From Mariniphaga sp. (GTDB taxonomy: Bacteria > Bacteroidota > Bacteroidia > Bacteroidales > Prolixibacteraceae): a stretch of DNA of 64,000 nucleotides. A model generated the notes under the pieces. It saw only the letters and a program-made list of their open reading frames with translations. It had not been told where the DNA came from and searched no databases. The stretch spans positions 1 to 64,000 of the forward strand of contig JAHYIT010000004.1 of assembly GCA_019429205.1 (NCBI GenBank), in the 5' to 3' direction. Position 1 is the stretch's first letter; every line of letters begins with the position of its first letter. Made by a program: the position numbers and the translations under genes. Positions 1 to 64,000 of the stretch are shown one piece after another.

Positions 1-998
1 AATGTAATTACAAATCCGTTTTGGTTGAAAAAAGAAACAAAATCTTTTAGAATTTCATAATCGTTGCGGCCCGGAATCAGTTCAATGGAATACACATCGT
101 TTTTTAGGAGTTCCTCAAGCAACTTTTCTTTATTCCCCTCATAGTCGGTGAAATTTCCCTGGGCATCATCAAGCAGAACCGGGTAACAGGGAATTCCGCC
201 GGCATCAATAATAAGCTCAATAACCTCATCCAGCGAAAGAAATGCTTTTGGGTCTTCGGGAACAAAAGCTGTCCCGCCCGCTTTCAGCAGGTTGCTTCTG
301 ATTTCATTTTCTATTGATGCAGCACGTCCTAATGGCGCCTTCAGTGCCTTCCCTGAAAATAATTTTTCGAACAGTCGTTTCCTTCCGTCAGCCGTACTCT
401 CTTCTTTAAAAATCTCCAATCGGATGGCCTGCGCAATGTGTCGTTCGCGGAAAAGGTTTTTAGCCAGTTTTTGCTGAAGTTCTGCCGCATCAAAATGCAA
501 ACCGATTTGGTTCTCTGCAAAAAATGCATTTAGTTTTTCCACCATCTGGTAGGTTTGCCGGTTGCTTTCTGTTTGCAGTGTATTAATTTTTTCACGGGAA
601 CTTTCACTCATTTTCACCGGATACCGCAACCCTTTCCCGCTGAAATAGGTACGGCCCGGATTATTGGGATCGTTCACCCGGATTCCTGCCTCCTGCAAAT
701 CTTTCTGCAACCCAATGAATTCGATATTGAAGAGTGGAAATACTTTAGAATTTAAAGCCATTTCGGCAAACTCTTCATAACCGTCGGTGGTATAAAAATC
801 ATTGATTCCCAATACGCTAATTCCCTCATACCTTGCCATTTGAAAAGCCAGGTCGATACTTGAAAAGGCGCTGAATGAGTGCGGTGTATGAATATGTCCG
901 TTGATTTCGGGAACCGGTTGTCTTTTTTGATTTTTGTGCCATTCCAGCAGTTCTTTTTTTTCAGGGAATGTGCTGAAAATACTTTCTTGTTTTTCCAT
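1..998 (-). CDS. PHP-domain metal-dependent phosphoesterase-like protein (3' end cut by window edge)
   Basis: Reverse-strand translation from ATG at 998: MEKQESIFSTFPEKKELLEWHKNQKRQPVPEINGHIHTPHSFSAFSSIDLAFQMARYEGISVLGINDFYTTDG...; the HxHTxxSFSAFSS/GINDF pattern is PHP-like. The frame is open to the window edge. Confidence 0.75.
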   Translation of the reverse strand, partial: MEKQESIFSTFPEKKELLEWHKNQKRQPVPEINGHIHTPHSFSAFSSIDLAFQMARYEGISVLGINDFYTTDGYEEFAEMALNSKVFPLFNIEFIGLQKDLQEAGIRVNDPNNPGRTYFSGKGLRYPVKMSESSREKINTLQTESNRQTYQMVEKLNAFFAENQIGLHFDAAELQQKLAKNLFRERHIAQAIRLEIFKEESTADGRKRLFEKLFSGKALKAPLGRAASIENEIRSNLLKAGGTAFVPEDPKAFLSLDEVIELIIDAGGIPCYPVLLDDAQGNFTDYEGNKEKLLEELLKNDVYSIELIPGRNDYEILKDFVSFFNQNGFVIT

Positions 999-1219
999 TA
1001 TTCTTTACAGACTTAATTTCCTGCAAAATACGAAAAGAACGCCTAAATAGCCGTCCTTTGGTATCCTGTTTTTAAGAAAATGAGAGGTTTAGGTTTCTTG
1101 TTTTAATAGATTTTTTACATCGGAATAAACCCTATCTGCAATTTCAAATACATTTCTGCAAATTTTCTCATTGGGTTCAAAATCTGGTAAAACACTTCCT
1201 AAAAGTTTTCAACCAGATT

Positions 1220-1567
1220 TTAGTTTCTTCTTTCATAAATTACCTCCCCAAGGTTAATCTCATTAAGAAATGTTCCAAATGAGTTTTCCTTTATTGGAAT
1301 AATATCCAAAGGAATTATTTTGGCAATGTCACGAGTCAATTTTCGATACTTTAAAGAAAGATTTAAATACTTTTCTTTACTGTTCTGAAAAACTGAAACA
1401 TCTAAATCTCTTGGAGATTTAGAATTTAAAAATGAACCGAAAATAATTATCCTGAAAACCTCTTTTTCTTTCGATAAAGTTTCTTTCAGTTTTTCTTTTA
1501 TATACAACTTTTCTTTTTTATTCATAACTTTCAGGCACTTATTGCAAAAGTAATAATTTGTAGGCAA
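1220..1567 (-). CDS. Minimal nucleotidyltransferase-domain protein (MNT/MntA-like)
   Basis: RIIIFGSFLNSKSPRDLDVSVF matches the GS-x(n)-DLD pattern of minimal nucleotidyltransferases. Confidence 0.65.
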   Translation of the reverse strand: MPTNYYFCNKCLKVMNKKEKLYIKEKLKETLSKEKEVFRIIIFGSFLNSKSPRDLDVSVFQNSKEKYLNLSLKYRKLTRDIAKIIPLDIIPIKENSFGTFLNEINLGEVIYERRN

Positions 1568-1700
1568 CTCGAGAACAAATATAGCTTGAATTTAGGAGTT
1601 CATTATATGAAAAACATCCGACCTCTTTTTTTGTTAATGTCCATAGAATCCCTGCTAAATTTAACATTCATTAAAATCGTGAAAAAAAAGAAGTTATGTT

Positions 1701-1730
1701 TTGGTAATTAAAAAAAAGAAAATACTTTTG
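1701..1730 (+). promoter_or_regulatory. Bacteroidota-type promoter for the rplM operon (TTG-N19-TACTTTTG)
   Basis: TTG at 1701-1703 and TACTTTTG at 1723-1730 with exactly 19 nt between them; fits the Bacteroidota -33/-7 consensus. Confidence 0.7.
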
Positions 1731-1776
1731 CAGTCCCGATTATTGTCCGTACTTACAAATAGTGTAAAAGATTGAT

Positions 1777-1833
1777 TTTCTTTGGATAACAGACTTCAGG
1801 AAAGCCCGAAAAACCTGAAAAAAACCAAAGAAA
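1777..1833 (+). promoter_or_regulatory. Structured 5' leader of rplM: two stacked helices (candidate r-protein autoregulatory element)
   Basis: TTTCTTTGG (1777-1785) pairs with CCAAAGAAA (1825-1833); inside it TTCAGG (1795-1800) pairs with CCTGAA (1814-1819). Lies between the promoter and the GTG start at 1867. Confidence 0.5.
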
Positions 1834-1866
1834 CATGTTAAATGTTGAATAAAAAATTTAGGACGA

Positions 1867-2319
1867 GTGGATACATTGAGTTACAAAACCGTTTCGGCAA
1901 ACAAGGCAACCGTTAATAAAGAGTGGGTGCTGATTGATGCTGAAAACATGGTGCTGGGCCGTTTGGCCAGCGAGGTTGCAAAAATCCTCAGGGGCAAACA
2001 CAAGCCCGAGTTTACACCGCACGTTGACTGCGGCGATTACGTAATTGTGATCAATGCCGAAAAAGTGCAGCTAACCGGTAAAAAAATGACCGACAGGGTT
2101 CATTTCCGTCACAGCGGTTATCCGGGTGGACAAACAACCCAGACTCCGAAGCAGATTTTGGATAAGTACCCTGAAAGACTGGTTGAAAAAGCCGTTAAGG
2201 GGATGTTGCCAAAAAACAAGCTGGGAAGAGAGTTGTTCCGCAACCTGCATGTAGTTGTAGGTGCAGAGCACAAATATGAGGCTCAGAAACCAAAAGTTGT
2301 TGATTTAAGTACGAATTAA
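1867..2319 (+). CDS. rplM: 50S ribosomal protein L13 (GTG start)
   Basis: [56 protein letters not shown] is L13-characteristic; followed by rpsI. Confidence 0.97.
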
Positions 2320-2328
2320 TTTTGAAAA

Positions 2329-2715
2329 ATGGAAGTAGTTAATACAATAGGGCGTAGAAAATCAGCAGTTGCACGTATTTACGTGAACGAAGGTAAAGGA
2401 AATATTACCATTAATAAACGCGAGTTTAAAGAGTATTTTCCAACCACCACCCTGCAGTACATTGTTACCCAGCCGCTAAATCTGGTTGAGGCAGCAGAAA
2501 AGTATGACATCAAAGTAAATCTGGATGGCGGCGGTATTAAAGGACAGGCAGAAGCATTGCGCCTGGCTATTACCCGTGCACTGATGCAAATTGACCCGGA
2601 ATCGAGAAAAGATTTGAAAGCTGCTGGTTTTGTTACCCGCGACCCACGCGAGGTGGAACGCAAAAAACCTGGTCAGCCAAAAGCAAGAAAACGGTTCCAG
2701 TTCTCAAAACGTTAA
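2329..2715 (+). CDS. rpsI: 30S ribosomal protein S9
   Basis: GRRKSAVARIY...C-terminal DPREVERKKPGQPKARKRFQFSKR. Confidence 0.97.
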   Translation: MEVVNTIGRRKSAVARIYVNEGKGNITINKREFKEYFPTTTLQYIVTQPLNLVEAAEKYDIKVNLDGGGIKGQAEALRLAITRALMQIDPESRKDLKAAGFVTRDPREVERKKPGQPKARKRFQFSKR

Positions 2716-2815
2716 TATTTTTAATTGTCAAATTATATGGGTCTAAAACGGTTGAGACTTCCGAAAAACCGGAACTACTCAACGGTTGCTTTTAGAAACA
2801 TAAAAAAGTAAACAG

Positions 2816-3661
2816 ATGCCAAAAGTATCATTTCAGGAATTATTGGATGCAGGTGCCCATTTTGGCCACCTGAAAAGAAAGTGGAACCCGAACATGGAGC
2901 CATACATCTTCATGGAAAAAAACGGGATTCATATTCTCGACTTACAAAAAACAATCGTAAAAATCGATGAAGCGGCTGCTGCCATTAAGCAAATTGCCAA
3001 ATCGGGCCGCAAAGTTCTTTTTGTTGCCACTAAAAAACAGGCCAAAGAACTGGTTGCAGAACAGGTAAAAAGCGTTGGAATGCCATACGTTACTGAACGT
3101 TGGCCAGGTGGTATGCTAACCAACTTTCCTACCATCAGGAAAGCAGTGAAAAAAATGATTTCCATCGACAAACTCGCTAAAGACCCGAGTTGGGATAATC
3201 TTTCGAAAAGGGAAAAACTGCAGATTGGCCGTCAAAGAGCAAAACTGGAAAAAATTCTGGGTAGTATATCCGATCTTACCCGTTTGCCTGCAGCCTTGTT
3301 CATCGTTGACGTGATGAAGGAAAAGATTGCCGTTCGTGAAGCTCACCGATTGGGAATTCCCGTATTTGCAATCGTGGATACCAACTCGAACCCTGAAGGG
3401 ATCGACTTTGTAATTCCGGCCAACGACGATGCCTCACAATCCATAAAACTCATAGTTGGGGCTATGGTGGAAGCCGTTCGCGAAGGACTGAATGAAAGAA
3501 AAGCCGAAAAGAAAGATGACGAGGAAGTTCCACGGAAAAAAAGCCGCAGAAAAGTGAAGAGAGATAAAGCTCCTGAGGCAAAACCGGTTGAAGATAAAAA
3601 AGTTGAAGACAACGAAGATGTTGTTGATGATAATGAAGATTCCGGAGACGAAGAAGAATAG
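2816..3661 (+). CDS. rpsB: 30S ribosomal protein S2 with acidic C-terminal extension
   Basis: ELLDAGAHFGHLKRKWNPNMEPYIFMEKNGIHILDLQKT; core typical of S2, followed by a low-complexity tail. Confidence 0.97.
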   Translation: MPKVSFQELLDAGAHFGHLKRKWNPNMEPYIFMEKNGIHILDLQKTIVKIDEAAAAIKQIAKSGRKVLFVATKKQAKELVAEQVKSVGMPYVTERWPGGMLTNFPTIRKAVKKMISIDKLAKDPSWDNLSKREKLQIGRQRAKLEKILGSISDLTRLPAALFIVDVMKEKIAVREAHRLGIPVFAIVDTNSNPEGIDFVIPANDDASQSIKLIVGAMVEAVREGLNERKAEKKDDEEVPRKKSRRKVKRDKAPEAKPVEDKKVEDNEDVVDDNEDSGDEEE

Positions 3662-3705
3662 CGTGTAGCTTTTCGCATTTAAAAATCATATTAAAAATAA
3701 GTTTT

Positions 3706-4533
3706 ATGTCTTTTACAACAGCCGACGTAGTAAAACTGAGAAAAGTAACCGGTGCAGGGATGATGGATTGCAAAAGCGCCCTGGCCGATGCCGATGGTAA
3801 TTTCGACAGAGCGCTCGATATTATCCGCGAAAAAGGAAAATTAGTTGCCAGCAAACGTGCCGACAGGGATGCCACCGAAGGTGCAGTTCTGGCTAAAACA
3901 ACTGAAGATAAAAAGCTTGGTGCGCTGGTCGTATTGAACTGCGAAACCGACTTTGTAGCAAAAAATGAAAATTTTGTAGCTTTTGCTGATAACATTTTGA
4001 ATGTGGCACTGGCTCAAAAACCAGAAAATCTGGATGCTTTAAAAAGCCTCAAACTTGACAGCAGAACAATTGAAGCTCAGGTAACCGAGCAAACCGGTGT
4101 TATTGGCGAAAAACTCGATCTTTCCTACTACGGAAAAATTGAAGCTGAAACAATGGTAAGTTACATTCACCCCGGTAACAAACTGGCCACTTTAGTTGGT
4201 TTCAGTAAAGCCGGCGTTGACGAACAGGTTGCCAAAGATATCGCTATGCAGGTTGCTGCCATGTCGCCTGTTTCGGTTGATACTGATTCCATTCCCCAGG
4301 ATGTTATCAATAAAGAGCTGGAAATTGCCAAAGAAAAATTCCGCCAGGAAGGCAAACCCGAAGCTATGCTCGATAAAATTGCACAGGGTGCGCTTCAGAA
4401 ATGGTACAAAGAGGTTACTCTTTTGAACCAGGCTTTTATTAAAAACGGAAAAATGACTGTGAAAGATTACCTGGCACAATACGACAAAGATTTGAAAGTT
4501 ACAGGGTTTGAGCGTTTCGCGCTTGACGGGTAA
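3706..4533 (+). CDS. tsf: Elongation factor Ts
   Basis: VVKLRKVTGAGMMDCKSAL motif; location after rpsB. Confidence 0.97.
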   Translation: MSFTTADVVKLRKVTGAGMMDCKSALADADGNFDRALDIIREKGKLVASKRADRDATEGAVLAKTTEDKKLGALVVLNCETDFVAKNENFVAFADNILNVALAQKPENLDALKSLKLDSRTIEAQVTEQTGVIGEKLDLSYYGKIEAETMVSYIHPGNKLATLVGFSKAGVDEQVAKDIAMQVAAMSPVSVDTDSIPQDVINKELEIAKEKFRQEGKPEAMLDKIAQGALQKWYKEVTLLNQAFIKNGKMTVKDYLAQYDKDLKVTGFERFALDG

Positions 4534-4559
4534 TTAATTCGAAAACAATATTTTAAAAG

Positions 4560-4588
4560 AAGCTATCTGGAAACGGGTAGCTTTTTTT
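4560..4588 (+). terminator. Intrinsic terminator downstream of tsf
   Basis: AAGCTAtC...GgTAGCTT hairpin followed by a T tract. Confidence 0.8.
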
Positions 4589-4800
4589 GTTAGCTTTTTA
4601 TACAAAACAGTATAACATTTTCGATAAAAGCTGTGCCGTCTTATTGTAAAGAAAGCAAGATGAAACCGGACAATCCCATTTTTCAATTGAGAAAAGTTTA
4701 TTTAACAGAAAAAGAAATGTTTTAAAGAACGAAAAAATCTATGTATATTCAGTTGCTTAAAACCTGATTTGGAATACCAGGAAATGATAAATGTAAATAA

Positions 4801-5745
4801 GTGCAAAACACAAAAAACATATCAGAAAGTATAAAAATCAAGGCAAAGGAGCTGGGTTTTCTCGAATGTGCTATCATTCCTGCAGATTTTTTGGATGAAG
4901 AAGAGAAATATTTCAAAACCTGGCTCGATGCCGGCATGCACGGCGAAATGGGTTACATGGCCCGCAATGTTGAAAAACGGCTCGATCCCCGGTTACTTTT
5001 GGAAAATGCCAAAACCGTAATTGTTGTCCTCCAGAACTATTTTCCCCAAAAAACACAACAAAACCCCGATGCGCCGGTACTTTCAAAATATGCTTATGGC
5101 ACCGACTACCATTTTGTGATGAAAGACAAGCTAAAAAAACTGCTGGCTTTTATTCAGGAACAAGTTGGACCTTGCAACGCCCGGCCATTTGTGGATTCGG
5201 CGCCGGTGCTTGAGCGTGCCTGGGCCAGCCGCGCCGCACTGGGTTGGGTGGGAAAAAACAGCAACCTCATTTCAGTACAACACGGCAGTTTCTTTTTTAT
5301 AGGCGAACTCATTCTGGATATTGAACTGCCTTATGACAATCCAAAACAAGTTGCCGATCATTGCGGTACCTGCACCCGCTGCATAGATGCCTGCCCTACC
5401 AAAGCCATAGTAAACAACCGGGTGGTAGATGCCCGCAAATGTATTTCTTACCAAACTATTGAATTAAAAGGCGACCTGGATGAAAACCTGAAAGGAAAGT
5501 TTGAAAATCGAATTTTCGGTTGCGATATTTGTCAGGATGTTTGCCCTTGGAACCTGAAGTCGAATCCTCATGATGAAGAGAGTTTTCAACCTCATCCGAA
5601 ACTTCTTGAACTTTCAAATGACGACTGGCACCAAATGGAACGACCATTTTTTAACGAACTTTTTAAAAATTCGGCTGTTAAAAGAGCTGGTTTTAAGGGC
5701 ATAAAAAGAAATCTGAAATTTGTGGAATCTGACATCAATGGCTGA
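4801..5745 (+). CDS. queG: Epoxyqueuosine reductase (GTG start)
   Basis: GEMGYMARNVEKRLDPRLLLENAKTVIVVLQNYF plus two 4Fe-4S motifs CGTCTRCIDACPT and CDICQDVCPWN. Confidence 0.93.
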   Translation: MQNTKNISESIKIKAKELGFLECAIIPADFLDEEEKYFKTWLDAGMHGEMGYMARNVEKRLDPRLLLENAKTVIVVLQNYFPQKTQQNPDAPVLSKYAYGTDYHFVMKDKLKKLLAFIQEQVGPCNARPFVDSAPVLERAWASRAALGWVGKNSNLISVQHGSFFFIGELILDIELPYDNPKQVADHCGTCTRCIDACPTKAIVNNRVVDARKCISYQTIELKGDLDENLKGKFENRIFGCDICQDVCPWNLKSNPHDEESFQPHPKLLELSNDDWHQMERPFFNELFKNSAVKRAGFKGIKRNLKFVESDING

Positions 5746-5868
5746 AAAATACGAATATGAAACCATACTTTTCATCAGGATTCAGGGAAAACATGAATAA
5801 AATTGTCATTTAAACGTAACTGCTACTTGTTTCAGTTATATTACAAATTATACAAACAATTCAAGGCC

Positions 5869-8367
5869 ATGGTGTTCAAAATAATTTCAATCCTGATTTT
5901 TATTCTCTTTTTCAACCCCGTTTCAAATGCACAGGATATTGAATCGTGGATTGAAAAAAACGAGAAACTTCCGGCAGAAAAAATTTACCTGCACACCGAC
6001 CGCGAATATTATTTTACCGGCGAAACGATTTGGTTTAAGGCCTATTTAACCGACAGCCGTTCGGGCCGCCTGATTCCCGGCGCTGAAAACATTTACCTTC
6101 ACCTGACAGACGAAAACGGAAGTTCAACCATTAAGCAAAATATTTTAAGCATAAACGGTGTGGTTGCCACCCAAATAGAATTGCCCGACACATTAAAGCC
6201 GGGAAATTATCTCCTTCAGGCATTTACTGATTATTTGCTTAATTTTGGTTCCGAGGCATTTTTCAGCAAAAATCTCAGTATTTCAAAGCCTGCACTTTCG
6301 TTGAGAGCTATTAACAGCCGGCAGCAAATGCGCGCCAATATCCGTATGGTAGCAGATGTTTCATTTTTGCCCGAGGGCGGAATGATTCTGGAGGGCCTAT
6401 CCAATCTTGTTGCATTTAAAGCGATTGACAAAGACGGATATGGAGTTGAAGCAACCGGCTCTGTTAGAGATGAAACAGGAACAGAACTGGTTTCATTCAC
6501 TACTGATTACAACGGAATGGGATTATTTTTTATGACTCCCGAACCCGGGAAAACCTATCATGCAGAAATAAACGGATTTCCCTCGTTTCATTTCCGGTTC
6601 GACTCACTCATTGTTAATGAAGGCATTAAAATTCAACTGGTTAACCAAACCAGCAGGGAACTGATTGTTAACATTTCAGGAAATTCTGAAAAATTTTCCG
6701 GTGAACCTTTTTATCTGGTAACCATGCACCGCGGGCAAACTGTTTTTTACCAGTCGTTCAAAATGGAAGGTCAAAACCATTTATTGAAATTTAAAAGTAG
6801 TATGCTGAAAGGAGGCATCAACCAGTTGATTTTACTCGATAAAAATTTGAAGCCCATTTCTGAGCGGCTATTGTTTTCAGATAATCTCAATTTAAAAAAC
6901 CTTGAGGCTAATGTTAATAAAAACATATTCTCACCTCGTTCAGTGGTTAAACTGAATATTTCAGAAAATGAAAACGAACAGGAGGTTTCGAATCTCTCAG
7001 TTGCCGTGGTTCACGAAGATGCTTTTTCTGAAAACGGTGCATCTCAAAATATTATGTCGGCTCTCTTAATCGAATCAGAGCTAAATGGTTTTATTGAATC
7101 GCCGGCCGATTTTTTTAGGGATAACGAAATGAGTGCAACAGCCAAACAGCGCCTGCTCATGCTTACAAATGGATGGAGCAGCTATCTCTGGAATCAGGCA
7201 CCGGCAGCAAACGAACCACTTATGCACAAACAGTCAGCCGGCTTGGAATTGCACGGATTAGCAACCGAAACAGCAACAGGCCAACCTTTAAAAAACGGTG
7301 AAATTACCTTAATTATAGAAAAAGACAGGGAAATGGCATTTCTTACCCAAAACACTGATTCCGAGGGATATTTCACTTTTTCGGGATTGCTTTTTAACGA
7401 TACGGCTAATGTTTATGTTCAGGCCAAAAACGAACGCGGAAAACAAAATACTGCCATTAAATTAATTCCACAATTTAAAATGCCAATTCACCTTGAAAAA
7501 CAGAAATCGCTAACAACAGAATTGGCCATTCCGAAAGAATTGGATATGCAAAAATACAATCAGCAGATAGCCTTAACAAACTACTTCAGAAAACAGCAAC
7601 GCCTGAGTCCTGATAATGAGGTTGATATTTCCAGTAACAATGTTTCAGCAGATGGCCATTTCAGAATTTACAACAAAGCCGATCAGGTGATTGAAATTTC
7701 TGAATCTGAAACATCGTTCGGAAATATTCTCGATTTTTTAATCGGAAAAGTTGCCGGGCTGGATATTAACAACGACAATGTGATTATACGGGGAGCAAGC
7801 AATATAGACGGAAATTCAACACCCCTTTTCCTGGTTGATGGCGTTCCGCTCACCACTGGCAGTTTTTCAGGTTTGCCCGAAGAAATTGGGCAAAATACTG
7901 AAAATGAGTTAAAACCTGGAAAAACTTCAGCAATTGATAAAATTAAATCCATCCCACTTGGCGATATTGAAAAAGTTGAAATATTAAAATCGCCTCAAAA
8001 CCTTGCAATTTTTGGTATTGAAGGCGCCAACGGGGTGATTGCTGTTTATACCCGCAAAGGAAAATCAACAGTTTCTTCTGCTATGGCCAAAGGAGTCATC
8101 GAACAAAAAATTGCAGGATATTCTTCATTCAAAAAATTTTATGTGCCAAAATATACTCCTGAGAATGAACACACCGAAAAACCAGATTTCAGAACCACAC
8201 TTTTTTGGGACCCGGAAATTACTTTACAAACCGGAAATACAGAACATGCATTTTTCACATCTGACCAAACCGGGAAATACAAAGTAATTGTGGAAGGAAT
8301 TAGTGAATCGGGCAAAATTTGTATAGGAAGTACTGAACTTGAAGTGGTTGAAGATTCGGATAATTGA
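5869..8367 (+). CDS. Large secreted/outer-membrane protein with MG2-like N-terminal repeats and a C-terminal TonB-receptor plug-like domain (ORF track start 5803; ATG with signal peptide at 5869)
   Basis: Signal peptide MVFKIISILIFILFFNPVSNAQ; KIYLHTDREYYFTGETIWFKAYLTD; plug-like NVIIRGASNIDGNSTPLFLVDGVPL...IEKVEILKSPQNLAIFGIEGANGVIAVYTRKG. Confidence 0.75.
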   Translation: MVFKIISILIFILFFNPVSNAQDIESWIEKNEKLPAEKIYLHTDREYYFTGETIWFKAYLTDSRSGRLIPGAENIYLHLTDENGSSTIKQNILSINGVVATQIELPDTLKPGNYLLQAFTDYLLNFGSEAFFSKNLSISKPALSLRAINSRQQMRANIRMVADVSFLPEGGMILEGLSNLVAFKAIDKDGYGVEATGSVRDETGTELVSFTTDYNGMGLFFMTPEPGKTYHAEINGFPSFHFRFDSLIVNEGIKIQLVNQTSRELIVNISGNSEKFSGEPFYLVTMHRGQTVFYQSFKMEGQNHLLKFKSSMLKGGINQLILLDKNLKPISERLLFSDNLNLKNLEANVNKNIFSPRSVVKLNISENENEQEVSNLSVAVVHEDAFSENGASQNIMSALLIESELNGFIESPADFFRDNEMSATAKQRLLMLTNGWSSYLWNQAPAANEPLMHKQSAGLELHGLATETATGQPLKNGEITLIIEKDREMAFLTQNTDSEGYFTFSGLLFNDTANVYVQAKNERGKQNTAIKLIPQFKMPIHLEKQKSLTTELAIPKELDMQKYNQQIALTNYFRKQQRLSPDNEVDISSNNVSADGHFRIYNKADQVIEISESETSFGNILDFLIGKVAGLDINNDNVIIRGASNIDGNSTPLFLVDGVPLTTGSFSGLPEEIGQNTENELKPGKTSAIDKIKSIPLGDIEKVEILKSPQNLAIFGIEGANGVIAVYTRKGKSTVSSAMAKGVIEQKIAGYSSFKKFYVPKYTPENEHTEKPDFRTTLFWDPEITLQTGNTEHAFFTSDQTGKYKVIVEGISESGKICIGSTELEVVEDSDN

Positions 8368-8428
8368 ATTATTGGCACTGTTAATCAAAGTTCAATTTTT
8401 GAATAGAATTTGCTAATTTTGAAAAAAA

Positions 8429-8668
8429 ATGCATATGGAAAACTTTTTAAACAGAATTACAATTGATTCCGAAATCTGCCATGGAAAACCAACCATCCGT
8501 GGATTGAGGTATCCGGTGGAAAATATGCTTGAATTATTAGCTTCCGGAATGACGATTGAAGAATTATTAACCGACTATCCGGATTTGGAGAGGGAAGATT
8601 TTCTTGCTTGTCTCGAGTATGCTGCTAAACTCACCAATATCAAGAGTATCCATAAAATTGCCTCGTGA
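8429..8668 (+). CDS. DUF433 family antitoxin-like protein
   Basis: RITIDSEICHGKPTIRGLRYPVENMLELLASGMTIEELLTDYPDLEREDFLACLEYA is a DUF433 signature. Confidence 0.9.
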   Translation: MHMENFLNRITIDSEICHGKPTIRGLRYPVENMLELLASGMTIEELLTDYPDLEREDFLACLEYAAKLTNIKSIHKIAS

Positions 8669-8743
8669 AATTTATTACCTGAATTGATTTCGCGGAGTAA
8701 TCTGGTAGAAATTAGCCAAACAGATATTGCAGAACAAAGCTGA
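8666..8743 (+). pseudogene. Remnant of the DUF5615/PIN-like toxin expected after DUF433 (N-terminal VKFI overlap and C-terminal tail only)
   Basis: GTGAAATTTATT overlaps the antitoxin TGA (reads VKFIT then stop); the +1 frame reads NLLPELISRSNLVEISQTDIAEQS*, resembling a toxin C-terminus. Nothing between. Confidence 0.5.
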
Positions 8744-8777
8744 ATCAATAAAAAGGAAGTAATATTATTTCTATTTC

Positions 8778-10007
8778 TCAGGCCAAAGCATTATCCAAAT
8801 CTGCAATCAAATCTTCCACATTTTCAATGCCCACCGAAAGACGCATCATGGTATCACGGATGCCTGCTTCCCGGCGTTTTTCTTCCGGAAATTCGGCATA
8901 AATAGTTGAATACGGATGAATTATCAACGATTTATTATCATTCAAGTTGGTTGCCCGGCGGATAATCTTCAACCGGTTCATAAATTGAAAACAGGCAGCT
9001 TTCGATTCCAAATCGAAACTCATAATGGTTCCCGGAATGCCGTTAAAGTATTTTTCAGTCAGCTTAAAGCCAGAATCATCCTTTAATCCGGGGTAATCAA
9101 CAGTTTTTACTTTAGGGTGCGACTTTAAAAATTGTCCCAGTGCCAAACAGTTTTTGTAACACTTTTCCACCCGAAGTTCAAGGATATCCAGACCCTGAAT
9201 CATAAATTTTGCGGTTTGGGGCGCCATGCTTCCGCCGGTGTTCCGGTAAATGTTTTTGCGCAGTTTGGCAATAAAAGCATTTGCGCCGAACTTTTCTGTG
9301 TATTTCGAAAAATTGGGATTTAATTTCCAGTTGAAATTTCCATGGTCGATTATGACACCACCGAACCCTGTACCGCCTGAAATGTGTTTGGTGACCGACA
9401 CCACTTCAATATTCACTCCCCATTTTCCTGCCCTGAAAACGTTTGGTGGTGTGAGTGTACTGTCGGCAATAAGCATCAAATTATGTTTGCGGGCAATTTG
9501 GGCCAGCATTTCAATATCTGCAATTTCAAGTTGCGGATTGGTAACTGTTTCAAAATAAATGGCCCGGGTTTTTTCATCAATCAATTTTTCAATTTCTTCT
9601 GGTTGTTTCAACTTTGATAAACGAACTGCCAAACCAAACTCAACCAGCGTTTGTGTAAAAAGTGCGTAGGTATGTCCAAACAACTGATGTCCGGCAATGA
9701 TGTTTTCGCCAGATTTTGTTATTGCCAGAATAGTGTCTGAAATTGCAGCCATTCCCGAGCTCACGGCAAGCACTGCATGGCTTTGGGTTAATGCTTTCAG
9801 TTTAAGTTCAAAATATTCCACTGTTGGACTGGAAGATCGCGAATAAACATGCGCAGCATATTCTCCCCTGAAATTGGCTTCGATTTGTTCAGCCGAATCA
9901 AACTCAAACGCTACTGCCTCATAAAGCGGCATTTGCAGACTTTTATGCGGATCTGTTTTTGAATAGGGAACGTTCAGCGAACGAGTGGTAAATCCTTGTT
10001 TCTTCAT
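8778..10007 (-). CDS. Cys/Met-metabolism PLP-dependent enzyme (O-acetylhomoserine sulfhydrylase / methionine gamma-lyase type)
   Basis: AVSSGMAAISDTILAITKSGENIIAGHQLFGHTYALF; SVTKHISGGTGFGGVIID PLP-Lys motif. Confidence 0.88.
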   Translation of the reverse strand: MKKQGFTTRSLNVPYSKTDPHKSLQMPLYEAVAFEFDSAEQIEANFRGEYAAHVYSRSSSPTVEYFELKLKALTQSHAVLAVSSGMAAISDTILAITKSGENIIAGHQLFGHTYALFTQTLVEFGLAVRLSKLKQPEEIEKLIDEKTRAIYFETVTNPQLEIADIEMLAQIARKHNLMLIADSTLTPPNVFRAGKWGVNIEVVSVTKHISGGTGFGGVIIDHGNFNWKLNPNFSKYTEKFGANAFIAKLRKNIYRNTGGSMAPQTAKFMIQGLDILELRVEKCYKNCLALGQFLKSHPKVKTVDYPGLKDDSGFKLTEKYFNGIPGTIMSFDLESKAACFQFMNRLKIIRRATNLNDNKSLIIHPYSTIYAEFPEEKRREAGIRDTMMRLSVGIENVEDLIADLDNALA

Positions 10008-10042
10008 TGAAATTTTTTAGTTGGAACAATTTTAAGTAACAT

Positions 10043-12019
10043 TCAATTTAGTGCATAGTTCAAACCAAACCCAAATTGAAATAGTGGCTGCCTGCTGTCG
10101 TATGGAACATCTTCCTTTTGCTGCCTGACGGCTTCCATCGAAGAAGGAAGTTCAAACGGCATTTTTCCTGTGGGATTAAACTTCCCAAAAACCACATCGA
10201 GAACGGCATCGTCATAAGCGCCAAAATCACATAGCAATCCGGCAGCATGTTCAGCAATTTCAGGAATTACAGCCGGTCGATCCAGGTAGATGCAAACCAC
10301 AGTAGGTTTCTGTTCCATAATTTTCAAAATACGCGAAAATTCCGGTTCTTTAAAATCGAGGTCGCCCTGATGGAACAGCCGTTCAATAAAATCGCCGGTT
10401 CGCGGTTCCCATGGCGCCTGTAAACGCAGCACAGCAACATCAGCATCGGCCAAACTATCAACCACAAGGGCATATTTTTGCGCCGTTTCTTTTTTAATGT
10501 TTTCAATATAAATGCGGGTGTTGTTTGCCAATGGAAGCACGAATAAACTATCGGCAAGCATCTCATTCTTAAGTAAAACAATCGATTTCCGTTGTGCTTG
10601 TTTACCTTTCTCAACAAATTCAGTTTTCCCGACAATTCTTTCTGCTTCGGTCGCATCAACAAACGGATTATCGAATAATCCCATTTGAAATTTTGCCCTG
10701 AGCAGTCTTTTTACTGACTCATCGATACGGTTTTCAGAAATTTTTCCTGCTTCTACCAGTTCAATCAGTTCCCTGGTATTGTTATTGCCGCCAAACTGAT
10801 CCACGCCGGCTTCAATAACTTTTTGAATCCGTTCGCTTACAGTCAGGTTTTCCACTCCCCAGCTTTTGGCTTCCACAATTTCACTTCCGAGCAGTTTAAA
10901 TCCCTCTATAATTCCCCAGTCTGTGCAAACAATTCCATCGTAACCGTATTCTTTACGCAACAAGTCGGTAATGATTTCGCGGTTAAAACTCATACCCACA
11001 TCTTCGGTAGTTTGTCCCGTCGGCACGCCGTAATAGGGCATCATCATTGCCGTTCCGGCTTTCAGTGCAGCCTTAAAAGGGATTAAGTGATAATTGAAAT
11101 TGTTTCCCGGGTAAATCTGTCCTGCGCCGTAACTAAAATGGGCATCTTCGCCTTTTTCCTGTGGACCACCGCCCGGCCAGTGTTTGGTCATGCAGGCAAC
11201 ACTTTCTTTTCCAAAAACTTCACCCTGAAAACCATAAATATATGCCGCAGTGAGTTTCGCCGAAAGGTACGCATCTTCGCCAAAAGTTCCGTTTACACGC
11301 GCCCACCGTGGCTCCGTGGCCAAATCGGCCATGGGGTGAAGCGCGGTGCGAATTCCAACCGCCCGGTATTCCGCATTGGCAATTTTCCCGAATTCAACTA
11401 CCAGTGCTGAATCAGCAGTAGCAGCCAGGCCAACAGGTTCCGGCCATTTTGAAAAGTCGCTCCCCAGCAAATCAGAGCCAATAAAATTGCTGATGCCGTG
11501 CCGGGGGTCGGAGCTAATGGTAACCGGAATTCCCAATCGGGTTTGTGCTGCAATTTCCTGCAGCCGGTTTTGCCATTCGGCTAATTTGCGCGATTCAGGA
11601 ATAGCAAACAGATTAAAATGGTTGATTTTATGATTAACCAGCAAATCCCACGTTGAGTGCATACTGAAGGCTTTCAGGTTCGGTTTCCCAAGTATTTCAC
11701 CTTCGGAACCCACGCCAATGGGCGGATGCCACATCAAACCCACTTTTTCATTCAATCTCATCTGTTTCAAAAGGTCGTTCACCCGTTCTTCCACAGTTCT
11801 GCGGTGGTCTTCATAAACATCCAGACTGCCATTTTTATTCAGGTCACGAAATTGGTGCCCGTTTTCGTTTAATACCGAAACATCAGCAAGTTCTTTTTTT
11901 GCCTGCATATTCAATATTCCGTAATAAAGATGAAAAGCGATAAAAGCCAGAACCAGTAACGCTCCCAATCCAAGAATCAATCGTCCGGAAAACCTTATAA
12001 ATTTCTTCATTTTCAGCAA
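10043..12019 (-). CDS. Glycoside hydrolase family 3 protein (beta-glucosidase-like)
   Basis: CMTKHWPGGGPQ; GYDGIVCTDWGIIEG nucleophile region; C-terminal GH3 domain. Confidence 0.88.
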   Translation of the reverse strand: MLKMKKFIRFSGRLILGLGALLVLAFIAFHLYYGILNMQAKKELADVSVLNENGHQFRDLNKNGSLDVYEDHRRTVEERVNDLLKQMRLNEKVGLMWHPPIGVGSEGEILGKPNLKAFSMHSTWDLLVNHKINHFNLFAIPESRKLAEWQNRLQEIAAQTRLGIPVTISSDPRHGISNFIGSDLLGSDFSKWPEPVGLAATADSALVVEFGKIANAEYRAVGIRTALHPMADLATEPRWARVNGTFGEDAYLSAKLTAAYIYGFQGEVFGKESVACMTKHWPGGGPQEKGEDAHFSYGAGQIYPGNNFNYHLIPFKAALKAGTAMMMPYYGVPTGQTTEDVGMSFNREIITDLLRKEYGYDGIVCTDWGIIEGFKLLGSEIVEAKSWGVENLTVSERIQKVIEAGVDQFGGNNNTRELIELVEAGKISENRIDESVKRLLRAKFQMGLFDNPFVDATEAERIVGKTEFVEKGKQAQRKSIVLLKNEMLADSLFVLPLANNTRIYIENIKKETAQKYALVVDSLADADVAVLRLQAPWEPRTGDFIERLFHQGDLDFKEPEFSRILKIMEQKPTVVCIYLDRPAVIPEIAEHAAGLLCDFGAYDDAVLDVVFGKFNPTGKMPFELPSSMEAVRQQKEDVPYDSRQPLFQFGFGLNYALN

Positions 12020-12160
12020 GTTTAAATTTCATTTCAAATGTAAAAAATATGATTTGATTTTCAGTAGATTAACTTACAATTTAAAAAATATTAAATGCTA
12101 CATAAATGATTACGGAATTTCAAAACGTTATATTTGTCCATATTTTATTAATAAAAGAAA

Positions 12161-14554
12161 ATGGTCGCAAAACGCCCTGTAAATAAAACATATAAAAAAA
12201 AGAAAACCCGGCATAAAAAAAGTAAGCACAGTAAAAAACGGTTTTGGCAAAAGATTTTAAAATATTTCCTTCTACTGTTTCTTGCCGGCTTGATTGCCTT
12301 TTTCATTCTTTTTGCAGCAGTTTTTTTCGGATTTACCGGGCACGTGCCAACCTCGGCACAGTTAGTCGAAATAAAAAATCCACAGGCATCGGAAGTTTTT
12401 TCTGAAGATGGCAAACTGTTGGGCCGGTATTACACTGAAAACCGGAGCAACGTTCGGTTCGATGAAATTTCGCCCAACGTTATTAATGCACTGATTGCAA
12501 CTGAAGATGCCCGTTTTTACGAACACCGGGGAATTGATGAAATTGCACTGCTTAGGGTGCTGTTTAAAACTATTTTGCTTGGCGACCGGAGTTCCGGGGG
12601 AGGAAGTACACTAAGTCAGCAAATGGCCAAAAATCTCTTTCCCCGAAACGATGTGGGAATACTTTCCATGCCGGTGAACAAACTGCGCGAAGCCATTATT
12701 GCCTATCGGCTGGAACGAATTTACACCAAAGAGGAAATCCTGACACTTTACCTGAATACGGTACCATTTGGCGAAAACATTTTTGGAATTGAAGTAGCTG
12801 CTGAACGCTATTTCAGTAAAAAACCACAAAATTTAGCTATAGATGAAGCCGCCGTTTTGATTGGGATGTTAAAAGCCAACAATGCCTATAATCCGCGTAT
12901 TAATCCGGATCGCTCGAAAGAGCGACGAAACCTGGTCATTTCTTTAATGGTTAACAACGGTTACCTTAGCGAAGAGGAAGGCAACAAATACAAAGAAAAA
13001 CCACTGGAAATAAAATACACCCGAATTTCATTTAACGAGGGCCCGGCACCATATTTCCTGGAAATGCTGAAACCCGAATTGCTGGAGTGGTGTGCCGGCA
13101 ACGCCAAAAAAAATGGTGACCCCTGGAATCTGTACACCGATGGGTTACGCATTGAAACCACGTTGAATGCCGATTACCAGTTTTATGCACGGCAATCGGT
13201 TACCGAACACATGAAAACATTACAGGGAGTTTTTGACAAACACTGGGAAAATGCAGAGCCCTGGAGGGGAAACAACTCCATTCTGCAAAGGGCAGTTCAT
13301 CGAACCGACCGTTATAAAAAAATGGTAAAAGCCGGATTTTCGCAGGAACAGATTGATACCGCCTTTCAAAAAAACATAACTGCTTCATTATTCACCTGGG
13401 ATGGCCTGAAACAAGTGGAAACCACACCGCTCGACTCAGTAAAACATTATCTGCGCCTTTTGAATACCGGCTTCCTGGCACTTGATCCCAAAACCGGCGA
13501 TATAAAAGCATGGGTGGGCGGAATTGACAACCGGTTTTTTAAATACGACCACGTGCTTTCGAAAAGGCAGGCTGGCTCCACGTTCAAACCTTTCGTTTAC
13601 CTCTCAGCACTTGAAAACGGACTGAGCCCTTTCGATTATTACCCGGCAGAACAACAAGTTTACGAAGAATTCGATAACTGGTCGCCTTCCAATTCCAATG
13701 GAAAACACGACGGATATTATTCCATGGAAGGAGCGCTGTCGCAATCGGTAAATACAGTAGCCGCTGAAGTGATTATAAAAACCGGAATTGAAAACGTTAT
13801 ATCAACGGCCAGGGAACTGGGCATTGAGGCAGATTTGCCCAAAGTTCCGTCGCTGGCATTGGGAGTAGCTTCCATGAGTTTGAAAGACCTGCTGTTTGCT
13901 TATTCCACCATGTTAAACGGAGGGATTAAAACAGAACCTTATTATCTCCGGTCAATTTCTGATAACGAAGGAAATTTACTGGCCGAATTTGAACGTCCTG
14001 CAACACAAAAAACAATGCTGAACGAAGTAAACTGCCGGCTTGTAACCCACATGATGGAAACAGCAATTAACGAAGGAACCGGAACTGGAATTCGATCTTC
14101 CTACCGCATATTCAGCGATTTTGCAGGAAAAACCGGCACAACCCAAAACCATTCCGATGGCTGGTTTGTTGGCCTCACTCCCAATTTGGTAACCGGTTGC
14201 TGGGTGGGTTCAGAAGATCCAGGTATTCATTTCAGAACAATTACATACGGACAAGGCTCCTTTATGGCATTGCCTGTTGTTGGTAAATTTTACCATAAAT
14301 TATACAATGATCAGCGATATCAAAAACTGCAACTGGCTAATTTTCCTGACCTGGAAGAAAAATTACTTGCAGATTTAAATATTCCGCGCTATAAAGATGT
14401 TCTTGAAATTGAACGGCCGGACAACCTGCTTGACCGGATTTTTGCAGGAAAAAGCAAAGAGGAAAAACTTCGGGAAATCCAGCAGCCAGAAACAGTTGAT
14501 GAGAAAAAAGGACTCTGGAAGTCCATAAAGGGTATTTTCAAAAAGAAAAAATAA
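12161..14554 (+). CDS. Bifunctional penicillin-binding protein 1A (transglycosylase/transpeptidase)
   Basis: ATEDARFYEHRGID...GGSTLSQQMAKNLF (GT51); KRQAGSTFKPFVYLSALE (SxxK), SVN, KTGTT transpeptidase motifs. Confidence 0.94.
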   Translation: MVAKRPVNKTYKKKKTRHKKSKHSKKRFWQKILKYFLLLFLAGLIAFFILFAAVFFGFTGHVPTSAQLVEIKNPQASEVFSEDGKLLGRYYTENRSNVRFDEISPNVINALIATEDARFYEHRGIDEIALLRVLFKTILLGDRSSGGGSTLSQQMAKNLFPRNDVGILSMPVNKLREAIIAYRLERIYTKEEILTLYLNTVPFGENIFGIEVAAERYFSKKPQNLAIDEAAVLIGMLKANNAYNPRINPDRSKERRNLVISLMVNNGYLSEEEGNKYKEKPLEIKYTRISFNEGPAPYFLEMLKPELLEWCAGNAKKNGDPWNLYTDGLRIETTLNADYQFYARQSVTEHMKTLQGVFDKHWENAEPWRGNNSILQRAVHRTDRYKKMVKAGFSQEQIDTAFQKNITASLFTWDGLKQVETTPLDSVKHYLRLLNTGFLALDPKTGDIKAWVGGIDNRFFKYDHVLSKRQAGSTFKPFVYLSALENGLSPFDYYPAEQQVYEEFDNWSPSNSNGKHDGYYSMEGALSQSVNTVAAEVIIKTGIENVISTARELGIEADLPKVPSLALGVASMSLKDLLFAYSTMLNGGIKTEPYYLRSISDNEGNLLAEFERPATQKTMLNEVNCRLVTHMMETAINEGTGTGIRSSYRIFSDFAGKTGTTQNHSDGWFVGLTPNLVTGCWVGSEDPGIHFRTITYGQGSFMALPVVGKFYHKLYNDQRYQKLQLANFPDLEEKLLADLNIPRYKDVLEIERPDNLLDRIFAGKSKEEKLREIQQPETVDEKKGLWKSIKGIFKKKK

Positions 14555-14580
14555 TTTCTCTATCTTTATAAAAAAAGAAC

Positions 14581-16599
14581 ATGACTAAAAAATTACCAAA
14601 ACTTATTCAGGACGACATGTGGCTAAACCCCTTTGCTGATGTAATTATTAACCGGAATGAAGCAGCCTGTAAAAAAGAAAAAGAATTGGCCGGAGATAAA
14701 TCTGTTTATGATTTTGCCAGCGGCTATCTCTATTTTGGCCTGCATAAAACTGAGTTTGGCTGGGTTATGCGCGAGTGGGCTCCAAATGCAACACATTTAT
14801 ATTTGATTGGTTCGTTTAACAACTGGGAAGAACAAAAACAATATGCCTTTTCGCCGGCTGAAAACGGTGTTTGGGAACTCAGCTTAAACGAAGATGAGTT
14901 AAAGCATGGTGACCTTTATGCACTTTCCATGCATTGGTCAGTGGATTACGGGAAACGAATTCCGGCCTGGGCGAACTACGTAATCCAGGATCCGGAAACC
15001 CATATTTTCAATGCAAAGGTTTGGCGACCGGAAAATCTTTATGAATGGAAAAACAACAATTTTAACGGATCATCAGAACCACCTTTAATTTACGAAGCAC
15101 ACATTGGCATGTCGGGCGAAGAAGGCCGTGTACATACTTACAATGAATTCAGGGAAAACATGCTGCCCCGGATTAAAGCCAACGGGTACAACACAGTTCA
15201 ACTGATGGCCATTCCCGAACACCCCTATTATGGAAGTTTTGGGTACCACGTTTCCAGCTTTTTTGCACCGTCATCGCGGTTTGGAACCCCCGACGATTTG
15301 AAACGTCTCATTGATGAAGCGCATGGAATGGGGTTGACGGTAATTATGGATATTGTGCATTCTCATGCCGTAAAAAACGAAGCGGAAGGCCTTGGAAAAT
15401 ACGACGGTACCCGTTACCAGTTTTTTCACCAGGGAGCAAAAGGTGAACATCCGGCCTGGGATTCTTACTGTTTTAACTACGGAAAAAACGAGGTGCTTCA
15501 TTTTTTACTTTCCAACATCAAATTCTGGCTCGAAGAATACCGGTTCGACGGGTTTCGGTTCGACGGCGTTACCAGCATGTTGTATTTCGACCATGGACTG
15601 GAAAAGGCTTTCACAAATTATAACGACTATTTTAACGGGAATGTGGACACGGAAGCCACAACATATCTTATTCTCGCCAATAAGTTAATGAAACAGATAA
15701 AACAACATTCCATTTCCATTGCAGAAGATGTGAGCGGAATGCCTGGTTTGGCCGTTCCTTTGGATTTTGGCGGAATGGGTTTCGATTACCGGATGGCTAT
15801 GGGAGTGCCTGACTACTGGATTAAACTGATTAAAGAAAAAAAAGATGACGACTGGGAAGTAGGTGATATTTTTTACAATCTCACTTCAAAAAGATTGGAT
15901 GAAAAAGTGGTGAGTTATGCCGAATCGCACGACCAGGCACTGGTAGGTGATAAAACCATCATTTTCAGGCTTATCGACAAGGAGATGTATTACAGCATGC
16001 GCAAGGATCAGCCTAACCTGACAGTTGACAGGGGAATTGCCTTGCATAAAATGATTCGGCTGATTACAGCCTCAACTGCCGGAGGAGCATACCTTAACTT
16101 TATGGGAAACGAATTTGGCCACCCGGAATGGATCGACTTTCCGCGCGAAGGTAACGGGTGGTCGTACAAACATTGCCGGCGGATTTGGAGTATTTCCGAA
16201 GACCCGGAATTAAAATTTCATTGGTTGTATGACTTTGATAAAGAAATGATTCGGTTCATTAGCGAACATAAACTGCTAACCATTCCCGCTGTAGATTTTG
16301 TGATGGAAAACAAACCCGACAAAGTGTTGGCATACCATCGCGGTTTATTCTTGTTCGTTTTCAATTTTAACCCCACCCATTCGTTTACCGATTATGGAAT
16401 TCCGCTTGGGCCGGGAAAATACCAGATTATTCTGAATACCGACTCAGGCCGGTTTGGCGGGCACGACCGCGTGGACGAAGACATTCCGTATTATACGTTG
16501 CCCAGCGGCGGATTAACCAGCCAACACTACCTGAAACTTTACCTGCCGGCAAGAACTGCATTGGTTTTTAAAAAAATCGACTTTCCAAAAGTAAAATGA
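14581..16599 (+). CDS. glgB: 1,4-alpha-glucan branching enzyme (GH13)
   Basis: MREWAPNATHLYLIGSFNNW; DGFRFDGVTSMLY; NFMGNEFGHPEWIDFPREGN. Confidence 0.93.
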   Translation: MTKKLPKLIQDDMWLNPFADVIINRNEAACKKEKELAGDKSVYDFASGYLYFGLHKTEFGWVMREWAPNATHLYLIGSFNNWEEQKQYAFSPAENGVWELSLNEDELKHGDLYALSMHWSVDYGKRIPAWANYVIQDPETHIFNAKVWRPENLYEWKNNNFNGSSEPPLIYEAHIGMSGEEGRVHTYNEFRENMLPRIKANGYNTVQLMAIPEHPYYGSFGYHVSSFFAPSSRFGTPDDLKRLIDEAHGMGLTVIMDIVHSHAVKNEAEGLGKYDGTRYQFFHQGAKGEHPAWDSYCFNYGKNEVLHFLLSNIKFWLEEYRFDGFRFDGVTSMLYFDHGLEKAFTNYNDYFNGNVDTEATTYLILANKLMKQIKQHSISIAEDVSGMPGLAVPLDFGGMGFDYRMAMGVPDYWIKLIKEKKDDDWEVGDIFYNLTSKRLDEKVVSYAESHDQALVGDKTIIFRLIDKEMYYSMRKDQPNLTVDRGIALHKMIRLITASTAGGAYLNFMGNEFGHPEWIDFPREGNGWSYKHCRRIWSISEDPELKFHWLYDFDKEMIRFISEHKLLTIPAVDFVMENKPDKVLAYHRGLFLFVFNFNPTHSFTDYGIPLGPGKYQIILNTDSGRFGGHDRVDEDIPYYTLPSGGLTSQHYLKLYLPARTALVFKKIDFPKVK

Positions 16600-16600
16600 A

Positions 16601-17617
16601 ATGGCTTTAAAATTCCAAACAGAAGTACAAATCCCGGAATTTGCCTGGCAAACAGGTTACCGGAAACGTAATCTTTTTATGGGTTCCTGTTTTACCGAAA
16701 ATATTGGCCAAAAAATGGAAATATTGAAATATCCGGTTGATATAAATCCGTTTGGAATTTTGTATAATCCGGTTTCAGTGGCGAATGGATTTCGGTTTCT
16801 CCTACAGAATAAAAAATTTACTGAACAGGATTTAGTTCACTATAATGGATTGTGGCACAGTTTTTTCCATCACAGCCGGTTTTCATCTCCTGGTGTAAAT
16901 GAAACTTTAACCAACATCAACAACCGGATTGAAAGCTCCGCTGAATTCCTGAAAAATGCTGATTTTCTCTTCATCACATTTGGCACTGCCTGGGTTTACG
17001 AATACAAACAAACCGGACAAACGGTTTCCAACTGCCATAAAATACCCGAAAAAGAATTCCGCCGTTACCGGTTAACGCCCGGCGAAATTGTGGAAGAATT
17101 CAGGCAACTGCTTTCTGAGCTTTGGAAATTTAATCCGCAAATCAAAGTGGTTTTTACAGTCAGCCCTATCAGACACTGGAAAGACGGCGCCATTGAAAAT
17201 CAGCGAAGCAAAGCAACTTTGCTGCTGGCCATCGACCAGTTAATCAGGGGTTTTGGCGAAGAAAACTGCAACTATTTTCCATCTTATGAAATTGTAATGG
17301 ATGAATTGCGCGATTACCGGTTTTACGAAGAAGATATGATTCATCTTTCTACCTCGGCAATTAACCACATTTGGGAAAAATTTCAACTGGCTTTGATTGA
17401 TGCTAATAGCAGAGAAATTTCAGAAAAAGTAAAAAATATTATCTTGGCAGTGAACCACAGGCCATTTAAAAAGTTTACAAAAGAACACCTTCATTTTTTA
17501 AAACAAAGTTTAGATAAGGCTCAAAAGCTAGAGGAAAAATTTCCGTATCTTAACCTTAATTTTGAAAAGGACTTTTTCTTCAGGCGGTTAAATGAATTCG
17601 AATTAGTTAAAAAATAA
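16601..17617 (+). CDS. GSCFA domain-containing protein
   Basis: NLFMGSCFTENIGQKMEILKYPVDINPFGILYNP; FITFGTAWVYE; TVSPIRHWKDG. Confidence 0.9.
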   Translation: MALKFQTEVQIPEFAWQTGYRKRNLFMGSCFTENIGQKMEILKYPVDINPFGILYNPVSVANGFRFLLQNKKFTEQDLVHYNGLWHSFFHHSRFSSPGVNETLTNINNRIESSAEFLKNADFLFITFGTAWVYEYKQTGQTVSNCHKIPEKEFRRYRLTPGEIVEEFRQLLSELWKFNPQIKVVFTVSPIRHWKDGAIENQRSKATLLLAIDQLIRGFGEENCNYFPSYEIVMDELRDYRFYEEDMIHLSTSAINHIWEKFQLALIDANSREISEKVKNIILAVNHRPFKKFTKEHLHFLKQSLDKAQKLEEKFPYLNLNFEKDFFFRRLNEFELVKK

Positions 17618-17626
17618 TATTTAAAA

Positions 17627-19570
17627 ATGAGTTACCTCAAATTTGACAAGGAACAGTTAATAAACCTGGAATATTCGCAGTACCGGGAAATTTTATGGTC
17701 GAATCGGGCAGGCTCATATATCAGCACCACCCTAAACGGCTGTAATACAAGAAAATATCACGGATTGCTGGTTTGTCCAATTTGTAATTTCGGGGGTGAA
17801 AAACATGTTTTGCTTTCATCGCTTGACGTTTCAATAGTGCAGGGCGAAGAAGAATTTATGCTTGGAATACACCAGTACAAAGGTGGCACCTACGAACCAA
17901 AAGGGCATATTTACATTCGAAATATTGAATACGATTACCTGCCAAAAATTACTTACCGCATTGGCACTGCATTACTTACCATGGAAAGGTTGCTGGTAGA
18001 AAAAAAAGAACAGGTACTGATTCGTTACACGCTTGAAGACACTACAGAAAAAACGATTCTTCGTTTTAAACCCTTCCTGGCTTTCAGGAACATTCACAGC
18101 CTAAGCAAAGCCAACCTGTTTGTAAACTCAAAGTACCGAACAGTGCCCTATGGGATAAGCACCAGACTTTACGATGGATACCCGGAACTCTTTATGCAAT
18201 TCAGCAAAAAAAATGAATTTGTGCCCGTGCCAGACTGGTATTACAACATAGAATACATGAAAGAATTGAACCGTGGTTACGATTATCTGGAAGATTTATT
18301 TGTTCCAGGGTATTTCGAACTTTCTTTGGATCAGGGCGAATCAGTAATATTTGCTGCCGGAACAGAAATTTCGACTCCGGTTTCACTCAAACAACGTTTT
18401 ACCAGGGAACAAAAAAAACGCGTCAGCCGGTACACATTTCTCAGTTCTTTAAAACATGCCGGTGAGCAATTCATTCTGAAAAATAAAAACGAAACCAGCA
18501 TTGTTGCCGGATTTCCCTGGTACGACGGCATCACCCGTCAAACTTTTATTTCCCTTCCTGGCCTGGCGCTTGCTGCCGATAAAAACTTGCTTTTTTCCGA
18601 AGTACTCAATACCCATAAAAAATACCTCAAACAAGGTCTTTTCCCTGACAATATTCATAGCCGGCAGCCGGTTTACAATTCAGCCGATGCTTCGCTGTGG
18701 TTTATCTGGGCCGTGCAGCAATTTGCCAAAACACAGCGCTCGCCCAGGGGAGTTTGGCTAAATTACAGTAACGCTGTAAAAGAAATTCTGGAAGCTTACA
18801 GAAAATCATTGCCTGAATTTGTCCAATTTACCAAAGACGGGCTCATTTATGCCGAAAAAGAAAATACCGCCCTCACCTGGATGGATTCTTATGCCAACGG
18901 AAAACCGGTGGTTCAACGCGCCGGGTTGGCAGTCGAAATAAATGCGTTATGGTACAATGCCATTGTTTTCGCGCTTGAAATGGCACGGATTTCAAACGAT
19001 ATGAAATTCATAAAAAAATGGGAAGCAATGCCCAAAAAAATTGCGCTGGGTTTTTTAAATACTTTTTGGCAACCAGGGCATGAACATCTTGCCGATGTGG
19101 TTAAAGATGGAATACGCGACTGGGCGGTAAGGCCTAATATGGTAATTGCCGCGGCAATGGACCACTCGCCCCTGTCAAAAGAACAGAAAAAACTCATTTT
19201 AAGCGAAACCAAAAGAAAGCTGTTAACTTCCCGCGGTTTGCGCACGTTATCACCAGATCATCTGAGATATAAAGGTGTTGTTGATGGCGGGCCGGATCAG
19301 CGGGAGGCTGCCATTCACATGGGAGCGGCATGGCCCTGGCTGATGCAGTTTTTTGTAAAGGCTTACCTCGAAATTCACGGGAATTGCGTATTACCGTTTA
19401 TCAGGCAAATTCTTGAAACCTTTGAAGATACGGTTACCGAACATTGTGTGGGAACCCTTTCTGAAATGTATAACGGAGATCCGCCCCACAAGGCAAAAGG
19501 CGCAATTTCGCAGGCCTGGAATGTGGCGGGAATTGTAAATGCTTTGCATGAAATGCACCATTGTAAATAA
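17627..19570 (+). CDS. Glycogen debranching enzyme / amylo-alpha-1,6-glucosidase family
   Basis: SNRAGSYISTTLNGCNTRKYHGLLV; AGFPWYDGITRQTFISLPGL; LSPDHLRYKGVVDGGPDQREAAIHMGAAWPWL. Confidence 0.92.
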   Translation: MSYLKFDKEQLINLEYSQYREILWSNRAGSYISTTLNGCNTRKYHGLLVCPICNFGGEKHVLLSSLDVSIVQGEEEFMLGIHQYKGGTYEPKGHIYIRNIEYDYLPKITYRIGTALLTMERLLVEKKEQVLIRYTLEDTTEKTILRFKPFLAFRNIHSLSKANLFVNSKYRTVPYGISTRLYDGYPELFMQFSKKNEFVPVPDWYYNIEYMKELNRGYDYLEDLFVPGYFELSLDQGESVIFAAGTEISTPVSLKQRFTREQKKRVSRYTFLSSLKHAGEQFILKNKNETSIVAGFPWYDGITRQTFISLPGLALAADKNLLFSEVLNTHKKYLKQGLFPDNIHSRQPVYNSADASLWFIWAVQQFAKTQRSPRGVWLNYSNAVKEILEAYRKSLPEFVQFTKDGLIYAEKENTALTWMDSYANGKPVVQRAGLAVEINALWYNAIVFALEMARISNDMKFIKKWEAMPKKIALGFLNTFWQPGHEHLADVVKDGIRDWAVRPNMVIAAAMDHSPLSKEQKKLILSETKRKLLTSRGLRTLSPDHLRYKGVVDGGPDQREAAIHMGAAWPWLMQFFVKAYLEIHGNCVLPFIRQILETFEDTVTEHCVGTLSEMYNGDPPHKAKGAISQAWNVAGIVNALHEMHHCK

Positions 19571-19583
19571 TAAACTTTTGGCT

Positions 19584-20873
19584 ATGAAAGTATTAATGTT
19601 CGGATGGGAATTTCCTCCACATATTTCCGGTGGATTAGGAACAGCTTGTTACGGGCTAACCAAAGGTCTGGCATCTTTGAAAAACATGGAAGTACTTTTT
19701 GTAGTGCCTAAAGCGTTTGGCGACGAAGACCAGTCTGAAATTCAACTTATTGGAGCCAATAAAATTCCGGTTGCGCAAAAGGAATTCACTTTTAAAGAAA
19801 CCGGTACTAAAATGGATTACCTCGAAGTGCAGTCGGATGTAATTCCTTATTTGAGTGAAGATGAATTCTGGCAGTTAAAAAACCAGATTCTTCCCCCAAA
19901 AATTAAGTTTATAAAAACCACAGAGGGTTTAAACATTGATTTTAGCGGAGGTTACGGTATCAACCTGATGGAAGAAATAAAAAACTATGCAGTTGTGGCC
20001 GAAATTATTGCCCGCCAGAACAACTTCAATCTGGTTCATGCCCACGACTGGCTGGCGTATCCGGCCGGTATTGCTGCAAAAAAAGCTTCAGGAAAACCAT
20101 TGGTAATTCATGTGCATGCCACCGATTTTGATCGCAGTGGAGGAAACGTAAATCCCACGGTTTACGCCATTGAACGGGAAGGAATGGAAATGGCCGACAA
20201 AATTATTGCCGTAAGTAATTTCACACGGCAAACGGTAATTGAAAAGTACAATATTCCACCCGAAAAAATTGTTACGATTTACAATGCAGTGGAACCGGTA
20301 TCCAAAGAAAGCCAGTCGAATTTTAAAAAAGGAGTGAACGAAAAGCTGGTAACCTTTTTAGGGAGAATTACTTTGCAAAAAGGCCCGGAATATTTTATTG
20401 AAGCCGCTCACCTGGTTTTAAAGAAAACAGATAATGTGCGATTTGTGATGGCAGGCAGCGGCGACAAAATGAATGAAATGGTGGAACGGGTAGCCCAGTT
20501 GGGAATGGCCGACAAGTTTCATTTTACAGGATTTTTAAAAGGCGATGATGTTAACCGGATGTTTCAAATGACCGATGTGTTTGTGATGCCCTCTGTTTCA
20601 GAGCCATTCGGCATTGTGCCCCTGGAGGCAATGCAGGCCGATGTGCCCGTTATTATTTCAAACCAGTCTGGTGTTTCCGAAATATTGAACCACGCCATAA
20701 AAATCGATTTCTGGGATACTTTCGCTATGGCCGATTCTATTTACGGATTACTCACCTATCCGGCACTTGCCAGGTTCCTGAAAAAATCGGGCAAACAGGA
20801 AGTTGGTGGCCTCAAGTGGCACCACTCTGCCAGGCACGTGCAACATGTTTATAAAAGTTTGTTGAATGTTTAA
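19584..20873 (+). CDS. Glycosyltransferase, glycogen-synthase-like (ORF track start 19539; ATG at 19584 preferred)
   Basis: MKVLMFGWEFPPHISGGLGTACYGLTKGL; LVHAHDWLAYPAGIAAKKASGKPLVIHVHATDFDRSG; MPSVSEPFGIVPLEAMQADVPVI. Confidence 0.88.
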   Translation: MKVLMFGWEFPPHISGGLGTACYGLTKGLASLKNMEVLFVVPKAFGDEDQSEIQLIGANKIPVAQKEFTFKETGTKMDYLEVQSDVIPYLSEDEFWQLKNQILPPKIKFIKTTEGLNIDFSGGYGINLMEEIKNYAVVAEIIARQNNFNLVHAHDWLAYPAGIAAKKASGKPLVIHVHATDFDRSGGNVNPTVYAIEREGMEMADKIIAVSNFTRQTVIEKYNIPPEKIVTIYNAVEPVSKESQSNFKKGVNEKLVTFLGRITLQKGPEYFIEAAHLVLKKTDNVRFVMAGSGDKMNEMVERVAQLGMADKFHFTGFLKGDDVNRMFQMTDVFVMPSVSEPFGIVPLEAMQADVPVIISNQSGVSEILNHAIKIDFWDTFAMADSIYGLLTYPALARFLKKSGKQEVGGLKWHHSARHVQHVYKSLLNV

Positions 20874-22230
20874 CCACGCAAAAATGGAACAAGGAATGAA
20901 ATCAATATGTTTGTTTTTTCAGGTGCATCAACCGTTCAGGCACCGCAGGTACAGGTTTTTCGATATTGGCAACGACCATTATTATTACGACGATTATGCC
21001 AATGAAACCATCATGCGGAATATTGCAGACAAAAGCTACCTGCCCACCAACAAACTTTTGCTGAACCTGCTAAATAATCTAAACGGTCAATTCAAGGTAG
21101 CTTTTTCCATTACCGGCATTGCGCTGGAACAATTTGAACTTTATGCTCCGGAAGTGATTGATTCATTTCGCGAACTGGCCCAAACCGGTTGTGTAGAATT
21201 CCTTTCAGAAACCTATTCGCATTCACTGGCATCGTTAAAAGACAAAGCCATTTTTGAGGAACAGGTAAAACTGCACGAGCAGAAAATTATTGATTTGTTT
21301 GGCCAGAAACCAAAAGTTTTCAGGAATACAGAAATGATTTATTCTGATGACATTGGAGCGCATATTTACCAGATGGGATACAACGCAATACTCACCGAAG
21401 GCGCCCGTCATATTCTGGGCTGGAAAAGCCCCAATTTTTTGTATGTAAATGCAAACAATCCGCGATTGAAAGTGCTCATGCGCAACTATAAACTTAGCGA
21501 CGATATTTCGTTTCGCTTTTCAAACACCAACTGGTCGGAATACCCGTTAACTGCTGAAAAGTTTGTTGGATGGCTAAAAAAACTCGACCCCAAAGAAGAA
21601 GTGGTAAACCTGTTTTTAAGCTACGAATCTTTTGGTGAACGGCAGCCAAAAGAAAGTGGAATTTTCAGTTTTCTGGAACATTTGGTAAAACAGGTTGTAC
21701 AAGAAAAATCGTTGCAATTTTCAACACCGTCCGAAATGATTGAACAGCTTCAGCCAGTTTCTGTTGTAAGCGTTCCCCACCCCATTTCGTGGGCCGACGA
21801 AGAACGCGACCTTACTGCCTGGCTGGGTAACGAAATGCAAAAGGAAGCCTTTGATAAGCTTTACGCCGTTAGTAAGCGAATGGCAGTGTGCACAAGCCCG
21901 GAATTGAAAAAAGACTGGAATTACCTTCAGGCAAGCGACCATTTTTACTATATGTCAACAAAATTCTTTTCAAGTGGTGAAGTGCAAAACTACGTCAATC
22001 CTTTCGATTCACCTTATGAAGCTTTCATAAATTACATGAATGTTTTAAGTGACTTTAAAATGAAACTCAACACGGTTACTCCCGAAATTGACCTGGAACA
22101 TGATGCTGCTGAATTACACAGGCTTATTGTCATCAAAGATCAGAAAATAAAAAAAATGGAAGCAGAACTTCAAAGAATTCACAAGCGAAAACCAGCCAAA
22201 AAGAAAACAGAAAAAAAGAAAAAGTCTTAA
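20866..22230 (+). CDS. Glycoside hydrolase family 57 alpha-amylase-like protein
   Basis: SICLFFQVHQPFRHRRYRFFDIG; EFLSETYSHSLASL; FRNTEMIYSDDIGAHIYQMGY. Confidence 0.92.
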   Translation: MFNHAKMEQGMKSICLFFQVHQPFRHRRYRFFDIGNDHYYYDDYANETIMRNIADKSYLPTNKLLLNLLNNLNGQFKVAFSITGIALEQFELYAPEVIDSFRELAQTGCVEFLSETYSHSLASLKDKAIFEEQVKLHEQKIIDLFGQKPKVFRNTEMIYSDDIGAHIYQMGYNAILTEGARHILGWKSPNFLYVNANNPRLKVLMRNYKLSDDISFRFSNTNWSEYPLTAEKFVGWLKKLDPKEEVVNLFLSYESFGERQPKESGIFSFLEHLVKQVVQEKSLQFSTPSEMIEQLQPVSVVSVPHPISWADEERDLTAWLGNEMQKEAFDKLYAVSKRMAVCTSPELKKDWNYLQASDHFYYMSTKFFSSGEVQNYVNPFDSPYEAFINYMNVLSDFKMKLNTVTPEIDLEHDAAELHRLIVIKDQKIKKMEAELQRIHKRKPAKKKTEKKKKS

Positions 22231-22351
22231 GCTTCTCCCACATATTATTTCGTTGCCATACAATACAAATTTATCTTTAATTTCAGGATAGTTGTAAATA
22301 GAAAGTTTATTTTTGCACAACATATTTAGGGTCAAAAATTATATATAAAAC

Positions 22352-24928
22352 ATGAAAGCAGAAGACAAAAAAAATATTATATGGCCGGAGAACGGACATC
22401 CGGTCTGGAAAAAAATAATAGTTGGATCTCACCTTCCTAAGAGCCTTGAGCCATTGCGTGAAATTTCCAAAAACCTTTGGTGGGTATGGAACTCAAAGGC
22501 AAGTGAATTGTTTGGTTACATCGATAAAAACCTTTGGGAAGAACTTGATAATAATCCTGTAGTTTTACTGGAAGAAGTAAGCTATAAACGTTTTCAGGAA
22601 CTGGAAAAAGACCAGCATTTTATTTCTGAAATGAACGAAGTTTATGGCCAGTTTAAGAATTACATGGAAGAAAGAAAAGAACTGGGCAGCCCGCAGGTTG
22701 CCTATTTCAGTATGGAATACGGATTGCACGATTCGCTGAAAATTTATTCAGGCGGATTGGGTATGCTGGCCGGAGATTACCTGAAAGAAGCCAGTGACAT
22801 GAAGGTAAATCTTACAGCTGTAGGATTACTTTATCGTTACGGATATTTTAAGCAAGCCCTTAACCTGCATGGGGAACAGATGGCCAGTTACGAATTTCAG
22901 GATTTTTCGAAAATCCCTGTTCAACCTGTACTTGATGAAAAAGGAGAATGGCTGAAAATAGAAGTGGAATTTCCGGGCCGGTTTCTTAATGCACGAGTTT
23001 GGCAGGTTAACATTGGCTCTGTCAAGCTCTTCCTGCTCGATGCCGACCTTCCTGAAAACCTGGAACAGGACCGGTTTGTCACACACCACCTGTATGGGGG
23101 TGACAACGAAAACCGCCTGAAACAGGAAATACTGCTTGGCATTGGAGGAATCAGAGCCCTGAACAAGTTGGGTTACAATTCAGAAATTTATCACTGCAAC
23201 GAAGGCCATGCAGCATTTATCGGACTGCAAAGATTGTCGGATATCATGGAAAAACATGATTTGAATTTCCTCGAAGCAAAAGAGGTAGTCAAATCTACAA
23301 CAGTTTTTACAACCCATACGCCTGTGCCTGCCGGACACGATTCCTTCCACGACGACATCATTAAATTTTACCTGGAACCCTTCTCTAATAAACTGGGGCT
23401 TGAGTGGAACAATTTTCTTAGGTTGGGAAAGGCCAACAGCTACGAAGATCATTTCAACATGAGTTATCTCGCATCTAACCTTTCCCAGGGAATAAACGGT
23501 GTGAGTAAGCTTCATGGAGATGTAAGCAAAACAGTTCTAAAATCGCTTTACCAGGGATACCTTGAAGAAGAAATTGAAATTGGATACGTTACCAACGGGG
23601 TCCATTACTCATCATGGACTGCTAAAGAGTGGAAAAACATTCATAAAGAATATTTTGGAGAAGAATTCCCCAGAAACCAACTCGATTTTGATGTATGGAG
23701 CCGCATCTACAAAGCGCCGGAAGAACAAATCTGGAACCTCAGAAATACATTAAGAAAAAAACTCATTAAGTACATTAAAGAGCGTTTTTCAGACAACTGG
23801 ATTAAACGAAACGAAAATCCAAAACTTATTTCCGAGGTGATAGGAAAATTAAATCCGGATGCACTAACCATCGGATTTGCCCGCAGGTTTGCCACCTATA
23901 AAAGAGGGTATCTTTTATTCAGAGACCTTGAAAGATTGTCTGAAATTGTGAACAACCCGCAAAGGCCTGTACAATTCATTTTTGCAGGAAAAGCACACCC
24001 TGCTGACAAAGCAGGCCAGGATTTGATTAAATACATTGTTGAAATTTCCAAACGCCCCGAATTCAGGGGTAAAATTCTGTTTGTCCAAAATTACGACATC
24101 AACCTGGCCAAAATGCTGCTCCAGGGAGTTGACGTCTGGCTTAATACCCCCACCCGCCCGTTGGAAGCCTCTGGCACAAGCGGAATGAAAGGAGTTATGA
24201 ACGGAACTTTGCACTTCTCGGTTCTCGATGGATGGTGGGTGGAAGGCTACCGTAAAGATGCAGGCTGGGCACTGCCAGCCGAACGCACTTATGATGTACA
24301 GGATTTTCAGGACGAACTGGATGCCGAAACCATCTACAACCTGCTGGAAGAAGAAGTAATTCGCACCTTCTACGAAAGGAATAAGGAAGGGATTCCGGTT
24401 GAATGGGTTGACTCCATAAAAAATACCATTGCGCAGGTTGCTCCCCAGTTTACCACCGGAAGAATGATGCAGGATTACCACGATCGCTACTATTTGCCGC
24501 AACTTGAACGTTCAAAAAATATTAAAAACGAAAACTTCAAATGGGCAAAAGAACTGGCCGCCTGGAAATTTAAGGTAGCCGCAGTCTGGGATCAGATAGA
24601 AGTGGTTAAAACCGAGGTAGCCGAAGGAGTGAATAATCTAATGACCGTAGGCCAGGAATACCCGGTTAAAGTTGAAGTGGACATTAAAGGATTATCAAGC
24701 GAAGATATTGGGCTTGAACTGATAGTTGCGGAAAACGGCATGGAGGAAACTCCGAAAGTTGTTGAACGATTGAATTTCGATGTTGAGAGTTGTGAAAAAT
24801 CCATTTGCCGGTTTAATTTAAATTACCGGCCTGTTCATCCCGGATCGTTCAATTACGGGTTCAGGCTTTATCCGAAAAATGCCGGACTCCCTCACAGACA
24901 AGATTTCAAGCATGTGAAATGGTTGTAA
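22352..24928 (+). CDS. glgP: Alpha-glucan (glycogen/maltodextrin) phosphorylase
   Basis: AYFSMEYGLHDSLKIYSGGLGMLAGDYLKEASD; LNTPTRPLEASGTSGMKGVMNGTLHFSVLDGWWVEG. Confidence 0.94.
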   Translation: MKAEDKKNIIWPENGHPVWKKIIVGSHLPKSLEPLREISKNLWWVWNSKASELFGYIDKNLWEELDNNPVVLLEEVSYKRFQELEKDQHFISEMNEVYGQFKNYMEERKELGSPQVAYFSMEYGLHDSLKIYSGGLGMLAGDYLKEASDMKVNLTAVGLLYRYGYFKQALNLHGEQMASYEFQDFSKIPVQPVLDEKGEWLKIEVEFPGRFLNARVWQVNIGSVKLFLLDADLPENLEQDRFVTHHLYGGDNENRLKQEILLGIGGIRALNKLGYNSEIYHCNEGHAAFIGLQRLSDIMEKHDLNFLEAKEVVKSTTVFTTHTPVPAGHDSFHDDIIKFYLEPFSNKLGLEWNNFLRLGKANSYEDHFNMSYLASNLSQGINGVSKLHGDVSKTVLKSLYQGYLEEEIEIGYVTNGVHYSSWTAKEWKNIHKEYFGEEFPRNQLDFDVWSRIYKAPEEQIWNLRNTLRKKLIKYIKERFSDNWIKRNENPKLISEVIGKLNPDALTIGFARRFATYKRGYLLFRDLERLSEIVNNPQRPVQFIFAGKAHPADKAGQDLIKYIVEISKRPEFRGKILFVQNYDINLAKMLLQGVDVWLNTPTRPLEASGTSGMKGVMNGTLHFSVLDGWWVEGYRKDAGWALPAERTYDVQDFQDELDAETIYNLLEEEVIRTFYERNKEGIPVEWVDSIKNTIAQVAPQFTTGRMMQDYHDRYYLPQLERSKNIKNENFKWAKELAAWKFKVAAVWDQIEVVKTEVAEGVNNLMTVGQEYPVKVEVDIKGLSSEDIGLELIVAENGMEETPKVVERLNFDVESCEKSICRFNLNYRPVHPGSFNYGFRLYPKNAGLPHRQDFKHVKWL

Positions 24929-24940
24929 AAATTCAATAAA

Positions 24941-25513
24941 ATGAGTAAAAACATTCTGGGAAAAAAGATTAAAGAATACCGCGAATTCAGGCAAATAACC
25001 CGAGAAGACCTTGCCCTGAAAGCCAACCTGGATGCAGAACAACTTGAAAGAATTGAAATAAAGGGTGTGATGCCTTCGCTGGGGCATCTCATAAAAATTT
25101 CAAGAGCACTTGGTGTACGAATCGGAACTTTTCTCGACGATCAAGACCAGGTAGGACCGGCAATTGTTAGAGCAGGCGAAGAAAAATCGAGTGTTAGTTT
25201 TTCAACAAAAGACGAATCAACCCGGGAACACCTCAATTTTTTTTCGCTGGCACAAGATAAAGCCGGACGACACATGGAACCGTTTATTGTTGAAATTGAA
25301 CCGTCAAAAGATTCAGATTATAAGTTGTCGTCGCACGAAGGAGAAGAATTTATTTACGTTTTGCAAGGAAGCATTGAAGTAAATTACGGCAAGGATATTT
25401 TTCAAATAAATAAAGGAGATACCATTTATCTCGATTCGGTTGTGGCACACAATGTTCATGCGGCAAATAACCAGCCGGCAAAAATTCTTGCTGTCGTATA
25501 TACTCCGTTTTAA
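24941..25513 (+). CDS. XRE-family regulator with C-terminal cupin domain
   Basis: N-terminal HTH (KIKEYREFRQITREDLALKANLDAEQLERIE) plus cupin SSHEGEEFIYVLQGSIEVNYG. Confidence 0.9.
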   Translation: MSKNILGKKIKEYREFRQITREDLALKANLDAEQLERIEIKGVMPSLGHLIKISRALGVRIGTFLDDQDQVGPAIVRAGEEKSSVSFSTKDESTREHLNFFSLAQDKAGRHMEPFIVEIEPSKDSDYKLSSHEGEEFIYVLQGSIEVNYGKDIFQINKGDTIYLDSVVAHNVHAANNQPAKILAVVYTPF

Positions 25514-25550
25514 TTTATTTAGTCAGAAAATCTTTTGAACTTATAACTTC

Positions 25551-27203
25551 ATGCAACTACTTGATTTTACGCTGGGCGAAATATTAGAAAAATGGGCCTT
25601 TGAAACTCCTGAAAAGGAATTTATGGTTTATCCGGACCGAAACCTGCGATTTACTTATGCAAAGTTTAACGAGCGGGTGGATAATTTGGCAAAAGGCCTT
25701 TTATACATGGGCGTAAAACCCGGCGACAAGGTTGGAATCTGGGCTAAAAATGTTCCCGACTGGACCACTTTCATGTTTGCCACTGCTAAAATCGGCGCCA
25801 TTTTGGTTACCATCAATACAAGTTATAAACTTTCAGAGCTTGAATATTTGCTGAAAAATGCCGATGTAAATACACTCTGCCTTGCCGATGGCTACCGCGA
25901 CAGCGATTTTGTAAAAATGATTTTCGACCTGGTACCCGAATTGAAGCAACAAGCCCGTGGAGAACTCAAAAGTGAAAAATTTCCTGAATTAAAAAATGTA
26001 ATTTTTATTGGCCAGGAAAAACACCGCGGAATGTTTAATACGGCTGAACTTATTCTTTTGGGAAACCATGTTGACGACATTGAACTGGAAAGCATTAAAG
26101 AAAGCATAAAATGTCACGATGTGGTGAATATGCAATATACATCTGGAACAACCGGTTTTCCCAAGGGTGTAATGCTTACCCACCACAACATTTTAAACAA
26201 CGGTTTTGCAACCGGCCAGTGCATGAAATACACCTCAGACGAACGGTTACTGGTTTGCGTACCCATGTTTCACTGTTTTGGATGTGTACTTTCGCTTTGT
26301 TCTGTGGTAACTCACGGAGCCACACTTGTTTTTAACGAAGAATTTGATCCGTTGATGGTTCTGGCTTCGGTTCAAAAAGAAAAATGCACTGCACTAAATG
26401 GAGTACCTACCATGTTTATTGCCGAACTGAACCATCCGATGTTTGATATGTTCGATCTAAGTTCACTTCGAACCGGAATTATGGCCGGTGCATTATGCCC
26501 CATTGAAACCATGAACCAGGTGATGACCAGAATGTATATGAAAGATGTGATTATCGTTTATGGGTTAACGGAAACATCGCCCGGCATGACTGCTACCCGC
26601 ACGCACAATTCTCCCGAAGTTCGTTCAACAACAGTTGGGTTCGAATTTCCGAACGTGGAAGTGAAGATTGTGCATCCCGAAACCGGCAAGGAATGTCCGG
26701 CAGGAGAACAGGGTGAAATTTGCTGCCGGGGCTACAATGTGATGAAAGGCTATTACAAAAACCCGGAGGCAACAAAAAATGTGATTGACGAAGATGGCTG
26801 GCTGCACTCGGGCGACCTTGCCGTTAAAACCAAGGATGGTTTTTACAAAATTACCGGGCGCATAAAAGACATGATAATACGGGGAGGTGAAAACATTTAC
26901 CCGCGTGAAATTGAAAACTTTCTGTACCAGCTTCCGCAAATTGAAACGGTAGAAGTTGCCGGTGTTCCAAGTCCGAAATACGGGGAGCAGGTGGGAGCTT
27001 TTATCAGGTTGAAAGAAGGCCAAAGTATTACAGAAGAAGAAATCAAGGATTTTTGCCGCGGACAAATTGCCCGGTTTAAAATTCCGAAATACATCTTTTT
27101 TGTGAAGGAATTCCCAATGACCGCCAGCGGAAAAATTCAGAAATATTTACTGAGCAAGCAAAGTGTGGAAATGTGCAAAGCAAAAGGAATTGAAATAATA
27201 TAA
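25551..27203 (+). CDS. AMP-dependent acyl-CoA synthetase/ligase
   Basis: [74 protein letters not shown]. Confidence 0.93.
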
Positions 27204-27217
27204 ACCAATTTTTACCT

Positions 27218-27925
27218 ATGATTAAATACAAACGCATTTTACTGAAGCTGAGTGGAGAATCGCTTATGGGGGACCAGAATTACGGCATTGATGAAAACCG
27301 CCTTAACGATTATGCAGAACAAATAGCAGAACTCGCCAACATGGGCGTTCAAATCGGAATAGTAATTGGTGGCGGTAACATTTTTAGGGGATTAAGCGGT
27401 ACCAGCAAAGGATTCGAGCGCGTAAAAGGCGACCAAATGGGAATGCTGGCCACTGTCATTAACAGTCTTGCTCTCAGTTCTGCATTAAAATCAAAAGGGG
27501 TATCCTGCAGAGTGTTTACGGCAATAAGGATGGAACCGGTAGGTGAATTTTATGCGAAAGAAAAAGCCATTTCAGCAATTGAGAAAGGTGAAGTGGCCAT
27601 TATTTCTGGTGGAACTGGAAATCCATATTTTACCACAGATACAGCCAGCGCTTTGCGCGCCGTGGAAATTGAAGCTGAAATCATGTTCAAAGGCACCCGC
27701 GTTGACGGAGTTTACACGGCAGATCCGGAAAAAGATCCGAATGCAGAAAAGTTTGAGAAAATTAGTTTCGATGAAATTTACAACCGGAATTTGCGCATAA
27801 TGGATCTAACCGCAACCACATTGTGCAAAGAAAATAACCTGCCGGTTTTGGTTTTTAACATGGATGAAATGGGTAATTTGAAAAAAGTAATTACCGGCGA
27901 AAATATTGGCACTATTGTGTATTGA
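27218..27925 (+). CDS. pyrH: UMP kinase
   Basis: YKRILLKLSGESLMGDQNYGID...IVIGGGNIFRG; MDLTATTLCKENNLPVLVFNM. Confidence 0.96.
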   Translation: MIKYKRILLKLSGESLMGDQNYGIDENRLNDYAEQIAELANMGVQIGIVIGGGNIFRGLSGTSKGFERVKGDQMGMLATVINSLALSSALKSKGVSCRVFTAIRMEPVGEFYAKEKAISAIEKGEVAIISGGTGNPYFTTDTASALRAVEIEAEIMFKGTRVDGVYTADPEKDPNAEKFEKISFDEIYNRNLRIMDLTATTLCKENNLPVLVFNMDEMGNLKKVITGENIGTIVY

Positions 27926-28033
27926 CGGCATTTTTTGTGCTTAACGGAACAAAATAAATTAAAAAATTTTCGTGTAAATATATTTTTTCTATATTTGCTA
28001 TCGATCAAAAGTTGGAAATTCAGTGCTTGACCA

Positions 28034-28597
28034 ATGCAAGAAGAAGTAAATTTTATTATTGACCATTGTAAGGAAAAAATGTGGGATGCCATAAAACATC
28101 TCGAAAAAGAACTGATTCATATCAGGGCAGGGAAAGCTTCGCCTGCCATGATGGACGGTTTACAGGTTGAATATTACGGTTCACTTACTCCACTCAATCA
28201 GGTTTCCAACATTAGCACACCCGATGGCCGTACAATTGCCATTCAACCCTGGGAAAAAAATTTGATTCCTGTTATAGAAAAAGCTATATTAGCAGCGAAT
28301 TTAGGTTTTAATCCTGAAAATAACGGTGAAATAATCCGTATTAATATACCGGCATTAACCGAAGAAAGAAGGAAACAACTGGTGAAACAAGCCGGACAGG
28401 AGGGTGAAACAGCAAAAGTAAGCATCCGCGCAGCGAGAAAAGAAGCAAACGAAAGTTTAAAAAAATTACTCAAGGATGGTTTGTCGGAAGACGTTGAAAA
28501 AGACGCGGAAGTAGAAGTTCAAACGCTTACTGATGATTTTGGGAAAAAAGTTGATATTTTAGTGGAAGCTAAAGAAAAAGATATTATGACGATTTAA
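28034..28597 (+). CDS. frr: Ribosome recycling factor
   Basis: HIRAGKASPAMMDGLQVEYYGSLTPLNQVSNISTPDGRTIAIQPW. Confidence 0.96.
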   Translation: MQEEVNFIIDHCKEKMWDAIKHLEKELIHIRAGKASPAMMDGLQVEYYGSLTPLNQVSNISTPDGRTIAIQPWEKNLIPVIEKAILAANLGFNPENNGEIIRINIPALTEERRKQLVKQAGQEGETAKVSIRAARKEANESLKKLLKDGLSEDVEKDAEVEVQTLTDDFGKKVDILVEAKEKDIMTI

Positions 28598-28650
28598 TTG
28601 TTTCTAGTTTTCTGTTTTCTGAACATTGTTTAATTGTTTTCATGGCTTTG

Positions 28651-28679
28651 AGGCAGCTTGTAGAAGCTGCCTTTTTTTT
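28651..28679 (+). terminator. Intrinsic terminator downstream of frr
   Basis: GGCAGCTT-GTAG-AAGCTGCC followed by eight T. Confidence 0.9.
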
Positions 28680-28749
28680 GTCTTTTTTCAACCTGAGACA
28701 ACAAAAAAAACCCACCCAAGGAGCAGGTTTCCGAACGAAAAAATAAATC

Positions 28750-29001
28750 CTATTTCTTCTTTTTCTTCATGGCAAGGTATCCCACAGCGGCAATTACAAT
28801 AACTACAACTACAATAATAATTACAGTAGTGCCAGAACCCGAACTTTGTGCCCCTTCGGCAAGCAGGTCCTGCTCCATATAAGAACTGTCCTGAACTCCC
28901 AGATTATCAATGTAAGTCCCTTCGTCCTGTGCTCTCAGCAAATAAGGGAAACTCAAAATACCGGCAACAATTGTTGCAATAAATCTTTTTAATGTTTTCA
29001 T
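28750..29001 (-). CDS. Small secreted/membrane protein: signal peptide, C-terminal TM and poly-Lys end; unknown function
   Basis: MKTLKRFIATIVAGILSFPYLLRAQ...GTTVIIIVVVVIVIAAVGYLAMKKKKK. Confidence 0.6.
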   Translation of the reverse strand: MKTLKRFIATIVAGILSFPYLLRAQDEGTYIDNLGVQDSSYMEQDLLAEGAQSSGSGTTVIIIVVVVIVIAAVGYLAMKKKKK

Positions 29002-29029
29002 CTCTATTCAAAATTAAGGTTATACTTTT

Positions 29030-31048
29030 TCAATTCAACTTCTTTTTTACATCTTCGAGCAACTGTTCAGCAGGCAGATATCTCGGGTTAATTTCAAACA
29101 AATTATTTAAAACGGCAAGTGACTCCTCATATTTTTCAACGCGATAAAAATATGTTGCTTCTATTAAAAAGAAGGGTTCAAAATAAGGATGTATTTCTTT
29201 TCCTCTTTTTAAATATTCCTTAAAACCGGAAAAGTCACCGGTTGCCAGTTTGGCTTTTGCCAAATTTACAAACAACCAAACATTCTTAGGTTCTTGTTCA
29301 ATTGCAATTTCAAGCAACTGAATTCCTTCCTGCAAATTTCCGTTTTTTATTTCAGAAATTCCCCGAAAATCTGTTTTATCTGTTCGTTTTACCAGAACAG
29401 CAACCGGATTTCCATGGTGATAATAAGTTTTTAAAATTCCGGAAGGTGCCCAGTTCTTTTTATTAAGCAGAAAAGGATGCAGGTAATTCAAGCCAAAAAT
29501 TCCGTAATCCCAATCCTTTGAACTACGCTCCAAAAACCGGGTATATTCGTATTTGAAGTTGGAGTGATTTTCGAAATAATTCGACAAATTACAATTCATT
29601 GCTACTGCAATCTCCTTTCCGTTAGCCAACTCAAGTAAATCTTCAGCAGCATCTTTTATTGCATGAAAATAGTAATCGTATTCGTAATCACCCCAGGCAT
29701 TTTTGTTTCCACCAACCAATGAGTTAAAATACACATAATCAATTGGAAATGTAGTTGCCTGGTGTTTTAAAGGTAAAACAAGTAGCAGAAAAAAAAAGCC
29801 ATTTAGAGCATACGAAATGTTTCTGTTTTTAAGCTCTATCAATTTTATCAATCTGGAAATTCCAATTACTGAAAGTATTGCAGCCGGAGGCAAAATGAAC
29901 AACATTTGCCTGACTCCGCTATACAAATTGGAACCAATTGCAATCACATAAATGAAAGGAAAAATAAAGGCAAACAAAATAAGACCTTCACTCAATAATT
30001 GCTGTATTCTTTCTATTTTAGAAAAAATAGTTCTGAAAAAAAACCACAGAAAAATTACAAAGCCTGCCAGAATTACGACTGGAGTTGAAATGAGAATCCA
30101 TTTGGGCAAATAGTACCAGGGCAATTGGGTGCTCCACAAAAGTTTTCCTTCAAAAACCTGGCGAATGCTCACTTTGTAATGCTCCATTACTCCAAGGCTT
30201 TCCACCGGATGAACAAAAACATTTTGCAAGGCATAGGGCCAGAACAGCAATCCGGCAAAATAACCAATCAGCAGAATTACTGCCCCCTGGCCCAACAACC
30301 TTACAAAAACGGGTTTAGTTGAAACTATTTGTTTCAGGTAAAAAGGCTTCAAAACAAAATATATAATGATACTTAATCCGAAGTATGCAAAAAGAATAAA
30401 TCCGCCAGCCCTTACAGAAACGGTAAAAGCAATAGCCAGTCCAAGCAAAACGGTTGTTTTCCAGGTTGGCCGGGGAAGTTCTTTCAAAAACCGGATTACC
30501 AGGTACAAACCGGCCATGTAACCGGTTGCAAAAGGAATGTCTTTGAGATTTCCGAATGCCTGCCCGGCCAGTCGGGGCATAAATGCCAAAGCCATTAAAG
30601 TAAAAACTGCAACCAGCCAGGAACCGGAAATTCTTTGGGCAAGCAATCCCGAAAACAATATCAGCAACCAAAAAAAGACGGCACCGGTGAAATGTCTTGT
30701 CAGAAATTCATCTTCAATTTTGATAACCCGGTTAACAAGGGCGGTAAAATTATCCACCGACTGCCCGTAATATTTTAAATTAGTTTGAGGGGTATTAAGG
30801 CAACTTTTATCAGCGCCGAAAGTAAAATACCAGTTCACCACTTTTTTTGCATGGGGATAGTGCAATTGTTCGTCCACATTAACTGCTGCCCAGGGAGCCA
30901 GGAATGCCAAGACTATTGCCAATAAAAGCATCAGTGCCACAAAGGCATTTTTTGCATGTAATATGTGAACAGTACTATTCATAAATTTGCTGAACAAAAT
31001 AGAGTGGCCGGTTTTGAACCTCTTTAAAAATGCGGTAAACATACTCAC
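29030..31048 (-). CDS. Multi-pass PMT/ArnT-like membrane protein with C-terminal TPR-like region (probable start nearer 30982)
   Basis: Many hydrophobic helices; N-terminal WAAVNVDEQLHYPHA loop; C-terminal TPR-like repeats (GISEIKNGNLQEGIQLLEIAIEQEPKNVWLFVNLAKAKLATGDF). Overlaps the GT2 gene. Confidence 0.65.
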   Translation of the reverse strand: MSMFTAFLKRFKTGHSILFSKFMNSTVHILHAKNAFVALMLLLAIVLAFLAPWAAVNVDEQLHYPHAKKVVNWYFTFGADKSCLNTPQTNLKYYGQSVDNFTALVNRVIKIEDEFLTRHFTGAVFFWLLILFSGLLAQRISGSWLVAVFTLMALAFMPRLAGQAFGNLKDIPFATGYMAGLYLVIRFLKELPRPTWKTTVLLGLAIAFTVSVRAGGFILFAYFGLSIIIYFVLKPFYLKQIVSTKPVFVRLLGQGAVILLIGYFAGLLFWPYALQNVFVHPVESLGVMEHYKVSIRQVFEGKLLWSTQLPWYYLPKWILISTPVVILAGFVIFLWFFFRTIFSKIERIQQLLSEGLILFAFIFPFIYVIAIGSNLYSGVRQMLFILPPAAILSVIGISRLIKLIELKNRNISYALNGFFFLLLVLPLKHQATTFPIDYVYFNSLVGGNKNAWGDYEYDYYFHAIKDAAEDLLELANGKEIAVAMNCNLSNYFENHSNFKYEYTRFLERSSKDWDYGIFGLNYLHPFLLNKKNWAPSGILKTYYHHGNPVAVLVKRTDKTDFRGISEIKNGNLQEGIQLLEIAIEQEPKNVWLFVNLAKAKLATGDFSGFKEYLKRGKEIHPYFEPFFLIEATYFYRVEKYEESLAVLNNLFEINPRYLPAEQLLEDVKKKLN

Positions 31049-31889
31049 CGATTAATCCCAAAAATGTGAGTTGTACCGAGCCAAAAAAGCTGATAGCCAA
31101 AAACATGGAGGACCAGCCAATAGGCGCCAGTCCCAAAACTTTGGAAGCAAAAGTGTAAACAATAGCTCCCAAAAAAATGAATACGCCAAGTAATCCAAGA
31201 TAAAGGCAAAATATAATGGGCCATTTCGAAAATGAATAGATAGCATCTGCGGCAAGTGAAAATAGCTTCCGCCGGCTCATTTTGGCCTCACCTTCAGTTC
31301 TGTTTGGCCGGTCGTACAAAATAAATTCGTGCTTGAAACCGATAAAATTACGAATACCAGGGAGATACCTGTTGCGCTCAGAAAACCTAAGCATGGCCTG
31401 GTGAGCCTTTTTATTCATAATACAAAAATTTCCAGTTTGCGCTACCTGCTGGCCTCCCGTAAGCCGGTCGAAAATGCGGTGAAAAATATTAATGTAAAGT
31501 CTTTTCGCGAACTTTTCATTACGAGCCTCGCGCACTGCCGAAACAATGTCAGCACCTGATGCTTTTATCTTTTCATAAAGAACAGGTACAAGGTCTGGCG
31601 GGTCCTGAAAATCGCCGTCCATAATGACCACATACTCACCTTTGGCATAATCGATACCAGCAGTCATGGCTGGTTGAAGCCCGTAATTTCTCGAAAGGGA
31701 AACAATTTTAAGCTGATGGTTTTTCTCGCGAAATTTCATCAGCTTTTTCAATGTGTTATCGGTACTACCATCGTCAACACAAACAACCTCAAACTCTTCC
31801 CCGGTTTTTTCCAAAGCTTCCCAGAGTTCAGAAAGCAACCGTTTTACCAACAATTCTTCGTTAAATAATGGAATGACGACCGAAATCAT
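30975..31889 (-). CDS. Glycosyltransferase family 2 (dolichyl-phosphate mannosyltransferase/GtrB-like)
   Basis: MISVVIPLFNEELLVKRLL...VVCVDDGSTDNTL...VVIMDGDFQDPPDLVP; two C-terminal TM helices. Confidence 0.9.
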   Translation of the reverse strand: MISVVIPLFNEELLVKRLLSELWEALEKTGEEFEVVCVDDGSTDNTLKKLMKFREKNHQLKIVSLSRNYGLQPAMTAGIDYAKGEYVVIMDGDFQDPPDLVPVLYEKIKASGADIVSAVREARNEKFAKRLYINIFHRIFDRLTGGQQVAQTGNFCIMNKKAHQAMLRFSERNRYLPGIRNFIGFKHEFILYDRPNRTEGEAKMSRRKLFSLAADAIYSFSKWPIIFCLYLGLLGVFIFLGAIVYTFASKVLGLAPIGWSSMFLAISFFGSVQLTFLGLIGEYVYRIFKEVQNRPLYFVQQIYE

Positions 31890-31899
31890 AACTAAAAAA

Positions 31900-33240
31900 T
31901 TAAGTTTTATGTTGAGTTCCGGGCAAAGGAACAGGAAATCCCATGTTCACAGGGCCCATTTCATATACCTCAGGTCCAAGCCTTTCGGTTGAGTTCATCA
32001 TATCTTCCCAGGTAACTTTCTGACCGGTGTAAGCAGCCGTTCTGGCCATAATTGCGGTGAGCGTGGAAACAGCAGTCCGTTCAGCTTCTACTACCGGTTT
32101 GTTGGTGCGAATAGCTGTTACCAAATCGATATGTTCCTGAACGTAAGGCGAAACTTCCACAATTCCGGTGGATTTACCATCTTTGTTTTTGGGATAATCA
32201 TATTGCCATTTTATGGTTCCATCAGAATTATAAATGGTATTTTTACAGTTTGTGTAGCCTTCGGTTCCCATCACCAATTCGCCCAGGGTATTGGCACACC
32301 CGTCAATCTGGCGCGACATACTGTGCGAAAAAACACCGTTCCCAAATTCAAAATCGATGCTGAAAAAATCATACTGATCGCCGGTAAGCCTGCGAACCCT
32401 GCTGCCAAATCCTATGGCACTTTCAGGATGTTTTCCCAAAAACCAATTCACAATATCTATATTGTGCACATGTGTATCGAGGATGTGATCGCCGCAAAGC
32501 CAGCAGAAGTTGTTCCAGTTCCGAAGCATATATTCCATATCGCTCCAACCTTCTTCGCGGGTACGGAACCAAACATGCGACTGCAACCACCAGGCTTTGG
32601 CTGATGTAATTTCACCAATGGCTCCTGAAGCTATCTGCCGGTATGTTTCCACATAATCGCGCTGGTGACGGCGTTGGGTGCCAGTGACAACAGACAATCC
32701 CATATTTTCAGCCTTTTTCGAAGTGGCGATTATTTGCCGTGCGCCCACCGGATCTACACAAACAGGTTTTTCCATAAAAACATGTTTTTTTGCCTGAATT
32801 GCTGCATCGAAATGCACCGGTCTGAAGTGTGGCGGTGTAGCTAAAATTACCACGTCCAAATCAACATCCAGCAATTCTTTGTAGGCATCGAAACCCCAAA
32901 AGCAGTTTCCTTTTGGCACTACAACTTTTTGTTTTTCAAGTTTGGAATGGCAGTCCCAAACCTTATCCTCAAAAACATCAGCCAGGGCAACCAGTTCCAG
33001 GTCGTTGCCGGCAGCCAGAAAATTGAGTGCAGCGCCGGTTCCACGATTTCCGCAGCCCACCAGTCCGGCGCGCAATTTTGCTCCATCGGGGGCTTTGTTT
33101 AAAAGTGGAGGAAAGGCGTAATCAACCGGTTTACTTTTATTGCTGCAGGAATTCAGGGCACTTATGCCAGCCAGTCCGGCGGCCCCAATAAGTGCTGACC
33201 TTTCCAGGAAATTCCTGCGAGAAAGTTGATTCTTTTCCAT
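31900..33240 (-). CDS. Gfo/Idh/MocA family oxidoreductase with Tat-type signal
   Basis: LSRRNFLERSALIGAAGLAG; RAGLVGCGNRGTGAALNF; KKHVFMEKPVCVDPVGARQI. Confidence 0.92.
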   Translation of the reverse strand: MEKNQLSRRNFLERSALIGAAGLAGISALNSCSNKSKPVDYAFPPLLNKAPDGAKLRAGLVGCGNRGTGAALNFLAAGNDLELVALADVFEDKVWDCHSKLEKQKVVVPKGNCFWGFDAYKELLDVDLDVVILATPPHFRPVHFDAAIQAKKHVFMEKPVCVDPVGARQIIATSKKAENMGLSVVTGTQRRHQRDYVETYRQIASGAIGEITSAKAWWLQSHVWFRTREEGWSDMEYMLRNWNNFCWLCGDHILDTHVHNIDIVNWFLGKHPESAIGFGSRVRRLTGDQYDFFSIDFEFGNGVFSHSMSRQIDGCANTLGELVMGTEGYTNCKNTIYNSDGTIKWQYDYPKNKDGKSTGIVEVSPYVQEHIDLVTAIRTNKPVVEAERTAVSTLTAIMARTAAYTGQKVTWEDMMNSTERLGPEVYEMGPVNMGFPVPLPGTQHKT

Positions 33241-33246
33241 GGTATA

Positions 33247-34773
33247 TTATTTTTTGGTTGTTTCTGAATTTAATTCTTCCGGATCGTATTCGCAGATAAC
33301 CCTAAAGCCAACATGGTTGCAGTCGGAATACCACCAAATACTTTTTGGTATCTGCGGGTCAGTTTCCAACCACTCTTTGGTTCGGGTAAAATCGCGCCGT
33401 GCAACCCTCAAATCTTTAGCTGAATTTTTAAATGAACCTCCTCTTATCACATATTCAAGACCTTCTCTGGGGCCTCGGGGATTTTTTACCACTCCCTGCG
33501 GGTATTTTGCATAAACCTGAGGGTCGTAATAATCGAGACAAAACTCGGCCACATTGCCCAGCATGTTTTTCAGCCCAAAAGGATTGGGACTGACAAGCAT
33601 TGGGGGCTGTGTTCGGTACGGACTGTTTTCCTGATAAATTACATACGTATTAATTACCGCAGTGTCAGGACCAAATACCTTATTCCAAAGCCCGTCCCGT
33701 TCAAAATCTTTGGGTGAACCTTCAAAAAAGTATGGCCCGGCAGTACCGCCACGTGCAGCAAACTCCCATTCTGCTTCGGTTGGCAGCCGGTATTTTTTCC
33801 CGGTTACACTGCTTAGCCAGCGGCAATAAGTTTCTGCGGAATGATGAGTCATGGTAATGGCCGGGCGGGTTCCCATTCCCCAGCCCTGGTCGGGAGCTCC
33901 CCAGGGAGGTGTTGCACCCGAGATACCATCAACCTCTTCATCAACATCAGCATCAGCCTCTTTCCTGCCTTGCGAACTGGTTGCATTGAAAAAGGCCAGG
34001 TATTCATTCCAGGTAACCTCCACTTCAGCCATCCAGAAACTTTTTACCTCCACCTCGCGCACCGGTCCTTCATTTGCTCTGCGATAAGGTTCATCTGCAG
34101 GGCTTCCCATCTTAAACTGCCCGCCCTCAATGGCTTTCATGGCAAAGGAAACGGTTGTGCCCGGTATCTGCTCAACAAAATCTTCAAATGCAGTAACAGT
34201 GGCTGGTTCATTAAATAATTCGTCAGGTGAAACCACTGTTTGTTCCATGGTTAAGGTTGGCTCTCCACGGTAATGACCAACATTAAGGTGACATTTTACA
34301 CAGGAGTTATTTTCCGGAGCCCTCAGGTATTTTAAGTGTGATTCTGCTCCAATTGCGTCTAAAGTTGAAGGAAATAAATTGGTGTGGCACTTTTTACAAC
34401 CATCTTCATAAACGAAACGTTTTGATGCTTCAACCGTACGTTTGGCTTCCCAGTCTATTTCATCCATATCTTTTGTCACGAAAACATACAAATCGTGAAA
34501 TCCGTGGTAAGCTTTGCGGTAAAGGAAATAAGCACCTTGATCTTCGGGCGGAAGATGACAATCAACACATTTGGCCGATACACCGGTGCGGTTACTGTTA
34601 TGGGCCGAAAGTAAAAATGTGGCATCGGCATGAGGATGTACATGGCATGATGCACAAAATTCATCTGTTGAAGTATATTCAATGGTTTTTTTGGAAAGTG
34701 CCAAAAATAATATCGCGGACAAACCGCCCACAATAAAAATTAAATAATGCTTTCGACTAATTTTACCATGCAT
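33247..34773 (-). CDS. NapC/NirT-like tetraheme cytochrome c fused to a SUMF1/FGE-like domain
   Basis: N-terminal TM; four CxxCH motifs (CASCH, CVDCH, CKKCH, CVKCH); then GGQFKMGSPADEPYRRANEGPVREVEVKSFWMAEVEVTWNEYLAF...YRLPTEAEWEFAARGG. Confidence 0.88.
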   Translation of the reverse strand: MHGKISRKHYLIFIVGGLSAILFLALSKKTIEYTSTDEFCASCHVHPHADATFLLSAHNSNRTGVSAKCVDCHLPPEDQGAYFLYRKAYHGFHDLYVFVTKDMDEIDWEAKRTVEASKRFVYEDGCKKCHTNLFPSTLDAIGAESHLKYLRAPENNSCVKCHLNVGHYRGEPTLTMEQTVVSPDELFNEPATVTAFEDFVEQIPGTTVSFAMKAIEGGQFKMGSPADEPYRRANEGPVREVEVKSFWMAEVEVTWNEYLAFFNATSSQGRKEADADVDEEVDGISGATPPWGAPDQGWGMGTRPAITMTHHSAETYCRWLSSVTGKKYRLPTEAEWEFAARGGTAGPYFFEGSPKDFERDGLWNKVFGPDTAVINTYVIYQENSPYRTQPPMLVSPNPFGLKNMLGNVAEFCLDYYDPQVYAKYPQGVVKNPRGPREGLEYVIRGGSFKNSAKDLRVARRDFTRTKEWLETDPQIPKSIWWYSDCNHVGFRVICEYDPEELNSETTKK

Positions 34774-35006
34774 TTTTACTGTATTTTCCTCAATAATACA
34801 ATTCCTCTATTATCTCATTATTAACTGTGGCAGTATTTATAGCTTACCAAATACTTAATTTATAATTAATTATTGAATTATGTAATTGAATTTCATTCTA
34901 TTAAAAAAATCATAAAAAAGAAAAAAATAAGGAAAACTTTCCTGGAAAAGATTATTTTTGAGCTTAAAATAATTCGGAATTAAGATTGAAGTTATATTAA
35001 TTTTTT

Positions 35007-37529
35007 ATGAGTAACAAAGTAAAATACTGTATCCCGCTTGTGTTTTATTTGGTGATAGCCTTGGTATTTTTATCCGAAAAATCTTATGCAAAAGAATTTT
35101 CAGAAACTTCATTTCTGATAGCAAAAATTCAGCCTTTGAACTTAAACAACCAGCAATTCTGGAATTTCCTGCAATCAAACAACAATTCTGGAATGCAACT
35201 CGATTTAACCGAAGAAAATGGTGAAATTACAATTACCGGAAGCCAAAATAATTTCAATGTCATTCTTGAGAAAATAAACCAGTTCATAACAACTGATTCT
35301 GCAAAGGTAATTCCTGTTTTTATTCAGTTTGAAGGAGAAATTCGGGTTCTCGATTCCATCATCAGCCATTCGGAAATTGCACCACATATTTTCTACCTTC
35401 CACGGGGAGAAGCCTGGCCAACACTGGAGTACCTGATTCAGGCAGACCGGCGTGTTTTGTTTTTTGTTTCAGGAAATGTTGAAAATCAGGGGCGAACACT
35501 GCATTTTACAGATGATTATATCTTCCAAATATCGGCAGACAGGGTAAATACAGGAATAAGCAGCAAAACCAATCTGGAGTTGTTTCTGGTAAAAGATTTT
35601 GAAAAACTGCCGGTCAATACAGTACCAGACAGCAATATTCAAAACCTGGTTCCTGATTATATCAATTTTTTACTCGAAAGCTGGACACGTTATGGGAAGA
35701 AGCCAAATTTTATATTTGTTGGTGATGAAATTTTAAATTTCAATTTTATTATTTCACAATTAAATTCATTTACCTGGATAACAGGAACCATAAGGGGAGC
35801 AGGAAAAACATTTGAAAAAGTATATTGGAAAAACCCGGAAGTTTCGGTTACAGGAGGCAGGTTTAGTTTTCCTTACCGGGGAGGAGATGAATTAACCCTT
35901 ACTCCTTTCGTGCCTGGTTACCGGATGATGCCTGAACAAATTATTGTAACGGGCGAGATGGAAGTTCCTGAAAGTTATCAAATTATGGCAAATCCGCTTC
36001 AACTCAGCCAGGGACTTACAGGCAGTTTTCATTTTAATGAGGAAATTCAGAATGTATTATTTCCTGAAAAAACATATTCAGGAGAAAACTTCTCTTTCAT
36101 CCAGGATATTGAGCGGGGAACCGTACTGCGCCTTCCTGAAAAATCGAATGTAAACCTTGGGTCTCCTGAAGTTTTTGGGCTCAGAAACAGCAGTTTTACA
36201 GTAAGCTGTTTTGTAAAGTTTAGTGAAATTCTGGAATTTGGCGACAACGCAGTGTTGGGAAACTATGAAAGTGAATACCGCCGCGGACTTCATTTGATTC
36301 TCAGGTCGGGGCATCCCTATTTTGGGCTATGGGCAAACGATTATATTTCTGAAGAAAAACTGGAACCCAACATTTGGTACCACATGGTTTGGCGGTACAT
36401 TCTTGAAACCGGAGAACAAGCCATATTTTTGAACGGACGAAATATTGGCAGTTCCGAAGGGCACCCGCCCTTTTCAGGTACCGGCGAAATTCATCTTGGA
36501 AGCGCACTTTCGCAGGGTGCAAGTTTACGCGGTTATATCGACGATTTGCATTTCTGGAACCGCCCGCTGGGATTCGAAGAAATAACCAGGTTGGCGCTGA
36601 ATGAAGAAGTTAAAACAGTGGAAGAATTCAAATCAACCCGAAGTTTAAAGGAGGGAAAGGCATTTAAAACTGCACTGGTTTTTATGGCAATTTTTCTTAT
36701 TGCGGTAATTTTGTATTTCATTTTTCGAAAAAAGAAAACCTCAATGGAGGGCCATTCTGTTTGGGTACCCGAAAAAAATGCAGCAAACCAGATTCGCCTT
36801 TTTGGAGGGTTTAAAGCTATTGACCGTCAAGGGAATGACATTTCGTCACTATTCACGCCAAAAGTAAAGGAGTTGTTTTTATTTATCCTGACTGCCACTT
36901 TGAAAAATCAAAACGGATCATCAGTTTCTGATATTGATGACCAGCTTTGGAGTGGTCTTCCGGCAAAAAAAGTAGCCAATAACCGGGCGGTAACTTTGAA
37001 TAAACTGCGTAAAATATTACAAAAATTTGATGGTGTTGAAATAGTCACTCAAAACGGGCATTTACTGGCAAAAACCGAAAAATCATTTTTTTGTGATTAT
37101 GCTGAAGCCTACAGACTATGCCACATTTCAGGCGGAATGGACAAAACACAACTGGAATCCTTTTTCCATCTGGTAAAAAGTGGCCGGTTTTTAAAAGGCC
37201 TGAATTGGGACTGGCTCGATGAAATCAGAGGATACGCAGGAAATCAGGTAATTGACAATCTTTTAAAACTGGCAGTTTATTATAATAACACGAACGATTT
37301 ACCCAAAATGGACGCTTTGGCCAAACGAATTCTGGAATACGACGATCTAAACGAGGAAGCTATCTGGCTACAGAACTGGGCATTACAACAAATGAACAAT
37401 ACTCATCAGGCCCGTTTCCATTTTGAATCTTTTTGTTCAAAATATAAAAATACCCTGGGAGAAGCATACCCTTTGAATTTTGAACAGTTTAACGCGCATT
37501 TTACTGATTTGCTTAAAATGAACAGCTGA
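35007..37529 (+). CDS. Membrane-anchored regulator: signal peptide, LamG-like extracytoplasmic domain, TM, cytoplasmic SARP/winged-HTH-like plus BTAD-like domain
   Basis: LamG-like FTVSCFVKFSEILEF...NIWYHMVWRYILETGEQAIFLNG...GYIDDLHFWNRPL; TM ALVFMAIFLIAVILYFIFRKKK; IRLFGGFKAIDRQGNDISSLFTPKVKELFLFILTATLKNQNGSSVSDIDDQLW...NNRAVTLNKLRKIL. Confidence 0.75.
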   Translation: MSNKVKYCIPLVFYLVIALVFLSEKSYAKEFSETSFLIAKIQPLNLNNQQFWNFLQSNNNSGMQLDLTEENGEITITGSQNNFNVILEKINQFITTDSAKVIPVFIQFEGEIRVLDSIISHSEIAPHIFYLPRGEAWPTLEYLIQADRRVLFFVSGNVENQGRTLHFTDDYIFQISADRVNTGISSKTNLELFLVKDFEKLPVNTVPDSNIQNLVPDYINFLLESWTRYGKKPNFIFVGDEILNFNFIISQLNSFTWITGTIRGAGKTFEKVYWKNPEVSVTGGRFSFPYRGGDELTLTPFVPGYRMMPEQIIVTGEMEVPESYQIMANPLQLSQGLTGSFHFNEEIQNVLFPEKTYSGENFSFIQDIERGTVLRLPEKSNVNLGSPEVFGLRNSSFTVSCFVKFSEILEFGDNAVLGNYESEYRRGLHLILRSGHPYFGLWANDYISEEKLEPNIWYHMVWRYILETGEQAIFLNGRNIGSSEGHPPFSGTGEIHLGSALSQGASLRGYIDDLHFWNRPLGFEEITRLALNEEVKTVEEFKSTRSLKEGKAFKTALVFMAIFLIAVILYFIFRKKKTSMEGHSVWVPEKNAANQIRLFGGFKAIDRQGNDISSLFTPKVKELFLFILTATLKNQNGSSVSDIDDQLWSGLPAKKVANNRAVTLNKLRKILQKFDGVEIVTQNGHLLAKTEKSFFCDYAEAYRLCHISGGMDKTQLESFFHLVKSGRFLKGLNWDWLDEIRGYAGNQVIDNLLKLAVYYNNTNDLPKMDALAKRILEYDDLNEEAIWLQNWALQQMNNTHQARFHFESFCSKYKNTLGEAYPLNFEQFNAHFTDLLKMNS

Positions 37530-37544
37530 TTTTAAATTGTTTCT

Positions 37545-38333
37545 ATGAACGAAAAAAATTTCCCGGTTTTTAATGCGGTTATTTTCGACCTCGACGGTGT
37601 GATTACCAAAACAGCTGTGACGCACGCAGCCGCCTGGAAAAAAATGTTCGATGAATATCTTCATACACGTGAAGAAAAACATAGTGAACCATTTAAGGAA
37701 TTTACCAGGAAGGATTACCTGGATTATGTTGATGGGAAACCGCGATACAACGGAGTGGCTTCTTTTTTGAAATGGCGCGGAATTGATCTGCCCTGGGGTT
37801 CGCCGGAAGACAGTCCGGAAAGTGAAACCGTTTGCGGGTTGGGAAACAGGAAAAACAAAACATTCAACGAAGTACTGAAAAGGGACGGCGCTGAAGTTTA
37901 TCCTTCGTCTGAAAAATTGTTGCTTGAATTAAAGAATGCCGGCGTGAAGCTGGGCGTGGCCTCATCGAGCAAAAACTGCAAAGCCGTGCTGGAAGCTGTG
38001 AATTTGCTTCACCTGTTTGAAGCGCGGGTTGACGGTGTTGTTTCTGCAGAACTCGGGCTGAAAGGAAAACCCGAGCCGGATATTTTCACCAAAGCCTGCG
38101 AAAACCTGGGAGTAATACCCGAAAACTCCATTGTTGTGGAAGATGCTGTATCAGGCGTTCAGGCAGGTGCAAAAGGAAATTTTGGTCTTACTCTGGGAAT
38201 TGCCCGCGAAGGAAATGCAGAAGAATTGCAAAATAACGGGGCCGATTATGTGGTAACCGATCTGGAAGAAGTGAATGGAATTGAAGGTTTAAATGAACTG
38301 TTTTCTAAATTTCGTAAAAAAATTCATCCTTAA
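37545..38333 (+). CDS. Beta-phosphoglucomutase-like HAD hydrolase
   Basis: AVIFDLDGVITKTAVTHAAAWKKMFDEYL; GVASSSKNCKAVLEA; VVEDAVSGVQAGAKGNFG. Confidence 0.88.
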   Translation: MNEKNFPVFNAVIFDLDGVITKTAVTHAAAWKKMFDEYLHTREEKHSEPFKEFTRKDYLDYVDGKPRYNGVASFLKWRGIDLPWGSPEDSPESETVCGLGNRKNKTFNEVLKRDGAEVYPSSEKLLLELKNAGVKLGVASSSKNCKAVLEAVNLLHLFEARVDGVVSAELGLKGKPEPDIFTKACENLGVIPENSIVVEDAVSGVQAGAKGNFGLTLGIAREGNAEELQNNGADYVVTDLEEVNGIEGLNELFSKFRKKIHP

Positions 38334-38701
38334 CTTATTTCCTGAACACTTTTTTGCAAAAAATCGCGGGTGTAATAATCCTCATCCACAATTTCGCCAT
38401 TCCAGACCACAATGTCGAGATCGATGGTTCGCGGACCAAATTTGGGCGCCGAACGATCACGACCCATCTGATCTTCAATATTTTTTAAAAGCCGGTTTAA
38501 TTGTTCCCTGTTCAACCCGGTTTGAATTTTTACAGCGCCGTTGGTAAAATTAGCCTGATTTTCAATTCCGATAGGTTTGGTTTTCAGCAAAGAAGAAATC
38601 TTTAAAATTTCAACTTCCTGCACCAAAACTTCCAGCATTTTTGAAATATTTTCTTCGGCTTTGATGTTGGAGCCGATGCCAACGATTGCTGTGTTAGTCA
38701 T
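38330..38701 (-). CDS. folK: 2-amino-4-hydroxy-6-hydroxymethyldihydropteridine pyrophosphokinase
   Basis: AIVGIGSNIKAEENI...FTNGAVKIQTGL...GRDRSAPKFGPRTIDLDIVVW. Confidence 0.92.
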   Translation of the reverse strand: MTNTAIVGIGSNIKAEENISKMLEVLVQEVEILKISSLLKTKPIGIENQANFTNGAVKIQTGLNREQLNRLLKNIEDQMGRDRSAPKFGPRTIDLDIVVWNGEIVDEDYYTRDFLQKSVQEIS

Positions 38702-39053
38702 TCTGACTCCTTTCCATCACCAGCGAAACCGATTCAGCAAACCGTAAGGCATGAGGTTTGTCCACTTCCACACTCGCCCATTTCACTTTTTCATCTTCGA
38801 GAATGAGATCGAGAATTTTTTGAGTGAGCACCTCCAGTAATTTGAACCGTCCGTTCTGAACCAGGGCAATCACTTTTTTGGTAATGGTTTTGTAATCCAG
38901 AATATCCACCGGTTCATCGGCTTCCAGTGCTTCGTGTGAAATGTCAGTTTCTATTTCAAAATTAATTATCACGTCCTGCTTGTTTACCAGCTCTTCAGGA
39001 TTGAACCCGATGTAGGTTCGCAGCAACAGGTTTTTAACTTTTATTCGTGCCAT
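38694..39053 (-). CDS. folB: Dihydroneopterin aldolase
   Basis: IKVKNLLLRTYIGFNPEELVNKQDVIINFEIETD; VEVDKPHALRFAESVSL. Confidence 0.9.
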   Translation of the reverse strand: MARIKVKNLLLRTYIGFNPEELVNKQDVIINFEIETDISHEALEADEPVDILDYKTITKKVIALVQNGRFKLLEVLTQKILDLILEDEKVKWASVEVDKPHALRFAESVSLVMERSQND

Positions 39054-39068
39054 ATTGAATTGAAATAA

Positions 39069-39797
39069 TTAAGCGTTTTGACCTAAATTTTCTCCGCCAT
39101 CTGCAAACAACAATTGCCCTGTGAGGTGATCGTTTTCCAGAATAAAATCCAGAGTTTTCAGAATTGGTTCCAGGCCACCCGGTTTTTTCATGGGAATGTT
39201 TTCAGCCAAATTTCTGAGGTATTCTTCATCTTTATCCTCAGGCGGAAGTGTAACTCCGGGCGCAATGGCATTCACCCTGATTTCAGGGGAAAATTCCAGC
39301 GCAGCCATTTTTGTGAGTTCCCAAAGTCCTTTTTTGGAAAGCGAATAGGCGGCAAAATTTGATTTGTTTGTGGTAATCCGGGTATCTGCAAAATTGATGA
39401 TATTGCCTTTTTTGCATTGGTTGGCAAAATCGCGCATCAGCAAAAACGGGGCTTTCAGGTTTACGTTCATCTGGCTGTCAAACAGTTTGGTATCTGTTTC
39501 TTTCAGGTAGCCCGGATTAAAAAGCGAGGCATTATTCACCAATAAATGAAATGGGCCGAATTCAGAAATTACGATCGGAATCAACTTCTCCACCTCGTCC
39601 TCCTTAACCAGATTGGTTTTTACCCGTGCAAATTTTTGATGCGGGTATTTTTGGCGAAGTTCAATCTCCAGCTCTTCTGCCGGTTTTTCCGACGAATTAA
39701 AATGAATGATAATATTCCATCCTTTGGAAGCCAGATGTTCAGCAAGCGATTTCCCCATCCGTTTCGATGCACCTGTTATTAATGCTGTTCTGTTCAT
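39069..39797 (-). CDS. SDR-family oxidoreductase, pteridine-reductase/FolM-like by context
   Basis: TALITGASKRMGKSLAEHLASKGWNIIIHFNSS; YSLSKKGLWELTKMAALEFSPEIRVNAIAPG; adjacent to folB-folK. Confidence 0.8.
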   Translation of the reverse strand: MNRTALITGASKRMGKSLAEHLASKGWNIIIHFNSSEKPAEELEIELRQKYPHQKFARVKTNLVKEDEVEKLIPIVISEFGPFHLLVNNASLFNPGYLKETDTKLFDSQMNVNLKAPFLLMRDFANQCKKGNIINFADTRITTNKSNFAAYSLSKKGLWELTKMAALEFSPEIRVNAIAPGVTLPPEDKDEEYLRNLAENIPMKKPGGLEPILKTLDFILENDHLTGQLLFADGGENLGQNA

Positions 39798-39895
39798 ACA
39801 AAAATGTTTCTTTAAAACTACAAAATCTGTAAGAACAAAACACCATTCTCAGAAATTTGTTTCAGAATATGCCGGACAGCATTAAACAACAAATG

Positions 39896-40507
39896 TTATT
39901 TTGTGTAAGTATTCAGCTTGCTCAGGTATTTCCCAATAATATCGAATTCCAGGTTAATTACGGTTCCTTCTTTAAACGTGTGGAAATTGGTTACTTCGTA
40001 TGTAAAAGGAATGATCGCCACCTGAAACGAATAGTCTTTTGAATTGACTACTGTGAGGCTCACGCCATTTACCGAAACCGAACCTTTTTCAACAGTCATG
40101 TAGCCTTGTTTGGCTTTTTCAATATCGAAATCGTATTCAAAAGTGTAATACCAGCTTCCGTCGGCTTCTTCCACTTTGGTGCACACAGCAGTTTGGTCCA
40201 CGTGGCCTTGCACAATGTGCCCGTCCAGCCGGCCATTCATAGCCATGCTGCGTTCGAGGTTTACTTTCGAACCCACTTCCAGCAATCCCAGGTTCGATTT
40301 TAGCAGTGTTTCCTTTATGGCTGTTACTTTGTAGGTTTTGGCTTTTTTGTTCACCTCTACCACGGTTAAACAAACCCCATTGTGCGACAGGCTTTGGTCC
40401 ACTCTCAACTCACCGGCAAACGAGCAGGTGAGTGTAAAATGCACATTTTCCTTCTCTTTTTCTATGGCAGTAACTGTTCCAAATTCTTCAATTATTCCTG
40501 AAAACAT
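39896..40507 (-). CDS. ribE: Riboflavin synthase alpha chain
   Basis: MFSGIIEEFGTV; SLSHNGVCLTVVEV; GHIVQGHVDQTAV; duplicated lumazine-binding fold. Confidence 0.94.
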   Translation of the reverse strand: MFSGIIEEFGTVTAIEKEKENVHFTLTCSFAGELRVDQSLSHNGVCLTVVEVNKKAKTYKVTAIKETLLKSNLGLLEVGSKVNLERSMAMNGRLDGHIVQGHVDQTAVCTKVEEADGSWYYTFEYDFDIEKAKQGYMTVEKGSVSVNGVSLTVVNSKDYSFQVAIIPFTYEVTNFHTFKEGTVINLEFDIIGKYLSKLNTYTK

Positions 40508-40510
40508 GTT

Positions 40511-40545
40511 AGTTTAAAGTTTAAAATTTAATGTTTAAAGTTTTG
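40511..40545. repeat. Heptanucleotide tandem array (AGTTTAA-type, about 5 degenerate units) upstream of ribE
   Basis: AGTTTAA AGTTTAA AATTTAA TGTTTAA AGTTTTG. Confidence 0.8.
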
Positions 40546-40547
40546 AG

Positions 40548-40613
40548 CTGGTGACTCAAGTTCACCTGCTCAATTTATTTTATTTATTCATCAGGTGAAC
40601 TTTGAGTCACCAG
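40548..40613. repeat. Long near-perfect inverted repeat between cysS and ribE
   Basis: CTGGTGACTCAAGTTCACCTG (40548-40568) versus CAGGTGAACTTTGAGTCACCAG (40592-40613): 21/22-nt arms, one indel, 23-nt spacer. Confidence 0.85.
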
Positions 40614-40618
40614 ATGAA

Positions 40619-42097
40619 TTATTTCAGACTCCATTCAAATCCTTCTTTGGTATCTTTAATTTCCACACCCAGCGCATTCAGTTCGTTACGGATTTTATCA
40701 GAAGTTGCCCAGTCTTTGCGGGCTTTGGCTTCCAGACGAAGATTCAGTACCAAATCGATAATCTTATTCACAATTTCATTGCTTCCATTCTGCGCTCCAG
40801 CAGTTTCCGGTTTTAATCCCAAAATTTCAAAAACAACGGTATGGAAAAATGATTTCAACTCCTTCAAATCTGAATCGGATATTTTTTGCTGCCCGGCTTT
40901 CACTGAATTAATCATCCGTGCACCATCGAATAAATGTGCAATGGCAACTGCGCTGTTTAAATCGTCGTTCAGTGCTGCAAAGCATTTTTCTTTCAAACCG
41001 GCCACATCCACGGTTGATTGTTCTGAAACCGGCAGTTTTTCCAATGTTTCCAAAGCTGTAAAAAGGCGTTCCAATCCTTTTTCGGAGGCTTGCAGCGCTT
41101 CGTTCGAAAAATCGATTGTGCTTCGGTAGTGCGCCTGCAAAATAAAAAAACGGATGGTCATAGGTGAATAAGATTTTTCCAGCATTTCGTGGTTGCCCGA
41201 AAACAATTCATCAAGTGTAATGAAGTTCCCCAGCGAACGGGCCATTTTCTGTCCGTTAATGGTAATCATGTTGTTGTGCATCCAGTAACGCACCGCTTCT
41301 TTTCCCTGGCTGGCCGTTGATTGGGCAATTTCACATTCGTGGTGCGGGAAAGTCAAATCCATTCCTCCACCATGAATGTCGAAAACATTGCCAAGGTATT
41401 TGGTGCTCATTGAAGAACATTCAAGGTGCCAGCCCGGATAACCGTCGCTCCAATTCGAAGGCCAGCGCATAATATGTTCCGGTGTGGCTTTTTTCCACAA
41501 CGCAAAATCGAACGGGTTTTTCTTTTCATCCTGGCCTTCCAGTTGCCGGGTATTGGTTTTTATATCATCGAGATTCCGGCCTGAAAGTTTTCCGTACCGG
41601 TATTTTTCGTTGTATTTTTCCACATCGAAATAAACCGAACCATTCACTTCATAAGCGAAACCGTTTTTCAAAATGGAATGAATAAGCTGCTGTTGCTCGA
41701 TGATATGTCCGGATGCCCGTGGTTCTATATTTGGCGGTAAAACGTTCAATTCCCGCATGTTCTGATGGAAGGTGTTCATATATTTCTGTACCACCTCCAT
41801 AGGTTCGAGTTGTTCCACCCGTGCCTTTTTTGAAATTTTGTCTTCACCCGATTCGTCGGCTTCATTTTCCAGGTGGCCAACATCAGTAATATTACGCACG
41901 TAACGTACTTTGTAGCCGATAAATGTAAGGTAACGATACAGCAGATCGAATGTAATATTGGGCCGGGCATGCCCCAAATGCGAGTTACTGTAAACCGTGG
42001 GTCCGCAAACATACAAACCCACTTTGCCTTCAACCAGCGGTTTAAACAGCTCCTTTTTTCGCGTTAATGTATTGTAAATAACCAGTTGGTCCTTCAT
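40619..42097 (-). CDS. cysS: Cysteinyl-tRNA synthetase
   Basis: [52 protein letters not shown]. Confidence 0.97.
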
Positions 42098-42178
42098 ACG
42101 GTTGAAAATTGTACCAGGTGTTGCAAAGTTAAAATAAAATGGAGGAAAACAGTGAAAAAATTGCTGCCTGCATGAGGC

Positions 42179-42868
42179 TTATTCCGGTTTGGTTAAAGGT
42201 TCTTCAGTTAATTCTTGCGAAACCGGAGATTCCTCTTCTGATAATTGTTCCTCTTTATCGAGGGTATTAAATTGTTTCCTGTAAAACAGCAGAATGGAAA
42301 ATATTCCAACAGTTATTGAAGAATCGGCAATGTTGAAAACCGGACGGAAAAAAATAAATTCGTTTCCACCCCAGAATGGCACCCACTCAGGCAAAGTGGT
42401 TTGAATCATTGGGAAATAAAACATATCGACCACCCGACCGTGCAGAAACGTAGCATAACCGCCTCCTTCGGGTAAAAAGCCGGCAACCTGGCCGTAACTG
42501 TGATTAAAAATCATTCCGTAAAAAAGGCTGTCAATAATATTCCCGATGGCGCCGGAAAAAATGAGCGCAATACAAACCAAAAAACCGAAAGGAATTTCTT
42601 TGTGCCGGGTTAGCCTGAAAAGATACCAGCCAATAGCAATTACAGCAAAAATTCTGAAAATACTCAAAAACATTTTTCCGTATTCGCCGGCAAATTCAAA
42701 TCCGAAAGCCATTCCGTTATTCTCCACAAAATGAAGAATAAAAAAATCTTTAATAACCACGATTTCTTCACCAAGAGAAAGATTGGTTTTAATCCAGATC
42801 TTCAGTACCTGGTCAATAATCAGCACCAAAAAAATTATTATAAGTAGCCTGGTAGTACGATTCTTCAT
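42179..42868 (-). CDS. lspA: Lipoprotein signal peptidase
   Basis: FLVLIIDQVLKIWIKTNL; NNGMAFGFEF; GAIGNIIDSLFYG; VFNIADSSITVG. Confidence 0.93.
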   Translation of the reverse strand: MKNRTTRLLIIIFLVLIIDQVLKIWIKTNLSLGEEIVVIKDFFILHFVENNGMAFGFEFAGEYGKMFLSIFRIFAVIAIGWYLFRLTRHKEIPFGFLVCIALIFSGAIGNIIDSLFYGMIFNHSYGQVAGFLPEGGGYATFLHGRVVDMFYFPMIQTTLPEWVPFWGGNEFIFFRPVFNIADSSITVGIFSILLFYRKQFNTLDKEEQLSEEESPVSQELTEEPLTKPE

Positions 42869-42944
42869 AACATGTCACAAAAAAACTCCCGGATATTTTC
42901 CTGATAAGAAAACTCCGGGAACATGTAAAAGTTTATTTGAGTAT

Positions 42945-43322
42945 CTATCCCAGGCTTCTTTTTGCATCGATGCACAACGTAGCATGAGGAACTGCGCGCA
43001 GTCGATCCTTGGAAATTAGTTTTCCGGTTTCCCGGCAAATCCCGTAGGTTTTATTCTCAATTCGTACCAGGGCAGCCTGTAAATGCTGAATAAATTTCAA
43101 CTGCCTTTGAGCCAGTTTTCCAGCCTCCTCTTTCGAAAGTGTAGCAGCACCTTCTTCCAATACTTTAAATGTGGGTGAGGTATCCTGCGTGTCGTTACCA
43201 TCACCTTGAGTAATGGAGCTTCTGTACATGTCATAATCTTCCTGAGCTTTCTCAAGCTTTCTAAGTATGATTTGTTTAAATTCCATCAACTCTTCATCCG
43301 AATATCTGGTTTTTTCTCCCAT
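42945..43322 (-). CDS. DksA/TraR-like protein with degenerate zinc finger (2 Cys)
   Basis: KTYGICRETGKLISKDRLRAVPHATLCIDAK. Confidence 0.85.
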   Translation of the reverse strand: MGEKTRYSDEELMEFKQIILRKLEKAQEDYDMYRSSITQGDGNDTQDTSPTFKVLEEGAATLSKEEAGKLAQRQLKFIQHLQAALVRIENKTYGICRETGKLISKDRLRAVPHATLCIDAKRSLG

Positions 43323-43412
43323 AACAATAGGGTTTTAAATTATTTCCTTTTCAAACTAATTTTGCCGAAAATAGTAAATTTTTATTACCCTTTTCAGGCT
43401 GTATAACATATC

Positions 43413-46400
43413 TTACTCCTGTTTCGAAACAACTATACCAATAGAAACGTCTTTGTCAATTTCAACTTCTTTGGCTGTTGCATCTCTTAGTTCGTCAACA
43501 AGTTGAAGGTCAACGGCCAAAGTTTGGGCGCAAATATAGTTTTTAAAATTTAATACCGCATCATTAATTGCATCGTGCTTTTGAATAATCAGCTGAATGC
43601 GGTCGGTAACCTCAAATCCACTTTCTTTCCTCAGGTTCTGGATTTTATTGATGAATTCGCGCGCATAACCTTCCTGTTTCAGCTCTTCGGTTACATCAAT
43701 ATCCAGCGCAATAGTCAATTGCCCTTCGGAGGCTACAGTCCAGCAGGGAATGTCTTCCGTCTGAACTTCAACATCATCTTTTGTGATGGCAATTTTCTGA
43801 TCCCCGGCATCAATTTCCACAGTGCCTGCATTTTCCAGTTCAGCAATTTTGTGCTGATCGAACTGTACGATTGCGCCCGCTATTTGTTTCATTAGTTTCC
43901 CGTATTTGGGCCCCAGCGTTTTAAAATTGGGTTTTATTTTCTTTTTGATGATACCTTCGGTATCGGTCAGAAACTCCACTTCTTTCACATTCACTTCGGT
44001 TAGAATGATGTCTTTAACCGCCTCGAACTGCTCACGGAAATGCGGATTGAGCACCGGCACCATAATTTTGGCCAGCGGTTGCCTCACTTTCAGCTTTTCT
44101 TTTCGGCGCAGGGCCAGAATCATGGAAGAAGCCTTTTGGGCGATTCCCATTTTTTCTTCCAGGTCTTTGTCTATCAACTTTTCATCGTAACCCGGAAAAT
44201 CAGCGAGATGAACGCTCTGGTCGATTTCTTTACCTGTGGCTTTATTCAAGTCGGCAAAAAGCAAGTCGGCATAGAACGGGGCTATGGGCGCCATCAGTTT
44301 GGCCACGGTTACCAAACTGGTGTAAAGTGTTTGGTAGGCCGAAATTTTATCGGTGGAATATTCTCCTCCCCAGTATCTCTTCCGGCTGAGGCGCACAAAC
44401 CAGTTGCTCAGGTTTTCGGTTACAAATTCTGAAATGGCCCGGCCCGCGCGGGTCGGCTCGTAGTTTTCGTAACTTTCGCCCACTACTTTTACCAATGAGT
44501 TCAGCAGCGAGATAATCCAGCGGTCGAGTTCGGGACGCTGTTCAACCGGAATTTCTTCTTCGGCATACCTGAAATTGTCCACATTGGCATAAAGCGCAAA
44601 GAAATTGTATGTATTGTAAAGTGTTCCGAAGAATTTCCGTTTCATTTCTTCCACACCTTCCACATCAAATTTCAGGTTGTCCCAGGGTTGGGCGTTGGTA
44701 ATCATATACCAGCGCAGCGGGTCAGAACCGTATTTGTCGATGGTGTAGAACGGATCGACGGCGTTGCCCAGGCGTTTCGACATTTTATTGCCGCTTTTGT
44801 CGAGCACCAGTCCGTTGGAAATGATGTTTTTAAACGAAACCGAATCGCTCACCATGGTGGCAATGGCGTGCAATGTAAAAAACCATCCGCGGGTCTGGTC
44901 CACACCTTCGGCAATAAAATCGGCAGGAAACAGACGAGCCCCACCCCATCCCTCCCCCAGGGGGAGGGTGTTCAGGGCAGTGGTTATTTTGTAAAGTACT
45001 CCTTCAATATTATTGATAATTTCTTCATTTTTAAACCGAAGGACTTCAAAACCCACTTGATTCAGAATCTCAGTTCTCTGTTTATCCGAAATATCCTTGT
45101 CAGGTAATGAATGATAACCTCCATCCACCTCGATAATTAAATGTTTTTTCAGACAAACAAAATCAACAATAAACTGATCAATAATATGTTGTCTGCGAAA
45201 CTTATAATTTGCTAAACCACGATTTTTGAGATTCTGCCACAAAAACTTTTCTGCCTCTGTTGGATTTTCTTTTTGTTTTTTGGCAAGTTCTTTTAACAAA
45301 CCATAACTCGAATCTCTTGCAGTCTGCCATTTCGGAGTTGCGGATTCTCCCCCTTTGGGGGAGTTAGAGGGGGCTCCTGTTTCAAATGGATAATGATGTT
45401 GGGCATAAGGCATGGCACCCGAATCGAACCAAACATCAATCAAATCGGGTTCGCGGAACATTTTTTTGCCTGAAGGGGAAACCAGTACCACATTGTCAAT
45501 GTAAGGTTTGTGCAGGTCGATATTTTCAAAGTTCTCTTTTGAGTTATTTCCGGGTTTGAAATTCTTGTATGGATTTTCGATCATGAACCCGGCTCCAATT
45601 GCTTTTTCAATTTCCGCCATCAGCTCTTCTGTGGAACCAATGCATATTTCTTCCGAGCCATCTTCGGTGCGCCAAATGGGCAGCGGTGTTCCCCAGAACC
45701 GTGAACGGCTGAGGTTCCAGTCCACCAGATTTTCGAGCCAGTTGCCGAACCGGCCGGTGCCGGTTGACTGCGGTTTCCAGTTGATTGTGTTGTTCAGTTC
45801 CACCATGCGTTCTTTTACCGCTGTGGTTTTAATGAACCACGAATCGAGCGGATAATAAAGCACCGGCTTGTCAGTTCTCCAGCAGTGGGGATAACTGTGT
45901 GTAAGCTTTTCAATTTTGAATGCTTTGTTATCCAGCTTCAGCATCACCGAAATATCCACATCCACGGTGGGGTCGTCTTCGGTCAGTTTTTCGCTGTAAT
46001 CGTTTTTCACATACCGTCCCGAAAAATCGTGGTATTTTTCAGTATTTACGTATTTTTTTACAAAAGATTCGGCCATTTCCGAGATAAGAAAAAAGCGTCC
46101 TTTGCGGTCAACCAGCGCCTGTGTTTTGCCGTCGGTATCTTCCACAATGAGGGGCGAAATTCCGTTTTGTTTGGCCACACGGTCGTCGTCGGCGCCAAAT
46201 GTCGGGGCAATATGCACAATGCCGGTACCGTCTTCAATGGTTACAAAATCGCCGGTAATAACTTCAAATGCTTTTCCTTTGGGTTTTACCCACTCAATGA
46301 GTTGTTCGTACTGAACGCCGGCCAGTTCTTCGCCCGCATATTCAGCCAGCACTTTATACGGAATATTTTTATCCCCCTGGTTATATTCGTCAACCGGGGC

Positions 46401-47276
46401 ATTTTCACTTTCAACATTAAAATAAACGTGCAGCAGGTCTTTGGCCAAAATCAGTGTGACCGGAATTCCTGTGTAAGGATTAAAGGTTTTGATTTTTACA
46501 TACCGGATTTGTGGCCCTACTGCCAGTGCCGTATTCGACGGCAGTGTCCATGGTGTGGTGGTCCAGGCCAGAAAATAGAGGTCGGTGTCCACATTTTCAA
46601 ACAGAAACTTCGAGCGCTCGTTGCGGATGGCTTTAAACTGTGCCACGATGGTGGTGTCTTTCACATCGCGGTAGCAACCCGGCTGGTTTAGTTCGTGCGA
46701 ACTCAAACCCGTTCCGGCAGCAGGCGAATAGGGCTGAATGGTATAGCCTTTGTATAATAGTCCCTTGTTGTAAATTTGCTTCAGTAACCACCAGACGGTT
46801 TCAATGTAACGACTGTCGTAAGTGATGTAGGGGTCGTCCATGTTCACCCAGTAGCCCATAATGCGGGTGAGTTCTTCCCATTCGCGGGTATATTTCATTA
46901 CCTCCTTGCGGCAGGCGGCATTGTATTCTTCAACCGAAATTTTCTTTCCGATGTCTTCCTTTGTAATGTTCAGCGATTTTTCCACGCTCAGTTCCACCGG
47001 CAAACCGTGGGTGTCCCAGCCGGCTTTGCGGTGCACGCGGTAACCTTTCATGGTTTTGTAGCGGCAGAAAATATCCTTAATGGCACGGGCCATCACGTGA
47101 TGAATTCCCGGCATCCCGTTGGCCGAGGGCGGTCCTTCGTAAAACACAAAGGTTGGGTGGCCCTCGCGGGTGGAAATGCTTTTATGAAACGTGTCGTCTT
47201 CTTCCCATCGTTTTAATACCTCTTTATTGATCTGAGAGAGGTCTAATTGTTTGTATTCCTGAAATTTATTCACCAT
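43413..47276 (-). CDS. ileS: Isoleucyl-tRNA synthetase interrupted in-frame by a DUF559 domain
   Basis: HIGH-type signature region FYEGPPSANGMPGIHH; KMSKRLGN; host sequence WFDSGAMPYAQHHYPFE and LFPADFIAEGVDQTRGWFF separated by about 149 extra residues. Confidence 0.95.
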   Translation of the reverse strand: MVNKFQEYKQLDLSQINKEVLKRWEEDDTFHKSISTREGHPTFVFYEGPPSANGMPGIHHVMARAIKDIFCRYKTMKGYRVHRKAGWDTHGLPVELSVEKSLNITKEDIGKKISVEEYNAACRKEVMKYTREWEELTRIMGYWVNMDDPYITYDSRYIETVWWLLKQIYNKGLLYKGYTIQPYSPAAGTGLSSHELNQPGCYRDVKDTTIVAQFKAIRNERSKFLFENVDTDLYFLAWTTTPWTLPSNTALAVGPQIRYVKIKTFNPYTGIPVTLILAKDLLHVYFNVESENAPVDEYNQGDKNIPYKVLAEYAGEELAGVQYEQLIEWVKPKGKAFEVITGDFVTIEDGTGIVHIAPTFGADDDRVAKQNGISPLIVEDTDGKTQALVDRKGRFFLISEMAESFVKKYVNTEKYHDFSGRYVKNDYSEKLTEDDPTVDVDISVMLKLDNKAFKIEKLTHSYPHCWRTDKPVLYYPLDSWFIKTTAVKERMVELNNTINWKPQSTGTGRFGNWLENLVDWNLSRSRFWGTPLPIWRTEDGSEEICIGSTEELMAEIEKAIGAGFMIENPYKNFKPGNNSKENFENIDLHKPYIDNVVLVSPSGKKMFREPDLIDVWFDSGAMPYAQHHYPFETGAPSNSPKGGESATPKWQTARDSSYGLLKELAKKQKENPTEAEKFLWQNLKNRGLANYKFRRQHIIDQFIVDFVCLKKHLIIEVDGGYHSLPDKDISDKQRTEILNQVGFEVLRFKNEEIINNIEGVLYKITTALNTLPLGEGWGGARLFPADFIAEGVDQTRGWFFTLHAIATMVSDSVSFKNIISNGLVLDKSGNKMSKRLGNAVDPFYTIDKYGSDPLRWYMITNAQPWDNLKFDVEGVEEMKRKFFGTLYNTYNFFALYANVDNFRYAEEEIPVEQRPELDRWIISLLNSLVKVVGESYENYEPTRAGRAISEFVTENLSNWFVRLSRKRYWGGEYSTDKISAYQTLYTSLVTVAKLMAPIAPFYADLLFADLNKATGKEIDQSVHLADFPGYDEKLIDKDLEEKMGIAQKASSMILALRRKEKLKVRQPLAKIMVPVLNPHFREQFEAVKDIILTEVNVKEVEFLTDTEGIIKKKIKPNFKTLGPKYGKLMKQIAGAIVQFDQHKIAELENAGTVEIDAGDQKIAITKDDVEVQTEDIPCWTVASEGQLTIALDIDVTEELKQEGYAREFINKIQNLRKESGFEVTDRIQLIIQKHDAINDAVLNFKNYICAQTLAVDLQLVDELRDATAKEVEIDKDVSIGIVVSKQE
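44936..45376 (-). mobile_element. 441-bp in-frame insertion in ileS: DUF559 endonuclease-like domain bounded by GC-rich inverted terminal repeats with internal palindromes
   Basis: ENPTEAEKFLWQNLKNRGLANYKFRRQHIIDQFIVDFVCLKKHLIIEVDGGYHSL...EILNQVGFEVLRFKNEEIINNIEGVL. Ends GAGCCCCaccccatCCCTCCCCCAGGGGGAGGG and, reverse-complemented, GAGCCCCctctaaCTCCCCCAAAGGGGGAG. Confidence 0.8.
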
Positions 47277-47382
47277 AAAAAACTCCTTGTTCTGCTGCTT
47301 TCGTTAAAAAAATATGCAAATATAGGAATTTTTTAAGGGGAGTGTTTTTATATGGAAAGCTAAATCATGAATCGGATAACAT

Positions 47383-48507
47383 TTACTCTTCCACCCCAAA
47401 CTTATACACACAAACCGAGTAATATTCCTCGCCGGGTTCCAGAATAGTAGAAGGAAAATCCGGCTGGTTGGGGCTGTCGGGGAAATGCTGGGTTTCGAGG
47501 CAGAATGAGGTACGGCGGTCATAAACTTTGCCGTTTTTCCCGGTGTCCCTGCCATCGAGGAAATTGCCGCCGTAAAACTGCAACCCTGGTTCGTTGGTGT
47601 AAACTTCCATTGTCCGGCCCGAAAAAGCTTCCACAACCCTGGCGGCAAAGTTGATTCCACTTTCTGCAGGAAACAGTACCCAGTTGTGATCGTAACCCAA
47701 CCCGTACTTCAGTTGTTCAAAATCTTCATCCACCCTTTCGCCAATAGCAGTTGGCGCCCTGAAATCCATCGGAGTACCTTCCACCGGAGAAATTTCGCCA
47801 ATTGGAATCAATCCCTCATCCACCGGCGTGTAAAAATCGGCGTTGATTTGCAGAACGTGATCATTAATTGTTCCGTTTCCGTCGCCTTTCAAATTGAAAA
47901 AGGAGTGATGCGTCAGATTTACCGGTGTGGGACGGTCTGTAGTGGCCCAATATTCAATTTTCAATTCGTTTTCGTCTGTTAATTGATACTGCACCTTCAC
48001 ATTCAGGTTTCCCGGATAACCTTCTTCCATGTGAGGCGAAGTATAGGTTAAAATCAGCTTTTGGCCATCGGACTGGGTGGCATCCCAAACCACGTCGTTA
48101 AAACCTTTGGTACCGCCGTGCAAATGGTTTTCGCCGTTATTTTGAACCAGGGAATAAACGGTGTCATTCAGTACAAACTTCCCTTTGGCAATACGGTTTC
48201 CGTAGCGGCCAATCAGTGCTCCGTAGTAAATTTCATTTGAATTTAAATATCCTTCCAATGTTTCGTAACCGGTTACAATGTCTGCAAAATTTCCATTTTT
48301 ATCAGGAACCCACAGATTTACTACGCGCCCGCCAAAGTTGGTTATTTGAGTAACTACCCCGTTGCTGTTTTTAAGGGTAAACAATTCCACCTGTTTCCCG
48401 TCAGCAAGTCCGCCAAACGAACTTGCATCAATTAATACTGGCTGTTTTGGTTTTGGAGAACAGGAAAACATCGTAATTATCGCCAAAATTATGAACGTAT
48501 TTTTCAT
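47383..48507 (-). CDS. galM: Aldose 1-epimerase
   Basis: FTLKNSNGVVTQITNFGGRVVNLWVPDKNGNFADIVTGYETLEGYL; NLTHHSFFNLKGDG; YDHNWVL. Confidence 0.93.
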   Translation of the reverse strand: MKNTFIILAIITMFSCSPKPKQPVLIDASSFGGLADGKQVELFTLKNSNGVVTQITNFGGRVVNLWVPDKNGNFADIVTGYETLEGYLNSNEIYYGALIGRYGNRIAKGKFVLNDTVYSLVQNNGENHLHGGTKGFNDVVWDATQSDGQKLILTYTSPHMEEGYPGNLNVKVQYQLTDENELKIEYWATTDRPTPVNLTHHSFFNLKGDGNGTINDHVLQINADFYTPVDEGLIPIGEISPVEGTPMDFRAPTAIGERVDEDFEQLKYGLGYDHNWVLFPAESGINFAARVVEAFSGRTMEVYTNEPGLQFYGGNFLDGRDTGKNGKVYDRRTSFCLETQHFPDSPNQPDFPSTILEPGEEYYSVCVYKFGVEE

Positions 48508-48697
48508 CTCATTATATTTATTAATTTAACGGTATTCGATGAAACTCGCTTTATGATGATTTATTTTTGTGGCAAAACTTTGCCATGCTCGTTTCATTTT
48601 AAGTTATTTTTGTTTTTTATGAACGATGCTGCTAATTTAAGGGTAATTTTTACACCTGAAAATAAGTTTGAAAAGTAAATCTAAAAAAAGATAAACC

Positions 48698-50281
48698 ATG
48701 CAAAAGTTTCACACCTCTCCGGTTTTTTTCCTCTTCGTTTTAATTCTGTTGACGGGTTGCCGGCAAAAACCTGAAACACCCCAGCGTCCCAATATTTTGT
48801 TTGCCATTGCCGACGATGCCTCGTGGAAGCATTTTGGCGCTTATGGCTGCGACTGGGTGAAAACACCGGCGTTTGATCGCGTGGCCAGCGAAGGCATATT
48901 GTTTACCCGTGCTTACACGCCCAATGCCAAGTGTGCGCCGTCGCGCTCGTGCATTTTAACCGGCCGCAACAGTTGGCAACTGGAAGAGGCTGCAAACCAC
49001 TCACCGCTTTTCCCGGCAAAATTTAAAACCTATGCCGAAGCGCTGGGCGAACATGGTTACTGGGTAGGCAGCACGGCCAAAGGCTGGGCGCCGGGCGACC
49101 CCGGAGAAATCAACGGAAAAAGGCGCGAACTCACCGGACCAAAATTTAATGAATTCAAAACCGATCCGCCCGCAAAATTTATTTCGAATAACGATTATGC
49201 CAAAAATTTCGAGGCCTTTCTGGAAGAACGGCCCGAAGGACAGCCATTCTGTTTCTGGTATGGCAGCACCGAACCGCACCGTGCATACGAGTTTGAAGCC
49301 GGATTAAAATACGGAGGGAAAATTCTGGATGATGTTGATGAAGTTCCCACTTTTTGGCCGGATGTGGATTCCATACGTACCGACATGCTCGACTATGCTT
49401 TTGAAATTGAATACTTCGATCTCCACCTTCAGCAAATGTTGCAAAAACTGGAAGAACTTGGCGAACTGGAAAATACGCTGGTAATTGTTACGGCCGATAA
49501 CGGAATGCCTTTCCCGCGCATTAAAGGCCAGGTGTATGAATATTCCAATCACCTTCCACTGGCTGTGATGTGGCCCGACGGTATCAAAAACCCGGGGCGT
49601 GTGATTCGAGACTTTGTGAATTTTATCGATTTTGCACCTACCTTTTTGGAAATGGCCGGGCTTACCAGCGAAAAAGCCGGAATGCAGCCAGTTTCAGGAA
49701 GAAGTCTGGCCGAATATTTCAATACCGAAAAAGAAGGAAATGTTTTCCCGGAACGCGACCATATTATTGTTGGAAAAGAGCGCCACGACGTTGGAAGACC
49801 AGACGATCAGGGCTATCCGGTGCGTGGAATTTTTAAAGGCGATTATCTTTACCTGCGTAATTTTAAACCCGAACGATGGCCCAAGGGGAATCCCGAAACC
49901 GGTTATCTTAACTGCGACGGCAGTCCAACCAAAACTTATATTCTGGACACCCGCCGCAATAAAGGTCTTATGGAATTCTGGCAGCTCAATTTCGGGAAAA
50001 GGGCAGCGGAAGAAATGTACAATGTGGTGGAAGACCCGTTTTGTATGAATAACCTGGCCGATGATGAAGCTTATGCAGAACTGAAAACAGAACTGGAAGC
50101 CGAAATGATTGAACAACTCACTACTCAGAGCGATCCGCGCATTTTGGGCAGCGGCGATATTTTCGATAATTACCCGTATGTTGGCGCCGTACAAAACTAC
50201 TACAACCGTTACATGGCTGGTGAAAAAGTGCCCGCGGGTTGGGTAAACGAAACCGATTACGATCCAGATTTAAAGGAATAG
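48698..50281 (+). CDS. Sulfatase family lipoprotein (Cys-type CxPSR motif)
   Basis: Lipobox [41 protein letters not shown]. Confidence 0.92.
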
Positions 50282-50297
50282 AATCAATTTCGCAGGA

Positions 50298-50906
50298 ATG
50301 AATTTTCAGCTTTTGCCTTTTTATAAAGAAGGAATTTTGGAAGCCGGATGCGATGAAGCCGGGCGCGGATGCCTGGCTGGTCCGGTAGTGGCGGCAGCGG
50401 TAATTCTGCCTCCTGATTTTAATTACGGAATTCTGAACGACTCCAAAAAACTTTCGGAAAAACAGCGGAAAGAACTTCGGCCACTGATTGAAAACGGGGC
50501 ACAAGCCTGGGCGGTGGAAATGGTTTCCAACGAGGAAATTGACAAGGTAAACATCCTGAATGCCTCATTTATCGCTATGAACCGGGCGGTACAAAAACTG
50601 AAAGTGAAACCGGAATACCTGCTCATTGACGGAAACCGGTTCAGGCCGCAAACCGAAATTCCGTTTACCTGTATGGTAAAAGGTGACGGACGGTTTTACT
50701 CCATTGCCGCAGCATCGGTGCTGGCAAAAACCTGGCGCGATGAGTATATGGAAAAAATCCATCCGCAATTCCCCCATTTCGACTGGGCACAGAACAAAGG
50801 TTATGCAACATTAAAACACCGCGAAGCCATTGCAAAATATGGTATTACCAAATATCATCGTTTGTCATTCAGGCTTCAGAACGATCAGTTGAAACTGGAT
50901 TTATGA
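50298..50906 (+). CDS. rnhB: Ribonuclease HII
   Basis: [50 protein letters not shown]. Confidence 0.96.
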
Positions 50907-50929
50907 GTGTTTTTTCTTAAATTAACCGC

Positions 50930-51808
50930 ATGAAACAGTTGATATACATTCTATTTTTTATCCTGCCGTTTTTACTTTCAGGACAAAACGATACTACCAT
51001 TTATTTCGGGGCGAACGGAAAAATGAACTCTGCGGAAAATCCGGTATTAAAAAAAGAAATTAAATACCGGGGAAAAAACCGGGTGAGAATCAATACTGAA
51101 AAGCTTGCTGATGATGGTTCATGGACCTTTTTATTCACTGAGCGGATTACCAGAAAAAACCCGGATTTGTTCCACATTCGAATTAAAGGCCGGGAATTCT
51201 CAGAAAGAATTGTGCGCCATTTTGAACCGCAACCCGATGGAAATTTGAAATTTACTGACACACAAAACGATCAGGTAAAACGCTCAGGATTCACGCAGTC
51301 AAAAATTCCACTCATTTTTCAAGGGGAACTCAGTGAGTATTATCCCAACGGAAACATCAAATCTGTTTCAGTTTACGAGAACAATGAGCTTATTTCAAAC
51401 CAAAACTGGAAAGAAAACGGAGAAAAATACATCGACAATATTTTTTATTCTGTTCAACGTGAGCCCCGGTTTTTAAGGGGAACTCAGGCTTTACACCAGC
51501 ATGTGCTGAAAACGTTCAGGGATTCGAAGGCTGACCTTTCGCAGATGGAAGGCCGGCTTGTGGTTGGATTTGTGGTGATGGAAAATGGCGAAATTGATGG
51601 CATCCGAATTGAAAAGGGACTGGGGCTGGAAATGAACAATCTGGCGCTAACGGCTTTTCACACCATGAAGGGCGAGTGGCAACCCGCCCGGCTAAATGGG
51701 GAAAATGTAAGGTTTTACCAGCTTTTTCCCATAAATTTCATTTACCGGGAGTTTGATTTCGACTACCTGGAGATGAAGGGAAGCATGTTGTACTGGGAGA
51801 TAAACTGA
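50930..51808 (+). CDS. TonB C-terminal-domain protein with MORN-like segment
   Basis: Signal peptide; GELSEYYPNGNIKSVSVYENNELI; GRLVVGFVVMENGEIDGIRIEKGLGLEMNNLALTAFHTMKGEWQPARLNGE. Confidence 0.7.
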   Translation: MKQLIYILFFILPFLLSGQNDTTIYFGANGKMNSAENPVLKKEIKYRGKNRVRINTEKLADDGSWTFLFTERITRKNPDLFHIRIKGREFSERIVRHFEPQPDGNLKFTDTQNDQVKRSGFTQSKIPLIFQGELSEYYPNGNIKSVSVYENNELISNQNWKENGEKYIDNIFYSVQREPRFLRGTQALHQHVLKTFRDSKADLSQMEGRLVVGFVVMENGEIDGIRIEKGLGLEMNNLALTAFHTMKGEWQPARLNGENVRFYQLFPINFIYREFDFDYLEMKGSMLYWEIN

Positions 51809-51809
51809 A

Positions 51810-52073
51810 ACAGAAGGTGGTTTTTTTGACGGTTACGGAAATGATTACGTAACAGATACGGTAAAATATTTTTGCATAGGGGATACACTGATAAATGATA
51901 CCGTTTTTCAAAAATTATATTACAAGGGATTCGGAAAGCCTACTAAATCCGAAGGAAAAAAATTGTCTGGTTATTTTGGCGCCATCAGAAATGACACGTT
52001 AAACAAACAAGTATGGATTAATTCCAAACATCTGTTTAACGTCTTATTCCCGGCTCATTTACTTTTCTTATAG
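51810..52073 (+). pseudogene. Start-less coding fragment (degraded gene)
   Basis: Frame reads EGGFFDGYGNDYVTDTVKYFCIGDTLINDTVFQKLYYKGFGKPTKSEGKKLSGYFGAIRNDTLNKQVWINSKHLFNVLFPAHLLFL*, protein-like but with no start. Confidence 0.5.
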
Positions 52074-52242
52074 AAAAAATCGTTGTGAAATAATTGCATT
52101 TAAACCTGAAATAAAAACCAAAACCCGCTTGAAAAAATTAACCGACATATTGTTTAAACTGGACTTCAGCACATCCGGGAAACCAACAATCAATTATCGA
52201 TTCAATTCAGAATTAACACAAAACTGAAACCACAAATATTAA

Positions 52243-52467
52243 ATGAAAATGGAGCCAATCATTGACCACATAACAATAACCGTAAAAGACTTAAAAGCAG
52301 CAGAACCTTTCTATGACAAATTTCTTCCTGTTTTAGGCTTCAGCCTTGACCACAAATTTAAAGGCACGGTACCCGAACATGAATTTGAAGTCATTGAGTA
52401 TTGTCATCCATTACTCATATTTGCTATTAATTCTCCAAGAAAAGCTTTTAAAGGTGGCATATATTGA
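52243..52467 (+). pseudogene. Truncated VOC/glyoxalase-like protein
   Basis: IDHITITVKDLKAAEPFYDKFLPVLGFSLDHKF...HPLLIFAINSPRKAF ends abruptly at the edge of a palindromic repeat. Confidence 0.6.
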
Positions 52468-52469
52468 AC

Positions 52470-52518
52470 AGGGCTTCCCGATATCGGCAAACTCATCGGG
52501 ACAGGCTTCCTGCCCTGG
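52470..52518. repeat. Nested palindromic repeat element at the truncated VOC gene
   Basis: CAGGGC (52470-52475)/GCCCTG (52513-52518) enclosing CCCGAT (52478-52483)/ATCGGG (52496-52501). Confidence 0.6.
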
Positions 52519-52582
52519 GAATTTGAGCAAATACAACCAATAAAAAAGGAGAGCAATCACGTTGCGCTCCTTCTCACTATGT

Positions 52583-52654
52583 TGACCCGTCAGGGCTCGA
52601 ACCTGAACTCTTCTGGACCAAAACCAGACGTGTTGCCAATTACACCACGGGTCA
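52583..52654 (-). tRNA. tRNA-Gln (anticodon TTG)
   Basis: Reverse strand TGACCCG..GTGTAATTGGCAACAC..TCTGG TTTTGGT CCAGA..TCAGG TTCGAGC CCTGA CGGGTCA folds as a cloverleaf; loop gives TTG; no encoded CCA. Confidence 0.92.
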
Positions 52655-52775
52655 ATCATTGATGCCTTTTTGTTAAAGACGGTGCAAAAATAGAAATTTT
52701 TTTCTTTCAGGGGCTTTTGCCCGGTTTTTTTTACCGAATTGCTGTTTTGTTACTTTTGGATTAACTCCTGTAAGA

Positions 52776-52805
52776 TTGGGGTGTTTTTATAAAACTGTAT
52801 ATTTG
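52776..52805 (+). promoter_or_regulatory. Bacteroidota-type promoter (TTG-N19-TATATTTG) for the DUF2723 gene
   Basis: TTG at 52776-52778 and TATATTTG at 52798-52805; start codon at 52827. Confidence 0.8.
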
Positions 52806-52826
52806 TCCTGATTCATTAAAAGGCCA

Positions 52827-55800
52827 ATGTACCGGAAAAATACAATCAACATTATTTTGGGATGGGTGGTATTTCTGATTGCTTTCATCACCTATCTGCT
52901 TACCCTTGAACCAACTGCCAGTTGGTGGGATTGCAGCGAATTTATAATTAGCGCTTACAAACTGGAAGTTGGCCATCCGCCCGGTGCACCGTTTCATATT
53001 ATATTGGGCCGGTTTTTCAGCCTGTTTGCACCCGGTGTTTCGCAGGTTGCATTTATGGTTAACCTGCTGTCGGCACTGGCCAGCGCAGGAACTGTAATGT
53101 TGCTGTACTGGAGCATTGTCCACCTGGCCCGGAAACTTTTTCCCGAACAGCTCACCAAAGCTGAACAAATTGTTGTTTGGGGAAGCGGTCTGGTTGGTGC
53201 GCTGGCTTTCACTTTTACCGATTCATTCTGGTTTTCGGCGGTGGAAGGCGAAGTTTATGCGCTTTCCTCTTTTTTTACCGCTGCCGTATTTTGGGCAATT
53301 TTGAAATGGGAAAACGAAGCCGGACAAAAGTATGCCGACCGCTGGTTGATTCTAATCGCTTACCTGATGGGGCTTTCCACTGGTGTGCACTTACTCAACC
53401 TGCTGGCCATTCCGGCAATCGGTTTGGTTTATTATTTCAAAAAATATGAATTCACCTGGAAAGGAGTCATCGCAGCATTATTCATTTCTGCTTTGGTACT
53501 TTTCGGAATTCAGTATGTACTAATTCCCGACATCCCTAAACTGGCTTTTCTTTTCGATTTGTTTTTTGTGAATATTCTTGGATTGCCGTTCAACACAGGC
53601 ATGCTTGTATTTTTAGTACTGCTCGCAACAGGATTAGTTTGGGCAATTCGTTACACCCGGAAACGAAACCGGGTGGTTTGGAATACTGCAGTTACGGCTG
53701 TTGTTGTTATTCTGATTGGATATTCCACCTTTGCCCTGATCCTGATTCGCGCAGATGCCAATCCACCCATGAACCAAAACCACCCCGACAATGCTTTTGC
53801 CCTGCGCCGTTATTTGAACCGGGAACAATACGGAGACCGTCCATTGATTTACGGGCCTTATTTCAATGCAACAGCCATTGCCAGTTCCGGCGAGAAAAAA
53901 TATTACAATCAGGTGAATGGCAGGTACATAGTTACAGGAACTTCTGCCTCAAAAACGGTTTACGACAGCCGGATGAAAACCATATTCCCCCGAATGTACA
54001 GCAGCAGTCCGCAGCATGTTGAGGCTTACAAAAACTGGGGAAACGTAAAAGGAAAACCAGTCAGGGTGCGCGAAGGCGGCGAGGTTAAAACATTGATGAA
54101 ACCGACTTTTTCGGAAAACCTTCGTTTTTTCTTTACTTACCAGGTTGGGCACATGTATTTCAGGTATTTTATGTGGAATTTTGCCGGCCGCCAGAATGAT
54201 GCACAAGGTCATGGAAATTTTATGAACGGCAACTGGATTAGCGGTATCAATTTTCTGGATGAAGCCCGAATTGGTCCTCATGATAATTTGCCTGAGTTTA
54301 TGAAAAACGAACCGTCAAAAAATACCTATTATTTTCTGCCATTGTTGTTTGGGTTAATCGGGCTTTTTTATCAGTACAATCACAGCCGGAAAGGCAAAGA
54401 AGGATTTGCTGTGGTGATGACGCTCTTCATTTTAACAGGAATAGCCATTATTGTTTACCTCAACCAAACCCCCGTTCAGCCGCGCGAACGCGATTATGCC
54501 TACACAGGTTCGTTTTATGCCTTTGCCATTTGGATTGGGCTGGCTGTTCCGGCGCTTTTTTCAGCTCTGCAAAAAATAGTGAAAGGCGTTCCTAATGCTG
54601 TTTTAGTCATTTTGGGTTCACTGCTATTGGTTCCGGGAGTGCTGGCAACACAGAATTGGGATGACCACAATCGCTCAAACCGTTACATGACACGCGACTA
54701 TGCCGTAAACTATCTGGAATCGTGCGCACCAAACGCCATTTTACTTACTTATGGCGACAACGATACATTTCCGCTTTGGTATGTGCAGGAAGTGGAAGGT
54801 GTACGGACTGATATAAAAGTAGTCAATATCAGCTATCTGGGCATGGACTGGTACATCAGTCAGCATCGCATGGCTACTTACGAAGCAGAGCCCGTTCCGT
54901 TTTCTTTTGAGGAAAACCAATACTACACGGGAATTCGCGATGGCGTTTTCATCCAGGACCGGCTCAACCGGGCTGTCGATTTGCGCGACGCCATGGAATT
55001 TATGGGCAGTGACGATGAACGCACCAAAGCCGAAACCGCTGGTGGTCAAAAGGTCGATTATTTTCCTTCCAGTGAATTTTATCTGCCTGTAAACAAACAA
55101 AAAGTACTGGAAACCGGAACGATTCAACCGGAAGATGCCGCTTTAATTTCAGACACCGTCCAGTTTAAAATTAACAAAAGATACGTGACCAAAAGCGAAT
55201 GGGCTGTGCTGAACATGATTGCGGCCAACGACTGGGAACGCCCCATTTACATCGACCACAGCCTGTTATACACCAACAACATATTTTTTACCGACTGGCT
55301 GCAGTTCGAAGGATTGGCTTACCGTTTTGTGCCCGTCAAAACTGAAAGCCGCGCCATGAACACGGGGCATATCAATACAAGTATTCTTTATGAAAATGTG
55401 ATGAATAAATTCGTATGGGGAAATGTAAACCACCCGGATGTTTTTCTCGACGACTACAACAAAAAAGCCATTCGCATTATTCAGGCCCGGTACATGTTTG
55501 CCCGGCTGGCCGAAACTTTGGTAAACGAAGGCCAAAACCAAAAGGCCGAAGAGGTTATCGACAAAATGTTCGGATTGTTTCCCAACGAAAAAATGCCGCT
55601 AACCTACGATTCCTTTCCGGCTGTTGAACAATACTTCCGGTCGGGAGCCACTGAAAAAGGCATCGAAAAAGCCAGACAAATGGCCGAAAACGGGTTTGCC
55701 ATGCTGAACTATTACTTTTCGTTGCCGGAAAATTTTGCGCAAGCTGTTCAGGAAGAACAAGCCCGCGAAATGGGGAATATACAAAACCTGCTGGTACTTA

Positions 55801-55892
55801 CCCGAAGGTATGATTTACAGGATTTAAACAGTGAGATTGACGGGCGATTGCAGCAAATGATTCAGGAGCTTTCCGGCGAAATACAACAATGA
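52827..55892 (+). CDS. DUF2723 family protein (large multi-pass membrane protein, GT-C-like)
   Basis: LTLEPTASWWDCSEFIISAYKLEVGHPPGAPFHIILGRFFSLF; TPVQPRERDYAYTGSFYAFAIWIGL; YGDNDTFPLWYVQEVEGVRTDIKVVNISYLGMDWYI. Confidence 0.92.
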   Translation: MYRKNTINIILGWVVFLIAFITYLLTLEPTASWWDCSEFIISAYKLEVGHPPGAPFHIILGRFFSLFAPGVSQVAFMVNLLSALASAGTVMLLYWSIVHLARKLFPEQLTKAEQIVVWGSGLVGALAFTFTDSFWFSAVEGEVYALSSFFTAAVFWAILKWENEAGQKYADRWLILIAYLMGLSTGVHLLNLLAIPAIGLVYYFKKYEFTWKGVIAALFISALVLFGIQYVLIPDIPKLAFLFDLFFVNILGLPFNTGMLVFLVLLATGLVWAIRYTRKRNRVVWNTAVTAVVVILIGYSTFALILIRADANPPMNQNHPDNAFALRRYLNREQYGDRPLIYGPYFNATAIASSGEKKYYNQVNGRYIVTGTSASKTVYDSRMKTIFPRMYSSSPQHVEAYKNWGNVKGKPVRVREGGEVKTLMKPTFSENLRFFFTYQVGHMYFRYFMWNFAGRQNDAQGHGNFMNGNWISGINFLDEARIGPHDNLPEFMKNEPSKNTYYFLPLLFGLIGLFYQYNHSRKGKEGFAVVMTLFILTGIAIIVYLNQTPVQPRERDYAYTGSFYAFAIWIGLAVPALFSALQKIVKGVPNAVLVILGSLLLVPGVLATQNWDDHNRSNRYMTRDYAVNYLESCAPNAILLTYGDNDTFPLWYVQEVEGVRTDIKVVNISYLGMDWYISQHRMATYEAEPVPFSFEENQYYTGIRDGVFIQDRLNRAVDLRDAMEFMGSDDERTKAETAGGQKVDYFPSSEFYLPVNKQKVLETGTIQPEDAALISDTVQFKINKRYVTKSEWAVLNMIAANDWERPIYIDHSLLYTNNIFFTDWLQFEGLAYRFVPVKTESRAMNTGHINTSILYENVMNKFVWGNVNHPDVFLDDYNKKAIRIIQARYMFARLAETLVNEGQNQKAEEVIDKMFGLFPNEKMPLTYDSFPAVEQYFRSGATEKGIEKARQMAENGFAMLNYYFSLPENFAQAVQEEQAREMGNIQNLLVLTRRYDLQDLNSEIDGRLQQMIQELSGEIQQ

Positions 55893-55911
55893 TTTTATTG
55901 CAAAAATTATT

Positions 55912-56445
55912 TCACCTGATTTCTTTTGTTTGCTCAAGAAGTTTTTTTACCAACTTTTTCCCTCTCGAAACAATTCCCGGAGTTGGATGCAACTCCATTT
56001 CATGTTCAATAATGGACAGCAGTTCTGGCTTGAACCCGGGTTCTTTTTCGGAAATATTGAATAAAACCTGCATGGCATGTACCCGGTTGGCAACAGGTTC
56101 GCTGGACGAAGAAAAACATTCCAGGCAATAATCTACCAGAAAAGAATGGAATTTCCGCGGGAAATTGTGCTGACTGATTAGCTTGAGGTAATGCCTTTTT
56201 TTGCTGCTGTTTTTCTCTGTTTTAAGCCGCAGAATCATTTCAGGAATAAAGGGAGAGATCAACTCCTGATGGTTGTCGTTTATTTTGTCGGCAATATAAG
56301 CAGCCCGCCAGCTTTTGGGATGTTGTTCGTTAAACGCCAAATCTATAAGCAACCGTAACTTTCCCGGTTCCGATTCCAATTGCCGGACAAGCAGCGGGAG
56401 GTTTTCCCACGAAACAATCAGTTCGAGCAACTCTTCTTTGGTCAT
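55912..56445 (-). CDS. Hypothetical alpha-helical (HEAT-like) protein
   Basis: Helical composition, complete ORF convergent with the DUF2723 gene. Confidence 0.5.
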   Translation of the reverse strand: MTKEELLELIVSWENLPLLVRQLESEPGKLRLLIDLAFNEQHPKSWRAAYIADKINDNHQELISPFIPEMILRLKTEKNSSKKRHYLKLISQHNFPRKFHSFLVDYCLECFSSSSEPVANRVHAMQVLFNISEKEPGFKPELLSIIEHEMELHPTPGIVSRGKKLVKKLLEQTKEIR

Positions 56446-56482
56446 TTAAGTGTTTTTAGCAAAGATATCAGCTTCCTTTTAA

Positions 56483-57037
56483 TTAATCGAGAAACACATG
56501 GGGGAAAAGATGAACGACTCCCGATAAAACAGCAGCCCAGCCCACAATTGAGCACATCATATAAAATACCAGATGTCGGCGATGCCGGTAATATTTTCGG
56601 GCAAGAAATGCACCCAGCGGAATAGACAAAAGTACCGGTGTGCCAATAATAATTCCCCAAAAACCGTATGTTTTTCTGAACCGGACCAAAAAACGGTTTT
56701 TACGGGTGAATATTTTAATTTTCCTTCGTACTTTTTTGAGGGGAAAAAATTTACGATAACGGCGTTTTATAAATTGAGGCACCTGGTTACAAATGTATGG
56801 CCAAATAAAATTAAAAGCACGAATTACATATTTGCTCAGATAATAAAAAAACAAAAATCCACCCATGCCGCCGGCAAGAAGGGCCAATATGGCCTGCTCA
56901 AACTTCAGTCCGATAACCAGGGCGTAAGGCAGCGTATAAAAGTATTTTACCGAAGCCAGTAAAATTACATGTATAATTTTGAAAACCATAATCTTATAAA
57001 TCAAAAATGAAACGAAAGAAAGGCTCCTTTGTTTCAA
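56483..57037 (-). CDS. Hypothetical membrane protein with basic loop
   Basis: Several hydrophobic segments; YGFWGIIIGTPVLLSIPLGAFLARKYY. Confidence 0.55.
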   Translation of the reverse strand: MKQRSLSFVSFLIYKIMVFKIIHVILLASVKYFYTLPYALVIGLKFEQAILALLAGGMGGFLFFYYLSKYVIRAFNFIWPYICNQVPQFIKRRYRKFFPLKKVRRKIKIFTRKNRFLVRFRKTYGFWGIIIGTPVLLSIPLGAFLARKYYRHRRHLVFYMMCSIVGWAAVLSGVVHLFPHVFLD

Positions 57038-57085
57038 AAAGAACAGGAAAAATTAAGTTCAGCGGAAAACTTTTTCAAACAGCCG

Positions 57086-58036
57086 TTAATTCACCATATT
57101 CTGGGGGTTTCCTTTCAAAAATGCTTCCAGGTTTTCTGTGGCAATTTCCATTAATCTTTCACGTGCTTCGGTGGTGGCCCAGGCGATGTGGGGTGTAATG
57201 TAGCAGTTTTTGGTCGAAAGCAGGGGATTATCGGGTGCGGGTGGTTCAGTGGACAACACATCGAGGCCGGCGCCTGCAATTCTGCCGGTGTTAAGTGCTT
57301 CTGCCAAATCGTTTTCGTTTATCAGCGGTCCGCGGCCGGTGTTGATTAAAATGGCTGAAGTTTTCATTTTATCAATGGCGGCTTTGTTAATAAAGCCTGC
57401 GTTTGCATTGGTTAAAGGACAGTTTATGCTGATAAAATCACTTTCAGCAAGCAACATGTCAAGGTCAACCTGCCGGGCATTCAGGTTTGTTTGTTTCCGG
57501 CTTCGATTCTGAAAAATAATATTCATGCCAAATGCCAATCCAATTTTTGCAACCGCCTGGCCAATCTGACCAAAACCAATTATTCCGAGTGTTTTGCCGG
57601 CCAGTTCGGTTTGCGGTGTGAGGTGATAACTGAAGTCAATGCTGTTGGCCCAGTCCCCGTTTTTCACCGATTCAGCATGTTTCGAAACATTTTGGACGAT
57701 ATGCAGGATGTGTGAAAACACCATTTGCGCCACAGATGCCGTGCTGTATGCCGGAATGTTGGTGACCACAATTCCCGCTTCGGTGGCGGCTTCCAAATCC
57801 ACCACATTATACCCAGTGGCTAAAACACCAATAAATTTCAGCCCGGGCAACTCACTGATTACTTCCCGGTTAAAAACAACTTTGTTGGTAAAAACCGCCT
57901 CAGCACCTTTGGCACGCTCCACGGTTTTTTCAGGCGGAGTTCGATCATGAATCATACATTCACCAAGTTCTTTTATTCCATCCCAGTTCAGGTCTCCGGG
58001 ATTGAGCGTATATCCATCGAGTACAACAATTTTCAT
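57086..58036 (-). CDS. D-2-hydroxyacid dehydrogenase (glycerate dehydrogenase-like)
   Basis: LAGKTLGIIGFGQIGQAVAKIGLAFGM; ILINTGRGPLINENDLAEALNTGRIAGAGLDVLSTEPP; TPHIAWATTEAR. Confidence 0.93.
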   Translation of the reverse strand: MKIVVLDGYTLNPGDLNWDGIKELGECMIHDRTPPEKTVERAKGAEAVFTNKVVFNREVISELPGLKFIGVLATGYNVVDLEAATEAGIVVTNIPAYSTASVAQMVFSHILHIVQNVSKHAESVKNGDWANSIDFSYHLTPQTELAGKTLGIIGFGQIGQAVAKIGLAFGMNIIFQNRSRKQTNLNARQVDLDMLLAESDFISINCPLTNANAGFINKAAIDKMKTSAILINTGRGPLINENDLAEALNTGRIAGAGLDVLSTEPPAPDNPLLSTKNCYITPHIAWATTEARERLMEIATENLEAFLKGNPQNMVN

Positions 58037-58173
58037 GATGTTTAAATTAAATCTCCGAAAATAGAAATTTTGAAATTCATATCCATATTAAAATAAAAAA
58101 ATACTTTTTTGTATTTTATTTATAAAATCTTCGTAACTTACTCACAGGTATTTGATTATTAACTTTAAAATGA

Positions 58174-58716
58174 ATGGTTATGAAAAAGATTCTGTTTTTT
58201 CTCGTTTCGGCAGGATTCCTTCTTTTTACATCCTGCAACTCCTTAAGCCCGGTTGAGAATTTTGATGAAGATGTTGCGCTTAAAAAAGCAAAAATGGTTC
58301 AGAGCTTTAAGGCACATTTAAGTGGCGACCAGGAAGTGCCTCCTGTTGAAACCAATGCAACCGGACAGGCCAATTTTAAATTGAGTAAAGATGGTGATGC
58401 ACTCCATTTCAAACTGATTGTTGCCAATATTACTGATGTAAGAATGGCACATATTCATTTGGCCCCCGTGGGTGAAAACGGTGGTGTTGTGGTATGGTTA
58501 TATCCTGCAGGTCCTCCTCCGGAATTAATTGAAGGAAAAATCAATGGAATTCTTGCCGAAGGTGTAATTACAGCTGACAATCTGGGAGGTTCGCTTGCCG
58601 GAGAGCCCCTCGATGCACTTATCGATGAACTGGAAGCTGGAAATGCCTATGTGAATGTTCACACAAACGCTTATCCGGGTGGAGAAATCCGGGGGCAAAT
58701 AAGTGCGAATAATTGA
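58174..58716 (+). CDS. CHRD-domain lipoprotein
   Basis: Lipobox LLFTSC; FKAHLSGDQEVPPVETNATGQANFKLSKDGDALHFKL...MAHIHLAPVGENGGVVVWLYP...AYVNVHTNAYPGGEIRGQI. Confidence 0.92.
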   Translation: MVMKKILFFLVSAGFLLFTSCNSLSPVENFDEDVALKKAKMVQSFKAHLSGDQEVPPVETNATGQANFKLSKDGDALHFKLIVANITDVRMAHIHLAPVGENGGVVVWLYPAGPPPELIEGKINGILAEGVITADNLGGSLAGEPLDALIDELEAGNAYVNVHTNAYPGGEIRGQISANN

Positions 58717-58729
58717 ATGTATTGTTTCC

Positions 58730-58778
58730 AAAAAAGGCCTTGTAAAAAGATAAATTCTTTTACAAGGCCTTTTTTTTG
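58730..58778. terminator. Bidirectional intrinsic terminator between convergent CHRD and M28 genes
   Basis: AAAAAAGGCCTTGTAAAAAGA...TCTTTTACAAGGCCTTTTTTTT. Confidence 0.92.
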
Positions 58779-58788
58779 GTTTATTTTT

Positions 58789-60333
58789 TTAATTATTGGC
58801 CATTGCAAAACCTACTAAATAGCACAGTTCAGCCACTTTTTTTATTTTATCGTAATTTATCCGTTCCGGCACATCGGTAACTTTATGGTAATCGGCAGTA
58901 TATCCGGTTGATAAATTCAATACGGGAACTTTATTCCGGTGAAAATGATAATGATCGCTGGAGTAGAAAAACCTTTCCGGTAACGAAAAGTCGGGAGTAA
59001 GATTTATTCCCAAACATGCTGCTTCAGTAATTTTTTTCAAATTCGGATCAAAATCGTTAACCAGTGCATAAATTTCATGGAATGGTTTTACCTGCTTTGG
59101 CGAGTGTGCCCAAACCGAATCCCGCGGTTCGTAAACCCTGCCTACCATATCGAGGTTTATACAGGCCACAGTTTTTTCGAGCGGGAAAACCGGATTTTTG
59201 CTGTAATATTCCGAACCAATTAATCCTACTTCTTCGGCAGTTACCCACAAAAAAACGATACTCCTTTTGGGTTTTTCTTCACTAAGTGTGAATGCTCTGG
59301 CTACTTCGAGTAGCGTTGCCGTTCCTGAAGCATTGTCGTCGGCGCCATTGTAAATTTCCCCGTTTTTAGTCATTCCCAGATGATCGTAGTGCGCCATAAA
59401 AACAACGCATTCTTCTTTCAAAACCGGGTCGCTGCCCTCCACAAATCCAATGATATTCCTACTTTTCTTTTCCTTCACTTTCATAGCCGATTTTAACTGA
59501 ATTTTGTTTTTCGAAACAAAAGAAACCGGCTTCCCCTTTTTTGCGATTTTTTGAAGTGTTTTTTTCCACCTGCCTTTTTTTCCTAAAATTGCATCCGCCA
59601 CGTCCGGAGTGGCAATCACAAGGTTGGTTTCATTTTCTGAACTGGTTTTTTCCAAAGAATAATTTGGTCTGTTAGCCCGGCGTGAAATCTGGTTAAACGT
59701 TTTATTCTCTTTATCCTGCACACTGGTAATTAAAATGACCGCCCTGGCTCCGGCATGAAATATTTTATCGGTTTTGTTACGTTCAAGACTGTTGTTCCAG
59801 TGATGTGAAAATTCTCCCTGAAAAGATTCTGGTGTTCCGGCAGATATCAGTACCACCTTATTTTTAAGTTCCAGGCCAGCCAATTCATCAAAATCCGAAT
59901 TTTCATCGTTCCATCCAAAACCGGCAAAAATAAGTTCCCCCTCCATTTCAACCACTTCTGACTTTTGATTGAAAAGAGCAAATTCGTTCCCCGAAAAAAC
60001 TTTTTCTTTTTTGTTACCAAATATTTTCAGAAAAGTGTTTTCTTCATCCCTACCCGATTCAAACAGTGCAAATTTTTGCGAATAGCCTTTTCCCATGTAT
60101 TGAAGGTCTGATTTTTCAATAGTTGCCACAAGGTAATCAGCAGTAATTTCCAACGCCGGAGTTTTACTTGAAAAACCCCTGCCCTGTAAACTATCTGATG
60201 ACAGAAAATTTATGTGGTTTGCCAACTCGCTTTTCGAAATGAATGGAAGTCTTAAATCCTGTGAAAAACCGGAACAGGATAGAAAGAGAAATATAGTGAA
60301 GAGAAATAAATTTTTATACCGTTTCAATTCCAT
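58789..60333 (-). CDS. M28-family metallopeptidase
   Basis: VVFMAHYDHLGMTKNGEIYNGADDNASGTATLLEVARAF; VFLWVTAEEVGLIGSEYY. Confidence 0.93.
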   Translation of the reverse strand: MELKRYKNLFLFTIFLFLSCSGFSQDLRLPFISKSELANHINFLSSDSLQGRGFSSKTPALEITADYLVATIEKSDLQYMGKGYSQKFALFESGRDEENTFLKIFGNKKEKVFSGNEFALFNQKSEVVEMEGELIFAGFGWNDENSDFDELAGLELKNKVVLISAGTPESFQGEFSHHWNNSLERNKTDKIFHAGARAVILITSVQDKENKTFNQISRRANRPNYSLEKTSSENETNLVIATPDVADAILGKKGRWKKTLQKIAKKGKPVSFVSKNKIQLKSAMKVKEKKSRNIIGFVEGSDPVLKEECVVFMAHYDHLGMTKNGEIYNGADDNASGTATLLEVARAFTLSEEKPKRSIVFLWVTAEEVGLIGSEYYSKNPVFPLEKTVACINLDMVGRVYEPRDSVWAHSPKQVKPFHEIYALVNDFDPNLKKITEAACLGINLTPDFSLPERFFYSSDHYHFHRNKVPVLNLSTGYTADYHKVTDVPERINYDKIKKVAELCYLVGFAMANN

Positions 60334-60456
60334 TCTAAAAAAATAATTTGCGATATTTAACAGTTTAAATGGCTAAAAATAATATTTCCCCATAAAACAG
60401 GAAGTAATCCGGACGTTATTATACATGAATCGAACAAACGAAAAATAAAATACAGA

Positions 60457-61926
60457 ATGATGAATCCAATAAAAGAACTTGCAAAAATTATCCTTGTTTT
60501 TACGGCAATTTTAATGGTACCGTCGTGTGCGGTAAATCCGGTTACCGGCAAAAAACAACTCATGCTAATGTCTGAAGCACAGGAAATTGAGATGGGCAAA
60601 CAATATGACCCACAGGTGATTTCCACCTTTGGCCAATATCAGGATGACCAACTGCTTCAGTTTATTCAAATAAAAGGTGAGGAAATGGGTAAACTTTCCC
60701 ACAGACCGAACCTGCAATATCATTTCAGAATTCTGGACACTCCGGTTATTAACGCATTTGCAGTTCCGGGCGGGTACATTTATTTGACCCGCGGAATTTT
60801 GGCACAGTTTAACAACGAAGCCGAACTGATGGGTGTTTTGGGCCACGAAATGGGACACATTACGGCCCGACATACCGTGAGCAACCAAAGTAAACAGCAA
60901 TTGGGTCAGTTGATTCTTATTGGCGGAATGATTGCTTCTGAAGAATTTCGTGATTTTGCCGGCTATGCCATGCAGGGAATGCAGTTGCTTTTTCTGAAAT
61001 TCAGCCGCGATAATGAACGCGAAGCCGATCAGCTTGGTGTGGAATATGCTTCAAAAATTCAATACGATGCCCAAAAAATGGCTGATTTTTTCAATGTGCT
61101 GAAAAAAATGAACATGGCCAGCAGTCATGGCGGAATTCCCACATTTCTTTCTACTCACCCTGATCCGGGCGATCGCTACAATGCAGTTACACAGCAAGCC
61201 AGCGAATGGAAAACGAACCTGGGCTATTCCGACTGGAAAATAAACGAAACCAGCTACCTTCAAATGATAGACGGGATGGTTTACGGAGAAGATCCACGGC
61301 AGGGGTATGTTGACAGCAACGTTTTTTATCATCCGGAAATGAAATTCAGTTTTCCGGTTCCGGCAGGCTGGAAACTGGAGAATTCTCCCCTCCAGGTTCA
61401 AATGGCACCGGAAGACGGGCGGGCCATGATGGTTTTTATGCTGGCTCAGCAAAAGTCAGCGCAGGAAGCTGCAGAAGCCACCCTTCAGGAATTAAAACTG
61501 ACTGTGCTTGAAACAAAACGCGAAATGGTAAATGGCCTGCCTGCCGTTGCGGCCATTTCGCAGCAGGTGTCGCAAAACCAGCAAACCGGCCAGCAGCAAG
61601 CCTTAAAAGTAATGTCGTATTTTATTGAATACGGTGGGCAGGTTTACGTTTTTCACGGGGTTTCAAGCGATGCTGACTTCAATTCTTTTGCCAGATTATT
61701 TGAATCAACTATGAAAAGTTTTAACCAGTTAACCGACGCATCAAAGCTCAATGTTAATCCCAAACGAATCCGGATTAAAAAAGTACAACAAAACGGAACA
61801 CTGGCCGAGGCATTTCGTTATTTTGGTGTTCCGCAAAACAAAATGAACGAACTTGCACTGCTTAATAACCTGGAACTTTCAGACTTGATTCAAAGTGGCA
61901 AACTCCTCAAAATAGTCGGAGAATAA
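60457..61926 (+). CDS. M48-family metalloprotease lipoprotein
   Basis: Lipobox MVPSCAVNPVTGKKQL; LMGVLGHEMGHITARHTV; DNEREADQLGVEYAS. Confidence 0.93.
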   Translation: MMNPIKELAKIILVFTAILMVPSCAVNPVTGKKQLMLMSEAQEIEMGKQYDPQVISTFGQYQDDQLLQFIQIKGEEMGKLSHRPNLQYHFRILDTPVINAFAVPGGYIYLTRGILAQFNNEAELMGVLGHEMGHITARHTVSNQSKQQLGQLILIGGMIASEEFRDFAGYAMQGMQLLFLKFSRDNEREADQLGVEYASKIQYDAQKMADFFNVLKKMNMASSHGGIPTFLSTHPDPGDRYNAVTQQASEWKTNLGYSDWKINETSYLQMIDGMVYGEDPRQGYVDSNVFYHPEMKFSFPVPAGWKLENSPLQVQMAPEDGRAMMVFMLAQQKSAQEAAEATLQELKLTVLETKREMVNGLPAVAAISQQVSQNQQTGQQQALKVMSYFIEYGGQVYVFHGVSSDADFNSFARLFESTMKSFNQLTDASKLNVNPKRIRIKKVQQNGTLAEAFRYFGVPQNKMNELALLNNLELSDLIQSGKLLKIVGE

Positions 61927-62057
61927 CCGTTACCATCGCTTTTCCATGGAAGCTGTTTCCGGGAAAAATAACACGAATATTATTATCAGGAGGAGGTTTG
62001 TTGGGAAAGACGGATGCAAATTTTTATCTTAGCCTACCATTTTTAATATTGAATTGA

Positions 62058-63167
62058 ATGTTCAAATTTTTGCTTTATCCTTTTTCATTTTTATACGGAA
62101 TTGCTGTTTATTTCCGCAATCTCTTATACGATTGGAATTTTCTGAAATCAAAAGAATTTGATGTACCTGTAATTTCCATCGGCAACATCACCGTTGGCGG
62201 AACCGGCAAAACCCCTCATGTGGAATACCTGGCAGAGCTTTTAAAAGATAAATTTGAAGTGGCCACCCTCAGCCGGGGATACAAAAGAAAAACAAAAGGA
62301 TTTAAACAGGTTGATGTAACTTCCAATGTTTTTGAGGCGGGTGATGAGCCCCTTCAAATCAAAAAAAAATTTCCTGAAATTACTGTTACCGTTTGCGAAA
62401 ACAGGGTTGAAGGCATGGAAAAAATGCTGGCTGCAACAGAAATTAAATCTCCCGATGTAGTTCTGCTCGACGATGCGTTTCAGCACCGCCGCATTATTGC
62501 GGGAATAAACATTTTGCTTATAGATTACAACCGCCCCATAAAGGAGGACAGCCTCTTGCCGGCAGGTCGGCTTCGCGAAAGTGCCTCCCAAATGAGAAGG
62601 GCGAACATTATTATTTTTACCAAATGCCCGCCTGCCAAAGTAACTCCCATTATGCGCCGGATTCTTCAAAAAGAAGTCAAACTTAAACCTTACCAGGAAT
62701 TGTTTTTTACCTCTTTTGAATATGGAAAAATCAAACCGGTGTTTTCTGGCAGTGAACTGAAAAACGATTTTTACAAAAAACAAACCCATGCCATCCTGAT
62801 TGTTACCGGAATTGCATTTCCTGTACTTATTCCTGAATACCTGAAACAGTTTGCAAACGAAACCGGTTTTATTCAGTTTCCCGATCACCATTACTATTCT
62901 TCCGACGATATTCAGCTAATAATGAATAAATTTGAAAAAATTAATTCACATCAAAAAATAATAATTACAACCGAAAAGGATGCCGTACGTTTTAAAGAGA
63001 TGCCCGATTTGGATGAGCAGTTTAAATCAGCACTTTATTGCCTTCCGGTAAAAGTTAAATTTCTTGACGAAGAAGGAAAAATGTTTAATAAAAAAATTTT
63101 GAATTATGTTGGAGAAAATAAAAGCAACCGCGAGTTACATAGAAGACAGAATAAAAGCCAGGCCTGA
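62058..63167 (+). CDS. lpxK: Tetraacyldisaccharide 4'-kinase
   Basis: VPVISIGNITVGGTGKTPHVEYLAELL; LSRGYKRKTKGF; VVLLDDAFQHRRI. Confidence 0.94.
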   Translation: MFKFLLYPFSFLYGIAVYFRNLLYDWNFLKSKEFDVPVISIGNITVGGTGKTPHVEYLAELLKDKFEVATLSRGYKRKTKGFKQVDVTSNVFEAGDEPLQIKKKFPEITVTVCENRVEGMEKMLAATEIKSPDVVLLDDAFQHRRIIAGINILLIDYNRPIKEDSLLPAGRLRESASQMRRANIIIFTKCPPAKVTPIMRRILQKEVKLKPYQELFFTSFEYGKIKPVFSGSELKNDFYKKQTHAILIVTGIAFPVLIPEYLKQFANETGFIQFPDHHYYSSDDIQLIMNKFEKINSHQKIIITTEKDAVRFKEMPDLDEQFKSALYCLPVKVKFLDEEGKMFNKKILNYVGENKSNRELHRRQNKSQA

Positions 63168-63918
63168 AACAGGAATTATTTTGGGCACCGGGCTTGGCGG
63201 TTTGGTTAAAGAAATTGAAATAATTGATTCCATTCCATACAATGAAATACCTGATTTTCCGGTTTCAACGGTTGATGGACATGCCGGCAGGTTAATTTAC
63301 GGCAAGCTGGGAAATATTGAAGTACTGGCCATGCAGGGACGGTTTCATTACTACGAAGGATATTCCATGAAGGAGGTTACTTTTCCGGTGCGGGTAATGA
63401 AATATGCAGGAGTAAAACAATTGTTTGTTTCCAACGCTTCGGGAGGGCTTAATCCGGAATGGCATGTGGGCGACATTGTAATTATTACCGATCACATCAA
63501 CTTTTTCCCGGAACACCCGCTGCACGGGAAAAACGAAAATGAACTGGGGCCGCGTTTTCCCGACATGAGCAAGGTTTACGACGAGCGGCTGCGCAACAAA
63601 GCCAAACTGATTGCCCTGGAACACAACATCCATGTAAAAGAAGGCATTTATATCGGCGTGCAGGGCCCTACCTTTGAAACGCCTGCCGAATATAAAATGT
63701 TCCGCATTTTTGGCGCCGACATTGTGGGCATGTCAACTGTACCTGAAGTTATAACTGCCCGGCATTCAGGAATGAAGGTTTTTGGCATTTCAATAATTAC
63801 CGACAGTGGCGTACCGGGTGAAATTGTAGAAATTTCGCACGAAGAAGTTCAGGAAGTGGCCATGAAAGCCGAACCAAAAATGACCCTGATATTAAAAAAG
63901 CTCATTGAAAGCATATAA
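63106..63918 (+). CDS. Purine-nucleoside phosphorylase
   Basis: TGIILGTGLGGLVKEIE; AMQGRFHYYEGYSMKEVTFPVRVMKYAGVKQLFVSNASGGLNP; YIGVQGPTFETPAEYKMFRIFGADIVGMSTVPEVI. Confidence 0.95.
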   Translation: MLEKIKATASYIEDRIKARPETGIILGTGLGGLVKEIEIIDSIPYNEIPDFPVSTVDGHAGRLIYGKLGNIEVLAMQGRFHYYEGYSMKEVTFPVRVMKYAGVKQLFVSNASGGLNPEWHVGDIVIITDHINFFPEHPLHGKNENELGPRFPDMSKVYDERLRNKAKLIALEHNIHVKEGIYIGVQGPTFETPAEYKMFRIFGADIVGMSTVPEVITARHSGMKVFGISIITDSGVPGEIVEISHEEVQEVAMKAEPKMTLILKKLIESI

Positions 63919-63919
63919 G

Positions 63920-63961
63920 AGTTCAGAGTTCAAAGTTCAAAGTTTAAAGTTTAAAGTTTAA
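63920..63961. repeat. Heptanucleotide tandem array, 6 units, abutting the start codon of the next gene
   Basis: AGTTCAG AGTTCAA AGTTCAA AGTTTAA AGTTTAA AGTTTAA; last A is the A of ATG at 63961. Confidence 0.85.
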
Positions 63962-64000
63962 TGAAAGCATTACATTTTGCCAGCGATACCGCCATTCCGG
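63961..64000 (+). CDS. Start of a CDS cut by the window edge; possibly threonine aldolase-like
   Basis: MKALHFASDTAIP...; FASD N-terminus is reminiscent of low-specificity threonine aldolases, but only 13 codons are visible. Confidence 0.3.
   Translation, partial: MKALHFASDTAIP

Follow-up and report, generated by a model that had tools for sequence, protein, structure and literature searches.

In the isoleucyl-tRNA synthetase gene (ileS) of Mariniphaga sp. (Prolixibacteraceae), we observed a DUF559 nuclease encoded in the reading frame of its host and enclosed by short GC-rich hairpins, which is most likely a hairpin-bounded, translated and unspliced homing element; its cleavage, its homing and the lack of splicing are inferred and have not been shown. 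The DNA analysed, in the following called the window, comprises positions 1 to 64,000 of contig JAHYIT010000004.1 (assembly GCA_019429205.1). An earlier note, made from the sequence alone, had proposed a mobile, translated-through and homing-like element rather than an intein or intron, and this remains the best-supported reading, with experimental proof of homing and of absent splicing still lacking.

The anatomy of the insert is shown directly. All features described here lie on the minus strand; the host gene (43413..47276) encodes 1287 aa and is uninterrupted through the element, in which the host frame contains zero stop codons. Compared with empty alleles, the whole foreign stretch between HYPFE and FPADFIAEGVDQTRGWF (44931..45380) amounts to 150 residues. 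Within it, the element (44936..45376, 441 bp or 147 codons) is delimited by a 7-bp outer inverted repeat, with GAGCCCC as its 5' copy (45370..45376) and GGGGCTC as its 3' copy (44936..44942). A hairpin scan placed the 5' end hairpin, CTCCCCC(AAA)GGGGGAG, at 45347..45363 and the 3' end hairpin, CCCTCCCCC-T-GGGGGAGGG, at 44950..44968, inside the stretch coding for LPLGEGWGGA; the window contains no more than three GC-rich hairpins with a short loop and a stem of 7 bp or longer, these two among them, so that they are not explained by chance. The pre-domain segment PKWQTARDSSYGLLKELAKKQ (45294..45346) is conserved and common to in-frame inserts of different host genes, and is followed by the DUF559 or EDxHD-type nuclease domain with its invariant E..D..H..D residues (PF04480, 44973..45293, E 8.6e-36; at the protein level IleRS residues 662-768, E 1.3e-34). 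The earlier note had claimed a stop-free insertion of exactly this extent, with GAGCCCC ends, within ileS, as well as its bounding by hairpins and a complete-looking DUF559 domain, all of which held; its estimate of about 149 extra residues is refined to 150, which displace a native loop of 8-13 residues.

The nuclease itself is well preserved. Glu84, Asp86 and Asp99 are kept in 68 of the 68 aligned inserts and His90 in 67 of them, and together we take these residues to be the EDxHD active-site motif. Profile searches with the insert matched the structures 3hrl (E 2e-32) and 3r3p (E 7e-8), and the modelled insert also matched 3r3p, the catalytic domain of I-Bth0305I (Foldseek E 4.8e-5), as well as 3hrl; the pLDDT of this model is above 90 across most of the core and below 50 at the hairpin-coded ends. 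Fold and active site thus match the homing endonuclease I-Bth0305I, and in most pairs a dN/dS of about 0.1 indicates purifying selection on the domain; cleavage itself is inferred. It should be noted that the domain comprises only about 110 aa and no separate DNA-binding region for reading a long target was recognised, and that no cleavage or homing assay of any DUF559 insert was found in the open-licence literature searched. Structure prediction of the insert within IleRS, as the earlier note had suggested, yielded a model (residues 1-965, pLDDT 60) too poor to judge whether the enzyme tolerates its insert, and it was excluded as evidence; tolerance therefore is inferred only.

In empty IleRS alleles of the same genus and family, HYPFE is followed by 8 to 13 variable residues and then by FPADFIAEGVDQTRGWF, and a short loop of this native type was found in 48 of 58 further readable nuclease-less alleles. 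In carriers the order is HYPF(E)-insert-(L)FPADF, without the native loop; the insertion therefore replaces the loop in a site-specific manner, and no target-site duplication, the hallmark of DDE-type insertion sequences and MITEs, was found at the ileS site. The empty sites in valS (KLYYLKYKIEGEDEFVTIATTRPET) and in recG (FGVAQRAKLWQKNDLIPPHVLVMTATPIPR, taken from the Mariniphaga genome that contains the window) gave a comparable picture, carriers lacking a few loop residues in both cases. Several nuclease-less ileS alleles still bear traces of a former insert: those of G102, G105 and G107 retain in-frame remnants of both element ends (NPHLLSSGQEQGEASL, NPHLLSPERGGASL and NSLPLKENRGGASL, respectively), and those of G140 and G162 are likely scarred as well. 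In the insert of G095, the catalytic DG..H segment has been lost with the reading frame intact. A cycle of gain, decay and loss is expected of homing elements; the scars, which are shown, and the decay in G095 fit such a cycle, the cycle itself being an inference.

The distribution of the insert is patchy and incongruent with that of its host. Three genomes of the same genus (G001-G003), with IleRS 81-92% identical to that of the window, are empty at the site. In the IleRS host tree carriers are scattered and at least nine changes between presence and absence are required, and well-supported branches enforce seven of these. In AU tests the insert alignment is incompatible with the host topology (p 1e-54 for DNA, 6e-46 for amino acids), also when the deviating lineages G076, G077 and G095 are left out (1.8e-6), and the host alignment in turn rejects the insert topology. 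Recent horizontal transfer into one and the same site is evident from close pairs of carriers: between Psychroflexus planctonicus and P. salis the dS of the ileS insert is 0.08 and that of the host flanks 1.22, in two Tenacibaculum recG genes the insert reaches 0.23 and the host 1.00, and two valS pairs give 0.43 against 1.92 and 0.56 against 2.01. In sliding comparisons the block of high identity coincides with the element; it spills tens of bp into the flank in Psychroflexus and stops exactly at the hairpins in valS. Long co-conversion tracts were not detectable in the ileS of the window, whose relatives are too divergent. Insert and host identities correlate moderately (rho 0.48), and part of the insert history therefore is vertical.

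These data bear on the possibility that DUF559 is a vertically inherited and domesticated accessory domain, serving for example DNA or RNA binding or synthetase regulation, that was lost many times. The strong purifying selection on the domain and the moderate correlation of insert and host identities would speak in its favour. However, this reading is very unlikely and already contradicted, since the insert phylogeny rejects that of the host, insert dS falls far below host-gene dS in several pairs, the same domain occurs in unrelated enzymes, genus mates are empty and G095 tolerates the loss of its catalytic segment. The earlier note had named vertical carriage of the domain by close relatives as a finding that would refute it, and the empty genus mates rule this out.

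The insert is not confined to one gene or genus. Searches with the insert profile found it at one exact IleRS site in 15 of the approximately 132 genomes of the family with detectable ileS, and a family-level profile search found a sister insert at a single valS site in about 18 genomes. Scanning of species genomes and of a phylum sample revealed in-frame copies spread across Bacteroidota, with 144 copies in long host ORFs after identical domains had been dropped, and almost all of the closest matches within the family keep the nuclease in frame with the host. Among the hosts are synthetases (IleRS at two sites, ValRS, LeuRS at three sites or more) and other enzymes (RecG, MetH at two sites, IcmF, UvrA, RecD2-like and AddA/RecB-like proteins), as well as restriction-modification, aminotransferase-like and SpoIID proteins; DUF559 also occurs at the C-termini of HisD and TrpF and at the N-terminus of HemF. 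Host names rest on NCBIfam for L189, L191, L194, L196, L204 and L247 and on sequence motifs for the rest. In-frame copies in housekeeping genes of other Bacteroidota are what the earlier note had suggested looking for. Copies recur at fixed sites adjoining conserved motifs, and one metH (L142) and one leuS (L177) each carry two different in-frame DUF559 inserts at separate sites. The insert tree clusters by host site (22 changes, compared with 73 when labels are shuffled), and the IleRS, ValRS and LeuRS sites each have been taken by more than one nuclease lineage, the latter in a quick tree with few columns and several weak branches. A caveat is that the insertion sites are variable loops, and structural permissiveness alone could possibly explain their repeated use.

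Considering that the Mariniphaga assembly consists of 305 contigs, one might suspect an artefact of assembly or annotation, or a gene copy that has been inactivated. This can be all but excluded: the carriers include many cultured type strains, and therefore do not reflect an assembly artefact, the same site was found independently in single-contig genomes, and the 99.2% complete Mariniphaga genome contains one ileS only, the remaining search matches being its ValRS and LeuRS-type paralogues plus two further genes with DUF559. A second intact ileS, which according to the earlier note would have made the interrupted copy dispensable, hence does not exist in this genome. One exception to the rule of an open frame is the valS insert of G090 (L106, about 4070-4520), which is out of frame at GC homopolymer runs in a single-contig genome; the frame shifts may be sequencing indels, or this valS may truly be split.

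Could the insert be removed from the RNA or from the protein, as a new type of intron or intein? The sites, located close to the active site in essential genes, do resemble those of inteins and introns, and base pairing between the outer GAGCCCC and GGGGCTC ends is conceivable at the RNA level. On the other hand, the open host frame of the ileS insert is not accompanied by any splicing signature. No Hint domain was found in the insert-bearing IleRS, for which Pfam gives only DUF559/REase and synthetase domains; constant intein-type junction residues were not found either, the junction residues of the inserts being variable; and a search for group I and group II intron RNA gave zero Rfam matches at E values up to 1. 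Clean splicing moreover would give a host protein with a shortened loop and not the original one, as carriers have lost the native loop. Together with the host frame kept in nearly all of the closest copies and with scars that remain in frame, this renders a spliced element very unlikely. Our preferred reading, a homing element that stays unspliced in IleRS, is inferred from these absences.

The hairpins are a regular property of the family. Among 120 in-frame copies, 77% of the 5' ends and 80% of the 3' ends have a perfect, short-looped stem of 6 bp or more, a share that drops to 10-16% in controls; the stems comprise 45-50 different sequences. This support rests on frequency versus controls only; the stems were picked by complementarity, so that covariation scoring would be circular. 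Each end bears one hairpin in addition to the 7-bp outer inverted repeat, and, scored as inverted repeats, ends belonging to one copy are slightly more alike than ends taken from different copies (mean score 12.6 versus 10.8, p 0.001). Pro, Gly and Ser are abundant at the element ends, and it is inferred that these hairpin-coded ends act as flexible linkers.

Such ends raise the possibility of a hairpin-ended transposable element, in which DUF559 would act on the terminal hairpins, as in REP/RAYT or IS200/IS605 systems, and recurrence would reflect tolerant loops and not target recognition. The hairpins that flank about 80% of copies on both sides, with 45-50 stem sequences among them, the slight excess of likeness between ends of the same copy and the unrelated host genes are in line with this idea. 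It nevertheless seems unlikely to us: most genomes hold a single copy at a given site, target-site duplication is absent and the native loop lost, the inserts cluster strongly by host site, and DUF559 is not known to act as a transposase. The 20-mer of the 3' hairpin (up to three mismatches allowed) furthermore has no second occurrence in the Mariniphaga genome. Abundant REP-like ends in this genome, which we considered, are therefore rejected, and the suggestion of the earlier note that further hairpin ends might be found there failed. Returning to the homing element, the proposed mechanism is weakest at the hairpins, which classical homing does not need; possibly they aid occasional moves to new sites, a function that is inferred only, or they may merely persist as tolerated linker code.

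Under the homing model, an EDxHD (I-Bth0305I-like) DUF559 nuclease would be encoded in the host reading frame between two short GC-rich hairpins, the hairpins would be translated as flexible linkers rich in Pro, Gly and Ser, and the ribosome would yield one long IleRS with the nuclease as an added surface domain. The nuclease is predicted to recognise and cut the empty allele of its own host gene at a conserved site in ileS, and sister lineages would target valS, leuS, recG, metH and other genes. Repair off the occupied copy would then insert the element, displace the short loop and sometimes co-convert a few tens of bases; both cleavage of the empty allele and copying by repair are inferences. 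Once the site is filled, the nuclease may decay in frame and subsequently be deleted, leaving a short in-frame scar. A bolder reading, towards which we lean only slightly, regards these inserts as a distinct, phylum-wide class of hairpin-bounded homing nucleases without splicing, which would spread through essential genes of Bacteroidota by means of self-encoded, tolerable linkers, in a cycle of gain, decay and scar, with lineages specialised on individual enzymes.

The kind of nuclease and the homing-type distribution are already known. EDxHD homing endonucleases such as I-Bth0305I, described in group I introns of phage (PMC3943268), share with the insert the catalytic fold, residues of the E-D-H-D type and a patchy horizontal spread into conserved genes; the ileS element, however, has no splicing element, and its nuclease forms part of the host protein, joined to it on either side by linkers that the hairpins encode. 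Arsenault et al. (2025, PMC11855218) described the ShiLan domain and hidden HNH insertions, along with a solitary LAGLIDADG, in DNA methylases of phage; these likewise represent homing-like insertion without a stop in the host frame and without detectable intein or intron. There, however, the HNH is out of frame in a dispensable phage methylase and hairpin ends are unreported, whereas the DUF559 element contains an in-frame EDxHD nuclease and resides in essential cellular enzymes, at many hosts and sites. In nrdA of phage Aeh1, the unspliced homing endonuclease gene mobE occupies a critical region and the enzyme remains functional, but mobE splits nrdA into separate polypeptides (PMC2988022), in contrast to the one continuous polypeptide of IleRS with its insert. 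Rickettsia palindromic elements (Ogata et al. 2000, in PMC2229807) consist of palindromic DNA that is read through in frame as part of conserved proteins, and their carrier protein Gmk was shown to be translated and active (PMC2229807), a precedent for tolerated palindromic inserts; unlike the DUF559 element, with its nuclease gene, site specificity and ends unrepeated in the genome, they measure 105-146 bp, are repeated in the genome and lack a nuclease (PMC2229807). Inteins with homing endonucleases are similarly in frame, near active-site motifs and of homing-type distribution; the DUF559 element differs by the absence of a splicing domain and junction residues, by its total of about 147 codons and by the native loop that is not restored.

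For an in-frame, unspliced arrangement of this kind, bounded by hairpins and placed in essential cellular genes, the open-licence literature searched gave no description, and no paper in it that mentions DUF559 addresses in-frame inserts by title or abstract. This agrees with the earlier note, which knew of no formal description; an earlier one elsewhere remains possible. Introns or inteins had been regarded as necessary for homing elements in essential genes to leave the host unharmed, and the unspliced cases in the literature we examined are a few phage genes. Should our reading be true, a common bacterial phylum would hold many homing nucleases, built permanently into IleRS, ValRS, LeuRS, RecG, MetH and other proteins as additional domains; this would explain many odd DUF559 fusions in annotated proteins and provide natural, evolution-tested insertion sites in essential enzymes. 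Cultured Psychroflexus, Tenacibaculum and Marinilabilia would then offer a tractable system relating splicing-dependent to splicing-free homing elements.

Some further observations concern relatives of the insert. A phage reservoir was considered and rejected, phage records holding only distant DUF559 relatives; the best IMG/VR match (L279) is a valS that carries this insertion too and likely represents bacterial DNA at a provirus edge. In this record and in the valS of G090 (L106), hairpin-type peptides (APKSPEGG, APLSPPEGG) follow HQIPxYYI at a second valS site; those of G090 enclose no nuclease and may be solo hairpins or scars. In L263-L266, DUF559 is fused in frame upstream of an apparent coproporphyrinogen oxidase (HemF), at the N-terminus, with the hairpin-type linker PPAPPSKGDS. 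Related DUF559 domains with hairpin-type linkers also occur in apparent restriction-modification proteins (type IIG, HsdR, HsdM; L103, L041, L098, L099, L250-L262). The Mariniphaga genome holds two more, free-standing DUF559 genes (L002, L003), 41-46% identical to the insert and located near contig ends. Other free-standing DUF559 genes (L050, L051, and L048 with L022) form near-identical pairs 1.4-7.5 kb apart, which may reflect recent duplication or spread.
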